Source: a virus
IMG/VR virus record: IMGVR_UViG_3300042891_002337
Span: 1 to 64,000 of that record
Reading direction: 5' to 3' (one strand)
Length of the DNA: 64,000 nucleotides
Part shown: positions 1 through 64,000 of the stretch, piece after piece
Layout: each line of letters opens with the position of its first letter
How positions within the stretch are numbered: the stretch's first letter is position 1
Translations under genes and position numbers: made by a program
The notes under the pieces: generated by a model
What the model was told of the DNA's origin: nothing
What the model saw: only the letters and a program-made list of their open reading frames with translations
Databases searched by the model: none

Positions 1-325
1 CCCTCTGAGCAATCTTCTCAGCCTCCCAGGGCTTCACCTTTCCACCGTCGGCATTGTAGAGTCCAGGCTTTCCGAACCTCTTTCTGAAGGATGCTGCAGT
101 TTGCATCACTCCGGGAATTCCCCAAGTTCCACCCTTCGGCACATCTGGATTGTCAACATCGTCTATTGGTTCAAGAACGTCAGGAAGCTTCTCAGCCTGA
201 CGTCTCCGAGGTGGAACATAAGTAGCAGCTGCAGCTCTTGCGCTGGGTGTTATGTCCTGTGGACCCTCAGTGAGCTCCTCTCTGACAATTCTACGAAGTT
301 CTGTTTCTGTGATCCTCTTGGACAA
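1..325 (-). CDS. Partial protein with N-terminal LTES/IIREE-type motif
   Basis: The reading frame is open from position 325 through the left edge, so the C terminus is outside the window. I chose a TTG start at 325 because GGAGG lies 5 bases upstream and the resulting N terminus (SKRITETELRRIVREEL) matches those of the proteins at 895-1278 and 1306-1773; upstream GTG (337) and ATG (355) codons would only add non-matching residues. The remainder is hydrophilic, with an AAAA/PPRRR stretch and a basic tail of the visible part. Function is unknown. The motif may be a head-targeting leader (see findings). The gene is divergent from the Dps gene, with only 28 bases between the two chosen starts. 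Confidence 0.6.
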   Translation of the reverse strand, partial: MSKRITETELRRIVREELTEGPQDITPSARAAAATYVPPRRRQAEKLPDVLEPIDDVDNPDVPKGGTWGIPGVMQTAASFRKRFGKPGLYNADGGKVKPWEAEKIAQR

Positions 326-353
326 GATCGCCTCCACAAGGATATGTATAAGC

Positions 354-827
354 ATGCACACATTCAGTCACGCTGTAAAGCAATACATCGCAATCATCAG
401 GGCATGCCAGCTCTGGTTCCATGGGGCTCACCTCGCAAGCAGGGGAGCCGGATTCGTGGGTGACCACGCTGAACTCCTCTCGGAGATCTACACGGCACAC
501 ACCGGTCACCTCGATGCAACCATCGAGAAGGCAATCGGAATCACCAACGATGAGAGCTTCAGCTCACCGATTGAGACGACTGCAATGGCACTGAAGGTAC
601 TCGCTTCATTCCCACAGCCACACCAGGCCACGGCACTCGCAACCATGTCATTCGGTCTCAAGCTTGAGCAGCTCTACATTGAGTTCCTCAATGAGCTCTT
701 CAAGACCTTGGAGGACAGGGGAGAGCTGAGTCTCGGATTCAATGACTTCATCATGGCAGATGCGAACAACCATGAGTCATTTGTGTACAAGCTCCAGCAG
801 AGAACAAAGACTGAACTAGAGAACTAA
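354..827 (+). CDS. dps: Dps-like ferritin
   Basis: The 157-residue product matches the Dps (ferritin-like) family, which oxidises and stores iron and protects DNA from peroxide. The ferroxidase pattern is visible: two histidines 12 residues apart (GAH...GDH, spacing as in E. coli H51/H63), the RGAGF segment between them, then HLDATIEKAIG giving the D-x3-E pair. The ATG at 354 has AAGGA 11 bases upstream; a longer frame back to 252 has no family similarity and overlaps the opposite gene. It is the only clear plus-strand gene here and is closed by its own terminator (849-880). It could serve host oxidative-stress defence or DNA condensation during infection; that role is inferred. Confidence 0.72.
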   Translation: MHTFSHAVKQYIAIIRACQLWFHGAHLASRGAGFVGDHAELLSEIYTAHTGHLDATIEKAIGITNDESFSSPIETTAMALKVLASFPQPHQATALATMSFGLKLEQLYIEFLNELFKTLEDRGELSLGFNDFIMADANNHESFVYKLQQRTKTELEN

Positions 828-848
828 AGAATTAGACAGAGAAAACTG

Positions 849-880
849 ATTCGGCCGCCCAATGGGCGGCCGAATTTTTA
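849..880 (+). terminator. Rho-independent terminator of the Dps gene
   Basis: A perfect 12-bp GC-rich stem (849-860 with 864-875), a 3-base loop and a T run (875-879) lie 22 bases after the Dps stop. The U tract is good only in the plus direction. Confidence 0.9.
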
Positions 881-894
881 TTCGAATTCAGATC

Positions 895-1278
895 TTAGGT
901 GAGATCAAGGTCGATGAAGATCTGCGCAACCTGCATTGCAAGCTCAGGAGTCGCCTCCATGCCACGCTTCTTAGCCTGGTATTTGAACTCGCTGAGATTC
1001 AGTATCTTTTCGGTGACGGCTTCTAGACCAAGACTCTTCGTTCTTCTGAAGCTTGATGCATCGAACCAGCCTTGGCACTCTACTGCGATCTCCTCCACGG
1101 GTGTAGCTGTGCCTGTGACAACGGCACGAGATCCCATGCTGACTCGATCGCTCACGCCGATGAGCTTCGTTTTCTTGACTGTGAGTCCCTCGGTCACACG
1201 ATGAGGACGATGAGTGAGACTTGAGACCTCTTCACGGATGATCTGACGGAGACGGGATTCTGTAAGACGAATAGACAT
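895..1278 (-). CDS. Unknown protein with N-terminal LTESRLRQIIREE motif
   Basis: 127 residues, no recognised domain. The first 17 residues (MSIRLTESRLRQIIREE) are almost identical to those of the next gene, while the rest is unrelated, so this is a transferable N-terminal module rather than ordinary paralogy. After the motif comes a basic stretch (HRPHR), then a mixed alpha/beta body. The ATG has AGGAG 9 bases upstream. LTE-S and IRE-E resemble T4 gp21-type head-protease sites. It is followed convergently by the Dps terminator. Likely packaged in the head, by inference from the motif only. Confidence 0.75.
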   Translation of the reverse strand: MSIRLTESRLRQIIREEVSSLTHRPHRVTEGLTVKKTKLIGVSDRVSMGSRAVVTGTATPVEEIAVECQGWFDASSFRRTKSLGLEAVTEKILNLSEFKYQAKKRGMEATPELAMQVAQIFIDLDLT

Positions 1279-1305
1279 TTGCGTACTCCTACGTAAGAAA
1301 GAGTC

Positions 1306-1773
1306 TCAGGTGTCCATCATTCTGCGTGAGACCTTGAGTCGCTTGATAAGATCAGTGCGTGGTGCATCACCTTCCATCTCTCCGAATGCATCTGCAAGCA
1401 TGCTCACAGTGGTGTCATCACCGTAGAACCTGAAGACCGGCATGCCGCCACCTGGGCCGCTTGGATTGATCATGACTGCGATATCCTCAGTGCCTGAGAG
1501 CGCACCCTGGAGCTCGGGGATCAGGTCAGCAAGATACTCGGCAACGTTCTCACCTGGCCCTGCTCCACCGATATCATCAGGCATAATATCGAGGTCGTAG
1601 TCGATGTAGTGAGTGGCGCCATAGTTGGCTGCCATGATGTCGGCCTCACGGGAGATTAAAGATCCCCTTGCCATCTCTGAGAGGCGACGAGTAGGACGAC
1701 GTGAACGGGAGAGCTTCGAGGCCTCCTCACGGATAATCTGGCGAAGCTTGGACTCAGTAAGACGAATAGCCAT
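1306..1773 (-). CDS. Unknown protein with N-terminal LTESKLRQIIREE motif
   Basis: 155 residues. The leader MAIRLTESKLRQIIREE is followed by a very basic patch (KLSRSRRPTRR) and LSE-M, then an acidic body with GGAGPG and a PSGPGGG loop. The ATG has AGGAG upstream with good spacing. No family is recognised for the body. Together with the genes at 1-325 and 895-1278 it forms a run of three genes sharing the leader. Confidence 0.75.
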   Translation of the reverse strand: MAIRLTESKLRQIIREEASKLSRSRRPTRRLSEMARGSLISREADIMAANYGATHYIDYDLDIMPDDIGGAGPGENVAEYLADLIPELQGALSGTEDIAVMINPSGPGGGMPVFRFYGDDTTVSMLADAFGEMEGDAPRTDLIKRLKVSRRMMDT

Positions 1774-1821
1774 TTGATGATTCTCCTGAATGCGGTGTCA
1801 TTATCTATTCATCTGCGAGTT

Positions 1822-1856
1822 AAAACAACACGGGCCTGGCAAAAACCAGGCCCGTG
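1822..1856 (-). terminator. Rho-independent terminator after the 1877-2068 gene
   Basis: Perfect 11-bp stem (1829-1839 with 1846-1856), a 6-base loop, and TTGTTTT on the minus strand (1828-1822). It separates the leader-motif genes at 0.3-1.8 kb from the sigma-factor cluster upstream. Confidence 0.88.
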
Positions 1857-1876
1857 GAGGCTAGTGCCTCAGTCGA

Positions 1877-2068
1877 TCAGGTGCGACCCTGAGCGTCCGT
1901 GTCGTCACCGCTGATGTAGGGACGAGTGTTGGGACCACCACGAACCTGGAAGTAGCGACCGTTGTAGCGGACCACGGCATAGCCGGAACGCTGGACGGGA
2001 ACACGGACGATGGTCTCATTGGTGGAGGTAACGCGGATGCCGATGGGGGTGCGATTGCTGACGAACAT
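1877..2068 (-). CDS. Small basic protein, unknown
   Basis: 63 residues from the ATG at 2068, preceded by AAGGAG. A longer frame to 2236 overlaps the GapR-like gene and is low-complexity, so I reject it. The protein is rich in beta-branched residues and arginine (RVTSTNETIVRVPVQ, VVRYNGRYFQVRGG), suggesting a small beta-barrel or SH3-like fold. No family recognised. Last gene before the terminator at 1822-1856. Confidence 0.6.
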   Translation of the reverse strand: MFVSNRTPIGIRVTSTNETIVRVPVQRSGYAVVRYNGRYFQVRGGPNTRPYISGDDTDAQGRT

Positions 2069-2153
2069 GTGTACTTTGCTCCTTGGTTGTTGCTGAAGGT
2101 TTGTTGTCCCCTTCAGTGATTGAATCATATTCAGTTGTTGAGGTTGTTCAAGC

Positions 2154-2381
2154 TCAGGCGATTCGACCGTCAATCTCTTCGATATAGGTGTCGCACTCGT
2201 TCTCTGAGGCACCGAGCTTGGACTTGATCTTGACAATCTTGATTGCGGCCATGAGGGCCTTCATGTCGATCTTCTCCTTGAACTCCTCCACAAGGGCCTT
2301 GCGGTCCTCGGCAAGGAGCTTCTGCTCGTTCTCGATGGAAGTGAGTCGCTCAATGAATTCTGCTACAGTCGGGCTTGCCAT
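2154..2381 (-). CDS. GapR/DUF2312-like coiled-coil DNA-binding protein
   Basis: 75 residues. The pattern FIERLTSIENEQKLLAEDRK...EEF...IDMKALMAAIKIVKIK follows GapR (DUF2312), whose hallmark is FIERIERLEEEKKAIAEDIK followed by an FDVKALR-like segment. GapR is an alphaproteobacterial nucleoid protein that binds overtwisted AT-rich DNA. The C terminus here is extended and acidic. It sits in the cluster with the sigma factor, fitting a role in DNA or transcription management during infection. A generic coiled-coil protein is the alternative. Confidence 0.6.
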   Translation of the reverse strand: MASPTVAEFIERLTSIENEQKLLAEDRKALVEEFKEKIDMKALMAAIKIVKIKSKLGASENECDTYIEEIDGRIA

Positions 2382-2390
2382 GTCTTTCTC

Positions 2391-2657
2391 TCAGTTCATA
2401 TCTTCGTCGTTCTGTTGATCAAAGTCCCCAACCTCCGTGACGAAACCGCAGGTGGGACATGTGAATTCTTTGACCTTGAGACCTACCTGTACAACATCAT
2501 TGATGTCACTCACGATATTGTAGAACTCCTGCAGGTCAAGGGCATTTACCTGAAACTTACTGTCACCGATTGTGAACAGGATCTCTCCTGACTCTTGGTC
2601 AAGGACAGCTTCATGTGGCAGCGGGATCTGCTTCAGTTGCTTGGGCTGTTGCTTCAC
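2391..2657 (-). CDS. Small CxxC (zinc-knuckle-like) protein, unknown
   Basis: I chose the GTG at 2657 (88 residues) because AAGGA lies 5 bases upstream; this start lies inside the end of the preceding gene (47-base overlap). It begins with a K/Q-rich stretch, continues with LDQESGEILFTIGD, and has a single CPTC pair near the C terminus followed by an acidic, Q/N-rich tail. One CxxC could bind zinc only in a dimer or be redox active. No family recognised. Confidence 0.55.
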   Translation of the reverse strand: MKQQPKQLKQIPLPHEAVLDQESGEILFTIGDSKFQVNALDLQEFYNIVSDINDVVQVGLKVKEFTCPTCGFVTEVGDFDQQNDEDMN

Positions 2658-2880
2658 TTGTTTCCTTCTTTGTTGCCTTTGTCTTGGGTTCAGGCGGTGG
2701 GGGTGGTGGGAACAGAGAATCAAATGCGTCCTTCACGGAATCCAATGATGGGGGCTCAACACCTATTCCATCAAAGTATGCCTTCAGCTCCTCGTATGTT
2801 CGAGCGCCTGTGTCTCGAACAACCTTCACCATGTCCTTGATACCCCTACGGGCTGCGAAATTCTGCCAGGATCTTGCCAT
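2611..2880 (-). CDS. Small protein with polyproline linker, unknown
   Basis: 89 residues from an ATG with AGGAGG upstream. Residues 1-55 look like a compact helical domain (ARTYEELKAYFDGIGVEPPS resembles small DNA- or protein-binding helices). A run of six prolines follows, then a low-complexity K/T/E/A tail. Function unknown; the layout suggests a folded head and flexible tail. Lies directly downstream of the split sigma genes. Confidence 0.6.
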   Translation of the reverse strand: MARSWQNFAARRGIKDMVKVVRDTGARTYEELKAYFDGIGVEPPSLDSVKDAFDSLFPPPPPPEPKTKATKKETSEATAQATEADPAAT

Positions 2881-2901
2881 CTTTCCTCCTTCCGATAACT
2901 A

Positions 2902-3201
2902 TCAGACCGGCTTCTTGATCCCATAGTGTTCTGCAAGCATAGAAAGGACAGCGTCCTGAAACCGAGGGTCGGACGCAGTCTTCATGGACTCACGGTCAAG
3001 GTCCTCACCCTTCATACCGTGAAGCTCACACATCGGACGAGCCAGTTTGTGGAGGCCGCGCAGGAGGATGTTCCGTGCCGTCGCATGGTTCATCTTGTCA
3101 CCATCGGCACTCATGATGTCCGCGATCTCACGGAAACCGAGGCCGCCATCAGAACCGACAGTGGCATATCCGTGCTGGGACTTGTGACCCTTGGGCATCA
3201 T
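2902..3201 (-). CDS. Sigma region 4.2-like HTH protein (second half of a split sigma factor)
   Basis: 99 residues. The segment GFREIADIMS...HATARNILLRGLHKLAR fits the sigma-70 region 4.2 pattern (TLEEIGxxxGVSxxRVRQIExxALxKLR), including the final L-x-K-L-R. It starts at the ATG at 3201, overlapping the stop of the sigma gene (TGATG), with AGGAGG 6 bases upstream inside that gene. The upstream protein ends in region 4.1 and lacks this helix-turn-helix, so the two probably act together, much as T4 gp55 and gp33 divide late sigma function. It could instead be an independent HTH regulator. Confidence 0.6.
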   Translation of the reverse strand: MMPKGHKSQHGYATVGSDGGLGFREIADIMSADGDKMNHATARNILLRGLHKLARPMCELHGMKGEDLDRESMKTASDPRFQDAVLSMLAEHYGIKKPV

Positions 3202-3971
3202 CAAACACCTCCTGCGCGGGCATCCAGCTCCGCAAGTTCAGACTCAGTGATGGGGAAGTTGACATGGTCGGTGGGGTCTTCAGCGAGGCCGAACCGAAGT
3301 CGAATGACCTTTTCCTCGCGTGGAGTGAGGGTTGCCATCGCCTTGCGGAGGATCTCGGCAATACGTTCACGGTCGATCGACTCACCGGGGTCGGCGGCGT
3401 TCTCGTCCGGAATCACATCGCTGAGGCGTGGACCGTCGGGATCCCCAGGGGATGCACTCTGGTCCAGGGACATTGTTCCACGGTAGGTGTTCATGAGGGA
3501 CTGGTAGGTGTTGAGGGACACCCCCATGAACTCAGCCACCTCGTTGTCATTCGGAGGGGAGCCAAACTCCGTGGTGTAATCACGGATCATCATCTTGGCT
3601 CGGTAGTAGAACGCATTGGCCGAGGCCGGCATCCGAATGTTGGAGGACTGTTCAGTCACGTGGCTTGCCACAGCCTGTCGAATCCACCAAGATGCGTACG
3701 TGGAGAACTTGAATCCACGACGCCAGTCGAATCGATCCACCGCCTTGATGAGACCGACGTTGGACTCCTGAATCAGGTCCTCGAAAGCGGCGCCCTTGTT
3801 CATGTAGCGCTTGGCGATCGAGATGGCCAGTCGGAGGTTCGACGCGATCATAAGGTCTCGAGCTCGCTTGTCACCGGCCTCGATTGCTTGTGCCAGTCGG
3901 GCCTCGTCCTCACGGGTGAGAAGAGTGTACTTACCTACGTCCTTGAAGAATCCAGTCAGCATGTCCGCCAT
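3201..3971 (-). CDS. Sigma-70 family factor truncated after region 4.1
   Basis: 256 residues from the ATG at 3971 (GGAA upstream; the longer frame to 4013 adds an unrelated leader). Region 2 is clear: NLRLAISIAKRYMNKG, EDLIQESNVGLIKAVDRFDW, FSTYASWWIRQAV. Region 3 follows (EVAEFMGVS...), then region 4.1 (LTPREEKVIRLRFGL). Where region 4.2 should follow there are about 26 unrelated residues (ending LDARAGGV) and a stop. The missing helix-turn-helix is in the next gene. It presumably directs host RNA polymerase to phage promoters. Confidence 0.88.
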   Translation of the reverse strand: MADMLTGFFKDVGKYTLLTREDEARLAQAIEAGDKRARDLMIASNLRLAISIAKRYMNKGAAFEDLIQESNVGLIKAVDRFDWRRGFKFSTYASWWIRQAVASHVTEQSSNIRMPASANAFYYRAKMMIRDYTTEFGSPPNDNEVAEFMGVSLNTYQSLMNTYRGTMSLDQSASPGDPDGPRLSDVIPDENAADPGESIDRERIAEILRKAMATLTPREEKVIRLRFGLAEDPTDHVNFPITESELAELDARAGGV

Positions 3972-3989
3972 GTTGCTTCCTTGTGTTGT

Positions 3990-4011
3990 GGGGGGAACCA
4001 GGAATCCCCCC
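3990..4011 (-). promoter_or_regulatory. GC stem-loop in the sigma gene leader
   Basis: A 7-bp stem (3990-3996 with 4005-4011, six G:C pairs) lies just upstream of the Shine-Dalgarno sequence of the sigma gene. There is no U tract on the minus strand, so it is more likely a leader structure than a terminator. Confidence 0.4.
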
Positions 4012-4036
4012 ATTTTCCATCACATTAGGAATATAA

Positions 4037-4273
4037 TCACATTTCGTACTGACGAACACCATTCTTTTCGAGATAAAGTGCGTGTGCACGACGGCGCGCC
4101 TCACGGACCTCAAGCTCTCGAGCAAAGTAGCACGCATCAACCTCGAGGTCAGGATGACTTCCGCCACGGCGACGGTCACGCTCGATGTAGGAAACCAGGG
4201 AGTTGTGCTTCTGAATGAGCTCCTCGTCTGGAATCATTGCGATATCATCAATGCTCAACACCTTCGACTTCAT
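4037..4273 (-). CDS. Small protein, unknown
   Basis: 78 residues, ATG preceded by AAGGAG. The C-terminal two thirds is rich in R and E and probably a long helix (ACYFARELEVREARRRAHAL). No family recognised. It lies between GroEL (upstream) and the sigma gene (downstream) with short gaps. Confidence 0.6.
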   Translation of the reverse strand: MKSKVLSIDDIAMIPDEELIQKHNSLVSYIERDRRRGGSHPDLEVDACYFARELEVREARRRAHALYLEKNGVRQYEM

Positions 4274-4317
4274 TCTTTCTCCTTGTCGCTATTCATTATT
4301 GTCAGGTTGAACGATCT

Positions 4318-6092
<1,775 letters not shown>

Positions 6093-6105
6093 GTTGTCTC
6101 CTTTC

Positions 6106-6903
6106 TTATTGTACTTCACGGAACGTGTTGGTGAACTTGTTCCACGACTTATCATTTGCGATGGACCAGAATCCGCGACTAATGAATGCGGTCCTGACCT
6201 GTTCCCACTGATTGGACGGATACTTTGCCTCGAGCTCGTCCTCAATGGGAAGGAACGAGATGAGGAATCGATTGCGCTCGAAGATCTGCCGATTGTCACC
6301 CTCACTCAGGAAGGCGTCGAGCTTTGTAGGATTGCTGAGCAGCTTCTCTGCAGTCTTTCCACCGATGCCCTTGAATCCTGGGATGCCATCTGAACCGTCA
6401 CCGGTGAGGGACTTCCACATCACATAGTCGTATGCAACCGGCTCGATCCAAACCTTTCGAATCGGGTTCCAGAGGCGAACACGATCATTACCTGGTGTGA
6501 GGAGCTGAATGAAGTCTGTGTCCGATGAAACCACAACACAGGGATCCTCACTGTGAACGTTCCTCACAAGGTGAGCGATAGTGTCATCACACTCACGGTG
6601 TGGGTGGCGGACGATATGGACAGGCATCATTCCAAGGATTTCGACAATGTCGCTGTGTTGGCGCCAGAAGTCGTCTCCTGGTGAGGTTCGACCTGCCTTG
6701 TATTCAGCGAATGCGTCCTTGCGTTCCTGCGGACGACCTTCCTTTACGATGTAGACTCGACTCGGATCGAAAGTCTCCACGGTCTTACGAAACATCGTGA
6801 AGAACGTGTAGGTGATGGTGTTCTCACCCTTGTCTCCACTGAAACCTGCTCGGGCTCGATGGACCATGTTGTTGAAGTCGATGACCAGGATGGGCTTAGA
6901 CAT
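6106..6903 (-). CDS. FEN/RNase H-like 5'-3' nuclease
   Basis: 265 residues. Flap-endonuclease family: N-terminal aspartate in VIDFNN, ECDDTIAHL, SSDTDF, and the helix-3-turn-helix segment GDGSDGIPGFKGIGGKTAEKL that binds DNA with a potassium ion. These nucleases remove RNA primers and flaps (T4 RNase H, T5 exonuclease, PolA N-domain). A second FEN protein is encoded at 40481-41434, so roles are probably split. The ATG is preceded by AGGAG. Confidence 0.9.
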   Translation of the reverse strand: MSKPILVIDFNNMVHRARAGFSGDKGENTITYTFFTMFRKTVETFDPSRVYIVKEGRPQERKDAFAEYKAGRTSPGDDFWRQHSDIVEILGMMPVHIVRHPHRECDDTIAHLVRNVHSEDPCVVVSSDTDFIQLLTPGNDRVRLWNPIRKVWIEPVAYDYVMWKSLTGDGSDGIPGFKGIGGKTAEKLLSNPTKLDAFLSEGDNRQIFERNRFLISFLPIEDELEAKYPSNQWEQVRTAFISRGFWSIANDKSWNKFTNTFREVQ

Positions 6904-6910
6904 TTGTCTC

Positions 6911-7348
6911 CTATCGAAGTGCAGGTGGAAGTTTTACCTTGGCCCTTACCCCATTCTCTAGTAATATGGTTTCGTCCTCTTGGACACCCTCATCGTCACT
7001 TTCTTCGAAACTTCTTTCGAGGCGACTAACCTGTGGTGATTCCTGCTGCGGAAGTTCTCTAAACTCTCTTGCCTTGACAGAAAGCGCGCGCGCACACACC
7101 CTTTCAATGCCCCTTCTGGCATTCTCAAGAAGTGCTTCCTTTGCGTCCTCTAAAGAGGTGAAGACATTTTCAGGTGATTCATCAAGCGGAACAGGCTCCA
7201 GGTTTCTGTTCTCGCTCACTGACACCAGATAGGATCGCTTCTCTCCGTCGACCGTCCTGCGGACGACTTCCTCAACTACCCTTACGGGAACGAGTGATTG
7301 CTTATCCTTGAATACAATGAAAAGAAATTGTCCGACTTGGTACTGCAT
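6911..7348 (-). CDS. Unknown protein whose start codon lies in a hairpin loop
   Basis: 145 residues. The N terminus (YQVGQFLFIVFKDKQSLVPVRVVEEVVRR) looks like a small beta-barrel; the middle is helical and the C terminus acidic with a short beta tail. No family recognised. The ATG has no good Shine-Dalgarno sequence and sits in the loop of a perfect 14-bp stem (7329-7371), suggesting controlled translation. Confidence 0.6.
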   Translation of the reverse strand: MQYQVGQFLFIVFKDKQSLVPVRVVEEVVRRTVDGEKRSYLVSVSENRNLEPVPLDESPENVFTSLEDAKEALLENARRGIERVCARALSVKAREFRELPQQESPQVSRLERSFEESDDEGVQEDETILLENGVRAKVKLPPALR

Positions 7349-7371
7349 GTATCATCTTACCAAGTCGGACA
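7329..7371 (-). promoter_or_regulatory. 14-bp perfect hairpin around a start codon
   Basis: Arms 7329-7342 and 7358-7371 are perfect reverse complements with a 15-base loop (7343-7357) containing the ATG of the 6911-7348 gene. On the minus strand the 3' arm is followed by a T-rich stretch (AATTTCTTTTC), so it could also act as a terminator for the upstream gene. Confidence 0.7.
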
Positions 7372-7391
7372 GGAATGTTCAATAGAAAGGA

Positions 7392-7802
7392 TTACTTGAA
7401 ACCGATTCCCTTGAATCCCATTGTGACTCCGCGTGGTGCACCAGTCTTCTTGCCAAAAACCTGGCCCGATGCCCAGTTGGATGCAAGCTCGTCCCTGATG
7501 ATGCTCTTCATCTTTGAGTATGAAACTCCCTCTGAGGTGGCACCAAAGAGTCCTGCCATGTCGCCACCGGCTTCGCCGCCTTCCTCACCGGAGGCAGCCT
7601 CTCCACCTTCAGGTTCCTTGATTTCCATTCCAAGGGCGGTGGCGAGTTGCTTCACAGCATCCTTCAGGGCAGCCTGGTCAACCTTCTTCTCCTCCTCTGG
7701 AGGAGCCTCTTCCTCATGGAGCCTGGATTCTTTGAGAAGTCCGTTACCGCCTGATTCAGGAAGGCCTGCAAGCTTTAGCATCCTGTTTGCGTCAAAGTTC
7801 AT
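7392..7802 (-). CDS. Acidic virion/prohead-like protein with RMLKLAGLPES leader
   Basis: 136 residues from the ATG at 7802 (a GTG five codons upstream is possible). The N terminus, NRMLKLAGLPES...LLKES, contains two (L)xE-S sites of the type cut by T4-like head proteases. The middle is acidic and E/G rich; the C terminus is conserved-looking (ASNWASGQVFGKKTGAPRGV). The C terminus of the 14515-16470 protein ends with a related WQKLAGIL. Probably a head core or packaged protein; no enzymatic family seen. Confidence 0.55.
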   Translation of the reverse strand: MNFDANRMLKLAGLPESGGNGLLKESRLHEEEAPPEEEKKVDQAALKDAVKQLATALGMEIKEPEGGEAASGEEGGEAGGDMAGLFGATSEGVSYSKMKSIIRDELASNWASGQVFGKKTGAPRGVTMGFKGIGFK

Positions 7803-7823
7803 AATAACCTCTGACACTAACTA

Positions 7824-8468
7824 TTACAGACTCTCCAATCTTACACCATAACGGGGGACACCACTCTCGATTGCAAGAACTTTCTCTTCAAGCTTCTTCT
7901 TTGTCTTTACAGCTCGAGGTGAGCAATCAGCAATCTTCTTCAAATGCTGGGCTTTATGCAACTCAGAAACATTCTCAAGGAACCCGATGATAGGCCTGCA
8001 TTTGTGAGCAGCTCGACCTTTGATCATCTGAACCTTGCCCTTGCTTCCTGGGTGAGGGTTTCGAAAGTCATCCTTGACAAGACCTTCAAACAGGAACACG
8101 CCATATTCCTTGAAGTCCTTGTCGATCACAACGTAGAGATAGTCTCTGCCGTCACTTAAAGAGTGAGCGTCTGCCTGGAATGTGATGGAGCCCTCTGCAT
8201 TGGGGGATGTGAGCTTGCACTCCACTTCCTTTCCAATCTCGGGAATGTGAATGTCAGGCTGTCCTGTTCTTCCATCAGCGGTTGCGGTGGGAAACTTCTT
8301 TCGAATCTCCCTTGCAAAGAACTCTTCCTGTGAGTGCGACAGGAGGTTATTGCGACGACCAACGTTGTTCGAGAAACTGAGTCCGTACTTGTTGAAGACA
8401 TCATCAAGGTCACTTGAGAGTGACTTCATTGACATGAGAGCGTTGACAGCAGATTCACGTGTAATCAA
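7824..8468 (-). CDS. PD-(D/E)XK nuclease-like protein
   Basis: 214 residues. The segment GQPDIHIPEIGKEVECKL has the PD...(D/E)xK pattern of restriction-endonuclease-fold enzymes, preceded by an EEFFAREIRKKFP helix with a glutamate typical of the fold. The start is a TTG at 8468, backed by AGGAGG 4 bases upstream. The Shine-Dalgarno sequence lies in a hairpin (8474-8497). It might be a Holliday-junction or restriction-like nuclease attacking host DNA, or a repair nuclease; its placement among virion-like genes leaves this open. Confidence 0.6.
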   Translation of the reverse strand: MITRESAVNALMSMKSLSSDLDDVFNKYGLSFSNNVGRRNNLLSHSQEEFFAREIRKKFPTATADGRTGQPDIHIPEIGKEVECKLTSPNAEGSITFQADAHSLSDGRDYLYVVIDKDFKEYGVFLFEGLVKDDFRNPHPGSKGKVQMIKGRAAHKCRPIIGFLENVSELHKAQHLKKIADCSPRAVKTKKKLEEKVLAIESGVPRYGVRLESL

Positions 8469-8473
8469 AGAAC

Positions 8474-8497
8474 CTCCTGTTCAAATCATAACAGGAG
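8474..8497 (-). promoter_or_regulatory. Hairpin sequestering the Shine-Dalgarno of the PD-(D/E)XK gene
   Basis: Arms 8474-8481 and 8490-8497 are perfect 8-bp complements (extendable with one bulge) with an 8-base loop. The downstream arm on the mRNA contains AACAGGAG, the Shine-Dalgarno core of the gene starting at 8468. Confidence 0.6.
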
Positions 8498-8508
8498 TTA
8501 CGATAAGT

Positions 8509-8856
8509 TCAACCGATCTCGCCGCCAACGTTCTTTGCAACATTCATCGTGATCTTCTTTCCAGCTGCCTCAGCTTCCTTCAGGGGTTGGAGTCCAAAGC
8601 ACTTCCTAACCTCATCGTAAGTAGACTCAGGAAGCCTGTCCTTCAGGATCTTCATGTCTGCGAACTGCCTCAGATCCATTTCCATTACAGGGAGCTCCTC
8701 ACCCTTGGGACCAGGCTCAAACTCACCGGTAGCCCTGTTGACGAAGATGAACAGCATGGCCGGATCCTCTTCGTTGTTAGGGACATTGATGAACGGAATG
8801 TTAGAGTCTTCCTCGTAACAGATTTCAGGGATCCACTTGCTAGATTTTGTCTTCAT
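8509..8856 (-). CDS. Unknown protein
   Basis: 115 residues beginning MKTKSSKWIPEICYEED. A beta-rich first half (FINVPNNEEDPAMLFIFVNR) is followed by a helical C terminus (LRQFADMKILKDRLPESTYDEVRKCFG). It contains no leader of the LTES type. No family recognised. Located between the nuclease gene and the 448-residue virion-like protein. Confidence 0.6.
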   Translation of the reverse strand: MKTKSSKWIPEICYEEDSNIPFINVPNNEEDPAMLFIFVNRATGEFEPGPKGEELPVMEMDLRQFADMKILKDRLPESTYDEVRKCFGLQPLKEAEAAGKKITMNVAKNVGGEIG

Positions 8857-8874
8857 GTTGAAACCTACACAATG

Positions 8875-10221
8875 TCAGGGAGACGTATCCACCTTTATCT
8901 GATTTTGGAATTTGATTCCTGCATTCTCAATCTTGCTTCTTGCTGCCTTGAAGACATTTCCAAACTCACTCTTCATGAGGATTTCTTTGTCATCTGCGTT
9001 CTTTGGCATGAATGTTTCATCAAACTTCTTGAGAGTTTCTTGTTTAGCACTTGCCATCGTTGATTGAACCTGGTTCTTGGAGTCAGTCACAATCTTTGAC
9101 ATTATTGTCTTTGTGACTATCTCCTGAGCAGCAGCTTTCTTTTCTTCGTCTGTCGGAGACTTGGGATCTTTTGGCTTGACAACGGATGTCACGAAAAGAT
9201 CGGAGATCTTTCCACTTTCTTCGGCCTTCAGGAGAGTCTCATCGGTCAATTGCTTGATCCTGTCAGGCTTTAGTTGCTCAACACCTGAGACCTTGAAGCC
9301 GACCTTTGTCATCTCATTGAGAATGCCATACATCTCGTTCGGTGTCTTTGCTGCCGATAGGCTTACGATCAGACTGTAAGGTTGCTCAAATTTCATTGCA
9401 AGCTCGTCAGCCATTTGATTCATGTCTTGCTCTACTTGCTTTGCTGATGACTTCACGCCAAGCTTCTCAAGATCTACCTGCTTCATGAAGTGTTCGACGG
9501 CAATCTTGAACTCTTCCTTAGTGAGAGGAGTAGTGACATCCTGCTTTGCTTCTATCAAAATAGGAAGCTCACCGTACGAATAGAATTCAGTTGCTGTTGG
9601 TGGCCTGGGCCTGTCCAATCCGGAAACTCTAAGAGGAGGTGCACGCATAAGCCTTGGGTCTAGAGATATTCCAAAAGCCCTATTCAGCCTGTTCTCAATC
9701 TGCCTTGCATTTCTTGAAGGAGCCGAGCCTCTTCCTCCTCCCATCGCTCCTCCATAGTTGAATCCCATGGAATAGTTGATGCGATTGTTCATAAGAGACG
9801 CAGTGTCCCTGGCGCCCGGAGGACCGATGTCGAACGGATTGAGGCTGTCGCCTGTCGATTCCTGATAAAAGTCTATGAAGTTACGAAGAGCGCCTGGACC
9901 TCCTGCAAGCAATCGAGCACCGAGGACATAATCAGGACTGAACACAAATGAAAACAGGTTCATGTCACCAGATGTTGCTTCAATCTTTGACATGATCTCA
10001 GACGACTTTGCGTTGAGAGACTTCATTCTGTCATAGTATTTGTCGATAATCTCAAACACTTTCTTGTTATCAAACGTGAAGACCAGCTTGACGGCAGTAA
10101 CAGCAACATTCAGGAATTGAGCAAATGTGTTCTTCACAACATCTAGCAAATTTTCAAACGGCTCTGTCCAAGAAGACACAACAGAACTCTCAGCTTCTAA
10201 TAGAACTACCTTCCTGTTCAT
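8875..10221 (-). CDS. Large virion-like protein with VLLEA leader, unknown
   Basis: 448 residues. The N terminus MNRKVVLLEAESS has a basic start and an LLE-A site; a second ILIEA site occurs near residue 226. The first 100 residues are mostly helical and hydrophobic, a glycine-rich linker (GGAMGGGRG) lies near residue 160, and the C-terminal 200 residues are long lysine-rich helices. The sites suggest processing by a T4-like head protease. No enzyme family recognised. Start overlaps the preceding stop (TAATG). Confidence 0.6.
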   Translation of the reverse strand: MNRKVVLLEAESSVVSSWTEPFENLLDVVKNTFAQFLNVAVTAVKLVFTFDNKKVFEIIDKYYDRMKSLNAKSSEIMSKIEATSGDMNLFSFVFSPDYVLGARLLAGGPGALRNFIDFYQESTGDSLNPFDIGPPGARDTASLMNNRINYSMGFNYGGAMGGGRGSAPSRNARQIENRLNRAFGISLDPRLMRAPPLRVSGLDRPRPPTATEFYSYGELPILIEAKQDVTTPLTKEEFKIAVEHFMKQVDLEKLGVKSSAKQVEQDMNQMADELAMKFEQPYSLIVSLSAAKTPNEMYGILNEMTKVGFKVSGVEQLKPDRIKQLTDETLLKAEESGKISDLFVTSVVKPKDPKSPTDEEKKAAAQEIVTKTIMSKIVTDSKNQVQSTMASAKQETLKKFDETFMPKNADDKEILMKSEFGNVFKAARSKIENAGIKFQNQIKVDTSP

Positions 10222-11177
10222 TAGTCCTTCTCTACGAGAGGTGGAACTCCCATGACACGAGGATTACCTGAACCTGGTGACCTTCTCATTGCAGCCTTCA
10301 ACTGAGATTTCAGGGCCTTCAATGCCATTGTGAATGCATGCCTGCTTTCTGAACCCGGTTCCTGGTACGACCTTATTCTTTCCATATCCTCTATTCTGGC
10401 TTCGATGTCTGCAACGTGCGCCTTTGATCCAAAGGGAACAACTCTTCCAGACGAGACAGGGACATCCACCTCACGAATTCTGGTCTTGACTCCTTCACCA
10501 ACAACTATGGGAGGAACAGCACCAACTGCCACCTTCTTCGATTGCTGTGCTTGTTGAGGCTTATCACTCACAGGTTTGGAAGCAGGTTTTGAAGAGCTGG
10601 GACCTGATATCTTTATAGAGTACGTGTCAAGTGGACTTGGCACTTCAACAGCCTTTTCACCGCCGAGAACTATCTTTGCAATTCCATCGCTGAATGCAAA
10701 GAACGCTTTCCTTTCTTCAGGAGAAAGAGCATCGATGTAAGTCCGAAGCTGTTTCGAAACCTCCTCATCCTTTAGCGACTTTCCTGCTCGAATAAAATTG
10801 AGCCTCGATATCACATCGTCTGATTTCACTTCTTCGTCAGGAGATTTTGAAGCTGCAGCAAGTTTCTTTGCACCAGGTAGCTTTCCACCTTTCTTTGACT
10901 TGCTGTCTCCGCCACCCTTGTCCCCTGATTCGGAATCTCCGCCTTCATCGCCCTTATCTTCTTTGCTGGTGTCGTCTTCGCCTTCGTCTCCCTTGTCCTC
11001 TTCATCGCCACCAAACAGGCCTTCCTCATCAAGCTCTTTCTTCTCTTTTGTGGCGGAAAGCTTAGATAGCTCCTTCTTCATCTTCTTCTGATGACTAATC
11101 TCCTTCTGAGATGCACTGTCAGTCTCATGAAGATTCTTCAGAAGTATCCTGAGTTCGAGAGAATTTAGCGGCCTCAC
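10221..11177 (-). CDS. Acidic low-complexity virion-like protein
   Basis: 318 residues from a GTG start overlapping the upstream stop (GTGA). N terminus MRPLNSLELRILLKNLHETD is a basic helix ending in LHE-T. Residues about 50-100 are an acidic D/E/G/S/K low-complexity tract (EDKGDEGEDD...GDKGGGDSKSKKGG), followed by helical and beta segments. The design resembles head core or scaffold proteins. Function unknown. Confidence 0.6.
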   Translation of the reverse strand: MRPLNSLELRILLKNLHETDSASQKEISHQKKMKKELSKLSATKEKKELDEEGLFGGDEEDKGDEGEDDTSKEDKGDEGGDSESGDKGGGDSKSKKGGKLPGAKKLAAASKSPDEEVKSDDVISRLNFIRAGKSLKDEEVSKQLRTYIDALSPEERKAFFAFSDGIAKIVLGGEKAVEVPSPLDTYSIKISGPSSSKPASKPVSDKPQQAQQSKKVAVGAVPPIVVGEGVKTRIREVDVPVSSGRVVPFGSKAHVADIEARIEDMERIRSYQEPGSESRHAFTMALKALKSQLKAAMRRSPGSGNPRVMGVPPLVEKD

Positions 11178-11344
11178 CGGTACCTCACTCTATTCTGTGG
11201 AAGCTCTTGGTACTTTTGCACACGCTGGCGCTGCAGTGTCTGCTCATCAGTTTCCTGTGTTTGGCGTGACTGTTCATGGCGTGTAATGTTCTCCATGAAC
11301 TTGTCAAACTCAAAAGATGGGTTTTCGTGATTATCGTTTTCCAT
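11174..11344 (-). CDS. Small hydrophilic protein, unknown
   Basis: 56 residues from the ATG at 11344; a longer frame to 11467 overlaps the upstream gene and is rejected. Very rich in Q, E, N and R (EQSRQTQETDEQTLQRQRVQ), probably helical. Its stop overlaps the GTG of the next gene, implying coupled translation. Confidence 0.5.
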   Translation of the reverse strand: MENDNHENPSFEFDKFMENITRHEQSRQTQETDEQTLQRQRVQKYQELPQNRVRYR

Positions 11345-11348
11345 GTCT

Positions 11349-11705
11349 CTAAGTATCTCCGTCCAACACGAAAGAAAGTTCGAAGTTTGATTCGACAAAA
11401 TTGAGAGAAGCACCTGTGACGGTTCCTCCCAGAGAGAAGTTTCCAAGTTCAACTTGACACTTCCCAATAATCTTCAAGATATCAGCAGGTGAAAGATCAC
11501 ATGTGGGCTTGACGACAACCTTCACAATATTGAGGTCAAGGGCTGTGGATACAGATATCAGGTTTCCCTGTATCTCCCTTTCAGAGAATTTGCCGACAAA
11601 GCTTTCTGAGCTTCCGGAAAGTCTCTCAAGAAAACCGTCAGATGCTAAAATCTGTCCGTCCGCCTGGTTCAGGTAATCTGAACGATGCTTGCTTGAAAAG
11701 CTCAT
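11349..11705 (-). CDS. Unknown protein
   Basis: 118 residues. Ser-rich start, then a beta-rich second half (VKVVVKPTCDL, VELGNFSLGGTVTGASLNF, FELSFVLDGDT) suggesting a small beta-sandwich. Overlaps the end of the upstream gene by 68 bases, and the Shine-Dalgarno sequence is weak, so the start is uncertain. No family recognised. Confidence 0.5.
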   Translation of the reverse strand: MSFSSKHRSDYLNQADGQILASDGFLERLSGSSESFVGKFSEREIQGNLISVSTALDLNIVKVVVKPTCDLSPADILKIIGKCQVELGNFSLGGTVTGASLNFVESNFELSFVLDGDT

Positions 11706-12048
11706 CTACTTGTCTCGCATAATCTAAATCTATTCTAGTAACTCTATTGAGGTCCTTTGTATAGATCTCAACTGAAACTTGATCGTGGTCTATGATGTGC
11801 ATTCCATGATGTTGGATGCTATCCTCATAGTCTAGCAACAAAGAAACAAACTGGGATAGTGAAGACCTGTCAATAAAAGTGAACACCCTTCTAATTCTCT
11901 CTGGGTCTTTGAGCCTTTCCCAGCCTGACTTCGTTGGAATTACAGGCAGACTAAAGCTTTCCTCAATCCTTGGTGGTAGGTCAAGGGTCCTTCGATGAGA
12001 TTGATTTTCTCTATCAAAGTACTCCTGCAATAGGGATGAGACTTTCAT
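11638..12048 (-). CDS. Pterin-4a-carbinolamine dehydratase-fold protein
   Basis: 136 residues from the ATG at 12048 (GAGG upstream). The body RRVFTFIDRSSLSQFVSLL...EDSIQHHG...DHDQVSVEIYT...IDLDYARQVDEL follows the PCD/DCoH pattern: F-x-F, E-x(4)-HH, a y-x-V-x-i-x-l strand and D-x3-A. The HH pair is kept but the usual third histidine (in TH) is a lysine, so activity is uncertain. The N terminus MKVSSLLQEYF has a leader-like LQE site. It lies in the virion-like block, suggesting structural reuse of the fold rather than pterin recycling. Confidence 0.6.
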   Translation of the reverse strand: MKVSSLLQEYFDRENQSHRRTLDLPPRIEESFSLPVIPTKSGWERLKDPERIRRVFTFIDRSSLSQFVSLLLDYEDSIQHHGMHIIDHDQVSVEIYTKDLNRVTRIDLDYARQVDELFKQASFRLPEPGGRTDFSI

Positions 12049-12053
12049 GTCCC

Positions 12054-12395
12054 TCACTCACTTTCAGCGTTGATGATCTTGTCGAGAAGATTGTTGAATG
12101 ACCTGTAGAATTCAGCAACCTTTTCTTGTGGGACCGCCTCACCAAGGATTGCGAGCGCCTTTCCAAGCTCCTTTGGATTTGCTGGAACGAATTCGTCGTC
12201 CTCCACAGGTGGCCTCTGTTGAGAAAGCTGATTTGCAACATCTCCTGCCGGAGATATCGGTAAGCTTGATGGAAGGCCTGGTGCCTGTTTGTCATCACGA
12301 CCTGACCTTCCACTTGTCTCGTCAGAGATTCCAAGAGCTTCTCTAACCAGTTTTCTGATTTCTCCAGGTGTCGTCACGACTTTCATGTTCTTCAT
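12054..12395 (-). CDS. Unknown protein with EIRKLVREALG leader
   Basis: 113 residues. The N terminus (TTPGEIRKLVREALGIS) is a basic helix ending VRE-A, similar to the LTES/IIREE leaders. It is followed by a proline-, serine- and glutamine-rich linker and a C-terminal helical segment (KVAEFYRSFNNLLDKIINAESE). Likely a head-associated protein. The stop region overlaps the GTG alternative start of the PCD-like gene. Confidence 0.55.
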   Translation of the reverse strand: MKNMKVVTTPGEIRKLVREALGISDETSGRSGRDDKQAPGLPSSLPISPAGDVANQLSQQRPPVEDDEFVPANPKELGKALAILGEAVPQEKVAEFYRSFNNLLDKIINAESE

Positions 12396-12441
12396 TGAGC
12401 ACGCTCTCTTTCAAATGTTAAATAGTAGACTTCAAGCAAAG

Positions 12442-12639
12442 TCAATTGAACGTGTCATCAGCTTTGTGAGGAACTCTCACAACATGTGTCACTTTGTGAC
12501 GATCAAGGTCATCAGCAACCTTTTTGAAGGTTTCGACAACTCCATTGATGGCATTCGTAAGCTTTATGATGTCTTCCCTCTTGACATTGCCTGGCCTTCT
12601 TTCAAAGAATTGCGTCACGATGAAGTCAAGTAGAAGCAT
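12442..12639 (-). CDS. Small helical protein, unknown
   Basis: 65 residues from the ATG at 12639 with AGGAG 7 bases upstream. Predicted mostly helical (IIKLTNAINGVVETFKKVADDLDRH). Overlaps the end of the ribbon-helix-helix gene by 14 bases. No family recognised. Confidence 0.5.
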   Translation of the reverse strand: MLLLDFIVTQFFERRPGNVKREDIIKLTNAINGVVETFKKVADDLDRHKVTHVVRVPHKADDTFN

Positions 12640-12895
12640 TTCCAAGCTCCTCTATAATCTTGTAAAGAGCGTCCTGCTCATTGTTGGACAGTCTACGAAT
12701 TTTCTTCGTCTTCTTTCCTGTCTCAAGGTCATTCACAATCTTGAGTGCTGTCTCATCACCGTCCAAAAACTTGCAAACAAATGTCTCTACCACTTCCTGC
12801 ATTGTCAGTCCCCTCTTTGCACACTCTACTTTGAGGTGACTGTGAATATCGTCGAGGAGATGTATGTGAACCGGTTTCCTTGCTACTTCCTTCAT
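12626..12895 (-). CDS. Ribbon-helix-helix (CopG/ParD-like) DNA-binding protein
   Basis: 89 residues. KPVHIHLLDDIHSHLKVECAKRGLTMQEVVETFVCKFL has a short beta strand followed by two helices, the pattern of ribbon-helix-helix repressors that bind DNA as dimers. The C-terminal part is a charged helix. Start overlaps the upstream stop (ATGA). No toxin-like partner is evident next to it, so it is probably a phage regulator rather than an antitoxin. Confidence 0.55.
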   Translation of the reverse strand: MKEVARKPVHIHLLDDIHSHLKVECAKRGLTMQEVVETFVCKFLDGDETALKIVNDLETGKKTKKIRRLSNNEQDALYKIIEELGNAST

Positions 12896-13377
12896 GCACC
12901 ACCTGCTGCCGAGGCAGAGGCCCCAACAGCAAGCGTCGGCTCAGGCGGAAGGTCGCTCTTTGGAGCGTCAGCCGTTATGCCATAGTTCGTTTCGAGGCTC
13001 TGCTTAACCTTATCAAGAGTGCCCTGATCGTATCTCTTGAGAATGAACTTCTCCATTCTCTTTATGATCTTGCCCTTCAGATCAATAAGAGTATCTGCGT
13101 TCATCACAATTCGAGCTACTTCATTTGAGAAAGCCTCAGGGTCGAGGGGAGGAACTTTTTCAACCTCAGCTTCAACAAGGAATCTCAATGAGCCCCTGCG
13201 TAAAGACTCGCCCATTGAGATGCTTGCCTGCTTCTTGCCTGATTGAACTGCAGATCTCTCAGCTTTTGTAAGCATCTGTTCGATCTGGTTGTCTATGCTG
13301 GATTCGTCTGGTGAACTTTCAGCATCCTTGCTCTCGTCTGCCTCTCTCAGGAAGTACCTGATGTGCGGGGCTTTCAT
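12892..13377 (-). CDS. Virion-like protein with RYFLREADES leader
   Basis: 161 residues. The N terminus KAPHIRYFLREADES has an LRE-A site and a second site, RFLVEAEVE (LVE-A), occurs near residue 67, so the region between may be removed during head maturation. The C-terminal half is helical and basic, ending in an Ala/Gly-rich tail. No enzymatic family. Coupled to both neighbours by ATGA overlaps. Confidence 0.6.
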   Translation of the reverse strand: MKAPHIRYFLREADESKDAESSPDESSIDNQIEQMLTKAERSAVQSGKKQASISMGESLRRGSLRFLVEAEVEKVPPLDPEAFSNEVARIVMNADTLIDLKGKIIKRMEKFILKRYDQGTLDKVKQSLETNYGITADAPKSDLPPEPTLAVGASASAAGGA

Positions 13378-14072
13378 GACATCACCTTGATCATCTTGTC
13401 AATTTTCTCGAACCTTTCATCTATCCTTGTCCACCTGAGTTCTCTCATCATTGCGAAGACATAGGACTTTCGATCCTTCAAGAAGTCGCTGTAATATGAG
13501 TGTTCCCATGCATCAACGACTATCACTGGGTGACATCCGAACGGAACATTCAGGCAATGAAGGTCAACTACAACATTGATGTACCTCTTCAGGAATGTAT
13601 TGTAACAAGTTACTGCCCATCCATTCCTTGCCGACAGCGCGCACGCAATGAAGTCCTTCTGCCAGGCATCAAATGTTCCAAAGTCTCGCTCCAGTCTCAT
13701 GAAAGCGAGAGAATCCATTGTGATTTTTGAGCTGACATCACCGATGTTTTCAAAGAACATCCCATGAAGGAAAGCAGCGTTGAGATTGTGAGACTCATCA
13801 AGCTTCAAATTCCTGAACTGGCTGTTGTTTGGATTGGCACCGTCACGATCTGCCGTGTCAAGCTCAGCAGAAACCCTGTTCAGTGCCTCAACATACCCAG
13901 CAAGAAGCTCCTGATGAGCTTTCTTGTTCTCTTCTGAGAGTGATTCTGTCTTAATGTCAAAGGTCTTGGTAGCTACAGAATATGCCTCTTGGAGCTTCCT
14001 TACAGGCTCATTCTTTTGTTTTGCTTCGGCGACGGCTTGGGCCACCAGCTTGTTTATGATGTTTCCCTTCAT
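13374..14072 (-). CDS. Fe/Mn superoxide dismutase-fold protein
   Basis: 232 residues from the ATG at 14072 (AGGAGG upstream). The C-terminal two thirds matches iron/manganese SOD: an AHQELLAGYVEALN helix, LHGMFFENI (equivalent to NHSLFW, with its metal histidine), FGTFDAWQKDF, GWAVTCYN, and DAWEHSYYSDFLKDRKSYV with the metal aspartate and histidine. At least three of four metal ligands are visible. The N terminus carries VAE-A and LQE-A sites like the other leader proteins. It is either an active packaged SOD or a structural protein using the fold. Confidence 0.72.
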   Translation of the reverse strand: MKGNIINKLVAQAVAEAKQKNEPVRKLQEAYSVATKTFDIKTESLSEENKKAHQELLAGYVEALNRVSAELDTADRDGANPNNSQFRNLKLDESHNLNAAFLHGMFFENIGDVSSKITMDSLAFMRLERDFGTFDAWQKDFIACALSARNGWAVTCYNTFLKRYINVVVDLHCLNVPFGCHPVIVVDAWEHSYYSDFLKDRKSYVFAMMRELRWTRIDERFEKIDKMIKVMS

Positions 14073-14518
14073 CACGCCTCCTCATAATCTTTTTCAAATT
14101 CTTTCTGATCAATCACAAAGATGACCTCACCAGATTCCTTTGGTTCCTTTGAAGCCTTTGGGTAAGCCTTCTTACCGACATCCTTCATGTCCTCGGTTTC
14201 CTCGTCCTCATCAGATTCAGCTTGAAATTGCTGAACGGCAGGCTTGGTCGTTATGGGACCTGCTTCGGGTGGAGGCTTCACACGTGGCGTCTCGGGGGAA
14301 CGAAGTGTCACCTTTGCAGATCCATTCTTACCATCAACGCTATCAATAGTGTAAATGAACCCTGATGGTTTGTGCTTGACCTTTAGGTCCTTGTCGATCA
14401 CTAGAACCCCTCTAGAGTCAAAGAGGTCGACCTCGTTGATGGCTGTCTTGATGCTTCTCTCGTACTCCTCTTTCATGAGGAGTCTTATCTCACGACTACC
14501 AAACTTCTTTGTTTTCAT
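14072..14518 (-). CDS. Virion-like protein with EIRLLMKEE leader
   Basis: 148 residues from the ATG at 14518, overlapping the previous stop (ATGA). The leader KKFGSREIRLLMKEEYERS is a basic helix similar to the LTES/IIREE type. A beta-rich domain follows (GVLVIDKDLKVKHKPSGFIYTIDSV, SH3-like), then a proline-rich linker, an acidic stretch and a short C-terminal beta/helix. Function unknown. Confidence 0.55.
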   Translation of the reverse strand: MKTKKFGSREIRLLMKEEYERSIKTAINEVDLFDSRGVLVIDKDLKVKHKPSGFIYTIDSVDGKNGSAKVTLRSPETPRVKPPPEAGPITTKPAVQQFQAESDEDEETEDMKDVGKKAYPKASKEPKESGEVIFVIDQKEFEKDYEEA

Positions 14519-16470
14519 AGGATCCCCGCAAGCTTTTGCCATCTTTCGACAATCACCAATTCTTTTGAGTCAACACTTTCAAGTTTCATGCCCTTGATGG
14601 ATTCCTGAGAGTCTTTGATAGCTGCTACCAAAGCGGCTCTATTAGTCTTACCGCCCTTGCCTGATGCGTAACTGTCAAGTACTGTCTTCAACTTCATGAG
14701 AGATGCTTTGATCTTCTCACCGGAAGGGTCAAGCTTCTTCTTAATGCTTGCGTCTGAGTTGAACAGGATTGAGCTCAATGACTTTCCTCCTGCCTCAGGA
14801 GCTCCTTCTTCTGAGCTTCCCTTCTCACTTGCAAGCTTTTCAAGACCCATCGCTTTCCAAGACTTCGGATTATCAATTCCTCCGTATTTTTCAAGCTTCG
14901 CAAATGCTGCACTGTAAGTCTTTTCATCAGAACCAGCTTCCTCAAGGCCCTTAATGAATTCATTCTGAATTGCACTTTGGCTCTTGTCAGCAGGGGCATC
15001 AATAAAGTCGCGCATGAGCTCTTCAAGCTTGTCTAGCGGAACTCCAAAGTCGATCTCAACCTTCGGGGCAGACTTCTTTATGGACTTCAGGGTCGAGTCA
15101 AGGTCTTCCCACCCATTTTCATAATCCTTCGCAAGTGTCTCAAAAGCAATTCGAGTCTTCTCACCAAGCTTGCCCATTGAAGCAAAGTCATTCGACTTTT
15201 CTATCTTGTCAAGAAGTGTCTCAGCAATAGTCGCGTCCTTGTCTGGCATCTCACCGGACTCGGTCTTGTACTTTATCATTGACTTGAGGTCTTTGATTCT
15301 CTTCTTTGCTTCGACGAACGCTTCCTCAGACTTTTCAGGTGTAAGAGCGCCACCGCTCTCCTTTCCAGCGCCAGCTTCCTTTGCATCCTCAAGGGTGGCA
15401 TCAAGGTCTTCGAATTTATTCGCTGCAACCTTCAATATCGGGTCATCAAGGACCTGCTGTCCCTTGGGACCGAGATTGTTGACAAGGTTTTCATACGTCT
15501 CTTTCGGATTTCCAGTGAATTGACCAAGGACCTTCATGGCGATCGAGTATGTGTTCTTTTCGATCTCTCCATTGTCAAGCATAAACTTAAAGGCAGCCTT
15601 GTAGTCATCTACCCGCTTGGACGCAAGATCTACAAGCTTCTTTTTCTTATCATCAAGTACTAGCTTGCCTTCTTCAGCGGCCTCAGCAGGTGTTTCTTGA
15701 CCCTGTTCCTGCGCACTCTTTGCAATGTTGGGGTCGATTTTAGGACTTGATACAACTGTCCCCTGTATGTCTCTCTGTCCTGCAAAGTTCCTGTCAGTAG
15801 CTATAGCAAGCGCTTTCTCTGGGTCCTCTCCTATGGAAAGAATTGCAGTACGCCAATTAGGATAAAGTCCTGACAGTCTGTCTTCAAGGCCCTTCCTGCC
15901 TTCCTTGAACTTTTCAATAGCCCTCTGTAGGAATGGAAGTTTGGATATCTTGTTCGATATTACAGCCTGTGAGTCTTTGATTGCCTTTTGAAAGATATCA
16001 GTAAACTTGATATCGCTGGCTTTTTGACCCGCCTTGATTTTCGCCTGAGCTGCGACCGCATACCTGTCAACGCTCATCACGATAAGGGCATGAAGCTCTT
16101 CAGCAGTCTTGAAGTCACTAAGTGCCTCTGGTGTGTCAGGATCCTGAACGTGATCCGACACCTTTTTAGTGATTTCATTGAACATTGTTTGCATTTTCTC
16201 AGGCATTGCCTTAACGCTCTTGAAGCCGTTGAATGCATCAAGGGTTGCGTCCATTGCCTTCGGCATCATTCCTGCAAGCTGCTTGTCTTCTTTCGCTTGA
16301 GGAGCACCTTCGCCACCCTCAGTGCCCTCTTCCTCTGCGTCAGCTTCAAGCATGTCCAGACCAGACTCAAGGAGGAATCCCATGGAGCCCTCGAAAAGCG
16401 ACCTGTTGATGTTCCTGGCAGCACGGATGCGCCGCTGTTGTTCAAGTAGATAGTTCAGTCCGACACTCAT
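14515..16470 (-). CDS. Large helical virion-like protein with multiple head-protease-like sites
   Basis: 651 residues from the ATG at 16470 (a GTG at 16485 is possible). Within the first 50 residues are three closely spaced sites: SLFE-G, FLLE-S, DMLE-A. The body is lysine- and glutamate-rich and appears to hold at least two or three related helical repeats (each with a KR-x-DxKxxxKxxxxxGE-like helix pair and an N-P-K/G-K turn). It ends WQKLAGIL, resembling the RMLKLAGL leader at 7802. Probably a major head-core or ejected protein; no enzyme family seen. Confidence 0.58.
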   Translation of the reverse strand: MSVGLNYLLEQQRRIRAARNINRSLFEGSMGFLLESGLDMLEADAEEEGTEGGEGAPQAKEDKQLAGMMPKAMDATLDAFNGFKSVKAMPEKMQTMFNEITKKVSDHVQDPDTPEALSDFKTAEELHALIVMSVDRYAVAAQAKIKAGQKASDIKFTDIFQKAIKDSQAVISNKISKLPFLQRAIEKFKEGRKGLEDRLSGLYPNWRTAILSIGEDPEKALAIATDRNFAGQRDIQGTVVSSPKIDPNIAKSAQEQGQETPAEAAEEGKLVLDDKKKKLVDLASKRVDDYKAAFKFMLDNGEIEKNTYSIAMKVLGQFTGNPKETYENLVNNLGPKGQQVLDDPILKVAANKFEDLDATLEDAKEAGAGKESGGALTPEKSEEAFVEAKKRIKDLKSMIKYKTESGEMPDKDATIAETLLDKIEKSNDFASMGKLGEKTRIAFETLAKDYENGWEDLDSTLKSIKKSAPKVEIDFGVPLDKLEELMRDFIDAPADKSQSAIQNEFIKGLEEAGSDEKTYSAAFAKLEKYGGIDNPKSWKAMGLEKLASEKGSSEEGAPEAGGKSLSSILFNSDASIKKKLDPSGEKIKASLMKLKTVLDSYASGKGGKTNRAALVAAIKDSQESIKGMKLESVDSKELVIVERWQKLAGIL

Positions 16471-16496
16471 GGAACTAACTATCACTCACCGGCACG

Positions 16497-16958
16497 TTAT
16501 TGCGACTGTCGAACGACAATGCCTGACTGTTTCAGGACTTCAATTCCTGATTCATCGCGGTACTTCTTGTTATAGACAACCTCTCGAATTCCTCCGTTCA
16601 CGATTGCCTTTGCGCAAAGCTTGCAAGGAGAGACCGTGAGGTACATCTTCTTTGGCTTTGGATGATTGAAGTCACACTTGATGAGGGCATTGATCTCTGC
16701 ATGAATGAATCCTGATTGTCCTGGCTCATGAGACTCAACTTCGTTGGGACCGCCCTTGTGGTCTCCGTTGTATCCAACAGCGAGGACCTGAGTGTTGTCT
16801 TCAGTCACAATCACGGCGCCCACTTGGGTACGCGGATCGAGGGATCGACCTGATATGATCCTCGCCATTTCAATCCACACCTGGTCCCAGGTTGGCCTCT
16901 CGGATTCACTCGGATTCTTCAGGTGATCAACAAAATCGCTGTGTGTGGTAACCATCAT
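16497..16958 (-). CDS. dCMP deaminase
   Basis: 153 residues from the ATG at 16958; longer frames overlap the DHH gene. Zinc-dependent deaminase motifs HAEINAL and SPCKLC are intact, together with RTQVGAVIV and GYNGDHKGG. Converts dCMP to dUMP, feeding thymidylate synthesis, consistent with dUTPase, ThyX, Tdk and dTMP kinase in this window. Confidence 0.9.
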   Translation of the reverse strand: MMVTTHSDFVDHLKNPSESERPTWDQVWIEMARIISGRSLDPRTQVGAVIVTEDNTQVLAVGYNGDHKGGPNEVESHEPGQSGFIHAEINALIKCDFNHPKPKKMYLTVSPCKLCAKAIVNGGIREVVYNKKYRDESGIEVLKQSGIVVRQSQ

Positions 16959-16971
16959 CAAGTTTCTCGAT

Positions 16972-17817
16972 TCATCCTGTTGCATCTGGTTCAAATAGGG
17001 TCTCAATGCTGGCTCCCGGTGGAAGGGCAAATCCGGCTGCCTTGCGATGGCCGCCACCTCCGAACTTCTTAGCAACCTCACTCACGTCAGAATCCTCATG
17101 GTGTGCCCTGAGGCTCACCTTCACCTGTCGGGTCTCATGGTCGTAGTACCAGATCACGGCGAAGTCGCACTTGGGTGAGAGGGCATTTCCAATCTCTGAC
17201 ATCCAGTGGGAAGAGTTCACAACCAGGACGTCCTTGCCTCCCATCTTTCTGGGAGATGCATGCTTGGAGATCTTTGAGATTACTGTCTTGGAATAGGCGA
17301 GAATGTAGGCTCCCCTCTCCTGAGCATTGTCCACCTCAGAATCGTCGAGGTACTTGTCGAACTCCTCGAAGTCGAACTTCACCATGTCGAATGCTGCAGA
17401 GAACTCCTTGGAGTAGGGGATCTCCCACTTCCAGAGGTCACGGTCTTCAATGAACTTGATGAGACGAGGTGCTTCCTTACCGGGATGGAAGAACTTCCAA
17501 GCCAGCATCGCCCCGCTGTGGTTCATGTCGAACCTGGTGCAGGAGACATCATGAAGCTCAACCATCGCTGACTTGTGGTGGTCGATGATGAGGAAGTTCT
17601 TGGCCTCCTTCATCAAGCGCTTTGTGGTGGCATTGTCGTACGAGAAGTCAAGTACAACAACATTCTTTCCCATCACATCAGGAGGTGTCTCACCGTACTT
17701 TGCTGCGTGGTATGTTGCCCTGTCACCGAGGAGCTTCCATGCTGAGTATGCCGCTCCGAATCCGTCTGTGCATGCCGCGTGATAGATAACGAGATCTACG
17801 CTATGGGGGTCCAACAT
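16972..17817 (-). CDS. DHH/DHHA1 family phosphoesterase
   Basis: 281 residues. N-terminal ACTDGFGAA, LDFSYD and DHHKS motifs bind the two metals; the C-terminal DHHA1 domain ends with FGGGGHRKAAGF. Such enzymes include oligoribonuclease-like nanoRNases, cyclic-dinucleotide or pAp phosphatases and RecJ relatives. The size fits a short NrnA-type enzyme. It may recycle short RNA or degrade cyclic oligonucleotide signals used in host defence; the substrate cannot be read from sequence. Confidence 0.82.
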   Translation of the reverse strand: MLDPHSVDLVIYHAACTDGFGAAYSAWKLLGDRATYHAAKYGETPPDVMGKNVVVLDFSYDNATTKRLMKEAKNFLIIDHHKSAMVELHDVSCTRFDMNHSGAMLAWKFFHPGKEAPRLIKFIEDRDLWKWEIPYSKEFSAAFDMVKFDFEEFDKYLDDSEVDNAQERGAYILAYSKTVISKISKHASPRKMGGKDVLVVNSSHWMSEIGNALSPKCDFAVIWYYDHETRQVKVSLRAHHEDSDVSEVAKKFGGGGHRKAAGFALPPGASIETLFEPDATG

Positions 17818-17838
17818 GTTCTCCGTGGATGCTGGTGT

Positions 17839-18408
17839 TCAGTTCATCGTTTCAGCAACGACAGGATGACAGTTCCAACACATCGGCTCATAACTATCAG
17901 CGCCTCCGACTGAGATCTCTTCCAGTGAGGGAACTCGACGATGCGTGAGAGCAGCATCCTCACCACACATCATGCAAACAGCAGTGCACTTCTCAATTCG
18001 AGTTGCGAAGGGCATCATCCTCTCGATCTCACCGAATGACTTCAGGTTTGCCGAGAGTTCGATGGATGACACGTAGACTGAGATTCCCATACGGAACACT
18101 TCAACGAGTGCATCGGCACAGCCCTCGATCATGAATGCCTCATCGACTGCCACGACTCCGGGCTTGCGATCACGGACATGTTGAAGTATCTGGCTGCCTG
18201 TGCTCACAGGGACGGCGTCCATCCTTGAGCCGGAATGCGTGACAATTGAGCTGTCTGCATACCTGCCATCGATCTCTGGCTTGAAACAGAGGACCTCCGT
18301 ACGTCGAATCCTGTGCCTTTCGACCGCCGCCGTGAGCCGGGTGGTCTTTCCTGACCACATCGGCCCTGTGTAGATTACGAACTCCCTTACCTTATTTCGC
18401 TCGACCAT
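17839..18408 (-). CDS. tdk: Thymidine kinase (type II)
   Basis: 189 residues from the ATG at 18408 (GGAGG 6 bases upstream; a further ATG two codons earlier leaves no spacing). Walker A is GPMWSGKTT, Walker B VDEAFM, and a four-cysteine zinc site (CMMCG...CWNC) is present. Phosphorylates thymidine to dTMP. In the usual family the Walker B is followed by Q (DEAQF); here it is DEAFM. Confidence 0.9.
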   Translation of the reverse strand: MVERNKVREFVIYTGPMWSGKTTRLTAAVERHRIRRTEVLCFKPEIDGRYADSSIVTHSGSRMDAVPVSTGSQILQHVRDRKPGVVAVDEAFMIEGCADALVEVFRMGISVYVSSIELSANLKSFGEIERMMPFATRIEKCTAVCMMCGEDAALTHRRVPSLEEISVGGADSYEPMCWNCHPVVAETMN

Positions 18409-18790
18409 AGTCATCCTCCAGCCTCACAGGACAATTGTCATTCCTGTCGCCGATCTCAATTATGACGCTCTCTTCTAGAGCCTCAATCCTGTATGGACAT
18501 TCTGATTGTACATTAAGGACTTCACCAGGTACAAGGACTTTTGTACTATAAGGATACTTTTCTTCATTTTCTAGGGTCCGAGAATTCCCGTATGTGACCC
18601 TCACACGACCCTTAAGCACAAAGAAGACTTCGTTCTTGACCTTGTGGTACTTGAGACTTGTCCTGTGACCCTCATAGATTGTGATCTGCTTTCCATGAAC
18701 TATCGAATTCGTGTGCCAGTGCCATGTGTATCCCCATGGCTTTTCTTCCTTCACCGACTGTGAAGGCCATGCTTCCTTTGGAGCAGCCAT
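18392..18790 (-). CDS. Cupin, mannose-6-phosphate isomerase type II-like
   Basis: 132 residues, ATG at 18790 overlapping the epimerase stop (TGATG). EKPWGYTW, then a cupin core: LKYHKVKNEVFFVLKGRVRVTYG and a second strand set ending CPYRIEALEESVIIEI. This is the pattern of the C-terminal domain of type II phosphomannose isomerase/GDP-mannose pyrophosphorylase. With the epimerase and the phosphomannomutase at 34324-35103 it suggests a sugar pathway for the virion or for glycosylation. Confidence 0.75.
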   Translation of the reverse strand: MAAPKEAWPSQSVKEEKPWGYTWHWHTNSIVHGKQITIYEGHRTSLKYHKVKNEVFFVLKGRVRVTYGNSRTLENEEKYPYSTKVLVPGEVLNVQSECPYRIEALEESVIIEIGDRNDNCPVRLEDDYGRAK

Positions 18791-19788
18791 CAGATCCCCC
18801 ACCAATTCCAAGTTTGCTCAAGTCCGTCATGAATGTTGACCTGCGCCTTGAAGCCAAGCTCTCTCTTGGCTAGGCTAACGTTTGCCATTGTCTTTCTGAC
18901 GTCGCCCTGTCTCCTGGGCGCATGAACAACCTCAATGTTCGGAAACCTCTTCCTAAAGAAGTCCATGATCTGGTTGTTCGTGTATGAGACTGCAGTTCCG
19001 ATATTGATGACCTCACCCCTGAAAGGTTCCTCTCTGGTGGCTGCAAGGATGTTCGCTCTCACTACATCACCGACAAAGACCATGTCCCTAGACTGCTCAC
19101 CGTCGCCGTCAGATCGAAGAGGCTTTCCCTTGTGGATTGCATTGCACCATGCGCTTATTGCAGTTGCGTAGGGTGAGTCTCCTCCCTGCCAGGGACCGTA
19201 CACATTGAAGTACCTGAGACACACAACGTCGAGTCCATGAATCTCAGCAGCGACCTTTGCATACTGCTCAACATAAAGTTTCTGGATTCCGTATGGTGAG
19301 AGTGGGTTGGCCTCACATTTCTCTGAGGTCGGAATCTCTTTCGGGTCGCCGTAGATTGCGCAGCTGGATGAGAAGATCATCCTGACCTTGCTCTTACAGT
19401 CTCTTACAGCCTCAAACAGTGTGAGTGACCTTGTGCAATTCACATCAGTAGTTGCCGCAGGATTGTGAACTGAGTACTCTACCCTTGGGTTTGCCGCGAG
19501 ATGAAAGACCGCATCGTAGAAACCCCTGCGGATTCGAGATAGAATGAACTCATCCTCGATATCACCTTGGACAACAACAACAGTATCATCAGTCCTATTG
19601 TGTTCATGGGTGTCTTCGTACTGCTTTCCGAGGATTCCCATCAGGTTTCGAAGGTTCAGTCCGACAAGGTTTGACACATCACCTGTCGACAAGTCATCGA
19701 CGACATCAACCCTGTGACCGCGGTCAACGAGAGACCTCACAAGGTTTGACCCAATGAAACCACAGCCACCAGTTACAAGCGCTCTCAT
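18790..19788 (-). CDS. NAD-dependent sugar epimerase (GalE-like SDR)
   Basis: 332 residues from the ATG at 19788 with AGGAG upstream. Extended short-chain dehydrogenase: nucleotide-binding GGCGFIGSNL, DDLSTG, HLAANPRVEYS, SSCAIYG and the catalytic Y-x3-K (SPYGIQKLYVEQ). Likely a UDP-glucose or UDP-GlcNAc 4-epimerase or a related dehydratase. An insertion after residue 50 is unusually long. Confidence 0.88.
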   Translation of the reverse strand: MRALVTGGCGFIGSNLVRSLVDRGHRVDVVDDLSTGDVSNLVGLNLRNLMGILGKQYEDTHEHNRTDDTVVVVQGDIEDEFILSRIRRGFYDAVFHLAANPRVEYSVHNPAATTDVNCTRSLTLFEAVRDCKSKVRMIFSSSCAIYGDPKEIPTSEKCEANPLSPYGIQKLYVEQYAKVAAEIHGLDVVCLRYFNVYGPWQGGDSPYATAISAWCNAIHKGKPLRSDGDGEQSRDMVFVGDVVRANILAATREEPFRGEVINIGTAVSYTNNQIMDFFRKRFPNIEVVHAPRRQGDVRKTMANVSLAKRELGFKAQVNIHDGLEQTWNWWGI

Positions 19789-19796
19789 GTTCTCCT

Positions 19797-22700
19797 CTAG
19801 CAATCCAAGTACTTCATCTTTCCGATGTTGGTTGAGATGCCCCAGTTCACCTCATGGTTGACGTTGGCCATCCAGATGGAGTAGGGTACCAGCTTATCAT
19901 TTGAATCTCCCCACACTCGTATCCAGCTGGTCTTTAGAGAGGAGTCTACAACCTTGAGCCGAAGGAAAGTCTTGCCTGTCTTTGTGGACTTCTTTTCGAT
20001 GTGAATCACACAGAACCATGCAATGTCAGAGTTTCCAGGCTCGATCTCTGAGATTGCAGGAATCTCAACCTTTCGAATCTTGCCCATAATCTCTTCGGGG
20101 AACATGATGTGGTGAGGAGCGGCACCTGAGATTTCGGCCTGAAGGGCAACCTTCTCGGTTCGTGTCCAATCCTCGATGCACTGTGTGGATTCGATGAGGG
20201 TCTCAATCACAGGTGGAGCATTGGTCTTTGCTGCCTTCTTGGCACTCATCCCCCATCGTCCCTTGCGCAGGACTCCGTAATTTCCAATGATGATCTCATG
20301 GAGCTGCTTGTGGTTGTTGACCTTGCCGGACTTGAACTCTTCAAGTGAGGTGAATGCCTCCATTCCAAGAAGGGCCTCGAAGCATCGACGGTTGAGCTTT
20401 GAGTGCTTCCAATTTCCTTCCTCATCGAAGAGGAGCTCATCCATGTTTCGGTATGGTCGATTCTCAATGATCTCATCGACTGCCGAATCACCGACACCCT
20501 TCAAGGAGGAGAGAGGTGGGACGAAAGAATCAAGCTCATCTGACCATGACCACTCCTCAGAAGAAGAGTTGATGTCAGGTGGTGAGATCTTGTAGCCCTG
20601 CTGCTTGATCTCGGACATCACCACAGCGAGGCCTTCAACATTTCGATTCTCAGTCTGAAGGCAGGTGGCAAGCCAATCCTTCTCATAGTATGTCATGAGC
20701 CAAGCACCATAGTAGGAGTCGATGGCATATGCAACAGAGTGGGACTTGTTGAAACCGTAAAGTGAGAAGAATGCGATTGTCTCAAAGAGGTCTGTGGCCT
20801 GCTTCTTTGAAAGACCGGACTTTTCAATACATCCGCTGATGAACTTCTTTTCCAGGGCCTCCTTCTCATCGGACTTCTTGCCAAGGGATGTGAGGTCCTT
20901 CTTCACCAGGGTCTTTCGCATCTTGTCAGAGTCACCAGGTGAGAATCCGGCAAGCTTCTGTGCCAGCAACATGAACTGTTCCTGGAAGACGATGAACCCG
21001 CATGTTGGGCCGAGGATCTCCTCGATGACCGGATGGTCGTACTTGATTGCGGCTCGATTCTTCTTGGCCTCGACGTACTTCTTGTGGACGTCGGCCTTCA
21101 GGGGACCAGGACGATAGATTGCCGTGATGGTGGAGAGGTCCACAATGTTCTCAGGTTGAGCTGAAATACAGAACCTCCGTGCGCCATCCGATGTGAACTG
21201 GAAGATGCCTGGCCACCGACCTGCCTGGTAGACGAACTTGAACACCTCAGGATCGTTGGGATCGACATATCGACAGTTCAGCTTATCGTCATAGAACTTC
21301 TTGACTTCCTTGAAGGTGGGCTCCTTTCCGGTCTCACGACGGAGGATTCGACGGATACAGTCCTCAACCATCTGCATTTGCTTCAGGCCAAGGAAGTCGA
21401 ACTTTAGGAAGCCGTTCTCCTCCAGGTTTCGAATGTTGACGCCTTCAGTCCATGGTGTCTGTAGTTCACCGCGAACTGTGATGAGTGGCATGTGCTTCTC
21501 AAGCTCAGGACAGACAAGGACGCCACCGGCATGACGACCAATGGATCGATTCATCATGAAGAGGGCTCGGACCTTGTCCTCGACCTGAGGGTACTTCTCC
21601 ATGAACTCACGGTACCTGGGAGAGTGCTCGAGGCAATCCTCATGCTTGAGGACGAACATGGACTTCTCCATGTTAGGATCTCGGGACTTCTCTGCAACCT
21701 CACGTTCGAGGGGACCTGTGACGGCATTCACCTCATCGAAAGGAATGCCATAGAACTTTGATACGTCCTTCACCAGGGACTTGAGCTTGAGGGTATTGAA
21801 GTTGGAGACTGGGACAACCGATTCCTCACCGAAGATCTCACGTGCTGCATCGATAAGAGCATCACGGTTTCCGACGTCAGTGTCGATGTCAGGCCAACCT
21901 GCACGGTGACGACCAAGGAATCGTTCCCAGAGGAGGTCATATCGCATTGGGTCGACGTGAGTGATTCCAAGGAGGTAGTTGACGAGGGAACCTGCGCCGG
22001 AACCACGACCGGCACCTGGAAGAGTCCGGTTCTCGGCAACCTTGAACACCTTCTGAAGTGTGAGGAAGTAGTTCTCGAAGCCAAGGTGCTTGATGTCACC
22101 AAGCTCGAACTTGGCACGTTCGACGTATTCCTTGTTGGTTGCAAGACCCTCATCAATAAGGGCAGTCTTCACAAGGCTGGTGAGTTGGCTCATTGCAGTG
22201 CTTTCAGATGTGGAGAACGAAGGAAGCTTTGCAGTGTCCTCGAACCAGATCTCCTCACACATCTGCCACGCAATGTCATGTCCACGTTCGATGGAGGAAC
22301 GAACCACATCTTCAGTCCCCTCATAGAACTTGAACTCCTTTCGTCGGAGGAGGTACTCTTCCCACATCTGGTCGGCATTCTTGGGGAAGAGTTCAGCCTT
22401 GATCTGGTCCTTCGTAGGAAGTGGCTTCGGCTCCTCACCAATCTTCATTCGACCAGGCTGAAGCTGGCGATAGATCTCACGGGCTTCCCAAAGGTCAGGA
22501 CCAGGGTAGTGAGCGTCAGAAGTGGTAAGGAGGGGAATTCCTGTTCGCTGGGACAGGTCAATCATGCACCGGTTCGTGAGGTCCTGTGCGCCGAGTCGAT
22601 TGAACTGGATCTCGAGGAAGAAGTTGTCTCGTCCAACACAGTCGGTGAATCGATCTACCATGTTCTGAAGTCGATTGTTGATTCGGTTTCGAACGGTCTC

Positions 22701-23336
22701 ATCATCAACAAGTCGAGGATCGAGCTGGTCAAACTTGAGGTCTGGGAACTCACGGTAGATAATGCCGGACGGATAGCCGCCGACGCATGCTGTGGAGACC
22801 ACCAGGCCTTCACCATGTTCCTTGAGCATGTTGAAGTCGATTCGTGGGAACTTGTAGAACCCGTCCTTGAAGGACTTCTTGACCAGAGTGAAGAGGTTGG
22901 AGAGGCCGACTCGATTCTTGGCAACCACGACAAGGTGGTACCGTCGACTGATGTTGTCGATCTGCTCGGTTCGAGTGTCGTCGGCATCCTCGACAACAAG
23001 GCCAGCCTCTTCCTCATCGTTCTCGGAGGTGCTGTCCTCTGCCGAGATACCCTTCGAAAGGTCGTAGGCCTTCTTCCATTCCTTCAGGTCGGGGACAAAG
23101 TAGAACTCCACACCGTAGAGTTGGCGGAACTTTGCACCCTTGCCCTTCAGCTTCTTGGCATGCGCGTGTGCATGAGCAAGTCCATTGCCATTTCCATGGT
23201 CTGTCAGTGACCAGGAATCGAGGCCATTCTTCAGGCAGAAGTCGATGTGCTCACGAGGTTCGGAGAGTCCATCGAAAGGAGAGAACGTCGAGTGGTTGTG
23301 GATGGAGGCGTAACGATTTGGGGGTAAAAGAATCAT
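19797..23336 (-). CDS. dnaE: DNA polymerase III alpha subunit (family C)
   Basis: 1179 residues, close to bacterial DnaE length. N-terminal PHP domain (IHNHSTFS, TDHGNGNG), palm with catalytic aspartates in PDIDTD (about residue 480) and KFDFLGL, the fingers (IYRPGPLKAD), the GAGRGSGAGSLVNYLLG motif, an HhH segment (LKGVGDSAVDEI) and a C-terminal OB-like domain (FCVIHIEKKSTKTGKTFLRL). It is the likely replicative polymerase, replacing T4 gp43-type polymerase. No clamp or loader is in the window. Translation is probably controlled by a 16-bp hairpin covering its Shine-Dalgarno and ATG (23334-23397). Confidence 0.95.
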   Translation of the reverse strand: MILLPPNRYASIHNHSTFSPFDGLSEPREHIDFCLKNGLDSWSLTDHGNGNGLAHAHAHAKKLKGKGAKFRQLYGVEFYFVPDLKEWKKAYDLSKGISAEDSTSENDEEEAGLVVEDADDTRTEQIDNISRRYHLVVVAKNRVGLSNLFTLVKKSFKDGFYKFPRIDFNMLKEHGEGLVVSTACVGGYPSGIIYREFPDLKFDQLDPRLVDDETVRNRINNRLQNMVDRFTDCVGRDNFFLEIQFNRLGAQDLTNRCMIDLSQRTGIPLLTTSDAHYPGPDLWEAREIYRQLQPGRMKIGEEPKPLPTKDQIKAELFPKNADQMWEEYLLRRKEFKFYEGTEDVVRSSIERGHDIAWQMCEEIWFEDTAKLPSFSTSESTAMSQLTSLVKTALIDEGLATNKEYVERAKFELGDIKHLGFENYFLTLQKVFKVAENRTLPGAGRGSGAGSLVNYLLGITHVDPMRYDLLWERFLGRHRAGWPDIDTDVGNRDALIDAAREIFGEESVVPVSNFNTLKLKSLVKDVSKFYGIPFDEVNAVTGPLEREVAEKSRDPNMEKSMFVLKHEDCLEHSPRYREFMEKYPQVEDKVRALFMMNRSIGRHAGGVLVCPELEKHMPLITVRGELQTPWTEGVNIRNLEENGFLKFDFLGLKQMQMVEDCIRRILRRETGKEPTFKEVKKFYDDKLNCRYVDPNDPEVFKFVYQAGRWPGIFQFTSDGARRFCISAQPENIVDLSTITAIYRPGPLKADVHKKYVEAKKNRAAIKYDHPVIEEILGPTCGFIVFQEQFMLLAQKLAGFSPGDSDKMRKTLVKKDLTSLGKKSDEKEALEKKFISGCIEKSGLSKKQATDLFETIAFFSLYGFNKSHSVAYAIDSYYGAWLMTYYEKDWLATCLQTENRNVEGLAVVMSEIKQQGYKISPPDINSSSEEWSWSDELDSFVPPLSSLKGVGDSAVDEIIENRPYRNMDELLFDEEGNWKHSKLNRRCFEALLGMEAFTSLEEFKSGKVNNHKQLHEIIIGNYGVLRKGRWGMSAKKAAKTNAPPVIETLIESTQCIEDWTRTEKVALQAEISGAAPHHIMFPEEIMGKIRKVEIPAISEIEPGNSDIAWFCVIHIEKKSTKTGKTFLRLKVVDSSLKTSWIRVWGDSNDKLVPYSIWMANVNHEVNWGISTNIGKMKYLDC

Positions 23337-23397
23337 CGGGTTCCTTCCTTGACTGACCGTTTGTTGACGATCAATCTTATTAGGAAGGAACCCGATG
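23334..23397 (-). promoter_or_regulatory. 16-bp hairpin hiding the dnaE Shine-Dalgarno and start codon
   Basis: Arms 23334-23349 and 23382-23397 are perfect 16-base reverse complements with a 32-base loop. The downstream mRNA arm is exactly AGGAAGGAACCCGATG, the ribosome-binding site and ATG of dnaE. The upstream arm lies in the 80-base leader. Confidence 0.82.
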
Positions 23398-23416
23398 TTC
23401 AGGATCAGGGAGAAGA

Positions 23417-23851
23417 CTACTCGATTCGTCCGTAATACGGCTCAAAGAGAGGCTTACCTGCTTCAATGGAACGCTTCAGGTAGTCACGGAGCTCATCGTA
23501 ACTAGTGGTCACCTTCACACCGGACTGTGCCAACATGAGGTTGAAGTTACCTGTGAGGCCCTGGGCAAAGTAGACGATCGGAACGTTTGCGTTGTATGCG
23601 ACGCCTGCCTCGAAGATTGTGCCCATGTCCTTGTCTCGTGTGTTGCAAAGGACGAAGTCGGCAGTTCGAATGTGATCGACATTGCCCTTGAACGTGTCCT
23701 TCTGCACATCAAGTGGTGCATTTGGTGGACAGATGAAGATCTTACGAGGGGATGCCACGTTGAGATCCAGTTCAGCCAGAAGATTCTCAAGGGCTTCTAC
23801 CTCTTCAAGAGCCTTGGGTGTGAACCAACCGGATGCGAGATACACTTTCAT
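23417..23851 (-). CDS. Nucleoside 2-deoxyribosyltransferase-like protein
   Basis: 144 residues. MKVYLASGWF, DFVLCNTRD and the glutamate-bearing DMGTIFEAGVAYNANVPIV match the nucleoside deoxyribosyltransferase family, which moves the deoxyribose between bases or hydrolyses the glycosidic bond. It fits nucleotide salvage or production of an unusual nucleotide. Separated from dnaE by an 80-base leader. Confidence 0.78.
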   Translation of the reverse strand: MKVYLASGWFTPKALEEVEALENLLAELDLNVASPRKIFICPPNAPLDVQKDTFKGNVDHIRTADFVLCNTRDKDMGTIFEAGVAYNANVPIVYFAQGLTGNFNLMLAQSGVKVTTSYDELRDYLKRSIEAGKPLFEPYYGRIE

Positions 23852-23860
23852 TTTGACTCC

Positions 23861-24454
23861 TCAGTAATTGAGATTGATATTGTTCGATTCGATTCCAAAC
23901 TGTTCAGCACAGGAGCAGCAGGAATCAACTAGCTCCTTTGGTCCTGCAACAAACACCTGTGTTCCGATGGGAAACTCCTTCACGTTGAGCGGTGTGAAAG
24001 GAGTGTCCGGCCTACCCAGCTTCTTTGTGTTCCATTCAACGACTGTTTCAATTCCCTTCATTTCGCGAATCGATTCAATGCCAGAAGAAAGGGGATGTCC
24101 GCCACGGGTGTAGGAAACAAACCAAGTCCTCAGGTTGCGCTGTGACCTGTATTTGAGGAGGTTGTATCCCACACCCGTGGCGGTGCCGCCACAAACAATG
24201 ACGGCATCCCATGAATCATAAACAGGAAATCCCTTTCCAAGGGGTCCTGCTACATTCACTTCCGTTCCCTCCGGTAGGTCTAGAGGACCTCCGTAGCGGG
24301 TAAGCACCGAAGCAGAATTTTCATCCGAATCGGCTATAGCGAAGAATCGACCGTTGACATTGATGCACTGACCTGGTGAGGCTCCGTCACAGGGCATCTC
24401 AAACTTGACGACAATCATGTCGTCGCCTCTCAAATTTTCAATAACCTTTGCCAT
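23861..24454 (-). CDS. Ferredoxin reductase-fold flavoprotein (PyrK-like)
   Basis: 197 residues. GPLGKGFP and IVCGGTATGVGYNLL are typical of dihydroorotate dehydrogenase electron-transfer subunits (PyrK) and related FNR-fold oxidoreductases. Near the C terminus is CCSC rather than the four-cysteine Fe-S pattern of PyrK, so the cluster may be absent or altered. It could supply electrons to the neighbouring ThyX-like enzyme or another flavoenzyme; that link is inferred. Confidence 0.65.
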   Translation of the reverse strand: MAKVIENLRGDDMIVVKFEMPCDGASPGQCINVNGRFFAIADSDENSASVLTRYGGPLDLPEGTEVNVAGPLGKGFPVYDSWDAVIVCGGTATGVGYNLLKYRSQRNLRTWFVSYTRGGHPLSSGIESIREMKGIETVVEWNTKKLGRPDTPFTPLNVKEFPIGTQVFVAGPKELVDSCCSCAEQFGIESNNINLNY

Positions 24455-24455
24455 A

Positions 24456-24983
24456 CTACACCCAAGCCTTCAGGAGGCCCTGCATTGTTTCTCGCATCTC
24501 GCGTTCCAGGTCCTCATCATCGACATTCACAAGCACCGTCTTGCACTTGGTCCACTTTGTGAACTTCATGTAGAGATCGTGAATCTTGGTGATGTTGTCA
24601 TTGATGTTGTCATACTCATCCTTGACGCCTGCATACGAGGATCGATGAGGAATGACGATGACAGTTCCAAGACGAGAGTGACGTTCATCAAGCTGACGAA
24701 GGAGCTCAAAGTCAGTCTGCCTTCCGAGGGCTTGGGAGTATATCCACTCGGAAGGCCAGGCACGATCGAGGATTACCGATGAGCCGGAGGACTCGAGGTA
24801 CGAGGTGAAGTAAGTGTCCACATAGCGGATCGCATTGAGAAAGTAGCTTGGGTCGCTGAGAAAGTACTTGTGCTCGTCCGTGTTCTTGAAGTACGGAATG
24901 CCAAGGCGACGACTGAGCTCCTTGGCCTGCTCGGTCTTCCCGCAGCGATCAGGACCCTCGTAGATGATGATCCGCTGTGGCAT
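24456..24983 (-). CDS. Thymidylate/deoxynucleotide kinase
   Basis: 175 residues. P-loop YEGPDRCGKTEQA, then VILDRAWPSEWIYSQ (DR motif) and a lid-like KDEYDNINDNITK segment. Fold of dTMP kinase or deoxynucleoside kinase. With dCMP deaminase, Tdk and ThyX it would complete dTTP supply. Start overlaps the preceding stop (TAATG). Confidence 0.78.
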   Translation of the reverse strand: MPQRIIIYEGPDRCGKTEQAKELSRRLGIPYFKNTDEHKYFLSDPSYFLNAIRYVDTYFTSYLESSGSSVILDRAWPSEWIYSQALGRQTDFELLRQLDERHSRLGTVIVIPHRSSYAGVKDEYDNINDNITKIHDLYMKFTKWTKCKTVLVNVDDEDLEREMRETMQGLLKAWV

Positions 24984-25909
24984 TACTTCCCCTCGACCTT
25001 ACGGATTCGTGCCTCATACCCGATGGTCTTCCAGTCCTCGATCATCTCCTTCTCACCTGGAAAGAGGAGGTGGTCCGGAAGCTCCTGTAGCTCGAAGAAC
25101 CATGCGGACTTATCGAACTTCCAGTCAGGCTGGTTCTCAGGATTCGAGAGGGAGGGAATGTGCTTGCCTGCGGAAGGAGCACGACCGGTGTTGCCGAAGA
25201 CCTTGTCGGTATTGAGGCAGGTCTTGTTGGCGCCCATCGCCTCGAGCTTGGTGAGGAGTGTGGACCAACCGGAACCCTTCACCTTCTCAGAACCATCCTC
25301 ATTGAGGTGTGCCTTGATGAGCTCATGGCGAATGAGGCGACCAATGAGGTTGAGCTCATCGGTAAGACCGTTCTCACAACGACGGGCAAAGTAACCACGA
25401 AGAGCCATGAAGTTGACAACACAGACGAGGTTAGTCTGCTGGCCATGGAATGTCATGTAACGGCAGTCCTGAGGAGGAACACCTGCCGAAACCATCTCAT
25501 CATAAAGAGCCTGAGACTCACGAACGATACTGGCAGCACGATCACCAAACACAGGATGCTCGAAGATGTTCTTAGGAATGGTGACATTGTGCTCGATCGC
25601 TTCAGGCATCTGGGATGTGACGCAATAAGCCCAACCAACTCGACCACGAGTGAACTGTGCAAGGCCGACTCGACTGATTCCTTCCACACGAATCTGGAAG
25701 TTGAGGGCCTCCTGCGGAACAGGAAGTGCAGTACCGGCAAGGACCTCCTTGCAGGCCTCGATGTGCTTCGGATTCGTGGGATCGTACTCCTGATTGCGAA
25801 GAGAGTACCAGGTCTCACGGTACCAGTTCCAGAACATTTGGAACGGGTTCTCGATTCCAGAGTCGAGAATGGTTACCTTGATGTTGCCGAAGCCATTCGA
25901 AATGCTCAC
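24983..25909 (-). CDS. Divergent ThyX-family protein with altered active site
   Basis: 308 residues from a GTG at 25909 overlapping the previous stop (GTGA). The ThyX framework is visible: EGISRVGLAQFTRGRV, CRYMTFHGQQTNLVCVVNFMALRGYFARR...LNLIGRLIRHEL. However the signature RHRxxSxNExSxRY is replaced by RGRVGWAYCVTSQM, losing the serine and arginine that bind dUMP. A canonical ThyX is encoded at 35103-35735, so this paralogue probably does different chemistry or has a structural role. C-terminal extension of about 100 residues. Confidence 0.68.
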   Translation of the reverse strand: MSISNGFGNIKVTILDSGIENPFQMFWNWYRETWYSLRNQEYDPTNPKHIEACKEVLAGTALPVPQEALNFQIRVEGISRVGLAQFTRGRVGWAYCVTSQMPEAIEHNVTIPKNIFEHPVFGDRAASIVRESQALYDEMVSAGVPPQDCRYMTFHGQQTNLVCVVNFMALRGYFARRCENGLTDELNLIGRLIRHELIKAHLNEDGSEKVKGSGWSTLLTKLEAMGANKTCLNTDKVFGNTGRAPSAGKHIPSLSNPENQPDWKFDKSAWFFELQELPDHLLFPGEKEMIEDWKTIGYEARIRKVEGK

Positions 25910-26847
25910 TTTACCTCCAGATTGTTGACTGAGTTTAGAAAATCTTGATGTGTGTCGTAGATATCAATGTTCTTCACATTGACCAACTGTTCATTGTAAG
26001 TCTTCTGTGGAGACAGTACACGAATCCCATGCGATGCATACTCAAGGGCATGCTTTGGTGAATCGTCCATTGCAAACATGACCTTCCCCTTCAGGAAGTA
26101 ATCCTGCTGCGTCAGCCACCTGTACTTCTCAGGGCTGAATCCGATTCCATCGACCTCAAAGCCGTGACGCTCGAGCCACGCATATGTGGCGCACTCACAC
26201 ATTGGATTCTCCTGTGGGCGCGCCGTGAGGATCTGGATCCAGAATCCCCTCTTTCGCATTGCATTGAGCTCATCTCGAAGCCAGACAAGAGGTTCGAGTT
26301 CCATCATGCCGCCAGCACTGATAAAGTCCTCAAACACGTTTGTGGGATCAATTCCAGCCTGAAGGATCGCATCGGTGTTGTAGTACTCCTTGCCATGCAA
26401 GTTAGTCTTCACACCCTTCGATTCGAGCCATTCATAGAACTTTGTTCGAAAGTCTGCAACGACGTCGTCGACATCAACAATGACAACAGGTTCACCTGAC
26501 CATTTTCGGGAAAGGAGCCTGTGACGAATGTTGAGCTGGGAGTCACGAAGTTGCATGGCAGCCTCGAGGTCCTCAGAAGAGAAGTCCCATGTGTTGAGTA
26601 CTGCGGTGATGTAACGCACAACATCCACAGACTCAAACAGCATCTTGTTTCTGTTTATGAAACGATCTTCTGTGTGGTGACGAAAGTTGATGCTGTTTGT
26701 GAGTTGACCGACCTCATTGTGAAGTGAGAGGAGGAGCGTCTTTGTGAGCTCCAGCTTCTTTTCATCATCACGACCAAACTGGTCCAGCAACTCACCAAAC
26801 GAACGTTGTGCGGACAGGATTCCCTGTAGAGTCTTGAATTCCTTCAT
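25906..26847 (-). CDS. Fusion: all-alpha NTP pyrophosphatase + HAD 5'-nucleotidase
   Basis: 313 residues with two domains. Residues 1 to about 115 are all-alpha NTP pyrophosphatase-like (LHNEVGQLTNSINFRHHTED, FESVDVVRYITAVLNTW: E-x-x-x-Q/E and E-x2-D metal motifs, as in MazG and dimeric dUTPase). Residues about 118-300 are a HAD phosphatase of the deoxyribonucleotidase type (VDVDDVVADF, ILTARPQE, AMDDSPKHALEY). One chain could take a dNTP to dNMP to deoxynucleoside. Lies directly before the ThyX paralogue with a 4-base overlap. Confidence 0.75.
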   Translation of the reverse strand: MKEFKTLQGILSAQRSFGELLDQFGRDDEKKLELTKTLLLSLHNEVGQLTNSINFRHHTEDRFINRNKMLFESVDVVRYITAVLNTWDFSSEDLEAAMQLRDSQLNIRHRLLSRKWSGEPVVIVDVDDVVADFRTKFYEWLESKGVKTNLHGKEYYNTDAILQAGIDPTNVFEDFISAGGMMELEPLVWLRDELNAMRKRGFWIQILTARPQENPMCECATYAWLERHGFEVDGIGFSPEKYRWLTQQDYFLKGKVMFAMDDSPKHALEYASHGIRVLSPQKTYNEQLVNVKNIDIYDTHQDFLNSVNNLEVK

Positions 26848-26877
26848 GATTCACTGTAATCCTTGAGATATGGGTTT

Positions 26878-27114
26878 TCAACCCCTGACAATGGAAAAGT
26901 CAGAAATAGGCTGGTTCAGGTATGAGGTGCCAGTCCCTGGTTCAATGACATCAATGACGATGCTCAGCGTGGCGGCTCTCTCACTCCAGTAGACTGTCCC
27001 CTCATGGGGACCCCTCGTAACGAGGAATATCTTGTCAGGAGGCCACCTCCAACTCTCACCAAGGACTGGTGTGTTGGAGACTATTGATCTCCTGACAAGG
27101 TCACCCCTCTTCAA
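26878..27114 (-). CDS. Small protein, unknown
   Basis: 78 residues from a TTG overlapping the upstream stop (TTGA). Beta-rich: GDLVRRSIVS, KIFLVTRGPHEGTVYWSERA, TLSIVIDVIEPGTG. It has an SH3/Tudor-like look shared with the following gene at 27111-27308, hinting at tandem small paralogues. Function unknown. Confidence 0.5.
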   Translation of the reverse strand: MKRGDLVRRSIVSNTPVLGESWRWPPDKIFLVTRGPHEGTVYWSERAATLSIVIDVIEPGTGTSYLNQPISDFSIVRG

Positions 27115-27308
27115 GCACGGTCGGGAATAAGGGTGTTGAAGCCTGTGGGGTAGTATCTCACCTCACTTTCGACCTGGATCGCAAAATGCTTGATGGTGGG
27201 ATGTGGCATGTTCAGATCATGTGGAGGGATTCCCTCACCAAGATAGAAACCCACAGCACAGGGATTGCCATTCTCGTTGATGACTCTTACCTTCGTTCCT
27301 CTTTCCAT
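27111..27308 (-). CDS. Small beta-barrel-like protein, unknown
   Basis: 65 residues, ATG with AGGAG upstream. GTKVRVINENGNPCAVGFYLGEG...FAIQVESEVRYYPTGFNTLIP looks like a small barrel domain of the sort that binds nucleic acid or peptide. No family recognised. Confidence 0.55.
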   Translation of the reverse strand: MERGTKVRVINENGNPCAVGFYLGEGIPPHDLNMPHPTIKHFAIQVESEVRYYPTGFNTLIPDRA

Positions 27309-27316
27309 TTCTTCTC

Positions 27317-27547
27317 CTAAATCGGGTTATTCTTATACTCTTCAATAATCTCTATCATCTGCGGGACATCGTTGTCCTCACACTCCTTGTAGTTGCGACC
27401 GAGCTCTCGGTTCAACATGTCCCATATGAAAGAATACGGGTTGAGTGCTGGGAGGTCATTGATGTCCTCCATGTTCTTGATGAGGTAGTCGCCGGCCTCA
27501 CGGGCCTTCATGCGGACAATCTGGATATTACTCTCTGAGAGGGCCAT
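27317..27547 (-). CDS. Small helical protein, unknown
   Basis: 76 residues, helical and acidic (QIVRMKAREAGDYLIKNMEDI, PQMIEIIEEYKNN). Part of a run of three short genes between the phosphoesterase and the NTPPase-HAD fusion. No family recognised. Confidence 0.5.
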   Translation of the reverse strand: MALSESNIQIVRMKAREAGDYLIKNMEDINDLPALNPYSFIWDMLNRELGRNYKECEDNDVPQMIEIIEEYKNNPI

Positions 27548-27556
27548 AGGTTTCCA

Positions 27557-28198
27557 TTAGTTGTTTCTTTCGGTGTACCAGAGGGTACGTGCGTAATCCT
27601 GGAGGTGGTCTATTAGGCCTTCCAGGTCCTCCTTCCTTACATTTGCAGACACATTGACCATACCGTCGGCGGAGGTCACCTCGACGTGGTCGATTATGGG
27701 TTCTTCAAGCTTTATTCCACACAGCCTCTCCTCAGAAATTGGTGCAAAGTCCCAGAGGTCTACACAGACATTCACCCTTCGTCCTGTGACGATGGGGCCG
27801 GAATGACGGTGACCGTGGACCTGCATGTCGTAATCGCGAATCACAGAGTCAGGCAGGGGCTTGTGACACATTATCACACGTCTTCCGTCCTGAAGGGTGA
27901 TGGACTTGCGCTGGAACACCTCAGCGAAACCGCACTCCTTCATTGTCCTGGGTGACCTGTCATGGTTGCCGGAGATGAGGACTTTGTGGCCTCGGAGGTC
28001 CCTGATTAGGCGAGCCGCCGATGTATGGTCACCAAGGAACATGTCCCCGACGACGTACACGGTGTCACTGTCAAGTATCTTCTCGTTCCACCTCTGAACA
28101 AGCTGCTCGTTCATGTGCTTTGTGGACTCGAACGGACGCTTGCAGTACTCGATGATGTTGTGATGATTGAGGTGAAGGTCCGATGTGAACCAGTTCAT
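27557..28198 (-). CDS. Calcineurin-like metallophosphoesterase
   Basis: 213 residues. All metal motifs are intact: DLHLNHHNII, GDMFLG, GNHDRS and the C-terminal HGHRHSG. Phage relatives hydrolyse nucleic acid or nucleotide phosphoesters; the substrate is not readable here. The ATG follows directly the stop of the nucleotidyltransferase-like gene. Confidence 0.85.
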   Translation of the reverse strand: MNWFTSDLHLNHHNIIEYCKRPFESTKHMNEQLVQRWNEKILDSDTVYVVGDMFLGDHTSAARLIRDLRGHKVLISGNHDRSPRTMKECGFAEVFQRKSITLQDGRRVIMCHKPLPDSVIRDYDMQVHGHRHSGPIVTGRRVNVCVDLWDFAPISEERLCGIKLEEPIIDHVEVTSADGMVNVSANVRKEDLEGLIDHLQDYARTLWYTERNN

Positions 28199-29245
28199 TC
28201 AGGCTCCGAAAATTCTCCGGACCCGCTCACCCTGTGTGAGGTTGAGCTGAAGCATCTTTGCCTCCTGCTCTGGTGTGATGTCCTTCTTCATCTTCCTGGC
28301 AACGTTGTCTTCCATTCCGTCGACAAAGTTCCTGAGGATGGTGCCCAGCATTTCCTGAGCGTCGACATCACCTGCCCTCTCCATAGACCTCGCAAGTCCT
28401 ACAATACCATAAGCAAGGTCGCTAATGTTTACATTGTCTGGATCAAGCCCTGGGTATTGTAGGAGAAGTGGATCGGGTTCATATGCGCCCTCGATCACGT
28501 AGTCAGCGATGTCCTTGAAGAAGTTACGAAAGTCAGTTGAGATCGACCTGTACGTGATTCCTGCCCTGAGTGTGGAGGGAACACGCTGTCCGTCCTTGAG
28601 ACGAGCGAGCACACCTTCAGTCCCGATGGTGAGGACCAGGTAGTCTCCGAGGGCCTTGTAGAGGTTTCCTGTGACGTAGCCCTTGATGCCGCGCTCAGGT
28701 GTATACCTTCCCTTCATCCACTCAGAATACTTCGGGTGTGTTACAACAGTGTCGACCTGCGCAAGGCCACCTGATGGCACCTTGACGATTATCATGAGGG
28801 GATGACCACCAACCGTGAGGTCAACATCTACCTCTGGGGGTCGAACCTGTGTGAGGTACTCAACGAGGAGGTCGGTGTACTTCTTCACCGTTACTGCCTC
28901 CTCCTTTCGCATCATTGTGGGATCGTCGGATGTGTAATCGACTGGGAACGAGACGAGGAAGTCAATGTCACCGTAGGTTGCACCAGGACGATCGACGATA
29001 TCCTTCTCGGCATGTGTGGATGAGCCTGTTGGTCGAATTGGGTCCAGCGGCTGCATTCCCATCCCTGAGAGCCAGTCATTAAAGTCTCTGATGAAGTTCC
29101 TGTAGACTTCTGAGGCCTCCCTCACAAGGGCAGGTGTGAGGTCTCTCCTGTGCTGTGGAGGAAGCTTCAGCCCACCTTCATTAAGGAACCTTCTCACAAT
29201 TGACCTGATCAGTTGCTGGTTCCTCTGTGATTCTCTCAGTGCCAT
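28199..29245 (-). CDS. Nucleotidyltransferase-fold protein with leader resembling a head-targeting sequence
   Basis: 348 residues. The NTase signature is visible: GSSTHAEKDIVDRPG...YGDIDFLVS (GS followed by D-x-D) and a third aspartate in LAQVDTVVTHP. A helical C-terminal domain follows. The N terminus ALRESQRNQQLIRSIVRRFLNEGG is a basic helix ending in LNE-G, the same plan as the LTES/IIREE leaders. By analogy with T4 Alt, it may be packaged and injected to modify host RNA, nucleotides or protein; the target is unknown. Confidence 0.62.
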   Translation of the reverse strand: MALRESQRNQQLIRSIVRRFLNEGGLKLPPQHRRDLTPALVREASEVYRNFIRDFNDWLSGMGMQPLDPIRPTGSSTHAEKDIVDRPGATYGDIDFLVSFPVDYTSDDPTMMRKEEAVTVKKYTDLLVEYLTQVRPPEVDVDLTVGGHPLMIIVKVPSGGLAQVDTVVTHPKYSEWMKGRYTPERGIKGYVTGNLYKALGDYLVLTIGTEGVLARLKDGQRVPSTLRAGITYRSISTDFRNFFKDIADYVIEGAYEPDPLLLQYPGLDPDNVNISDLAYGIVGLARSMERAGDVDAQEMLGTILRNFVDGMEDNVARKMKKDITPEQEAKMLQLNLTQGERVRRIFGA

Positions 29246-29327
29246 CTTCTCAGTTCACTCTGTAGAGGTAATTAGGTCACTGAAACTTTTAAATTTTTAA
29301 GGGAAGATGACGGTCATGTAAACAGTG

Positions 29328-29546
29328 TCATGCATGCCTGAGGTCAAACCCACCCCACAGCCATTCTCTTCCTGAGCAGACAACGTGAAGTTTCTCATCT
29401 TCGGACTCTTGTATTATGAGTGCGAGGTCACTTCTTCCTTCTGTTTCAAGCAGCTCTTTGACCTTGAGACTGACAGGGGATCTAATTGATTCTATCGATC
29501 CATACTCAGATTCTGCTGCCTTGATGCAGGAAACAATAGAATTCAT
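29328..29546 (-). CDS. Small protein after the tail fibre, unknown
   Basis: 72 residues from the ATG at 29546, with AGGA 7 bases upstream straddling the fibre stop codon; a start at 29576 inside the fibre gene is possible. Short helices (SLKVKELLETEGRSDLALIIQES) then a beta segment. The position suggests a fibre chaperone or accessory protein. An 82-base gap (29246-29327) downstream holds an AT-rich stretch and the palindrome at 29307-29317. Confidence 0.5.
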   Translation of the reverse strand: MNSIVSCIKAAESEYGSIESIRSPVSLKVKELLETEGRSDLALIIQESEDEKLHVVCSGREWLWGGFDLRHA

Positions 29547-29554
29547 CTTACGTC

Positions 29555-30505
29555 CTAATATGTCTTCGACAGCCATACGGTGTCGCCAACAGATGCAACA
29601 GAGTGAGAAAATCCCCAATAGACGACTTCACCACCTGATGATATTGTCGAAAGGAAAGTCGAAGTTGGCCCATCATAGATGCCAGCCAAATTTCCCACAG
29701 TGTAAAATGGCGTATCATTCCTTGCCATCGCGATTGGAACAGGTGCATACTTGCTTGCGTCCCACTTACCGAAACCAGAAGTGTTTGTTGGTGTCTTAGA
29801 AGGTGTGCAGAAGGTGTCGATCTTCTCCCAAGTTGAAGATCCTGATACATACGCCCCTGCATGAAAGTCACCATTGTTCTCATTATGATTCAAAAAGTAT
29901 TGATTCATTCTGAAGTTGGCATTCATGGCAAACTGCCACGACTGATTGATAATTCCATATCGATAGCCGTCAGACTCAAAGTATTGACCAGTCCCATTCA
30001 GCACAGCACCTGCAATCATTGATCTTTGATTTGCATTTGATGAACCTTCAATCATTGCTGCAAAACCTTTGTCAGATGCCCAGGCATGGATTTTTGTTGA
30101 GTTTGTTGCAGATGTTGTGCTCCAGGCAGTGAGACCTGCAAAGCCCGCTGATTGAAATGGAGACGAAGCATACCAGTTTGTGTATGCACCATCAGCGTTT
30201 GTAGCAAGGCCAACAAGCACTCTTGTCGCAGAATAAGTGTCTGGCGCCAACATTGTAGGACTTGGGCTCGGAGTTCCTGAGTCCTGTGATGCAACTACAA
30301 GCCTGAAGTTTCTGGGCCCAAATGTGTTCGAATAGATTGCCTGTGATCCTGTAGTGGAATCTTTCGTCCAGGACAGAACTGTGTTCGGAACAGCGTTCCC
30401 GTAGTAATCGGTTCCTGCTGACAGAAGATTGTACAGGGCCGTTATGAAACCGTTGTTATCCGGAGGAGTGACATTCGCAGATCCCATGTAGTAACGGGTT
30501 GGCAT
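29555..30505 (-). CDS. Distal tail fibre / receptor-binding protein
   Basis: 316 residues from the ATG at 30505, overlapping the stop of the upstream fibre gene (TAATG); a frame reaching 30601 is a shadow inside that gene. Rich in S, T, N, G, A and aromatics (RYYMGSANVTPP, GPRNFRLVVASQDSG), lacking charged helices, as in receptor-binding tips. The overlap with the proximal fibre gene supports joint production of a two-part fibre. Confidence 0.68.
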   Translation of the reverse strand: MPTRYYMGSANVTPPDNNGFITALYNLLSAGTDYYGNAVPNTVLSWTKDSTTGSQAIYSNTFGPRNFRLVVASQDSGTPSPSPTMLAPDTYSATRVLVGLATNADGAYTNWYASSPFQSAGFAGLTAWSTTSATNSTKIHAWASDKGFAAMIEGSSNANQRSMIAGAVLNGTGQYFESDGYRYGIINQSWQFAMNANFRMNQYFLNHNENNGDFHAGAYVSGSSTWEKIDTFCTPSKTPTNTSGFGKWDASKYAPVPIAMARNDTPFYTVGNLAGIYDGPTSTFLSTISSGGEVVYWGFSHSVASVGDTVWLSKTY

Positions 30506-31797
30506 TAGACTATCTCGATGGTTGAAGATACGACTGACTGTTCGGAGTGAGCAACGTCGACAGTCATTGGGGTCACAGCAATAGCAGCGCCGAATACCCA
30601 CGCAAGGGAATTATTTTGCCATCCGAGAACTCTACCGTCACGATAGCCAGATGTCGGTGGCTCAACACCAGCAAATGAACCTGCGTTATTGTACTGAACA
30701 GAGTTCGTGGAGCCTGCGGGAGAACCGCCGCCGGTCGATGAGATCGTCACAGCTCCGTTCGAACCAGTTACTACATTTACATTCGTGCCAGCAATAATGT
30801 ACGAAGTACCGTCCGAGAGCTTTGTAAGTGAACCTGACATCTTAGTGACGGTGATGCTTCCGCCTGTGATGGACACATTGTTTGAGTTCTGTGTTGATAG
30901 AGTTCCGAGGCCAAGGTTGGTTCGAGCAGTCGAAGCATCAGAAGCCCCTGTACCACCGTCTGCAACTGCAAGATCTGTGATTCCTGTTACAGATCCACCT
31001 GTGATAGAAACATTTGAGGCTGCCTGTGTGGCAATTGTTCCTAATCCCAGGTTAGACCTCGCTGTTGTAGCGTCTGAAGCGCCTGTTCCTCCATCTGCGA
31101 TAGCGAGGTCTGTGATTCCTGTGATTGAACCACCTGTGATTGTGACGCTGTTTGATGCCTGTGTAGAGATTGTGCCCAGTCCAAGATTAGACCTTGCGGT
31201 TGCAGCATCTGAGGCGCCTGTCCCACCATCAGCAACAGCAAGATCTGTTATGCCTGCAATGGAGCCGCCTGTTATAGAAACGCTGTTCGACGCCTGTGTG
31301 GCAATTGTTCCGAGACCCAGGTTGGTCCTTGCGGTTGCAGCATCTGTGGCGCCTGTACCGCCATTAGAAACAGCAACAGGTGAAGACAGAGAAATTGTGA
31401 CTGAGCTTCCTGCTCCTCCGTCACTTATTGTAATCCCTGTCCCCTGAGTCAGGACCCTTTCCTGTGTTAATGTTGCGTCAGTCGCAAGGGTTACGTACCT
31501 TGCAGTAGTGGGTGCACCGCCACCGCCTCCACCTCCACCCACAGAATATGCATTCCCCTCGGCATCGTAGATTGTGCCTGAAACCGTCAGGTTACCCTTT
31601 ATGATGCTGCTTCCTGAAGCAACCAAGCTTCCGGATACAAAAGCATTCCCAGTGATGTTGATGCTGGATGTCTTAAAACCAGATATGCCCACATACAGGT
31701 CATGTGGGCCAACAACTCGAAGTATTTCCCTGCTTCTGTCGTCTGAGACTGGTATGAAAGACTCAGTCAGGGCAGTTCTAGCGTCTATGCTGCCCAT
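30505..31797 (-). CDS. Tail fibre protein with 45-residue repeats
   Basis: 430 residues. An N-terminal attachment part (ILRVVGPHDLYVGISG) is followed by small repeats, a run of eight glycines near residue 87 that looks like a hinge, then about four 45-residue repeats (GGTGA-DA-TAR-NLGLGTI...NSVSITGGSITGITDLAVA), typical of trimeric beta-helical fibre shafts. The C-terminal portion (GSPAGSTNSVQYNNAG) is common in phage fibres. No Shine-Dalgarno is obvious. Confidence 0.85.
   Translation of the reverse strand: MGSIDARTALTESFIPVSDDRSREILRVVGPHDLYVGISGFKTSSINITGNAFVSGSLVASGSSIIKGNLTVSGTIYDAEGNAYSVGGGGGGGGAPTTARYVTLATDATLTQERVLTQGTGITISDGGAGSSVTISLSSPVAVSNGGTGATDAATARTNLGLGTIATQASNSVSITGGSIAGITDLAVADGGTGASDAATARSNLGLGTISTQASNSVTITGGSITGITDLAIADGGTGASDATTARSNLGLGTIATQAASNVSITGGSVTGITDLAVADGGTGASDASTARTNLGLGTLSTQNSNNVSITGGSITVTKMSGSLTKLSDGTSYIIAGTNVNVVTGSNGAVTISSTGGGSPAGSTNSVQYNNAGSFAGVEPPTSGYRDGRVLGWQNNSLAWVFGAAIAVTPMTVDVAHSEQSVVSSTIEIV
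30844..31365 (-). repeat. Tandem 135-bp fibre shaft repeats
   Basis: Three full and one nearly full in-frame copies of a 45-codon (135-bp) unit start at residues 145, 190, 235 and 280 of the fibre protein. Copies differ at many third positions, so they are old or kept apart by selection. Confidence 0.8.
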
Positions 31798-31803
31798 GAT
31801 CTG

Positions 31804-32010
31804 TCAGTACCCGTACTCATCCATTTCATCGACGATCTTTTGTGCCTTCTCTTTGGACATCTTCACAGGAACTTCCTTGTCCCCGACCTTTGCAGTCTTC
31901 TTACCAGCAATTGCTGCCTTTGCTACTGCATAGGTGAAGCTGTCCTCCTCGAGAGCCTCGGCGATCAGGCTGCGAATCATTCTCCTGAATCTTGTCTCGG
32001 ACATGCTCAT
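31804..32010 (-). CDS. Small protein with SETRFRRMIRSLIAEAL leader
   Basis: 68 residues from the ATG at 32010 (AAGGA 7 bases upstream; an ATG two codons later is also supported by GGAG). The N terminus MSMSETRFRRMIRSLIAEAL is a basic amphipathic helix ending IAE-A, the clearest capsid-targeting-like site here. The rest (AVAKAAIAGKKTAKVGDKEVPVK) is Ala/Lys rich. The start lies in the loop of a 15-bp hairpin (31976-32041). Confidence 0.62.
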   Translation of the reverse strand: MSMSETRFRRMIRSLIAEALEEDSFTYAVAKAAIAGKKTAKVGDKEVPVKMSKEKAQKIVDEMDEYGY

Positions 32011-32041
32011 CTCCACATCCTTACATATTCAGGAGAATGAT
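31976..32041 (-). promoter_or_regulatory. 15-bp perfect hairpin enclosing ribosome-binding site and start
   Basis: Arms 31976-31990 and 32027-32041 are perfect 15-base reverse complements, with a 36-base loop that holds the Shine-Dalgarno and the start codons of the 31804-32010 gene. The upstream arm begins just after the preceding gene's stop; the downstream arm is within the first codons (RFRRMI). Confidence 0.8.
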
Positions 32042-32044
32042 TCG

Positions 32045-32440
32045 TCAATCGTCCGGCCAAGAATCATCGAGCTCCACAGGCGTAGGTACCTGAGCTGAAG
32101 CATACCTCTCAGACCTCTCATTGAGAAAATTGACTATCGATGCAATCGTCCTTTCCCTTTCCTCAAGAAGCTTAGGACGAGAGTGGACCCTGTCAAGCTC
32201 TCCCAATGCCCAGTCCTCGATCCTCTTGAATGCCTCCTCATAGAGAGCAACAAGATCTTCCTTCTTTATCTTCGAAGCCTCGGACCTCACCTCACCAATA
32301 AAGCCTGTGACGGTTCGAATGAGCCTGTCGGACGCAGGTAGGTCACGATTGGACTCTACAATCTCAGACTGCGCAAGCTCCCTGGTCTGTGACAATATTG
32401 CAATGAGTTCCCTTACTTCTTCAAGTCTCTCAGTACCCAT
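32045..32440 (-). CDS. Helical protein, unknown
   Basis: 131 residues from the ATG at 32440 (GAGG upstream), overlapping the dUTPase stop by 11 bases. Nearly all helix (TERLEEVRELIAILSQTRELAQSEI, KKEDLVALYEEAFKRIEDW). No family recognised. Confidence 0.58.
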   Translation of the reverse strand: MGTERLEEVRELIAILSQTRELAQSEIVESNRDLPASDRLIRTVTGFIGEVRSEASKIKKEDLVALYEEAFKRIEDWALGELDRVHSRPKLLEERERTIASIVNFLNERSERYASAQVPTPVELDDSWPDD

Positions 32441-32825
32441 TCTCAATCCTCTCAAGAATCTTCTTGTGCTTTGAAACGTATGCCTTCAGGAGGTCCTCTT
32501 CCGTGAATCCGGTCAGGATCAGGACTGAGAGGAAATAATTGAAGCCATCAACGACCTCTTCAAGGAAGTGATCCTCATTGAACTGAGGTAGGTCGGTCTG
32601 CCGATGTGGCTTTGCATTCTTCAGTTCCTGAAGCGCCTCGAACATCTCCTCGACTCCGCGAAGGACAATGTCCCTTGCCATTAGCTGGGATGACTTCTTG
32701 GTGAGGTCCATGGGCCATCCCTCACTGTAACATCCTGTCTTTTCAGTGAGCCTCTTCATGTACTCCTCACGGAGTTCAAAGAGAAGCTTCAGGCCATCAG
32801 TTGGTTGTTGTGTCGTTGAGCTCAT
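32430..32825 (-). CDS. Dimeric all-alpha dUTPase-like pyrophosphatase
   Basis: 131 residues from the ATG at 32825. RDIVLRGVEEMFEALQELKN (E-x2-E metal site), FLEEVVDGFNYFLSVLILTGFTEEDLLKAYVSKHKKILERIENGY (E-x2-D and the terminal N/R-GY segment) match dUTPase_2/dimeric dUTPase. It would remove dUTP and supply dUMP to thymidylate synthesis. Confidence 0.82.
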   Translation of the reverse strand: MSSTTQQPTDGLKLLFELREEYMKRLTEKTGCYSEGWPMDLTKKSSQLMARDIVLRGVEEMFEALQELKNAKPHRQTDLPQFNEDHFLEEVVDGFNYFLSVLILTGFTEEDLLKAYVSKHKKILERIENGY

Positions 32826-33024
32826 TTGCCTTCTGCAGCAGGAGTTGGATGCCTTCTTCGAAACCCTTGATAAACTCAGGATCAGGATCAAGTGTTCCAC
32901 TGTCATTAGTGTGAAGTACTAAAGTGCGGAGGTTATCCACAACGTCTGTGCCTGTGAGGATTGCCATCTGGACGAGACGTGAGATCTGAATGATCGTTGC
33001 GTCTGAAAGCTTGTATGTTGTCAT
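32797..33024 (-). CDS. Small helical protein, unknown
   Basis: 75 residues from the ATG at 33024 (GGAG 5 bases upstream). Helical, ending in a Q/N/T-rich tail; overlaps the dUTPase start by 29 bases. No family recognised. Confidence 0.52.
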   Translation of the reverse strand: MTTYKLSDATIIQISRLVQMAILTGTDVVDNLRTLVLHTNDSGTLDPDPEFIKGFEEGIQLLLQKANELNDTTTN

Positions 33025-33064
33025 TGTCACTCCAGTTTCATTGTAGGGATGAAGTCAGATAAGT

Positions 33065-33853
33065 TTATAGCTGGACTCGAGGACACCACCATGTCGTTCG
33101 TCCATCCTTAGTCTCCTGACAGATGACTTGTTCACCGTTCGGATCGGTCTTTCGACCGTAAACGAGCATTGAGTGGTTTCCCTCTTCACCGTCGAAACCC
33201 TTGTATGTGAGTATCGTGGATCCGCCATTCTCGTAAGCAGTCTTGATAACCGACCTCACAGACTCATGAAGGAATCGAAGCTGGTCATCTGTGCACTGTG
33301 ATACGGTTCGATGAGGACTAAGCTTGGCAAGCCAGAGTGCGTCCGCCTTCAGATAATTTCCAACCCCTGAAACGACGCCCTGGTTCATTAGAGCCTCAGC
33401 CAAGGTAAACTTAGGGTGCTTTCGAAGGCTCTCAATGAATGCTTCCGGCTTCACATCCTCATTCAACATGTCCGGACCAAGTGACTTCAGTTTGTTCTCA
33501 AGTCCCTTTCTGTCTGTGAATTTGATGGTGCCGAAGTTGCGTGGATCGTTGAAGAAGAGGTTGCCCTCAGAAGTTTCGAACTTTACTCTGGCATTCCTCT
33601 CGCGGTTTGACCAGGAGCCAGACATACCAAGCGTGTTGAAGATAACTGTGTCGGTATCCGTGAGCCAGTAGATGAACTTGCCCTTGCACTTCACATCGAT
33701 GATGTTGATCGGAAACTGCACATCTGAGATTCCTTCGATCGGCTTCTTGAGGTATCGACCGGACAGGGGTGTGACTGATAGAAGCTGCACTCCTTGTCCG
33801 ATGAAGTTTCCAATTGAACGTACGAAACCTGCTACCTCGGGTCCCTCAGGCAT
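33065..33853 (-). CDS. Fpg/Nei family DNA glycosylase
   Basis: 262 residues from the ATG at 33853 (AGGAG 7 bases upstream). The catalytic N terminus PEGPEV is intact, with the H2TH region LMNQGVVSGVGNYLKADALW and LVYGRK. The C-terminal finger lacks the usual four cysteines: the first pair is replaced (TDPNGEQVIC) and CPxCQ reads CPRVQ, so this is a zincless or degenerate finger. Removes oxidised bases and cuts the strand. Overlaps the second glycosylase gene by 8 bases. Confidence 0.88.
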   Translation of the reverse strand: MPEGPEVAGFVRSIGNFIGQGVQLLSVTPLSGRYLKKPIEGISDVQFPINIIDVKCKGKFIYWLTDTDTVIFNTLGMSGSWSNRERNARVKFETSEGNLFFNDPRNFGTIKFTDRKGLENKLKSLGPDMLNEDVKPEAFIESLRKHPKFTLAEALMNQGVVSGVGNYLKADALWLAKLSPHRTVSQCTDDQLRFLHESVRSVIKTAYENGGSTILTYKGFDGEEGNHSMLVYGRKTDPNGEQVICQETKDGRTTWWCPRVQL

Positions 33854-34289
33854 TTGCAAACTCCTCGCTGTGATTATTCTTCAGGAAGTTGTGATAATCT
33901 GTGAGTGCGTGGTCCTTTGGTTCGACGCTTCGCCAATCACCAAGGACAAAGATTCGATAGGCATCGGATGCATACTTTCCAACACCATGAAGCTGATTGA
34001 CATCAGACCACTTTCCCTCGTGGTACTGAGCAGACATTCTCTTGAGAGTCTGGGTGCGCTTCTTTTGCATGCCCAGAGTCTTGATCATTTCCTCAAGTTC
34101 TGAGTCATCAGCTTCGGACATGGACTTTGCATTTGGCCAGCGCTGGAACATCTTTTCAACGACTGGTTCCATTTGCTTCCTCGTCGTGAGGTTGAGACAG
34201 AGGCAGCAAACAAGAATCTTCCAGGGATCAGGCCAATAACGTTCCTGGATAAGACCGAACTTTGGGGGATGCCACACGTTTGCCTCCAT
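33846..34289 (-). CDS. HhH-GPD DNA glycosylase, MBD4-like
   Basis: 147 residues. DPWKILVCCLCLNLTTRKQ, the hairpin LHGVGKYASDAYRIF, and VEPKDHALTDYHNFL with the catalytic aspartate closely follow the glycosylase domain of MBD4 (thymine/uracil opposite G). No Fe-S cysteine cluster is present at the C terminus. It would repair deaminated cytosine or methylcytosine. No good Shine-Dalgarno is seen before the ATG at 34289. Confidence 0.82.
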   Translation of the reverse strand: MEANVWHPPKFGLIQERYWPDPWKILVCCLCLNLTTRKQMEPVVEKMFQRWPNAKSMSEADDSELEEMIKTLGMQKKRTQTLKRMSAQYHEGKWSDVNQLHGVGKYASDAYRIFVLGDWRSVEPKDHALTDYHNFLKNNHSEEFANA

Positions 34290-34323
34290 ATTGGAATGGT
34301 AATAGCAAACGATGAGTTTACAA

Positions 34324-35103
34324 TCAGTAGGGAGTTCCGTGTCTTACATGTCCCATGATATCTTCTATGACTGTCTCGGTCTCATCGTGGTCATTAACGC
34401 TGAAAGCGCGGCCGTACTTTTTGAGGGCTTCATAGATCTCATAGTCGTTTCCATTTGCCTGACATCTGTCACCCACAAACCAGACAGTCTCATCTGGAAA
34501 GTGATTGAGAGCGTATGTCTTGTCCCAACCTACCGGGTAGATATCGAACGAGGTCGATCCGCCAAGCTTTGCAATAAGTGGGGTTCGAATTGTCATGAGC
34601 CGAAGCTTCAACAGGGAGAGGATGCCAAGCCTAAAGTCGTTTCTTGCGTCGAAACTCTCAAACCAGGTCCTGCTTGAGCGATCTGCTTCCCTACCAATCG
34701 GACACCAATTGACCATTGAGCTCCGCGAGGAGACAAAGTTTCCAGTCAGGGGAAGGTCGCGAACATTATCCATGACCTCACGCTGCATGGTATTGAGAAT
34801 GAGGTGAAGTTCACGCCACTCCTGTCCCAGGTGATTCATCATAGACTTTGGGACTGCCTGAGCCTGCCAGTGACCATTGACAAACTTCCAATGCTCAGTG
34901 CCATTGCACGGCAGCGCTTCCACGCCATGCTCAAATGCCTCAAGCGGAACCTGCTCCTTGACATAGTCAAGTGCAGAACCTGTTACAATTCCAACCCTTG
35001 CAAACGCAGAGAGTTCAGTAAGCTTTCGTAGGTTCTTTTGAGTGATTCCTTGGCGCGGTGGTGTTAGTGTGCCATCAAGATCAAAGAGTACAACGTCTCG
35101 CAT
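34324..35103 (-). CDS. Eukaryote-type phosphomannomutase (HAD fold)
   Basis: 259 residues. HAD nucleophile FDLDGTLTPPR, then NWCPIGREADRSSR, GGSTSFDIYPVGWDKTYAL and WFVGDRCQANGNDYEIYE, which match PMM1/PMM2-type phosphomannomutases rather than the bacterial alpha-phosphohexomutase type. Converts mannose-6-P and mannose-1-P, pointing to GDP-sugar use together with the cupin and epimerase at 18.4-19.8 kb. Confidence 0.88.
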   Translation of the reverse strand: MRDVVLFDLDGTLTPPRQGITQKNLRKLTELSAFARVGIVTGSALDYVKEQVPLEAFEHGVEALPCNGTEHWKFVNGHWQAQAVPKSMMNHLGQEWRELHLILNTMQREVMDNVRDLPLTGNFVSSRSSMVNWCPIGREADRSSRTWFESFDARNDFRLGILSLLKLRLMTIRTPLIAKLGGSTSFDIYPVGWDKTYALNHFPDETVWFVGDRCQANGNDYEIYEALKKYGRAFSVNDHDETETVIEDIMGHVRHGTPY

Positions 35104-35735
35104 TAGTATCCAAATGCCTCGATCGTGTGCTTGAAAGGATTGTCTTCAATGCTTCGAACAAGATCTAACATCTTCTCGGCGATCTCCCTCACTTCTTTCT
35201 GAGCATCGGGCTTCATTCGTAGTCCAAGGAAGTGATTGAAGGATCGCCAGTTGAACATGATGTCCATCGTGATCTGATTGCCGTAAGGGAGGTAGAACCT
35301 CGCAGACTCCTTGGCACGCTTGCGATCCATGCCTCCGTCTACAAGGCGCTGGAGTGTGTCATGGTAGCGCATGATTGCGTCCTCCATGAATGCGATGTAC
35401 TTTGCCTTCTCAACGGTGGGCCAATCATCAGGAACAACATACTTGTCATCCTTCAGTTCCTTGTACCGTGCAGACTCACCATTGATGGAGACGCCGACCC
35501 TGTGCTTCAGGAGGTGAATGTGAGTAGCGGTATCAACGGTCACAAGGAAGTGAATCGAGCTCTTCTCAAAAGGAGTCTCATGTCCATTCTCAGCAAGCAT
35601 CTTGAGAAGCTGTGGGATCCTCTTCATCTTGTCGGGATTCAAGTCTCGGCTTGTGCTTGTCCATGCTGAGAGAGCGTGGACTTCGTCCCCACCGTACCAA
35701 CCGACCAATTCTACCTTGTTGTCCTGAAATGGCAT
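35103..35735 (-). CDS. thyX: Flavin-dependent thymidylate synthase
   Basis: 210 residues. The signature reads KHRVGVSINGESARY, a variant of RHRxxSxNExSxRY; also PFEKSSIHFLV, ARFYLPYGNQI, and NHFLGLRMKPDAQKEVREIA. Uses FAD, NADPH and methylene-tetrahydrofolate to make dTMP from dUMP. AAGGA precedes the ATG. It overlaps the membrane-protein gene by 146 bases in another frame. Confidence 0.93.
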   Translation of the reverse strand: MPFQDNKVELVGWYGGDEVHALSAWTSTSRDLNPDKMKRIPQLLKMLAENGHETPFEKSSIHFLVTVDTATHIHLLKHRVGVSINGESARYKELKDDKYVVPDDWPTVEKAKYIAFMEDAIMRYHDTLQRLVDGGMDRKRAKESARFYLPYGNQITMDIMFNWRSFNHFLGLRMKPDAQKEVREIAEKMLDLVRSIEDNPFKHTIEAFGY

Positions 35736-35940
35736 CTCTTGTCCTTAGTCTTGCGTACCTGTCCCAGAGTATCTCGAACCCCCACTGTAGGAAAGTAAGG
35801 GTTGAGCCGGTCAAAAGAACGATGCCGGCTGACTCACCGGCATTATCAGTGAAGCTATAAGCTATCGTAAAACCGTAACACATGGAGAATAACCTCCATG
35901 CGACGACCTTAATTAGGAGCTCTGCGCGTGCTGGGTTCAC
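35590..35940 (-). CDS. DUF2061-like small membrane protein
   Basis: 116 residues from a GTG just after the ClpP stop. Residues about 8-62 contain two hydrophobic segments (LLIKVVAWRLFSMCYGFTIAYS; GIVLLTGSTLTFLQWGFEILWD) matching DUF2061 (K-x3-WR...YxxxExxW). The C-terminal 50 residues lie in another frame over the start of thyX, are very polar, and may be a non-functional read-through of the overlap. Function unknown. Confidence 0.55.
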   Translation of the reverse strand: MNPARAELLIKVVAWRLFSMCYGFTIAYSFTDNAGESAGIVLLTGSTLTFLQWGFEILWDRYARLRTRDAISGQQGRIGRLVRWGRSPRSLSMDKHKPRLESRQDEEDPTASQDAC

Positions 35941-36546
35941 TCAATCCAGCGTGTAATTGAGATCAATCTTGCATGTGAGTGTCGGAATACGAAGCTCATT
36001 GGCAAGGTTGTGACCCTTCGCGTCATTGGCGTCAAGGTACCAATCCGCGTGGCCCTTCTCATGGACCAACTTCAGGAAGTAGTCCGAGGGCTTGCCACAG
36101 TTGCGAGCCATCATCTCGTAGACCTTCTTGTTGAGGCGCTCGACCTCCTTCGCGTCGGCCTTGATCTCTTCCACCTTACCCCAGGCTCCGCTGGAGACGT
36201 CGTGGATCATGAGGGTGGCGTCCGGGTCCATGTAGCGCTTACCCTCGGCACCGAAGCTGAAGAGGATTGCTCCACAGCTCATTGCCTTACCCTCGATGAT
36301 GGTGGCAACCGGGACACGTGAGGCCTTGATTGCTGCGATCATTGACATGAGTGAGTAGACCTGACCACCGTAGGAGTCGATGACGATGGGAATCACAGTC
36401 TGGCCGGTGTTCTGTGCACGGCTCATTGCGTCCGTGAACTCCTTGGCCGACTCCTCGTCGAACTTGTTGACACGGATGATGATTGGGTCGACCCGGAGCT
36501 CGACCGCCTTGATGTGATGAGAAACGTCTGCGATGAAGTTCATTGC
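35941..36546 (-). CDS. clpP: ClpP-like serine protease
   Basis: 201 residues from the ATG at 36546 (GGAG 6 bases upstream); the longer frame overlaps RNR. IDSYGGQVYSLM, the nucleophile AMSCGAIL, and the histidine in MIHDVSSGAWGKVEEI define the S14 fold. ClpP forms barrels with AAA+ unfoldases; here it may use host ClpX/A or act alone. An alternative is a head-maturation protease, but it lies among replication genes rather than next to the capsid. Confidence 0.85.
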   Translation of the reverse strand, partial: AMNFIADVSHHIKAVELRVDPIIIRVNKFDEESAKEFTDAMSRAQNTGQTVIPIVIDSYGGQVYSLMSMIAAIKASRVPVATIIEGKAMSCGAILFSFGAEGKRYMDPDATLMIHDVSSGAWGKVEEIKADAKEVERLNKKVYEMMARNCGKPSDYFLKLVHEKGHADWYLDANDAKGHNLANELRIPTLTCKIDLNYTLD

Positions 36547-36595
36547 ATACTCCGGTTGAGTTAGATTGCGAATTGCCTTTTCGAAGTCTTCTTCT

Positions 36596-39085
36596 TCACT
36601 TGCACTTGGAGAAGCCGCACGCCTTGCAGGAGAGACAACCTTCCTGATAGACGAGCTCTGAGTTACCACACTCAGGGCACCCCTTTTCGCTTGACTTTGT
36701 ACCATCCTTGATGTACCCCTTGAGAACTCTTGCGATTACTCTTGCGAATGAGAACATATCACTGTTCTTGTCCTTCTGAAGCTGTTCCACGATGTACTGG
36801 AGTGGGACATCGTGACGGAGGGCCAGGGAAACTGTCCTCGAGAATGCACCCTGTGTGGGGTTGTCGAAGAGATTGACGACGTCCTTGAAGATGAGATTGT
36901 CGTCCTCTCCAACCGGCACCAGGAGGTTGTATGTTGCAACTCCGTCACGCTTACCATTTTTAACCAAGGAGCCTGACTTGTATCGCTTGGGAATCTCAAT
37001 GTTCTCAGGAATTCCACAGAACACCTCATAGGGCTTGTCGTCTAGCAATCCTACGAGAACCAACCACGACTCAGTGACATCACCATTTCTCACGGTTGCT
37101 CGATGGATGTCGCAGTCCAGAGACTTTGGACGCTTCGGTGTGAGACGTCCCTCTTCAGACTTCTTCTCCTTCTTCGGCTCATCGTTGGAGATGAGGACTC
37201 CAGTTCGGCAACCATCACGGTAGACCGTGAATCCCTTACATCCCATTGCCCATGCCTTCAGATAGACATTGTTGACTGTCTCCTTGGTGGCAGAGTTGGG
37301 AAGGTTGCAGGTCTTACTGATGCTGTGGTCAATCCAACGTTGTGCCGCTGCCTGGATGTCTACCGACTTCTCCCAATCGATGTCATTTGCTGTTCCACCC
37401 CAGTATGGACTCTCCTGTGGGTCGGTCTTACCTGTGATATCCATCCACTTCTTGAACCAGTGGTGGTAAACCGTGTACTCCTGCCACTTGTCTCCCATCG
37501 GATCCACGAAGTCCACCCTGGAGGTGAGGTCACCCTGTGTGATCTTGCGACGGCGCTTGTAAGAGAGGAGGAAGGCAGGCTCGATACCGGATGTTGTTCT
37601 GGTGAGGCATGAGACAGAACCGACAGGTGCCGTGGTAGTGAGGGCGATGTTACGACGGCCCGTCTCCTTCCACATGTCTGTGTACTCACCGCTGCATGCG
37701 CTGATAACCTTCTTCAGGTAGGTGTGGTCCTTCTCCTTCTCGAAGTCAAATACAGGGAATGCACCACGCTCCTTGGCCATGATGAGAGACGAACGGTGTG
37801 CACCCACAGCAAGAGCCTTGTAGATCTCCTCAGTGACCGTGATGGAGCATTCACTTCCATATCGAATGTTCATTGCTGCAAGCGCATCACCGAGACCTGT
37901 CACTCCCAGACCTGTCCTTCGTCCGTTCCGGCCGGCAGCCTTGATCTTGTGCCAGAGGTCCCACTCGATCCTCTTCACGTGGTCAGGTTGCGGGTCCTTC
38001 TCAATCTTCTCAAGGATGCGATCCACGCACTCGATCTCGAGGTCAACGAGGTCATCCATCAGGCGCTGGGCCTTCATGACAACCGTGTTGAATCGATCGA
38101 AGTCGAAGGTGGGGTTGTCACTGAATGGGTACCTGACGAATGAGGTCAGGTTGACAACCATGAGTCGACAAGAGTCGTAGGGACTCAGTGGGATCTCACC
38201 ACATGGATTTGTTGAGATTGTCTTGTAACCGACATCACGGTAGCAGTCGACGATTCCTTCGCGGGTGATCGTGTCCCAGAAGAGGGCGCCAGGTTCGGCT
38301 GAGGACCATGCTGCGTCCACGAACTTTTCCCAGACCTGACGAGCATTCACGTTCTTCGTGATCTCAGCAGTCTCAGGTGTGGATTCGACAGGCCAGCGAA
38401 GTGTAAAGTCCTCACCATCCACAGCCGCCTGCATGAACTCATCGGTGAAGCGTATGGAGATGTTGGCACCCGTCACCTTCTTCAGGTCGCGCTTGATGTC
38501 GATGAATGCCTCAACCTCAGGATGACGACAGTCGATGGTGAGCATGAGGGCGCCACGACGTCCACCCTGAGCAACCTCACGGGTGGAGTTGGAGAACCTC
38601 TCCATGAAGACGCTGATGCCATCGGTGGTTCTTGCAGCGTTGGTTGTGGGCTGACCCTTCGGGCGGATGGTGGAGACGTCGAAACCGACACCGCCACGAC
38701 GCTTCATGATCTGGACCTGCTCTTGGTCTGAGAAGAGAATGCCACCGTAGGAGTCGTGTGGCTGTTCAATGACGAAACAGTTTGACAGGCTCTGAAGCTG
38801 GTAGTAGTTTCCAATGCCTGACATTGGGGAGCCCTGTGGGACTACGTCCTTGAAGTCCTTCAGAAGCTCGTAGATCTCATCCTCAGTCATTGGGTTGGGA
38901 TACTTCGCCTCAATTCGAGCAAACTCACGGGCAAGACGATGGTGCATCTGGTCGGGGTTTGTCTCAAGCAGATCATCCTGAGCGTCTCTAAGCGCATACT
39001 TCATGAAGACATCTGGGGCGAGTTCATCACCCTCAAAGTAAGCCGAAGTCTCCTGTATTGCTTTTTGCCTGATGTAATCTTTCAT
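36596..39085 (-). CDS. nrdJ: Class II (B12-dependent) ribonucleotide reductase
   Basis: 829 residues. Motifs: LSNCFVIEQ, KRRGGVGFDVSTIRPKG, NPCGEIPLSPYDSCRLMV, TAPVGSVSCLTRTTSGIEP, with a C-terminal cysteine-rich domain (CPECG...CLSCKACG). Single-subunit adenosylcobalamin enzyme making dNTPs. There is no inserted intron or intein visible. Depends on cobalamin from the host. Followed by the ClpP gene. Confidence 0.94.
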   Translation of the reverse strand: MKDYIRQKAIQETSAYFEGDELAPDVFMKYALRDAQDDLLETNPDQMHHRLAREFARIEAKYPNPMTEDEIYELLKDFKDVVPQGSPMSGIGNYYQLQSLSNCFVIEQPHDSYGGILFSDQEQVQIMKRRGGVGFDVSTIRPKGQPTTNAARTTDGISVFMERFSNSTREVAQGGRRGALMLTIDCRHPEVEAFIDIKRDLKKVTGANISIRFTDEFMQAAVDGEDFTLRWPVESTPETAEITKNVNARQVWEKFVDAAWSSAEPGALFWDTITREGIVDCYRDVGYKTISTNPCGEIPLSPYDSCRLMVVNLTSFVRYPFSDNPTFDFDRFNTVVMKAQRLMDDLVDLEIECVDRILEKIEKDPQPDHVKRIEWDLWHKIKAAGRNGRRTGLGVTGLGDALAAMNIRYGSECSITVTEEIYKALAVGAHRSSLIMAKERGAFPVFDFEKEKDHTYLKKVISACSGEYTDMWKETGRRNIALTTTAPVGSVSCLTRTTSGIEPAFLLSYKRRRKITQGDLTSRVDFVDPMGDKWQEYTVYHHWFKKWMDITGKTDPQESPYWGGTANDIDWEKSVDIQAAAQRWIDHSISKTCNLPNSATKETVNNVYLKAWAMGCKGFTVYRDGCRTGVLISNDEPKKEKKSEEGRLTPKRPKSLDCDIHRATVRNGDVTESWLVLVGLLDDKPYEVFCGIPENIEIPKRYKSGSLVKNGKRDGVATYNLLVPVGEDDNLIFKDVVNLFDNPTQGAFSRTVSLALRHDVPLQYIVEQLQKDKNSDMFSFARVIARVLKGYIKDGTKSSEKGCPECGNSELVYQEGCLSCKACGFSKCK

Positions 39086-39094
39086 TTTGTTCCC

Positions 39095-40480
39095 TTACTT
39101 TGCGTTCATTACTTGTTGCCACTTTTCCTTCAGTGTCCTCTTCTTGGCATTGTCATCCTGTGACATTGCCTCCTGAAGTGAAAGTGCGTTCTCGTCCAGG
39201 ACTGTTATTGTAGACCTTGCCGTGTCGATGTGAACAGGGAAAAGCACTCCGTCCTTACCTGCTCGATTCTTTGCCACGAAGAGGCGTCCGGAGCCTGTTG
39301 CCTTCTCATTCGCCTTTCTCGAAAGGGAGAGGACAACGTCGGCAACCATTGCCTTTCCGTAGGCCTCAGACATATTTTCGAGTCCAACCACATCGGAATT
39401 TGCTGATTCCCTGTTAGCCTGTGATGCTGTCCAGATTGGTACGCTTCTCTCCATTGCAAGGTTTCGAAGCTCCTCATAGATCAGCTTCAGTTCGAGTCGA
39501 AGGGCATCATACTCACGGCTGGACCTCATGATGTCAGCATAGTCGATCAGGATCAGGTGAGGAACGAAGCCCTTCATTGCAAGCTTCTCAAGGTGATTTC
39601 GAAGCGTGTTCACCGTAGCAGTGCCGGTCGGGTACTCCTTGATGATAAGCCTACCGAGCTCCATGTCCTTGTACTTCTTGAGGACCTCCTCCTTGGAATC
39701 CTGCACCTCGTTTGATGGGATCTCACAGAGGTTGGAGTCGTAACGAATACCGACGGCGGTCTCGGTAAGTTCGAATGTGTAATGAACAACATTCTTTCCG
39801 ATGCGCAAGGCCGCCGATCCCATTGCCGTGAGGAAGTGAGACTTGCCAACGCCAGTGTTGGCCACCACAACTCCAAGCTCTCCCTTTCCAAGGCCACCAT
39901 TCATGATGGACTTTTCATCGAGTGCCGGAATTCCTGTGCTGCAGGCGTTTCGATTGATCTTCACGAAGCGAGCTTCGGCATCCTCGAAGAAGTCATGGCC
40001 GACTGATGCCGAAAGACCAACACTCACGGCAGACTTCATCGTCTCCAGGACGGCATCGTACTTGTCCTGAGCAATCAGCTCAACGGACTTCTCAAGTGCC
40101 TCTCGAAGTGCCTGCTTCTTGCAGAAGTCCAGGGACTTTTCCTTCACATAGGCAATGTCACCCATGTCAGGAGAGGACTTCATCCTGCTGAGGTAGTCCA
40201 CAATCTGGTCACGCAGGATTGTGTCATTGCCCTGTGAGAGGTCATCCTTGATGATGGATATCAGGAGTGACATCGTCGGGAATGTCTTGTACTTGCCATG
40301 GTACTTAAAGTACTTGTCAGCAAGGTATGAGAGGTACCTGAGGTCGAAGTAATCGTGCCTCATCACCTCAGTCATTTGTGCTGCCCAGTGGTGGTCTGTC
40401 AGGAGTCCTTGAAAGATTTTCTCCTGAAAGGGCTTTCCATACTGCTTGAAGAGGGCCTCAGCGGCCAGATTCTCTCGCAT
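39095..40480 (-). CDS. Replicative DNA helicase (DnaB/gp41-like)
   Basis: 461 residues. RecA-fold core with Walker A ANTGVGKSHF and Walker B LILIDYAD, preceded by a helical N domain (LRYLSYLADKYFKYH) and followed by WTASQANRES and KNRAGKDG. Unwinds the fork for the family C polymerase. ATG directly abuts the stop of the FEN gene (TGAATG). Confidence 0.9.
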   Translation of the reverse strand: MRENLAAEALFKQYGKPFQEKIFQGLLTDHHWAAQMTEVMRHDYFDLRYLSYLADKYFKYHGKYKTFPTMSLLISIIKDDLSQGNDTILRDQIVDYLSRMKSSPDMGDIAYVKEKSLDFCKKQALREALEKSVELIAQDKYDAVLETMKSAVSVGLSASVGHDFFEDAEARFVKINRNACSTGIPALDEKSIMNGGLGKGELGVVVANTGVGKSHFLTAMGSAALRIGKNVVHYTFELTETAVGIRYDSNLCEIPSNEVQDSKEEVLKKYKDMELGRLIIKEYPTGTATVNTLRNHLEKLAMKGFVPHLILIDYADIMRSSREYDALRLELKLIYEELRNLAMERSVPIWTASQANRESANSDVVGLENMSEAYGKAMVADVVLSLSRKANEKATGSGRLFVAKNRAGKDGVLFPVHIDTARSTITVLDENALSLQEAMSQDDNAKKRTLKEKWQQVMNAK

Positions 40481-41434
40481 TCAATTCCTGAGATTGAGGG
40501 TGATGGTCAAATAAAATCTGTCGACATCAAATGTTTTGATCCCATGCTTCACAAGTTGTCTAATGAGACCCATCTTGTCGGGATTCGAAATGGGAATATC
40601 AAATGACGTGTTTATCTTCTGGACTTGGCTTGCACTGAGGTTGGAAACGTCCAGGCTCATGAGCTGCCAGTTTCTTCGTGCGACCTCTTTGTTCTCCATG
40701 ATCGACTTCAGGGCCTTGATTCGATCGATTTTGGGGTGGGTCTCGCACAATTCAATTATGTCTTCAACTGAGAGTTCATCCTCACCGGCAAGCTTCGGGA
40801 ACATGTTGACCATTGTCCGCAGGCCGACGCCTGGGATACCCGGAAGTGCGTCAGATGCATCTCCTGTGAAGCAGCGGGTAACACAAAGATTGTGAGGTGG
40901 GACACCAAATTTCTTTTGGACGAAGTCACAGTTCACAATCTCCTTGAGAGTGGGTGACCAGACCTGGACACGATCATCCACGAGTTGGAGGTAGTCATGG
41001 TCGGAAGAAACGATAAGGATGTTCCTATCCTTGAAATGGTACCTCGCCATATAGCCGATTACATCGTCTGCCTCGCAATCCGACACATAGGTCTGCCTGA
41101 TTGGAAGGAACTTCAACAATGAGACCAGGAGCTTCACCTGCCAGTTTCGGTTCTCAACCGTATCAGGAATGTCCCCCTCGTGGAACCTGTTTAGCTTCTG
41201 AGGTCTTCGGTTGTCCTTGTATTGGGGAAATATGGCCCGTCTACGTGATGATCCCCCACCTTCCCAGATTACAACGAGCGACGACGGCCTGTGATCCGCC
41301 ACCAGGGCACCGATGGACTTCATGAATCCAACGACGCCTCCGACGTGTTGCCCCTCCTCCATGAGTGGATTGGCAACGAAGTTGCGCACAAACAGGTTGT
41401 ACGCATCTACCAACATCACAGGACCGTCCTTCAC
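40481..41434 (-). CDS. FEN/5'-3' exonuclease (second copy)
   Basis: 317 residues from a GTG at 41434 (an ATG at 41416 is possible). Metal and DNA-binding motifs: LVDAYNLF, DCEADDVIGYMA, SSDHDYLQL, and H3TH GDASDALPGIPGVGLRTM. Probably removes RNA primers at the fork, given its place between helicase and UvsX. It is only distantly similar to the FEN at 6106-6903. Confidence 0.9.
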   Translation of the reverse strand: MKDGPVMLVDAYNLFVRNFVANPLMEEGQHVGGVVGFMKSIGALVADHRPSSLVVIWEGGGSSRRRAIFPQYKDNRRPQKLNRFHEGDIPDTVENRNWQVKLLVSLLKFLPIRQTYVSDCEADDVIGYMARYHFKDRNILIVSSDHDYLQLVDDRVQVWSPTLKEIVNCDFVQKKFGVPPHNLCVTRCFTGDASDALPGIPGVGLRTMVNMFPKLAGEDELSVEDIIELCETHPKIDRIKALKSIMENKEVARRNWQLMSLDVSNLSASQVQKINTSFDIPISNPDKMGLIRQLVKHGIKTFDVDRFYLTITLNLRN

Positions 41435-41437
41435 GGT

Positions 41438-42649
41438 TCACTCCGGAGAAACCATCTCGTCGTCACCGCCAAGGAGATCAGCGACTGCCTTCACCTCCTC
41501 GTAGGACTCAGGGTCGATGTCAACCGCAGCGGGGTTTGCCGCCAGTCGAACCATCGCCTTCTCAAGAAGTCCATCGACCCAAGGCTTGTAGTCAGGTGTG
41601 TTCATAATCTCACCAAAGTCAGCCTTATAGAACTTCTTCTCGATGATGTTGACATTCTGCTCGTTGGTGACTCGGAGGACCTTCCAGGAGCCTGAACCCT
41701 CGATCACCACCTGGTGCTCTTCCACCATGTCAGGCCCGTGGTCACGGAGGATGTCAAAGAGCTCCTCATGCTCCTCGATGCCTTGCCCGAAGATGATTCG
41801 GAAGTTCGCTGTGCGGAACGGCTTCGCCACCTTGTTCTTGATGGTCTTTGCAGAGACATTGATTCCAAGCACCTCATCGTTCGGTCCCTTGATCTGGGAG
41901 CCGGCACCAAGCTTGATTCTAACCGACGAGTGGAACGGAATTGCATTTCCGCCCGGTACCGCTGTCGGATCACCGTACATCACACCGATCTTTGTTCGAA
42001 TCTGGTTGAGGCAGACGAAGAGGACGCTCTGGTCACCAATGACACCTGTGATCTTACGCATTCCCTTGGAAAGTACTCGTGCCTGGAGGCCGATAGTATC
42101 CTTGTCGTAAGCGCCATCCAGCTCGGCCTTCGGGGACGATGCTGCCACCGAGTCCCAGATGATGGTGATCGGAACGTCCTTGTTGAGTGCCTTCGCCTTC
42201 AGGATGGTCTTCTCAGCAATATCGAAGACCTCCTCGGTACAGTGCGTATCCACGTAGACGAATCGCTTTCCGATGTTGACACCAAGAGCCTCCAGGTTCT
42301 CTGGGTTTGTAGCATTCTCAGTGTCGATGTAGACGGCAATTCCACCCATGCGCTGGGTTGATCGACAGATCTGCGCTGCGAGGTGTGACTTACCGATGGA
42401 CGGTGGACCGAACACCTCCACAATTCGACCCTCAGGAAGGCCACCATTCCGTCGGTTTGCGATGATGTAGTCGAGCCCCTTAGATCCTGTTGAGATCCAG
42501 CGCTTCACGTGAGTTGGTGATGTGTCCGACGCCAGGTTATAAGCGACTCGATGACCGAGGTCCTTGTTGAGCGAATCAATGAGGTCGGCGGTGAAATCCT
42601 CGGTGGCCGAGCTGGTCACCTCACCCGTACTTAGCTTCTTCCTTGCCAT
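41438..42649 (-). CDS. uvsX: UvsX/RecA recombinase
   Basis: 403 residues. Walker A GPPSIGKSHL, VYIDTENATN, IIWDSVAASSPKAE, VLFVCLNQIR and the DNA-binding loop VPGGNAIPFHSSVRIKL. Forms filaments on single-stranded DNA for recombination-dependent replication. AGGAG upstream of the ATG. Preceded by the SSB gene. Confidence 0.93.
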   Translation of the reverse strand: MARKKLSTGEVTSSATEDFTADLIDSLNKDLGHRVAYNLASDTSPTHVKRWISTGSKGLDYIIANRRNGGLPEGRIVEVFGPPSIGKSHLAAQICRSTQRMGGIAVYIDTENATNPENLEALGVNIGKRFVYVDTHCTEEVFDIAEKTILKAKALNKDVPITIIWDSVAASSPKAELDGAYDKDTIGLQARVLSKGMRKITGVIGDQSVLFVCLNQIRTKIGVMYGDPTAVPGGNAIPFHSSVRIKLGAGSQIKGPNDEVLGINVSAKTIKNKVAKPFRTANFRIIFGQGIEEHEELFDILRDHGPDMVEEHQVVIEGSGSWKVLRVTNEQNVNIIEKKFYKADFGEIMNTPDYKPWVDGLLEKAMVRLAANPAAVDIDPESYEEVKAVADLLGGDDEMVSPE

Positions 42650-42692
42650 GTCATTTCTCTCCTAATCAATTCTACAGTCTCTTTAAATGTGT

Positions 42693-42716
42693 TCACCCAG
42701 GTGTGAGCCTGGGTGA
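42693..42716 (-). terminator. Hairpin between SSB and UvsX genes
   Basis: Perfect 9-bp stem (42693-42701 with 42708-42716), 6-base loop. On the minus strand it is followed by ACACATTTAAA, a poor U tract, so it may be a weak terminator or an RNA 3'-end stabiliser limiting uvsX relative to the SSB gene. Confidence 0.5.
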
Positions 42717-42733
42717 GACAACTTCAGGAACCT

Positions 42734-43558
42734 TTATTCGAGGTCTGCGAAGGCATCCTCAAGGTCATCCATGGTCTTCTTCTTGACAGGAGCCGAAGCA
42801 GGCTTGTTGCCACGAAGCTCAGCAAGGTCGTTCTCAATGGAGTCGGACTTGTTGCCACGGGTGAGGCCAACCTCCTTCTCGGAAGAGCTGGACTCACTTC
42901 CACCACCGAGCCAGTCATTCACTCGCTTCTCAATCTCCTCGACAGGAGTGAGCTCCTCGTAGTCGTCGATGTTCGGAATCGAGGAAAGCCAGGTCTTGAT
43001 CTGGTCCTTGTCCTTGGACAGAGGAGATGTGGTTCCGCGTGGGGTGACCTTGGTGTCTGCATACTGCTTTCCAGGAGTCTTGGTCACGGAGACCTTGACG
43101 TCTCGGCCCTCGAGGGGATCGGTGATGTCACCGTAGTCCTCATCCAGCATCAGCTTCAGGAGGTCCTGGTAGATCATCTTGCCGAATGCCCAGAGTCGAA
43201 CGCCTCGATCCTCCTCACCACGAACCACTACCGCAGCATAGGTGCGCATCTTCGGGTAGAGCTTCTTTGCAAGCTCACGACTTGCATCGGAGTTGTCCTC
43301 ACGAAGCTTGTTGATCAGCTCCTGGATCGGATCCTTCTTACCGAACTGGTAAGGGGCCAGGATTGCGGCTGCCTTGTCACCACCGATACCGTAGTAGTAC
43401 CAGCGATCCTTGAAGGGCTGACCGTCGTTGTTAGGAAGCGCGATGATTCGGACATTGTAGTCCTTGCCTTCCTCGGGTCGCCACATGATAGTGGACTTCT
43501 TGTTCTGGCCGGAGAGTTGGCCAAGCTTCTTACGGATTGCGTCAAAGTCGATTGCCAT
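42734..43558 (-). CDS. Single-stranded DNA-binding protein (T4 gp32-like)
   Basis: 274 residues from the ATG at 43558 with AAGGA upstream. IMWRPEEGKDYNVRIIALPN, YGIGGDKAAAILAPYQFGKKDPI and the acidic C-terminal tail (MDDLEDAFADLE) match gp32-type SSBs of T4-superfamily phages. The four-residue zinc site of T4 gp32 is not seen. The C-terminal acidic tail normally recruits replication partners. Confidence 0.88.
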   Translation of the reverse strand: MAIDFDAIRKKLGQLSGQNKKSTIMWRPEEGKDYNVRIIALPNNDGQPFKDRWYYYGIGGDKAAAILAPYQFGKKDPIQELINKLREDNSDASRELAKKLYPKMRTYAAVVVRGEEDRGVRLWAFGKMIYQDLLKLMLDEDYGDITDPLEGRDVKVSVTKTPGKQYADTKVTPRGTTSPLSKDKDQIKTWLSSIPNIDDYEELTPVEEIEKRVNDWLGGGSESSSSEKEVGLTRGNKSDSIENDLAELRGNKPASAPVKKKTMDDLEDAFADLE

Positions 43559-43669
43559 GATTGTTTGTCCTTGATTGTTGTTGAAGTAGTGAGGAACGGC
43601 GTCACCCCCGTCCATCACCTTATTGCGGAACCACCCGCAACAAGATTGTAGTAATTGTTTGTAAGTTGT
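43559..43669 (-). promoter_or_regulatory. 111-base leader of the SSB gene
   Basis: This is one of the longest gaps in the window. It holds a perfect 6-bp stem (43624-43629 with 43636-43641) and a run of G on the mRNA (GACGGGGGTGACG) that could pair with GCCGT/CGTCC nearby. T4 gene 32 has an autoregulatory leader; a similar role is possible. No clear promoter was recognised. Confidence 0.35.
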
Positions 43670-44086
43670 TCAGATCTTTGGTGAAAGATAGCTTATCACC
43701 TTTCTGCGAGATAGCTTTCCCTTGTTGCCGAATGGAGACTCGGATCCACCGAATGAGCTTGCTAGCTTCTCAACTGAGCTCTCATATGATTCAAGTGCAC
43801 GCTCAATCCTCTTCCGCTGCTTCTCCTTGTCGGAATCTCGAGACTTAGGAAGGTGGTCATCGAAACCTCCTATCGATGCAGATTCAGCAGGCATCACAGT
43901 GTTTGCATGCGCAGCAGACTCACCAAGATTCTTGTTCTTCTTCACCTTCGGCTCCATGCCGAGTGGAAGAGTGTAACCGGCAACGGCACCAGCACCCGAG
44001 AACTCATCGAGTTCTTCCTCGTCAAGCTCATCAAGTTCTGCCTTGAGCATCTCAGCAATCAGGATTCTTAGTGCCTTCTCTTCCAT
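43670..44086 (-). CDS. Acidic protein with LRILIAEMLKAEL leader
   Basis: 138 residues. N terminus EEKALRILIAEMLKAELDEL has IAE sites and acidic repeats (ELDELDEEELDEF), then a flexible middle and a basic C-terminal helix (KEKQRKRIERALESYESS). Looks like a head-associated or scaffold-type protein; no enzyme family. Confidence 0.55.
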   Translation of the reverse strand: MEEKALRILIAEMLKAELDELDEEELDEFSGAGAVAGYTLPLGMEPKVKKNKNLGESAAHANTVMPAESASIGGFDDHLPKSRDSDKEKQRKRIERALESYESSVEKLASSFGGSESPFGNKGKLSRRKVISYLSPKI

Positions 44087-44090
44087 GCAA

Positions 44091-44678
44091 TTAACTATTA
44101 CCGTCGCCGAAGACCCATTGGCGCGCCTGCATCAGGAGGATAGAAATTGTGGACTCGGAACCGATGTAAAATCGGTTCTCCTCACGGGACTGCCCACCTG
44201 AGACTGCAATCGCCTGCCACTCATCGTGAGAGAGATGTATTCCAAAGTGCTGTGCAAGGTACAGGCTCCTATGAGAGATCGGCATCTTTACCACCGACTC
44301 TCCGAACTTATACCTCTTCCCCTGCTTCAGGTGCCAGTCAGAGTCCTGTGGAACAAGGTAGTCCTGCCCGTTCTCAGGCCCGCCAAGTAGTCCAAGACTG
44401 TGACAGATCCCAACAACTATGATAGACTCATTGCTCACGTCAAGCTCAAGTGCCTTTGCAAGTGACCTCATTTTCTTGATTACTGAGAGTGTCGTGTCTA
44501 GCAAACCTCCTGAGTAGCAACCTGGTAGGTGACTTGCCGCAGATGCCGGTGCCATTAGATACCTCTCACCAAGAGAGTCAAGCATTCCGACTATTGCGTC
44601 TCTCCTCGTGCCTGTATTCTCAGCAAGCTTATTTAGAGTCTGCCACTTCGACTGAATCTGTTCTATCGATAGTTCCAT
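44091..44678 (-). CDS. HD-domain-like phosphohydrolase, degenerate motif
   Basis: 195 residues. The helical pattern HLPGCYSGGLLDTT...GICHSLGLLGG...GKRYKFGES...ISHRSLYLAQHFGIHLSHDEWQAIAVSGG resembles HD-domain hydrolases where the second motif is normally HD; here it is HS. The flanking histidines remain. It may have lost catalysis or use another metal ligand. Function unknown. Confidence 0.55.
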   Translation of the reverse strand: MELSIEQIQSKWQTLNKLAENTGTRRDAIVGMLDSLGERYLMAPASAASHLPGCYSGGLLDTTLSVIKKMRSLAKALELDVSNESIIVVGICHSLGLLGGPENGQDYLVPQDSDWHLKQGKRYKFGESVVKMPISHRSLYLAQHFGIHLSHDEWQAIAVSGGQSREENRFYIGSESTISILLMQARQWVFGDGNS

Positions 44679-44701
44679 GTTTGACTATAACAACGGATTC
44701 G

Positions 44702-45346
44702 TCACTTTTTAGGGACATTGCCCTTATTCTGACTAGATTGTGGCGCCTTGGTGCCTGATGACTGCTTTTGCTCTGGTGGGTAACTGCTTGCAGTGACCCT
44801 TATGATTCCAGTGTCATTGCTGCTAAGCAACACAAAGTCTTTCTCAGGATTGAATTTGACCCATCCCATCTTTGATGCAGCGATCATAAGAAGGTTAATC
44901 CACCTGCCACAGGCAGCGGCGCTCTGTACGACATATGAGGGACCTGCGCTGGAGCCAAAGTAACCGGAGTTTGCCCTTGTTTCTCGCCTCCTCTCTACGA
45001 ACACAGAGTCACCTGACATAGAGACCTTGCCATACACTTGAGCAAGGTCTGCGTTGCTCATGGTAACCTGCTGCAAGAAATTCCTGACATCTTCTAGCTT
45101 ACCAGTCTGCGGCGTTGAGACCTTTGTGAATCCAAGCCTGTCGAACAGGGACTTTGGATTTGATGAAACGAGATTCTCAGCCGCAATGTATGCGTTGGAC
45201 CTTCTTCCTTTCGGTTTAGACCAGTCCTCCTCAGAGTCAAACGCTGACGTAACTTCGCCGCCTCCGAGCTCATCATCAGGGTCGATATCTCCCTGTTCCA
45301 AGAGAGTCCTGGCTATTGACTTTCTAATGAATTCTTCCCTAGTCAT
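44702..45346 (-). CDS. Virion-like protein with FIRKSIARTLLEQ leader
   Basis: 214 residues. N terminus TREEFIRKSIARTLLEQGD is a basic helix ending LLE-Q. A central domain (NLVSSNPKSLFDRLGF, SGDSVFVERRRETRANSG, AAACGRWINLLMIAASKMGW) is of unknown family; the C terminus is a Q/S/K-rich tail. Fits the head-associated group. Directly downstream of the family A polymerase-like gene. Confidence 0.55.
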   Translation of the reverse strand: MTREEFIRKSIARTLLEQGDIDPDDELGGGEVTSAFDSEEDWSKPKGRRSNAYIAAENLVSSNPKSLFDRLGFTKVSTPQTGKLEDVRNFLQQVTMSNADLAQVYGKVSMSGDSVFVERRRETRANSGYFGSSAGPSYVVQSAAACGRWINLLMIAASKMGWVKFNPEKDFVLLSSNDTGIIRVTASSYPPEQKQSSGTKAPQSSQNKGNVPKK

Positions 45347-45362
45347 TGGTCACCGTGAATAA

Positions 45363-46508
45363 CTATTCATCCCAGATAGGGCCAAGGCTCAATGGAAATC
45401 TTCCAAGAGGAGAGACTTCAACTCCCATGCTCACCCTGTTACGAAGGTGTCCATACAGTTCAGGTGAAACATCGAGAATGAGGGCATCATGGAGTACGAA
45501 TATCGGAACGATTCCGTTTCCGACATGGGAACCAAGGTCCTGGATGAGTGTATTGAAGCCCAGCAGGGCAACGTCGACTGCCGTTGACTGTGTGTAGTGA
45601 GGGATCAGCAACCTGTCCTCACAGTCCTCGAGTGGCCTGCCAAAGCCGTTTGTGTTGCCTTCGGATCGAAGCCTTTGCATCAGTTCATCAATCTTAAAGA
45701 CCCTCTTGACCTCTTCTCTAATTGAGGATGAGACAGGATCATCATTCTTTGAGCCTTGACCGTACAGGACAGAAAGGGTTGGAACCTTGACCTTGGACCT
45801 TGAATGACCTCCGCCAATGCTTCGAGATATCCAGTCGTAGACATCCTCACCGTCTGGCTTCACACCAGCTGTGTAAAGAGCGACACGAGGCTCAAGCGAG
45901 ACATAATCTACCTGAAGTATCCTTCCTCCCGAGAACCTCGAAGATATCACACGCCTGTCTGCTTTCGATATTGTGAGAATCTTTGGTCCATCAATCACCT
46001 TGAGACGACCTGTCTGTGTCACCTGTGAGTACCTTGGAACAGCAGCAAACCTTCCTGATGTCGGAATGAATGACTCAACTGACGGTGACTTTCTCCTTGC
46101 TTCAAACTCGCGTGCGTCTATCGATGCAGGCTCAAGAGACATCAGTAGGCTTCGACACTTGATATGAGTGTCGACATACTTCTTAGTTGATTCGTCCTGC
46201 AACCAGTCAACAACTGATGAGTGCGCTGACTTCACAACAGAAAGGTACTTCTCCTTTCCTATTGCCTGCATCCAGGGAATCTCTGATGATGTGAGAGAAC
46301 CGTATGCATCCCGCTGGCCTTGTGACACTATTGACGGAGGTGTTCGACCAAAGAGAGACATTGACTCATCAAGTGACCTTGTCTCATTTTGACCTGACTC
46401 CATCCACCACGACTCTGGATCATGAGTCTTCGAGAATCTCTTCCCATCAAATTGAACTGACATTCCAGGAGAACATGACTTTTCAGGAATTGAGATCTTC
46501 ACTTGCAT
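45363..46508 (-). CDS. Short family A DNA polymerase-like protein
   Basis: 381 residues from the ATG at 46508. The palm and fingers of PolA are visible: TGRLKVIDGPKILTISK; motif A QVDYVSLEPR (catalytic aspartate near residue 201); O-helix SRSKVKVPTLSVLYGQG with R, K and Y in the Klenow R754/K758/Y766 spacing; GFGRPL; YTQSTAVDVAL; and motif C VLHDALILDV (HDE becomes HDA). There is no 3'-5' exonuclease domain and little room for a thumb. It sits between virion genes, far from the replisome genes. Weak Shine-Dalgarno. Confidence 0.75.
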   Translation of the reverse strand: MQVKISIPEKSCSPGMSVQFDGKRFSKTHDPESWWMESGQNETRSLDESMSLFGRTPPSIVSQGQRDAYGSLTSSEIPWMQAIGKEKYLSVVKSAHSSVVDWLQDESTKKYVDTHIKCRSLLMSLEPASIDAREFEARRKSPSVESFIPTSGRFAAVPRYSQVTQTGRLKVIDGPKILTISKADRRVISSRFSGGRILQVDYVSLEPRVALYTAGVKPDGEDVYDWISRSIGGGHSRSKVKVPTLSVLYGQGSKNDDPVSSSIREEVKRVFKIDELMQRLRSEGNTNGFGRPLEDCEDRLLIPHYTQSTAVDVALLGFNTLIQDLGSHVGNGIVPIFVLHDALILDVSPELYGHLRNRVSMGVEVSPLGRFPLSLGPIWDE

Positions 46509-46538
46509 ATTCAAGTTTTATGACAAAGTTTTCATTGT

Positions 46539-49500
46539 TCATGAAGGAGACTTCTTTTCTAGTTTCTTCTGGAGCTCATCAACGACTTTCTTGATGGCAT
46601 TATCCTTGTCACTTATTGCAGACTGGAATTCAGAAAGAGCTGCTTCCTGAGCGCTTAGCTTCACACTGCTCAAGTTTTTGCTGAAACTAGACTGCAGTTC
46701 ACTTCTCCCAGTGTTCAATGGCAATCCTTGAACGTTTGAGATGGCAGCAGTAATGCTGCTGAGTATATTTCTTGATTCACCGCTAGTAGAGTATGAGGCT
46801 CTTGCTTCGTCAACATACTTCGCAGCCAATAGCAGTATTCTATCTGTGGCTTCGTGTACGCCTACAAACAGTCCTGTGCCTGACTTGTAGTAGGCCTCGC
46901 TGAGATCGATGACCTTCTCGCGGCCCATTGCATCTTCGACTGAGACTCTAAATGGTTGACAGTCTGCATTTTGTTCAGCATTACGTGACCTTCCATTGAT
47001 TGAGTTAATGAACTTCTTCCACAGAGTGTCAAGTACTTTATTGTAATCTTCAATAGCAGCCTTCTCGGCGTCACTCAGCGTTTGCCTCTTTGCTTGCTCG
47101 TCTTTCTGATGCTGTATGGCTATGTCCCTAGCGGCCTTTTGTTCCCTTACTCTATCTTCCTGAAGCTGTTGCTGCCTCTTCTCCTCTTCAATCAGTTTCT
47201 TCTGTGCGTCCTCCTGCATCCATCTAGAGAGGGCATTTGACATGTCTGTACCTGCAGACCTGAACGTAGCGTAAGAATCTCCTGTGTTCAACAGCTTTGA
47301 TGAAGTCGTGAAGGTACCAGGACTCAGTGTGTGGTCAACTGTGCTTATTGTGTAGATTCCGTCCAATGATGTCATAGTGTCAAGGTCGACGAAGAAAGAC
47401 TGCATTGGGTTCAAGAGAGGACAGCCGATCATTTCTACACTCATCTCAGCGGGAGTAATCCTCATAGGAATTCCTCTCAACTGGTCTGCGTTTGCTGGAT
47501 CTAACGCACTTGACTGTCCGCCTGCCGTGAGGGCGACGGTCGTAAGAGCTGGGTCTGACAGAGATGAGACTCCGATACTGTTTATTGCTCCGGCTCCTTG
47601 GCCATACCTGATAGTTGGCATTCCCTTAGAGACAAGCCTTTTGAGGGACTTTGCATCAGTAATTGAATTCTTTTGATCGATTGGTGTCTTATTTTCATCA
47701 GTCTTAGCGGTGGGTGCCTTTGACTCAGCAAGAGCAGGCTTCAAGACTCCCTTGTCTGTCAGGTACTTGTTCAATTTTGCGATGTCACTGCCAACAGACT
47801 TTGCCTCTGGTATGTTTGTGGACATGGGATGGTCAGGGTTGATATCAACCGATGAGAAGATCTTGTCCGCAGTGTCTCTAGCGCTCCTCAGCATATCGAC
47901 GTAGCTCGCGTGCGTTATGGACCTGCTGTCAGTCACATGAATTCTCAGGATAGGCTGAGAATTTGATCCCATGACACACTCGGAATAGAGTGAGATGGAC
48001 GGCTTCATATAGACACCGTCCTTGATCCCGGCTGCGTTTATAACTTTAGACTGCTTCTCAAGGATTGTAGAATCTACCTTGTCCTTGTCTGACTTTGGCA
48101 TGAACTTGCTGAATCCGTAAGCGAAAGATGAATCATTTCCAATGTGCTTCTCGTTCAACATCGTGATAAAATCGCCAATAGACATCTTTGGCTTCTGCTT
48201 CAAAAAGTCGGTAACATCCTTCTTCAGGATTTCATAGTCAAGTGGATGACGAGCAATGGAGACTGATCTCATGAATGAGGCTCGCCTGTTGTGCGTGTGA
48301 AAGATGAGCTGCACCTCTGCAAACTGTCCAGTCGAAGCAAGTGGTGCAGCTATGAAAGCATACAGGACCTTGCCAAGAGAGACGCAAGGTTTACTCACGC
48401 TTAATGAATCCTTTGCGCCAGGATTTCCCGGTGGAATGGTGACGCTTGAACTTGGTGAACCTGAAGATGTGAATGAGATTGGAAATATCTCTTGACTCTG
48501 GTAGAGATTCTCAAGCTTTTTCACGCCTTGCGCTGAGGAGCTTTCCTGTGCTTGTTTGACTGTCTGGAGAAGCCTTTGAATCTCGACACCAACCTTGCCA
48601 GCCTCTGATGGAGACTTGGCGAGCAAGTCAACATTCTTCTTAATCTCTTCGTATTTTTCAAGGTTCATCGAAAGTGCAGCGTCAGCTGACCCTATTCCTC
48701 CCATAATCACTTCTGGGAATGCCGTCTTCAGGGTGGATGTATCAGTCCCGCTTGATTCAATGTCATTGAATTGCTTGTTGATCTTCTTCACAAGCTCTTC
48801 TACAATCCGCACGCTCTCTTGAACTTCAGTGATCGATGTGTCAAGTGCAAACAGCCCGACCTGACTCTTGGATACAAGCTGTAGACTGATATTCACCTGT
48901 CCTGAGTCTGCAAAGTTGTAGCTTACGTTGTATGCCTCGTATGCTTCTCTTACTCGCATGCTGTTGAGAAATGCACCAATTGGATTGACGAAACCCCTTC
49001 CTGATGTTGTCTTCTTGCCATCTGGATGCGACCATCCGTACTCAAGGTAGAAAGTGGTCTTGTCTGTGCCGGCAAAGATCTCCGGCCTCAATAGGGGTGC
49101 GATTAGATTCATTCTTGACCTGTCGTGGAGGACGATTTCGAGAGTTGCGCTCTTGTAGACGTTCCATCCGCATGCAATGTTTGTTGTAATCTTTGCATTC
49201 GTGACAGTCATGAACGGTCTTGTCCTGTCAAGCACAGGAGTCGTAAAATTCTGGAGGTTTGACCTCTCAGTCATCATTGTCTGAGGGGTCGTGAACAGTT
49301 CCATTCCGCCGCCGCCCATTGAGAGCCTCACGGCATTCTTTCCGTCAGGCTTTGTAGAATCAAAACCGGTAGACAGAGAAATTCCTTCGTCTGCCCCATA
49401 CTTGAGAGACTTTAGGTTTGTAAGGACTTCCTTCTTGTCTCCTTTGAGGAAGCCGATGATATTGAAATAGGGAGGTGTTTCTATCGTTGATCCCTTCTTT

Positions 49501-50219
49501 TCTTTATCTTCCTCATCATCTCCAAAGACAAACTTGGGAGGAACAACGTCCATCTTGAAGTATGGAATGCATCTGGACAGTTCAAGTGATGTAGCAATTG
49601 ATGTGAATGCTGCAACCTCCTTGGTGTCACGTGAAGTTGGACCAAAGCCAGGTTTCAGGATCTCTATGACGCTGCAAGACACTCCTGTTCCAATTGATGG
49701 AATCCCTGAGATCGAATCAGCTTTCATGAATCTAGGCGTCGAATGACACTTCATTGGAACTGAATTCACAAGGTCATAGAATGAAGGTTCACCTTCCTTG
49801 AAGTGAGTCGTGGAACCATTCATCAGGTATTTTAGTTTATCCTTGTCACCTGAGTATGGATGAAGCATCGTTATTCTTATGGCGTTTCTGAGCTCTTCAC
49901 CTGTAGACTTAGTGGTCTCAGCATTTGACATAAGGGCAACAAGGCTGTCTACAATCTCTTTCGTGTACCTGCCGGTCAATCCTTGGTATTCATTCCTTGG
50001 AGTGAGAGACATGATTTCTTTTGCAATCTTTGACACAGGTGCAGAGGTTGCTATTGATGACAGGTCAGGTGCATCTCCCAAAGCTTCCTGGACCTGAGCA
50101 ACTTCTCCTGCATACTGCAACATTGCGAGTTCGACATTTGAATAGTTGCCTGTGTATTTTAGCAGCGATTCAAGGTTTTTGTCGTAATCTTCCTTTGTAA
50201 TGAATGAGCTTTCAGCCAT
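46539..50219 (-). CDS. Baseplate hub-like structural protein
   Basis: 1226 residues. Near the C-terminal third: IPMRITPAEMSVEMIGCPLL, SFFVDLDTMTSLDGIYTI, DHTLSPGTFTTSSKLL, which fits the hub domain (gp27/gpD-like) that supports the tail spike. The N-terminal half is long and unassigned; the last 200 residues are charged coiled coil (EDAQKKLIEEEKRQQQLQEDRVREQK). Much longer than T4 gp27, so it may fuse hub and other functions. Start overlaps the next upstream stop (TAATG). Confidence 0.72.
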   Translation of the reverse strand: MAESSFITKEDYDKNLESLLKYTGNYSNVELAMLQYAGEVAQVQEALGDAPDLSSIATSAPVSKIAKEIMSLTPRNEYQGLTGRYTKEIVDSLVALMSNAETTKSTGEELRNAIRITMLHPYSGDKDKLKYLMNGSTTHFKEGEPSFYDLVNSVPMKCHSTPRFMKADSISGIPSIGTGVSCSVIEILKPGFGPTSRDTKEVAAFTSIATSLELSRCIPYFKMDVVPPKFVFGDDEEDKEKKGSTIETPPYFNIIGFLKGDKKEVLTNLKSLKYGADEGISLSTGFDSTKPDGKNAVRLSMGGGGMELFTTPQTMMTERSNLQNFTTPVLDRTRPFMTVTNAKITTNIACGWNVYKSATLEIVLHDRSRMNLIAPLLRPEIFAGTDKTTFYLEYGWSHPDGKKTTSGRGFVNPIGAFLNSMRVREAYEAYNVSYNFADSGQVNISLQLVSKSQVGLFALDTSITEVQESVRIVEELVKKINKQFNDIESSGTDTSTLKTAFPEVIMGGIGSADAALSMNLEKYEEIKKNVDLLAKSPSEAGKVGVEIQRLLQTVKQAQESSSAQGVKKLENLYQSQEIFPISFTSSGSPSSSVTIPPGNPGAKDSLSVSKPCVSLGKVLYAFIAAPLASTGQFAEVQLIFHTHNRRASFMRSVSIARHPLDYEILKKDVTDFLKQKPKMSIGDFITMLNEKHIGNDSSFAYGFSKFMPKSDKDKVDSTILEKQSKVINAAGIKDGVYMKPSISLYSECVMGSNSQPILRIHVTDSRSITHASYVDMLRSARDTADKIFSSVDINPDHPMSTNIPEAKSVGSDIAKLNKYLTDKGVLKPALAESKAPTAKTDENKTPIDQKNSITDAKSLKRLVSKGMPTIRYGQGAGAINSIGVSSLSDPALTTVALTAGGQSSALDPANADQLRGIPMRITPAEMSVEMIGCPLLNPMQSFFVDLDTMTSLDGIYTISTVDHTLSPGTFTTSSKLLNTGDSYATFRSAGTDMSNALSRWMQEDAQKKLIEEEKRQQQLQEDRVREQKAARDIAIQHQKDEQAKRQTLSDAEKAAIEDYNKVLDTLWKKFINSINGRSRNAEQNADCQPFRVSVEDAMGREKVIDLSEAYYKSGTGLFVGVHEATDRILLLAAKYVDEARASYSTSGESRNILSSITAAISNVQGLPLNTGRSELQSSFSKNLSSVKLSAQEAALSEFQSAISDKDNAIKKVVDELQKKLEKKSPS

Positions 50220-50500
50220 TACAACTTCTCCATCTGCGACTTGTCAGGAATGGCGACAACAGTTCCAGGTGGGCATTGCAATCCCCACCCGATTCCACTT
50301 GCTGCTGCAATAACCCACCAAAGAGTAGAGTCACCGTAGTATTTTCCAGCAATCTGGTCGAGCCTCTCTCCTTCTTTGAGAGTTATTATTGTTGTAGAAA
50401 GCTGCCCTGATGCTACAAGGTTTCTAACTGTAGTCGCCATACTTCTGGAGTCAAGGGACTTCCCACCCATAATGGTAAGTGAATTGCTGTATCTTCTCAT
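50219..50500 (-). CDS. LysM-like small baseplate protein (gp53/gpX-like)
   Basis: 93 residues. TTIITLKEGERLDQIAGKYYGDSTLWWVIAAAS...PPGTVVAIP is a LysM-type fold as found in P2 gpX and the T4 gp53 baseplate wedge. Likely links hub to wedge. Coupled to both neighbours by TAATG and ATGA overlaps. Confidence 0.75.
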   Translation of the reverse strand: MRRYSNSLTIMGGKSLDSRSMATTVRNLVASGQLSTTIITLKEGERLDQIAGKYYGDSTLWWVIAAASGIGWGLQCPPGTVVAIPDKSQMEKL

Positions 50501-53500
50501 ATGAAGTTCTTCTTATATGGTGCTGTAACTGTGTTCTTTGGATTTTCACCTCCAGCAGGCTTGCTCTCTCCCAAGGTGGTTTCATAAGTTCCGTCTTGTT
50601 TCACCCTTGAGATTCCATGTGATCCTCGAGTGAGGTCACCAACAGGGTAAGCCGGGGCGACCATTGCACCCTGGGAGTCAAGACCCATCGGTAGGTCGTG
50701 GATAGGTGCAAACTGCATGGTTATCTTAAGGAAGATGGGTGCCTTGGAGCCGAGGCGGTCAGTCTCCCAGGTGGATTCATTCCAGTCCATTGCCATGGAT
50801 GTGAGAACTCCTGCTAGCCCGTATCCCATTGAAGACTCGAAGGATCGAACTATTGCATTATTGTTGCTGAAGAAGTCACCGATATTTTTTATTTTACCAG
50901 CATCCGGGGCTGGTGGCGATTTTTCTGTTGATGGCAGGAAAATCACCGGAATTAGTTCAGAGCCATCATTCTCGATATCTACATTCGTTTCAAGAAGCTC
51001 CCATGGAACAGCAACATATTTCACCTGATCTGGTTCTTTTTCTTTTGAAGCATCTGCACCTTTAGGTGGTGATGGATCAGCTGCCTGTGATGCACTTGGA
51101 TTCACAGGTGTTACAAGTTCGCAGAATGCAACGTTCTTGCGCCCAGAAGCGCTTCCAAGAAGTGTGAGATGATTTGATTCAAAAGTTTCATCAATTTTTA
51201 AGAATTTGACCTGTGTGTTCGGTCGAAGGTGAACCCTGTATGTTGGCTTTAGAATACTGCTTGGCTTGTCTTTAAAGCCAACATAAACACCACCACGAAT
51301 GATTCTTCCTGCAACTGCTCCAGAGAAAGGGTTCATATCAGACGACAGTTTCGGTGAGCCGTCAGTTGAGCTGTCTTTTATCCTTTCAAAGTATGCACTG
51401 TTTACTTCTCCACCGTCAGTTAAAGATTTCTTAACTTTTTCAAATTGATCATTCGCAATTTGTGGCTCTGCAGAATCTTCATCCTTTGTAATGTGAAAGG
51501 TTCTGTCTTTCTTTCCCAATCCAAAAAGTCTTGCAAGTCCAAACCTGCTGTAATTGCTTGCAATCACGTCACCAACTCTGAGCCTTATCAAAGGAGATGA
51601 TCCGTAGACCTGCGAGAACGGGACCTCAAATTGATTCTTGTTGTCTACGTTCGATGCAAGCTTCCCATCAGTATACTGTGGGTACAGCATAGTCACAAGT
51701 TTGTTGATTTTGTACCACATAACATCATGATCTTTCGGACTCGTGCTCACAACATAAAATGAGAAACCGATAGATCTTGTAGTGTTTTTGTACATCTGAA
51801 CCGGATCCTGCCGTCCGAATCCTTCTGCTGCTGTGTAGTTTGCAGTAAAAGAGTCTGACAAGTCCTCAAGGAACGCATGAAAAGAAATGATCTCGTTTGT
51901 GCGTAGATCTCGGAAGTAGAAAGGAACATACTCAGCATCAAGAGCCTTCTCAACCTCTTTTATGCTTTCTTGATCGAAGTAGCCATCATCTGTTACTGAT
52001 TTTCCGCCACTTCCTGCAAGTGGAACTCTTCCTGCAATCCTGTCAACCCAAATTTTTTGAAGATTCTTTTCATCAGAATAAAGCAATGCTGCGCCTCGAA
52101 TCATAGATCCAGGCATCAATAGTTTCATAGCAGTCGATGAAGATCTCCAAGACAGTTTATTGCCAGTCTCTCTAGACCTCGACACCCTTCTGATTGCACT
52201 GTCTCTATATTGCGCAAGATCATTAGGATTGGAAGGTGGCTTCTCAAGAGTTTCTTCTGTTATGTCGACACCGCGAAGAGTCACGGACCCAACATCTATG
52301 ATCCTGTTGACAAATGTGACTAACCTGTTTGTTCTGATAGCTCCAAGGATTGCCATCGCCCCTGCAACTCCACCTCCTCCGGCAGAGAAAGAGTTGATGA
52401 AAGAATAAAGACCTGTGAGAACTGACCTTGACACCATAACGTAGTAGTCAGGACTCATTGCAAAGTTCAGCAGAGCTTTTCCAACAATCGTGCCTGTATC
52501 TGCGCCACTTGTCGATATTCCAAGGAAGAGATATGTTCCCTGAAATGCAGCTGCTAATGTTGACACATTGTACGGCTTCTTTGTGCCGAAGACCATTCCA
52601 AGGAGGTCTTCTCCAAATGTAGTGTCTCTCTCTGATCCTGGTGCCAACCTGCCTGTCCTGTAATCAGGTCTATCAAGCTTCTGAATTATGAGAGCTACAA
52701 CAGCAGACCAAACAAGCACTGCCAATATGATTGCAAGCAATGCAGCAAGCGCTGAGAGTATCGTAGTTCCTGACTTGAACAGGTTTCCAAACGGTGAGTC
52801 TACACTGTTCTTATTTCCGTAGGAAAGCCCTGTGTAGATGCCTCCTGTAGTTCCGAGACCATCATCTACCTTTAGGCTTGCTTGGTTCTGATTGATGAGA
52901 TGCGACGGAATGAATGTGCTTCCATCAACGTCAACTCCATTTTCTATGTCACCAACAAGGTCGATAGAACCCTTTCCCTCGCGAACACGCATGCCATCTA
53001 CACCAATTCGAACATTAGCAGGCGCGAAATTTATCTGGTGACCTACAGTGTTCTTGCCTGCCGAGTAGAACAGGGCGTCCTCGGCGGCCTTCTTCATCTC
53101 AGCTATCTTTTCAAGTGATGATGTGAAGTCATCACCTTCAAAATTTTTACTTACCTTGCCTGCTGTAAAGAAAGAATCCCTTGTGTAGATATTGTCTCTT
53201 AAAACGGAACTGATACCGCTTTTCAGTCTCTTTGATGTCTCAGAACTTCGTAAAGAGTTGATTGTCCCCGCAACAGCTGATGTAGGATCTTCTATTGGAT
53301 CTTGGTCAAGTTTCAAAATCTCATCTGCCCTGTGGCCACCTATTACTGAATTCAGGACACGATGCCTTTCGATATCTGACGTATCATCACGTATGATTTT
53401 ATCCCGGCTTACAGGTCCGCCCTTTGTGCTCCACTCCTTGTAAGCGCTGTCATTTTCGGTTACAAAAGATTCCTGATCCGAAGAAATCTGTGACAGGACA

Positions 53501-53742
53501 TCTCGATTGAGGATCAAGTCATCAGAAGTCTCAGAGATTGGAAATGCATTCGATCTCGGTGGGTTGTACTGAGCTTTTCTCGATGGGAATATCTTGTCAT
53601 CAGACTGCTTCCCTTTGGTCCTCTCGCTCAGGTACTTGCCCAGTGTGATCCTGTTTTGCTTGCTCAGGTCGAGTCCGTTCTCGTTTGCCTGGGGCACGAA
53701 GAGGGCGGCGTCCACATTCGGATCGTTGTTCTTGATTGACAT
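50497..53742 (-). CDS. Large baseplate/tail structural protein with membrane-like segment
   Basis: 1081 residues. A hydrophobic run of about 30 residues near position 330 (TILSALAALLAIILAVLVWS...) and further hydrophobic helices to about residue 450 are flanked by polar regions. The C-terminal half contains PFYFRDLRTNEIISFHAFLEDL...RTNSIGFSFYVV-like segments common in myovirus baseplate proteins. The membrane-like helix may be released into the host envelope on contraction. No Shine-Dalgarno is obvious upstream. Confidence 0.65.
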   Translation of the reverse strand: MSIKNNDPNVDAALFVPQANENGLDLSKQNRITLGKYLSERTKGKQSDDKIFPSRKAQYNPPRSNAFPISETSDDLILNRDVLSQISSDQESFVTENDSAYKEWSTKGGPVSRDKIIRDDTSDIERHRVLNSVIGGHRADEILKLDQDPIEDPTSAVAGTINSLRSSETSKRLKSGISSVLRDNIYTRDSFFTAGKVSKNFEGDDFTSSLEKIAEMKKAAEDALFYSAGKNTVGHQINFAPANVRIGVDGMRVREGKGSIDLVGDIENGVDVDGSTFIPSHLINQNQASLKVDDGLGTTGGIYTGLSYGNKNSVDSPFGNLFKSGTTILSALAALLAIILAVLVWSAVVALIIQKLDRPDYRTGRLAPGSERDTTFGEDLLGMVFGTKKPYNVSTLAAAFQGTYLFLGISTSGADTGTIVGKALLNFAMSPDYYVMVSRSVLTGLYSFINSFSAGGGGVAGAMAILGAIRTNRLVTFVNRIIDVGSVTLRGVDITEETLEKPPSNPNDLAQYRDSAIRRVSRSRETGNKLSWRSSSTAMKLLMPGSMIRGAALLYSDEKNLQKIWVDRIAGRVPLAGSGGKSVTDDGYFDQESIKEVEKALDAEYVPFYFRDLRTNEIISFHAFLEDLSDSFTANYTAAEGFGRQDPVQMYKNTTRSIGFSFYVVSTSPKDHDVMWYKINKLVTMLYPQYTDGKLASNVDNKNQFEVPFSQVYGSSPLIRLRVGDVIASNYSRFGLARLFGLGKKDRTFHITKDEDSAEPQIANDQFEKVKKSLTDGGEVNSAYFERIKDSSTDGSPKLSSDMNPFSGAVAGRIIRGGVYVGFKDKPSSILKPTYRVHLRPNTQVKFLKIDETFESNHLTLLGSASGRKNVAFCELVTPVNPSASQAADPSPPKGADASKEKEPDQVKYVAVPWELLETNVDIENDGSELIPVIFLPSTEKSPPAPDAGKIKNIGDFFSNNNAIVRSFESSMGYGLAGVLTSMAMDWNESTWETDRLGSKAPIFLKITMQFAPIHDLPMGLDSQGAMVAPAYPVGDLTRGSHGISRVKQDGTYETTLGESKPAGGENPKNTVTAPYKKNFI

Positions 53743-53772
53743 GTTAATATGTAGGTGGACCTGACTTTTCTG

Positions 53773-53982
53773 TTAGGTCTGTTCCCTAAGAAGCTTCTCC
53801 AATTGAGTCGGATTCATGCTGTCAAGTGCAGGCATCATGGTCGATATCTTTCCCTGAATTGTAGTAGAAACTTCCTTTATCATTCTCATGCCCTCTTCTT
53901 TTTCTTCCGGAGATGCCTGCTCCAGCATCGCCTTGACAATCGGATTGTTCATAATCTCATTAATAACGTTTGGATTTCTCAT
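53773..53982 (-). CDS. Small helical protein before tape measure, unknown
   Basis: 69 residues, amphipathic helices (NEIMNNPIVKAMLEQASPEEKEEGMRMIKEV, PTQLEKLLREQ). The position downstream of the tape measure suggests a tail-assembly chaperone or baseplate helper. Imperfect inverted repeat GACCT...AGGTC lies just beyond it at about 53756-53779. Confidence 0.5.
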   Translation of the reverse strand: MRNPNVINEIMNNPIVKAMLEQASPEEKEEGMRMIKEVSTTIQGKISTMMPALDSMNPTQLEKLLREQT

Positions 53983-54011
53983 TGACTCATCTCCACATTG
54001 TCACAGAATTA

Positions 54012-57000
54012 TCACATTGGGCGTGGACCTGTTTGCTTCGGTCCAACGCCAGGAGTTCCTGGCGGGGCTGACTGTTCCTGCCTTGTCTTTACCTGACCCA
54101 GCACCAATGAGAGGTCGGCAGCATCCATGGTCAGGTTGATCTGCACGTTGATATTGATTGGCTTGTTATCGATAGTGAGCTTTTCAGGTGAGATTGCGAG
54201 GAGCTTTCCTATCTTTTCAATCCTGGCATTCATATTGATGTTCTCAATGCCAGCGAGCTGCTCATCAATCATGTTGATTTGATCAACAGTTTTCAGGATC
54301 AATTCAGTGTAACTGTCACTGGAGATCTCACGCATCGTGTCGATGGAACCCTGAATTCCATCAAGGTACAGGCCCAAGTTAGAAAGTGCTTGGAATCCAG
54401 CCTCAATCCCAGCAAACTTTTCAGTGGTGAACGTTGGAAGGCTGTTGAATGCCGTTAGGACTATGTTCAGGTTTGCAGCCGCTGCATTGATGTAATTTCC
54501 TACAGTACCCCTCATGTTCATCAGTTCGCTTGCTCGACTCTCCAAAGACCTCTCAAAGAAAGACGTTGTGAATGCGTTGAGGAGCCTCTCAACACCAATC
54601 ATCATTGATGTCGTCACATTCTCAATTGCTGTTATCTTTTCCTCAATCGTCCCGACGGTAGCAGTCGGTGAGGGGATCATGTTGAAAGCACTGACAATTT
54701 GTACGATTGCACCGCTGAGAACATTAATCACTCTGGTCACGGCGCCGGCCTTCGACTCAAATGATGCTGTGTTCGCCTCTGTAACGGCAGCCTCTCCTAT
54801 TCCCTTTGTGGTCTCGGTTATCGAGTTCATGACTCCGGTGAGCCGTGTGACCTGCTCCCATATCATTGTCATGACGCTTCCAACATTCGTAACACGCTGC
54901 TTGATTTCTTCGGCTGTTCCTGGTATCGATATGCTGAGGAACATGTCGGCCATCCCCTTCACGACTGGTAGGAGCTCTTCGATCACTTTCTTCACAGCAT
55001 TCGACTTAATCAGGAAGTCTGCCTTCAACTTGACAAAGTCATCACCCTCTGGGAACAGGGCCAGCATGTTCTGAATTGCTGTGACGATTGTTGAGATCGC
55101 TGCACCCACACCTTCAGCCTTGTCCTTCACCGTTTTCGGGTCACCTGTTATGTTGATCTCATTGAACTTTTCCATGAGACCCGGCAACATGTTCTTCAAT
55201 TTGTCGAACACTATCTGAAACGGACCGCCTTCTCCCATGAATGTGATGACCTTGTCCATGTCAACAAACGTGTTTTCGTACTTGGAGGACTCCAGCGTAG
55301 CTCCTGTGAGCATTGCAAAGTTTGCCTTTCCTGATTCTCCCTTCTGCGTCGTCTTGCCTAGAGCAGCGGCAGCTTGGGCTATTGATCCGAAGGCACCGGC
55401 AAGATCACCTATCGCTCCTACCATCTTACCAACCATCTCTGCCTTTGCTGACATGGACTTGATCTGCTTCTCTGACATCGCTGCTGTCATCTTGTCTATT
55501 GTTTCCATGATGAGCGGCAGAGTGTCGATTACAGCATAGAATATGCCGTTCTTGTTTGGTCCCAGCAGGAAGTCCTTGAGTGCGTCAAGTTGACTGGCAG
55601 CCGTGACTCCAACCTTTGTCGTGACCCCAAGGCTGGATCTTTCCTCAGCTGAACCAGAGAACGAACTGATGCCTGATGTGAGCGATGTGATGAGGTTTGA
55701 GATCGGGTCAAGCATGGCGGCAACAAGCTCGGCCCTCTTAAAGTCTGACTCTGTGTACGATGGAATTCGAGAAGCTGCATCGAATATTGTCCTGATTGAC
55801 ACAGCAAGGGAGAACAGGATAGTTTGGAAGAATCCTGCAATTGAGTCCAGCTGAGTCTTGAGTGTCTGAGCATCCTCTTCATCTGTCGTGAACCAGCCGT
55901 CTGACCTTGCAATTGTCATCTTGACTATCTCAAAGAGAGGATCAAGTAGGCCGAACACCTTCTCAAGGACCTGGACTTTCTTGAAAGTTGTTCCTGGGTC
56001 GAAAGGCGCCTTGTTTATCTCTTCAAGCATGTTCGCCATGATTGGAATGACACCAATCATCATCGTGGCCAGGCCTATAATTCCTGCTCCAATCATGTAA
56101 AGAGTCGCTGGATTTACGAGTAGGAATCCAATACCAAGAGCAAGTGCAACCATCGCTGCCATTGCAGCTATTATCAGTGTCATTGCGCCTATGGTGGAAG
56201 CTCCTTTCCATGCCTCCTCAGGTGTCGGCGCAATTGCCATAAATGCCTTCAAGCCAAGAGCAAGAACAGCAAGGGCGGCCAGTATTACGACTGATCCGAC
56301 CATGAGCCCTATTGCAATCTGTCCTGCTATTGCCGGAGTTACGACTGTCGAGAGTAGATAACCCAGCCCTGCAATTGCCATGAGTGACCCAATAGTCACA
56401 AGCATTGCAAGTGATAACAGTGTGATCTTCATTGGATCAAGACCAAAGCTCTCAAAGAGGATAACCAATCCGCCCATCGCAGCCATTAGAATAGAAGATG
56501 CAGTAAGGATCGCTAAGCCTGTGATTCCCAACGACATCGCAGACTTCATTCCCTTTGCCGGGGTCGGCAAAAATCCTGCTGCGTAGGATATCGCTGTTAT
56601 TCCAAGAACTGTTGCGACAACCATCCCAAGACCAAGGGCTACGGCTGCAACACCTCCTGGGACAAGTGCAAGAATTGCACCAATGCCTGCCATGATTGCC
56701 ATCAATCCTGCGGCAGCCGTGAGGATAGGATAAGTTCCTTTGATTTTTTCAGCAGTTTTTAATGACTGGCCCTTGGTTGGAAGTGTATTCGCAACCATTG
56801 AGATTCCAGCAATCGCAAGTATCGCTCCTCCGAGAGCGAGCAAACCAACGATGATGGGTGCAATGCCAACAGTGAGGATTACCTTCCCAACAACAAACAA
56901 AGCAGCAAGGAATCCAATGAGAGGAGGAATCAAATGCCTGACGATTGCCCAGAGGTTCTGACCTGCTTTCTTGATATCATCTGGTTTGAGATCAATGAGC

Positions 57001-59540
57001 CTCTCAAGAAGGGACTTTGTGGGTGCGACCGGACCGGCGGCGGCAGCTGTCGTGCCTTCAACTTTTTGTGCCTGTGCTGCGATTCCTGCCTGCGGTGAGG
57101 GCGCAGTTGGGACAGATCCGGCCGCCGCAGCCTGCGTGTTCTTCTTGAAGACATTCAGGAGACCGCGGCGCATCTTCAGGTCCATAAATTGCATCAGCTT
57201 TTCCATGCCAGCTGTAACAGCGGCGGATGCCATTGCTGATGCAATTCCAAGGACAATTCCCTGGATGAAGATCATTCCAAAGTAGATCGCCATCGCCTTG
57301 TAGAGGTATGGCTTTATTGCCTCAAATGCAAGTTCCAGCAGGCGGACCAGGGCCTCCTTGAGCTTGGGCCAGTTCTTCTCAATCACCTCACCGAGCTTTA
57401 TGAAGGCATTCTTGAACGCAGCGCCAATGCCAGTCTCAGTAGCATCAGATATGAGTGTGTTTGTTGAGTCGCCTGATATGAAGTCGGCAAGGGCATTGAG
57501 GACCTCAGTGAGTTTCTCCATCAGGAAGCTTGTCGCACCGACCAGGGCATTTCCCATGTAACCGACGAGTGTTTCAACTGCAGACATTATTCCGCTGGTT
57601 GCCGCCGGATTGTTGAACATGCCCTTGAACCAGTCTATGAAAGAATCAAAGAACTTTGAGAAGGCCTTCTCGGCAGTAGCAGGATTCTTCAGGTCCTTGA
57701 AGAGGTTCTGGAATATCTCTACGAGCTTGTTTCCCTGCAGCTCAAACTTGGCCGGGTCGAATATGTCTGCTATCCCTCCAAAGATCTGTTCGATCTCCGG
57801 AAAGGTCTTGAGGAAGAAATCGCCTACCTTTACGCCGATGTCGTAGAACTTTTGCATTGCAAGCGCAATGTTCTCTGACATCTTCTTCATGGCCTTGGAT
57901 TCTGATATTGCCTTCTTGAATCCGCTGGTGAATGCATCTATGAAAGATGTGAACTCCTTCTTCGCTTCGTTGGCGCCTCCGCCGCCACCACTCTCACCTG
58001 GAAGCTTCTTGATGTTAGTAGCGAGAGCCTGCAGCAGCTTTGACTGAGTCATTAGCTGGCGGTTGGTCTCAGATGCGGCATCTGCTGCAGCTGATTCAGC
58101 ATCTCCAAGCTTCATTCCCTTGCCGGCCTGTCCCAGTGCCTGCTTGAGGTTGTCACCGAGACCTGTAGTCTGTGCAAGGTAATTGATCTGCTGTCTGCTC
58201 AGGCCGTCAAGCGACTTTCCACTCTTTGCGAAGGCATCACGCAGCATATCAATCTGCTCAGCAGGATTCTGCGTCTTCATCATCTTCATTGAGTCGATCT
58301 GGATTCCGAATGCCTGTGACAACTTTGCCGAGGCCTGCGCTCCTGACTCAAAGTCGTCAAAGACGCCCATGACTCCCTCAAGAGCCTTCATCTCGAGACC
58401 GAGTTTCCTAACGTAGACTGAGACTGCGCCCATCGCCTTGCTGCTCATGTTTCCGAACTTTGTGTAGTTCGCGCTCATGTATGCAAGGTCTTTGCTTATC
58501 AGCTTTGAACTGATCCCAAACTTCTTGCCGAGAGTCTCAGACATCCTTGCCGTGTCTTCAAGGACTTCAGTGAGGCTCTTGCCGGATGCGTATGCCTCCT
58601 GTGCAAAGGACTGCATTTCCTCGTTTGAGAGACCGAGTCCTTTCTGGAATATTGTGAGCTTAGTTGCTGACGTCTTGAGCTCATCACCAAAGACGTACAC
58701 CATGGGGCCAAGCCCCTCATACATCTCCTGCATTGCCTTGAGGGCATCTGCCTGTTTGCCAAACACACCGGCAAGAGTGAGACCGGTTCCGGCAAGGTTC
58801 TTTTGCTCGGACTCGATTTGATTGTACATGTCGACAACAAGTTTTCCTTCTCCTGTCGCAATGTCACCGAGCTTATCCCTGACTTCCTCTAGTGCAAGTG
58901 CGAAGGAATTGTCACCTCCGCCTCCTCCACTACTCTTGGCTGAAAGAAGCTTGTTTCCTTCCTCTGCTGCAAGTCCCAATAGTTGGAAGGGTATTGCAAG
59001 CACTGCCTTTCCAATATTGAAAAGTCCGCCTACAAGTGTTCCGACGCCACTTATGAGTGAGGCGACCCTCGCATTCGCAGCCGTGAATGCACCTGATACG
59101 TTCTCACCTGCCTGCCGAGCAGCATTCGACGCCATATTGAGGGCGTCTGTTATCTCAAATATGCCAAATGACGCTTCCTGGAACTCCAGTTCCCTGGCAA
59201 ACCTCTCAAGAGCAGTTCCGGCCTCGTCGAACTCTGAGACGAGGTTTCTTACGCTCTTTTGAATTTTGCTGTTGTTATTGACAGCCTTTTGAGCAGCAAT
59301 GTCATTTTGAGCAGCAATGTCACGTGTTCCATTCACTGACTGCTCAGCAGAGGCAGCCATGGACCTCTTCATCTGACCAGCCTGCTCAGTGGCAGTGTTC
59401 ATGTTCTTGGACACACGATTCAGAGCATCTGCCATAGTCCTGGTCGAAGATGCTATCTCGGTCCACAGCGCAGACTGCTGTGCAAGAAGGTCGTTTGTCT
59501 CTCTTACGCTAGCAGACGATGGGTCGGATGGAGGAGGCAT
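54012..59540 (-). CDS. Tail tape measure protein
   Basis: 1842 residues. The N-terminal 200 are polar coiled coil (LWTEIASSTRTMADALNRVSKN). Several long hydrophobic segments lie between about residues 790 and 1180 (LIPPLIGFLAALFVVGKVILTVG; AGLMAIMAGIGAILALVPGG; further runs), typical of tape measures that cross the inner membrane. The C-terminal part is repeated amphipathic helices. If length scales at about 0.15 nm per residue, the tail would be roughly 270 nm long. Good Shine-Dalgarno (AAGGA). Confidence 0.9.
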   Translation of the reverse strand: MPPPSDPSSASVRETNDLLAQQSALWTEIASSTRTMADALNRVSKNMNTATEQAGQMKRSMAASAEQSVNGTRDIAAQNDIAAQKAVNNNSKIQKSVRNLVSEFDEAGTALERFARELEFQEASFGIFEITDALNMASNAARQAGENVSGAFTAANARVASLISGVGTLVGGLFNIGKAVLAIPFQLLGLAAEEGNKLLSAKSSGGGGGDNSFALALEEVRDKLGDIATGEGKLVVDMYNQIESEQKNLAGTGLTLAGVFGKQADALKAMQEMYEGLGPMVYVFGDELKTSATKLTIFQKGLGLSNEEMQSFAQEAYASGKSLTEVLEDTARMSETLGKKFGISSKLISKDLAYMSANYTKFGNMSSKAMGAVSVYVRKLGLEMKALEGVMGVFDDFESGAQASAKLSQAFGIQIDSMKMMKTQNPAEQIDMLRDAFAKSGKSLDGLSRQQINYLAQTTGLGDNLKQALGQAGKGMKLGDAESAAADAASETNRQLMTQSKLLQALATNIKKLPGESGGGGGANEAKKEFTSFIDAFTSGFKKAISESKAMKKMSENIALAMQKFYDIGVKVGDFFLKTFPEIEQIFGGIADIFDPAKFELQGNKLVEIFQNLFKDLKNPATAEKAFSKFFDSFIDWFKGMFNNPAATSGIMSAVETLVGYMGNALVGATSFLMEKLTEVLNALADFISGDSTNTLISDATETGIGAAFKNAFIKLGEVIEKNWPKLKEALVRLLELAFEAIKPYLYKAMAIYFGMIFIQGIVLGIASAMASAAVTAGMEKLMQFMDLKMRRGLLNVFKKNTQAAAAGSVPTAPSPQAGIAAQAQKVEGTTAAAAGPVAPTKSLLERLIDLKPDDIKKAGQNLWAIVRHLIPPLIGFLAALFVVGKVILTVGIAPIIVGLLALGGAILAIAGISMVANTLPTKGQSLKTAEKIKGTYPILTAAAGLMAIMAGIGAILALVPGGVAAVALGLGMVVATVLGITAISYAAGFLPTPAKGMKSAMSLGITGLAILTASSILMAAMGGLVILFESFGLDPMKITLLSLAMLVTIGSLMAIAGLGYLLSTVVTPAIAGQIAIGLMVGSVVILAALAVLALGLKAFMAIAPTPEEAWKGASTIGAMTLIIAAMAAMVALALGIGFLLVNPATLYMIGAGIIGLATMMIGVIPIMANMLEEINKAPFDPGTTFKKVQVLEKVFGLLDPLFEIVKMTIARSDGWFTTDEEDAQTLKTQLDSIAGFFQTILFSLAVSIRTIFDAASRIPSYTESDFKRAELVAAMLDPISNLITSLTSGISSFSGSAEERSSLGVTTKVGVTAASQLDALKDFLLGPNKNGIFYAVIDTLPLIMETIDKMTAAMSEKQIKSMSAKAEMVGKMVGAIGDLAGAFGSIAQAAAALGKTTQKGESGKANFAMLTGATLESSKYENTFVDMDKVITFMGEGGPFQIVFDKLKNMLPGLMEKFNEINITGDPKTVKDKAEGVGAAISTIVTAIQNMLALFPEGDDFVKLKADFLIKSNAVKKVIEELLPVVKGMADMFLSISIPGTAEEIKQRVTNVGSVMTMIWEQVTRLTGVMNSITETTKGIGEAAVTEANTASFESKAGAVTRVINVLSGAIVQIVSAFNMIPSPTATVGTIEEKITAIENVTTSMMIGVERLLNAFTTSFFERSLESRASELMNMRGTVGNYINAAAANLNIVLTAFNSLPTFTTEKFAGIEAGFQALSNLGLYLDGIQGSIDTMREISSDSYTELILKTVDQINMIDEQLAGIENINMNARIEKIGKLLAISPEKLTIDNKPININVQINLTMDAADLSLVLGQVKTRQEQSAPPGTPGVGPKQTGPRPM

Positions 59541-59583
59541 GATTCCTTGCCGCGTTACAATTAATTAGTTTTGCAGCAAAAAG

Positions 59584-59823
59584 TCACAGGCTCCAAGTGT
59601 CACCTGTGAACTTCTTCCAACGTGTGGATGCATCCTTCTTTTTCTGAATTGCGTTTGCAATTTCAGTCTCAGATGATTCCCTGCGTAGGCATTCCAGTAA
59701 CTCACGTGATGCCTGAGTCACTTCGTATAGTGTTGCCAATAGTAATGGATTGCCAACAACTTGAAGTTCCTGGGTGTTTCCGAGGATGTAGTTTGCGAGG
59801 TTTGAACGAAGCTTTCTGTCCAT
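59584..59823 (-). CDS. Small tail-module protein, unknown
   Basis: 79 residues from the ATG at 59823. Helical: KLRSNLANYILGN, LLATLYEVTQASRELLECLRRES, AIQKKKDASTRWKKF. Lies between the tape measure and the gp26-like gene, a usual place for tail assembly chaperones. No family recognised. Confidence 0.5.
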   Translation of the reverse strand: MDRKLRSNLANYILGNTQELQVVGNPLLLATLYEVTQASRELLECLRRESSETEIANAIQKKKDASTRWKKFTGDTWSL

Positions 59824-59849
59824 GTCGATAACTATCACCTCGGAAAGTC

Positions 59850-60128
59850 TTATGTGAATCTCCTGAGCTTAGATGGGACTTGAGCTCGAGCCCTTCCCAT
59901 CATTGAACGCGCTTCGGCGCTATTGTCATGGGCAGCTCGAGACTGACCGTCTCCCTTTTCATTCGCCTTCTTGAGCTCCTCCTGGACCCGGTTGATGAAC
60001 CAGATCCTGTACTGTATGGGAATATTGTACGCTTCAACGTACGTAAATCCCATGTAGTACATTAGGAGGAATGTGTGCTCAAGGTGGATTGTTCGATCAC
60101 TCGGTTCCAGGCCAAAAGAAGCCGGCAC
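59850..60128 (-). CDS. Small tail-module protein, unknown
   Basis: 92 residues from a GTG at 60128, overlapping the gp26-like gene by 32 bases. HTFLLMYYMGFTYVEAYNIPIQYRIWFINRVQEEL is an aromatic helical stretch seen in small proteins next to gp26 in T4-superfamily phages. Likely a tail or baseplate assembly factor. Confidence 0.6.
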   Translation of the reverse strand: MPASFGLEPSDRTIHLEHTFLLMYYMGFTYVEAYNIPIQYRIWFINRVQEELKKANEKGDGQSRAAHDNSAEARSMMGRARAQVPSKLRRFT

Positions 60129-60951
60129 CCATGGGCATCCTTATCTCCGTAGACTCGGAGCAAGAAGGACAGTCCATGAAGACCTTCATGTCAACACCCG
60201 GCTCATTCTTATCAATGAAGTTCCTGAGTGCAAGTGAGTCCCTTGCAGGCATGTTCCTGATGAAGTTTGAGATCAGAGCCTTATCCGTCTTACCATCAAC
60301 CGAAACCACGGCAAACTGAAGCCTGGTGGTCACCAGAGAGTCAGACAGAGACCCTGTCTTCTTCTTCCTCTCCTGAATCTGCATGATCTCTTCCTCATCG
60401 ACTCCAGTAAGGAACTTGAACTTTACTACCTTCTTGGTGACAGGAAGCAAGAACTCAAACACATTCTCACCGAGAGAAACCGGATCAATCTCAAGTGGCT
60501 TGACAGGTAGTGAGGAGAGATCGAAGGTCTGCTTTGACTTTGTGTTACAAGTTGGACACTCTGCCTCGGCAACGTAATCAGATCCATAACCTGTGATTCT
60601 TAGGGCAACCATCACTGCGTTCCTGTCACCGGTCAACATTTCGCTCACATTGACCCTTCTATCAACGATGCAGGACTGTAGGAGGTGTGTGATGACCGTG
60701 CCTTTCTTGATGAGGGCACGTGACGTGAGAATGTCCTCCTCGCGAGCTGTCATTGCTCGAATATCGAGTGTGTGTGCCTTGTGAAGGGGACTTGACTCAG
60801 GATAGACAACACCCTGTGATGGGAGGGGCACGCTCTCAAGTGGCACCTCGAAACCGAAGTCATCCTTCATTACGTCACGAACCTGAACTCCCGGAGGCGG
60901 AGAGCCACCAAGGTTTGATGAACCGAATACCTGACTTCTGTCGCTAGACAA
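60097..60951 (-). CDS. T4 gp26-like baseplate hub assembly protein
   Basis: 284 residues from a TTG at 60951 with AGGAGG 5 bases upstream. SVPLPSQGVVYPESSPL, LDIRAMTAREEDILTSRALIKKGTVI and ITGYGSDY match the T4 baseplate protein family (gp26). Two CxxC pairs (AECPTCN near residue 135, CPSC near 268) could hold zinc. Confidence 0.85.
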   Translation of the reverse strand: MSSDRSQVFGSSNLGGSPPPGVQVRDVMKDDFGFEVPLESVPLPSQGVVYPESSPLHKAHTLDIRAMTAREEDILTSRALIKKGTVITHLLQSCIVDRRVNVSEMLTGDRNAVMVALRITGYGSDYVAEAECPTCNTKSKQTFDLSSLPVKPLEIDPVSLGENVFEFLLPVTKKVVKFKFLTGVDEEEIMQIQERKKKTGSLSDSLVTTRLQFAVVSVDGKTDKALISNFIRNMPARDSLALRNFIDKNEPGVDMKVFMDCPSCSESTEIRMPMGAGFFWPGTE

Positions 60952-61004
60952 TCTTTCCTCCTAAACTTGTCTGTTGATCAATTGTCATAGAACTGGCTAG
61001 AAGT

Positions 61005-61043
61005 AAACAAAAAAGAAGCCGGAGGGGACGAAGCCCCTCCGGC
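61005..61043 (-). terminator. Rho-independent terminator after the tail tube gene
   Basis: Perfect 10-bp GC stem (61018-61027 with 61034-61043), 6-base loop, and a run of T on the minus strand (61014-61009). Separates high-level sheath and tube transcription from the downstream baseplate and tape genes. Confidence 0.9.
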
Positions 61044-61062
61044 CATAGGGAACCGAAACCTT

Positions 61063-61551
61063 TCAGTACTGGAGGACGCAGTTATCGAACTGCAGCGTCA
61101 GAGCGATCTCAGTAGGATCCTCAGCAGAGTAGTCAAGGTCGTTGAACTGAGCTGATGTAATCTGGGCGCCCTTGATGTCCCAAAGCTCGACAACTGTTCC
61201 GACAGGATCAAGCATCTTCAGCTGAATGTCACGCTTGTAGAAGTCAGCATAGCCTGCGCGGCCTGATACTGACTCGTAGTGAGTACGAACCCATTCCATA
61301 ACCTGCTGCGCGCCTGATGGTGCGATGGGGTCGTAGAGGGTGACGTTCATTGTGCTGAACTTCGCCTTGCCTGCAACGTAACGGACTGTGTTGATCCAGT
61401 GGATCTCCTGTGAGGAGATGTCCATCTGTGGCCTGGCGGTTGTCTTCACCAGGAATGAGTCAATTCCCTCAATGGCTAGAACCCATCTAAACTTGCGCTT
61501 GGGCTCGAACCTATTGGGCAACATATCAGTGACTGATAGTGTTTCGGCCAT
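61063..61551 (-). CDS. Tail tube protein
   Basis: 162 residues. FEPKRKFRWVLAIEGIDSFLVKTTARPQ, AKFSTMNVTLYDPIAPSGAQQVMEWVR and the C-terminal TEIALTLQFDNCVLQY fit T4 gp19-like tubes. AGGAG precedes the ATG. Next to the sheath gene and followed by the strong terminator at 61005-61043. Confidence 0.9.
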   Translation of the reverse strand: MAETLSVTDMLPNRFEPKRKFRWVLAIEGIDSFLVKTTARPQMDISSQEIHWINTVRYVAGKAKFSTMNVTLYDPIAPSGAQQVMEWVRTHYESVSGRAGYADFYKRDIQLKMLDPVGTVVELWDIKGAQITSAQFNDLDYSAEDPTEIALTLQFDNCVLQY

Positions 61552-61592
61552 TTCTTTACTCCTTGTTCCCTATGTATTCATCTCAAAGGTTT

Positions 61593-64000
61593 TCAGATCT
61601 GTGCGCCTTGGTTGGTTACAACAAAGTCGAGGTTGATGAACTCTAGTGACCTGGTCGGCTGGAGGTAGATCTGTCCACGAATTGTATTGTTCTCAACATC
61701 GGCCTGTGTTGTGGTCGAGGTGTCGATCTTCACCTTGAACCTCTCTACACCCTGCTGTGCCTGAATCTGCTTCAGGATTGGGTCGACCAGAGAAGTGAAC
61801 CTTGCGAGGGTTGACTCCCTGTTCGGCTCAAACAGGATGAGGTTTGCTACATTACGCACCCTGCGACGGATTTCGATCAGAAGGCGCCTGACGTTGACTC
61901 GGTCGAGTGCAGATGCCCTTGCGAGGAGTGTCTTCTGTCCATAGACAAGAGGACCTGACTCACCCGGGAATGCAACAATTGGGTTGATGCTGTTTACGTA
62001 GAGTGTGTCCATGTTCTCACGGCTCAGCTTCACCTGAATCTCGGACACTGATGAGAGTGCGCCGCGTGTGAATCCTGCAGGAGCGTACCATGGGTATGCA
62101 AGAGAATCGTTGAGTCCGAATGCACCGAGGACCGCAACCGACGGAGGAACCACAACGTTTGTCCTGCTATTGGGATCAGTCATCACAACGTCTGGGTAGT
62201 ACACAGCTGCGAACGATGAGTCAAGTCTCCTGTTTCTCAGAGCGTTGGCAGTGAGTGAGACGCTTGGGACCGAATTGCTTCCTGTCACGACAAGGTCATC
62301 AACATCCCTTTCCTCAATGTCGGCGATGTAAAGAGCGTCGAATCTGCCCTCTACAGCATCGATTGCGTAATCAACAACGCCAGGATTCCTGATTCCAGGA
62401 ATTGCAAGCAGCTGGAGGTCAACGTCTGACTTCTCGGCAAGGATGTCAATCGCCTTACGGTATGCAGCCACAGTGGGACCTGCAGGACCGAACTGGGTCG
62501 TGGCATAATCCATCTCCCTCTTCACGGCCACTGTGGAGAGCGCAGACTTCTCCCTGTCGAAGATGTTGACTCCGTCGAAGCCGCCCTGAACTATTGTAGT
62601 GAACTTCAGGTAAGACCTTGCCTTCAGGTCTCCAAAGTCTCCCTTTGCGACATCAACAAGCCTGTAGCCAGCATCAGCAACACCTGTTCTCTTGTAGGAT
62701 GCGCTGGTCCAAAGGTTCACATCAGGAAGGAGTGTGTTGGAGTTCTGGATGACCTGGACGTTTTCAAGCGTGAACCTATTCTTTGTGAAGCGGTCAGCGT
62801 CATAAACGGTTCCATTGGCATCAAGAGTTCCCTCATTGTTTCCAACCCAAGGATTCTGGAAGTCAGTGTGGAAGTTGGGGAAGTATTTCGTCATTGCGAT
62901 GGCTGTGTCTGAGATTCCTGTGCCGTTGTTTACCTCGGCAGCAGATTCCACAGGCTCAGTCTGGAATCCCCAGTGGAGTGACGACAGGATTGTCTTTGAA
63001 TTTCCTGTTCCGGTCGTGATGTTCAACCTGTACGGTGCAGGGGGCTGAATCAGTCCGTCAGCAGCGTTTGTTGCGACTGCTGATGTGAGAGAGCTTCCTG
63101 ATGTGACCAGGTGGTAGTATCCTCTGAATCCGACAGGAAGTGAGGATGCAGGAACTTCCTGATTTGAAACGTTGTCATCAATCTCAACACGGATGTAATT
63201 CGAAAGGTTCGGGTAGTTGCCCTCTATTGTGAGCTTCTGTGCACCTTCAGTACGATCGAAGTCGTAGAATGTGTTGAGGTCTCCGATTATCTTTCCAATG
63301 TACCTTGTGTCTACAGGATTGAGAGACAACCTGTTGAAGCTCTCAAGGACAACCTTGTTCGCATCAGTGTCACTGAATTCCCTGACGCTAAGAGTGAATG
63401 TTCCGTACTCAGATGTTGGATCGGTGGAAGGTGTGATGTCAGATATGCTGACCTTGACCTTGGTGTTTGCATAGGCGCCGTCGTCCCTACAGTGAACCCT
63501 AAAGAGGTTGTAGACAGTTCCTCCAAATTTCTGTGAGGTGATGAACGGAGTGAATGCTGTCTTAAACCTGTCCTCGAAGTTATCGAAGTTAGGAACGACG
63601 GTTGTTCCACTGTTGTGAGTCACGCTCTTCGCTAGAATGACAGCCTCTTCAAGGCCGATTCCATTTGGGCCCACCTGGCCGGGAATGGGAAGGTCTGAAC
63701 CTGTGACCCTGGCAATCGATGGGTGGAAGTCGTATGAAGCATACAGATAGTGACCAGCCTGCTCAATAAGCTTTGGATCAGTGTTGAAGACACTGGCAAA
63801 GTAGTTGTTTGCAGTTGGATCAAAGCTTGCTGTGATGAAGTTGTTGTATGCTGCTGTTGACTTGTGACCTGAGAGGAACAGAACGAATGTCTGAGTTCCG
63901 CCAGCCACGTTGACGGTTCCCGTTACGTGTCCGATGATAGCAGGTGATGGAGTCACTGATGCAAGGTTGTTGTTGACACCGTTGGAGCTTGAAAGAGAAA
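61593..64000 (-). CDS. Tail sheath protein (5' end cut by window)
   Basis: The frame is open to the right edge, giving more than 800 residues; a GTG at 63956 is internal. Sheath features: the C-terminal domain with NPIVAFPGESGPLVYGQKTLL, RVNVRRLLIEIRRRVRNVANLILFEPN and ESTLARFTSLVDPILKQI, as in gp18-like proteins. Longer than T4 gp18 (659), with extra beta-rich decoration domains in the N-terminal part. Confidence 0.9.
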   Translation of the reverse strand, partial: SLSSSNGVNNNLASVTPSPAIIGHVTGTVNVAGGTQTFVLFLSGHKSTAAYNNFITASFDPTANNYFASVFNTDPKLIEQAGHYLYASYDFHPSIARVTGSDLPIPGQVGPNGIGLEEAVILAKSVTHNSGTTVVPNFDNFEDRFKTAFTPFITSQKFGGTVYNLFRVHCRDDGAYANTKVKVSISDITPSTDPTSEYGTFTLSVREFSDTDANKVVLESFNRLSLNPVDTRYIGKIIGDLNTFYDFDRTEGAQKLTIEGNYPNLSNYIRVEIDDNVSNQEVPASSLPVGFRGYYHLVTSGSSLTSAVATNAADGLIQPPAPYRLNITTGTGNSKTILSSLHWGFQTEPVESAAEVNNGTGISDTAIAMTKYFPNFHTDFQNPWVGNNEGTLDANGTVYDADRFTKNRFTLENVQVIQNSNTLLPDVNLWTSASYKRTGVADAGYRLVDVAKGDFGDLKARSYLKFTTIVQGGFDGVNIFDREKSALSTVAVKREMDYATTQFGPAGPTVAAYRKAIDILAEKSDVDLQLLAIPGIRNPGVVDYAIDAVEGRFDALYIADIEERDVDDLVVTGSNSVPSVSLTANALRNRRLDSSFAAVYYPDVVMTDPNSRTNVVVPPSVAVLGAFGLNDSLAYPWYAPAGFTRGALSSVSEIQVKLSRENMDTLYVNSINPIVAFPGESGPLVYGQKTLLARASALDRVNVRRLLIEIRRRVRNVANLILFEPNRESTLARFTSLVDPILKQIQAQQGVERFKVKIDTSTTTQADVENNTIRGQIYLQPTRSLEFINLDFVVTNQGAQI

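Follow-up and report, generated by a model that had tools for sequence, protein, structure and literature searches.

A housekeeping-type sigma factor cut within domain 4 in uncultured large phages, with two candidate partners for promoter recognition

Sigma factors usually carry domain 4 as one folded unit, whose region 4.2 normally reads the −35 promoter element. The locus described here raises the question of how a housekeeping-type sigma that ends in the middle of this domain would recognize promoters, and of which protein, if any, could supply the missing half. It is found in a stretch of 64,000 nucleotides (the window; positions 1 to 64,000 of the IMG/VR record IMGVR_UViG_3300042891_002337), which is part of a 75,598-base contig of an uncultured virus with nearly all of its genes on the minus strand. 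PHROG matches on this contig include a sheath, a baseplate hub, a UvsX-like recombinase, a DnaB-like helicase and a GroEL, and the source is, judging from its genes, a contractile-tailed phage.

The sigma gene (ORF1) runs on the minus strand from an ATG at 3971 to a TGA at 3203-3201 (Table 1). Its regions 1.2, 2 and 3 each exceed the Pfam cut-offs, and the match to Sigma70_r4 is limited to the first 18 of its 50 positions, as in all the split relatives. The NCBIfam RpoD models align with ORF1 at an E value of 1e-64 up to about residue 236, and PHROG_351 is covered over columns 473-693 (of 928) and TIGR02393 over positions 1-194. From these profiles, ORF1 can be assigned to group 1/2 (RpoD-like) of the sigma70 family, with a domain 4 that is incomplete in the same polypeptide. 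A previous sequence-only reading of the locus had described a housekeeping-type sigma ending after region 4.1, and this is supported by the Pfam and NCBIfam matches. Its second claim, a translationally coupled next gene, also holds: the first base of ORF2 is the A of the ORF1 TGA, the start codon lies at 3201-3199 and the AGGAGG six nucleotides before it (a second ATG is found at 3198 and a TTG at 3204). The two reading frames differ in the window. Between the RLRFG motif of ORF1 and the first helix of ORF2 there would be about 55 residues, compared to about 10 in the RpoD counterpart, in good agreement with the "about 50 extra" previously estimated for a fusion. A phage GroEL gene (4318-5907) maps just upstream of the sigma gene, and the order GroEL, small ORF, sigma and ORF2 occurs in the related locus L022 as well.

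Table 1. Features of the split sigma locus (positions in the window)
Feature	Positions	Strand	Basis
ORF1, RpoD-like sigma, 256 aa, regions 1.2 to 4.1, without 4.2	3201..3971	-	translation, Pfam, NCBIfam, PHROG_351
Sigma region 1.2 of ORF1	3867..3950	-	PF00140, E 7.6e-9, residues 8-35
Sigma region 2 of ORF1 (−10 recognition, core binding)	3645..3851	-	PF04542, E 9.4e-22, residues 41-109
Sigma region 3 of ORF1	3381..3599	-	PF04539, E 1.2e-8, residues 125-197
Sigma region 4.1 of ORF1	3285..3356	-	PF04545 residues 211-229; PF08281 residues 206-227
Variable tail of ORF1 beyond RLRFG, 27 aa	3204..3284	-	alignment of relatives; sigma profiles silent past about residue 236
AGGAGG Shine-Dalgarno of ORF2, 6 nt before ATG	3208..3213	-	sequence; similar sites in most relatives
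TGATG, ORF1 stop overlapping ORF2 start	3199..3203	-	sequence
ORF2, 99 aa, predicted helix-turn-helix protein, always paired with ORF1	2902..3201	-	139 nonredundant pairs, AF2, dN/dS
Predicted helix-turn-helix of ORF2, helices 23-32 and 39-60, invariant H39, R43, N44	3022..3135	-	AF2, 68-row alignment

Relatives of the locus were retrieved in three independent ways (an ORF1 query, an ORF2 alignment and an ORF1 alignment) among contigs that are all environmental and for none of which completeness is established. All the close relatives obtained with the ORF1 query showed the two-gene arrangement. The ORF2 alignment led to 80 loci, each with a separate upstream sigma gene and none with a one-ORF version, and the best 80 loci retrieved with the ORF1 alignment were split without exception (80/80), a count that is an unbiased test because ORF2 had no role in choosing the loci. 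Conservation in relatives was the check proposed with the sequence-only reading, and an uninterrupted version is present in no close relative. The nonredundant set contains 139 ORF1/ORF2 pairs from uncultured large-phage contigs, every one of them split, and no fused ORF1-ORF2 gene was found among the relatives retrieved. A scan from a divergent branch added further split loci, with identity falling to about 43%, past which intact RpoD-like sigmas appear, many of bacterial type. In a tree that includes 83 intact sigmas, the 138 split ones all fall on one side of a single branch, whose support is moderate (SH-aLRT 78), and the split/intact label changes once, compared to 67 times in shuffles. 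The best-matching sigmas of cultured phages (MaAM05, Vibrio 2.275.O and S-CBS3) align with ORF1 over regions 1.2-4.1 and differ from it in an intact 4.2 within the single gene; the bacterial relatives are intact too.

Both ORF1 and ORF2 are under purifying selection (median dN/dS of 0.15 and 0.12, respectively), and their distance matrices are correlated (Mantel r 0.85). A sequencing error or a decayed gene would have to account for an identical break across many samples and 139 nonredundant pairs, as well as for the purifying selection on both parts, and next to no weight can be given to it, which sustains the earlier opinion that the split is not a simple frameshift. The distance between the two genes does vary. 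Starts were checked for 68 pairs: the genes overlap in 27 of them, lie 0-35 nt apart in 26 and are more than 150 nt apart in 15. ORF2 always follows ORF1 directly in the marine branch, and lies within about 1 kb of it in the freshwater branch, where one to three small membrane-protein ORFs separate both genes. Those of loci L193-L241 encode about 45-150 aa, several with a R..FQ..RF..PI motif. In a soil-type relative (L246:1882-3034), the ORF1 frame extends out of frame across most of ORF2 in a long overlap. Some loci (L006 and L007) carry ORF1 and ORF2 in a common frame with a stop codon between them; stop-codon read-through was considered as a general mechanism and rejected, since most relatives have the two ORFs out of frame.

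What ORF2 is can be approached through its fold. The AlphaFold2 model obtained from a 68-row alignment (pLDDT 84) predicts a helix at 23-32, a turn, a long helix at 39-60 and two more helices. The sequence-only reading had seen here a region 4.2-like helix-turn-helix; the model makes a helix-turn-helix plausible, but a sequence homology to 4.2 was not detected. Searches of ORF2 against Pfam, PHROGs and PDB profiles gave only sub-threshold matches, and no sigma emerged from Pfam or PDB beyond the sub-threshold matches to Sigma70_r4_2 of 4 of the 68 family members. Against 4.2 models from 84 intact sigmas, the 139 ORF2 proteins scored near shuffled sequences; profile-profile and profile-sequence tests with the same 84 sigmas gave nothing significant, and the sole alignment to an intact-sigma 4.2 is weak and falls at the recognition helix. 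When ORF1 and ORF2 were joined and compared to the full sigma model, the alignment never went past ORF1. Fold searches in PDB and viral libraries yielded no significant match, the best short one, not strong, being a sigma54 RpoN domain. When L007 is modelled as a read-through product, it can be aligned in order with sigmaA/sigma70 as far as the end of the ORF2 helix-turn-helix (about residue 320), but the rmsd is about 20 Å, so this model is informative on order alone. The candidate of ORF2 as a diverged region 4.2 was set aside, its sequence homology being undetectable with Pfam, PDB profiles and the 84-sigma tests, and the term 4.2-like would describe its position and predicted fold. No convincing match was found for ORF2 among the PHROGs of named function, no ORF2 among 50,697 phage records, and no ORF2-type protein among bacterial genomes in a single scan with a narrow motif. 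A direct coupling analysis of ORF1 and ORF2 had too little power with about 90 effective sequences, its top pairs being scattered and not clustered in 4.1.

A Sigma70_r4 search of 20 contigs placed ORF1 on the first part of the profile. In those of larger size it also found another small ORF, of 83-125 aa, whose product is here called protein B (83-108 aa). This protein matches positions ~18-50 of Sigma70_r4 (PF04545) over the cut-off, with E values down to 1e-10. The 13 examples (L351-L363, e.g. L358:1929-2201) share four invariant cysteines (13, 24, 29 and 41 in L358) and the canonical 4.2 helix-turn-helix sequence TLQEIGDIFGVTRMRICQIEK. Its PHROG_351 match (693-733) starts where that of ORF1 ends, its TIGR02393 match covers 191-225, following that of ORF1, and PDB chains of sigmaA/sigma70 region 4.2 are matched at E ~5e-7; RpoD corresponds to a fusion of 4.1 with a B-like 4.2. 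Such complementary profiles identify protein B as the actual homologue of the 4.2 absent from ORF1. The proposal that ORF2 carries region 4.2 is not supported, with ORF2 profile scores near those of shuffled sequences and the homologue encoded by an unlinked gene of larger relatives, which the earlier reading could not see, as neither the window nor its contig contains it. With respect to the 4.2 of sigma70 (TLEEVGKQFDVTRERIRQIEAK), protein B retains the T-R and Q-I-E positions, and shows RM instead of RE and ICQ instead of IRQ. Several of the compared positions in sigma70 contact the −35 element, so protein B could read a changed −35.

In the larger relatives, the gene of protein B is 40-270 kb distant from the sigma gene and adjoins a PhoH-type gene. 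Among 40 split-sigma contigs, B was found in 13 of the 15 of at least 200 kb (11/11 above 230 kb) and in 3 of the 25 shorter ones. PhoH was looked for in 26 contigs without B: it is wholly absent from 25, and the remaining one (G013) has only a PhoH cut off at the contig end, and therefore the neighbourhood of B falls outside those contigs. Neither B nor PhoH was found in the 75.6-kb contig of the window, whose genome is probably much larger. Its nearest large relative, G011 (257 kb, with an ORF1 68% identical), carries ORF1, ORF2 and B, and so does the large contig IMGVR_UViG_3300011113_000805. ORF1 and ORF2 were found in four of the five B contigs above 185 kb, and the divergence of B tracks those of ORF1 (r 0.70) and ORF2 (r 0.64; n=13). 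Given this presence in large contigs and the matching divergence, protein B belongs to the core genes of the lineage and is inherited vertically. A search of the 50,697 phage records gave one weak match to B.

The data show a split that is universal in the lineage, selection on ORF1 and ORF2, a B gene inherited along with them, and homologies of ORF1 and B that complement each other; the physical assembly of subunits, the reading of DNA and the switching of promoters are inferred. The preferred reading, to which about an even chance can be given, is that of a split sigma that receives its −35-reading half in trans from a separate subunit, for which B and ORF2 are the two candidates. ORF1 would provide core binding and −10 reading through regions 1.2, 2 and 3, plus the 4.1 helices, which would help to seat domain 4 on the beta flap. 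Small helix-turn-helix subunits would then dock on 4.1 and the beta flap, completing domain 4 in trans. Protein B, as the 4.2 homologue, would supply the −35 reading, and ORF2, encoded on the same message as ORF1, would be a dedicated second partner, which might read −35 as an alternative to B or act as a coactivator in the manner of gp33. Pieces made separately would allow the promoter class to be switched by exchange of the small subunit. A search of 20 contigs found no beta subunit of a phage RNA polymerase, and the host core RNA polymerase is therefore the likely target of ORF1. A motif search upstream of genes, in 18 gaps of the window, gave no convincing promoter word. More tentatively, and with the chances rather against it, the three genes could form a sigma with a common core (1.2-4.1) and exchangeable −35 readers, ORF2 or B, depending on promoter class or infection stage. 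If true, a whole lineage of large aquatic phages would have a modular specificity factor as a fixed trait.

Protein B could be an independent transcription factor merely sharing the 4.2 fold, and any standalone 4.2 domain would complement the profile range of ORF1, whatever its function. ORF1 and ORF2 alone could also make a two-subunit sigma, as proposed in the sequence-only reading, where a non-homologous or highly diverged helix-turn-helix replaced 4.2 and B is unrelated, perhaps a regulator of PhoH. The tight or close linkage in the marine and freshwater branches, the translational coupling of ORF2 in many relatives, a predicted short helix, turn and long second helix resembling those of 4.2, and the L007 alignment through the ORF2 helix-turn-helix all speak for this pair, which nevertheless seems unlikely when ORF2 has neither a 4.2 sequence signal nor a strong fold match, the read-through alignment has such a large rmsd and a fused gene occurs nowhere. 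It is also rather improbable that ORF1 needs no −35 recognition, being active at promoters of the extended −10 or T4-late-like type, with ORF2 as a gp33-like flap coactivator that reads no sequence and B as a separate factor. A precedent exists in T4, with a gp55 devoid of domain 4 and gp33 on the beta flap (PMC2988020, PMC7892883), and the flap is used by many unrelated proteins; however, ORF1 wholly keeps regions 1.2-4.1, unlike gp55, and the predicted DNA-binding helix of ORF2, with its invariant H, R and N, suggests DNA contact. A search for the T4 clamp family was silent, as was its control.

Membrane-protein genes intervene between ORF1 and ORF2 in the freshwater branch, and therefore adjacency alone is no proof of assembly. 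ORF2 could be no more than a neighbour in the operon, for instance a repressor or an anti-sigma-like regulator of ORF1, yet an obligate pairing down to ~40% identity, with matching divergence, and the fact that exactly one DNA-binding helix-turn-helix is missing from ORF1 make this very unlikely.

Compared with known systems, the proposed split sigma with a half supplied in trans resembles gp55 and gp33 of T4, already termed a split sigma (PMC2988020), and the parallel with them drawn in the sequence-only reading is apt as an analogy. The likeness would consist in a phage specificity factor made of separate polypeptides on the host RNA polymerase, with a small partner replacing domain 4 (PMC2988020, PMC7892883). 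However, gp55 is a region-2-like core only, and gp33 is structurally unrelated to sigma domain 4 (PMC7892883), lacks homology to sigma and reads no sequence, whereas ORF1 is an RpoD-like sigma that is nearly complete and breaks off after 4.1, the true 4.2 homologue being a separate gene. SigO-RsoA of Bacillus subtilis is a two-subunit sigma with domains on separate proteins whose cooperation is required (PMC8103513, PMC10028694; MacLellan 2009 cited therein). There the cut separates domain 2 from domain 4 in an alternative sigma, whereas the phage cut falls inside domain 4 of a group-1-like sigma with two helix-turn-helix candidates. Group 2 jumbo phages are described as having minimal sigma-like proteins with a single helix-turn-helix and gp33 orthologues beside RpoD-like sigmas, a type to which protein B may belong; an RpoD-like sigma without exactly 4.2, or a complementary pairing, is not described in the available part of that work (Iyer et al. 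2021, PMC7824862). In the literature searched, with subscription journals and preprints outside the search, no description was found of a sigma divided at the border of 4.1 and 4.2.

A conserved cut in the middle of domain 4 would imply that a housekeeping-type sigma can have a detachable subunit for −35 recognition, and offers a testable system for how much of this domain needs covalent joining. The arrangement could also be an intermediate that links RpoD-like sigmas to phage systems as reduced as gp55/gp33, as well as a marker and a transcription model for a large phage lineage with no cultured members in the collection searched. The split would explain why annotation names ORF1 an ordinary sigma and overlooks its partners.

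Some other genes of the window deserve a mention. Two adjacent proteins (895-1278 and 1306-1773) have a common N-terminal motif, LTESRLRQIIREE / LTESKLRQIIREE. Two genes (6106-6903 and 40481-41434) resemble 5′-3′ exonucleases/flap endonucleases, the first confirmed by PHROG and the second by eye only. A large DNA polymerase (19797-23336) resembling bacterial DnaE (pol III alpha) is present alongside the UvsX-like recombinase and the DnaB-like helicase, and a probable tail-fibre protein (30505-31797) contains GGTGASDAATARSNLGLGTI repeats.
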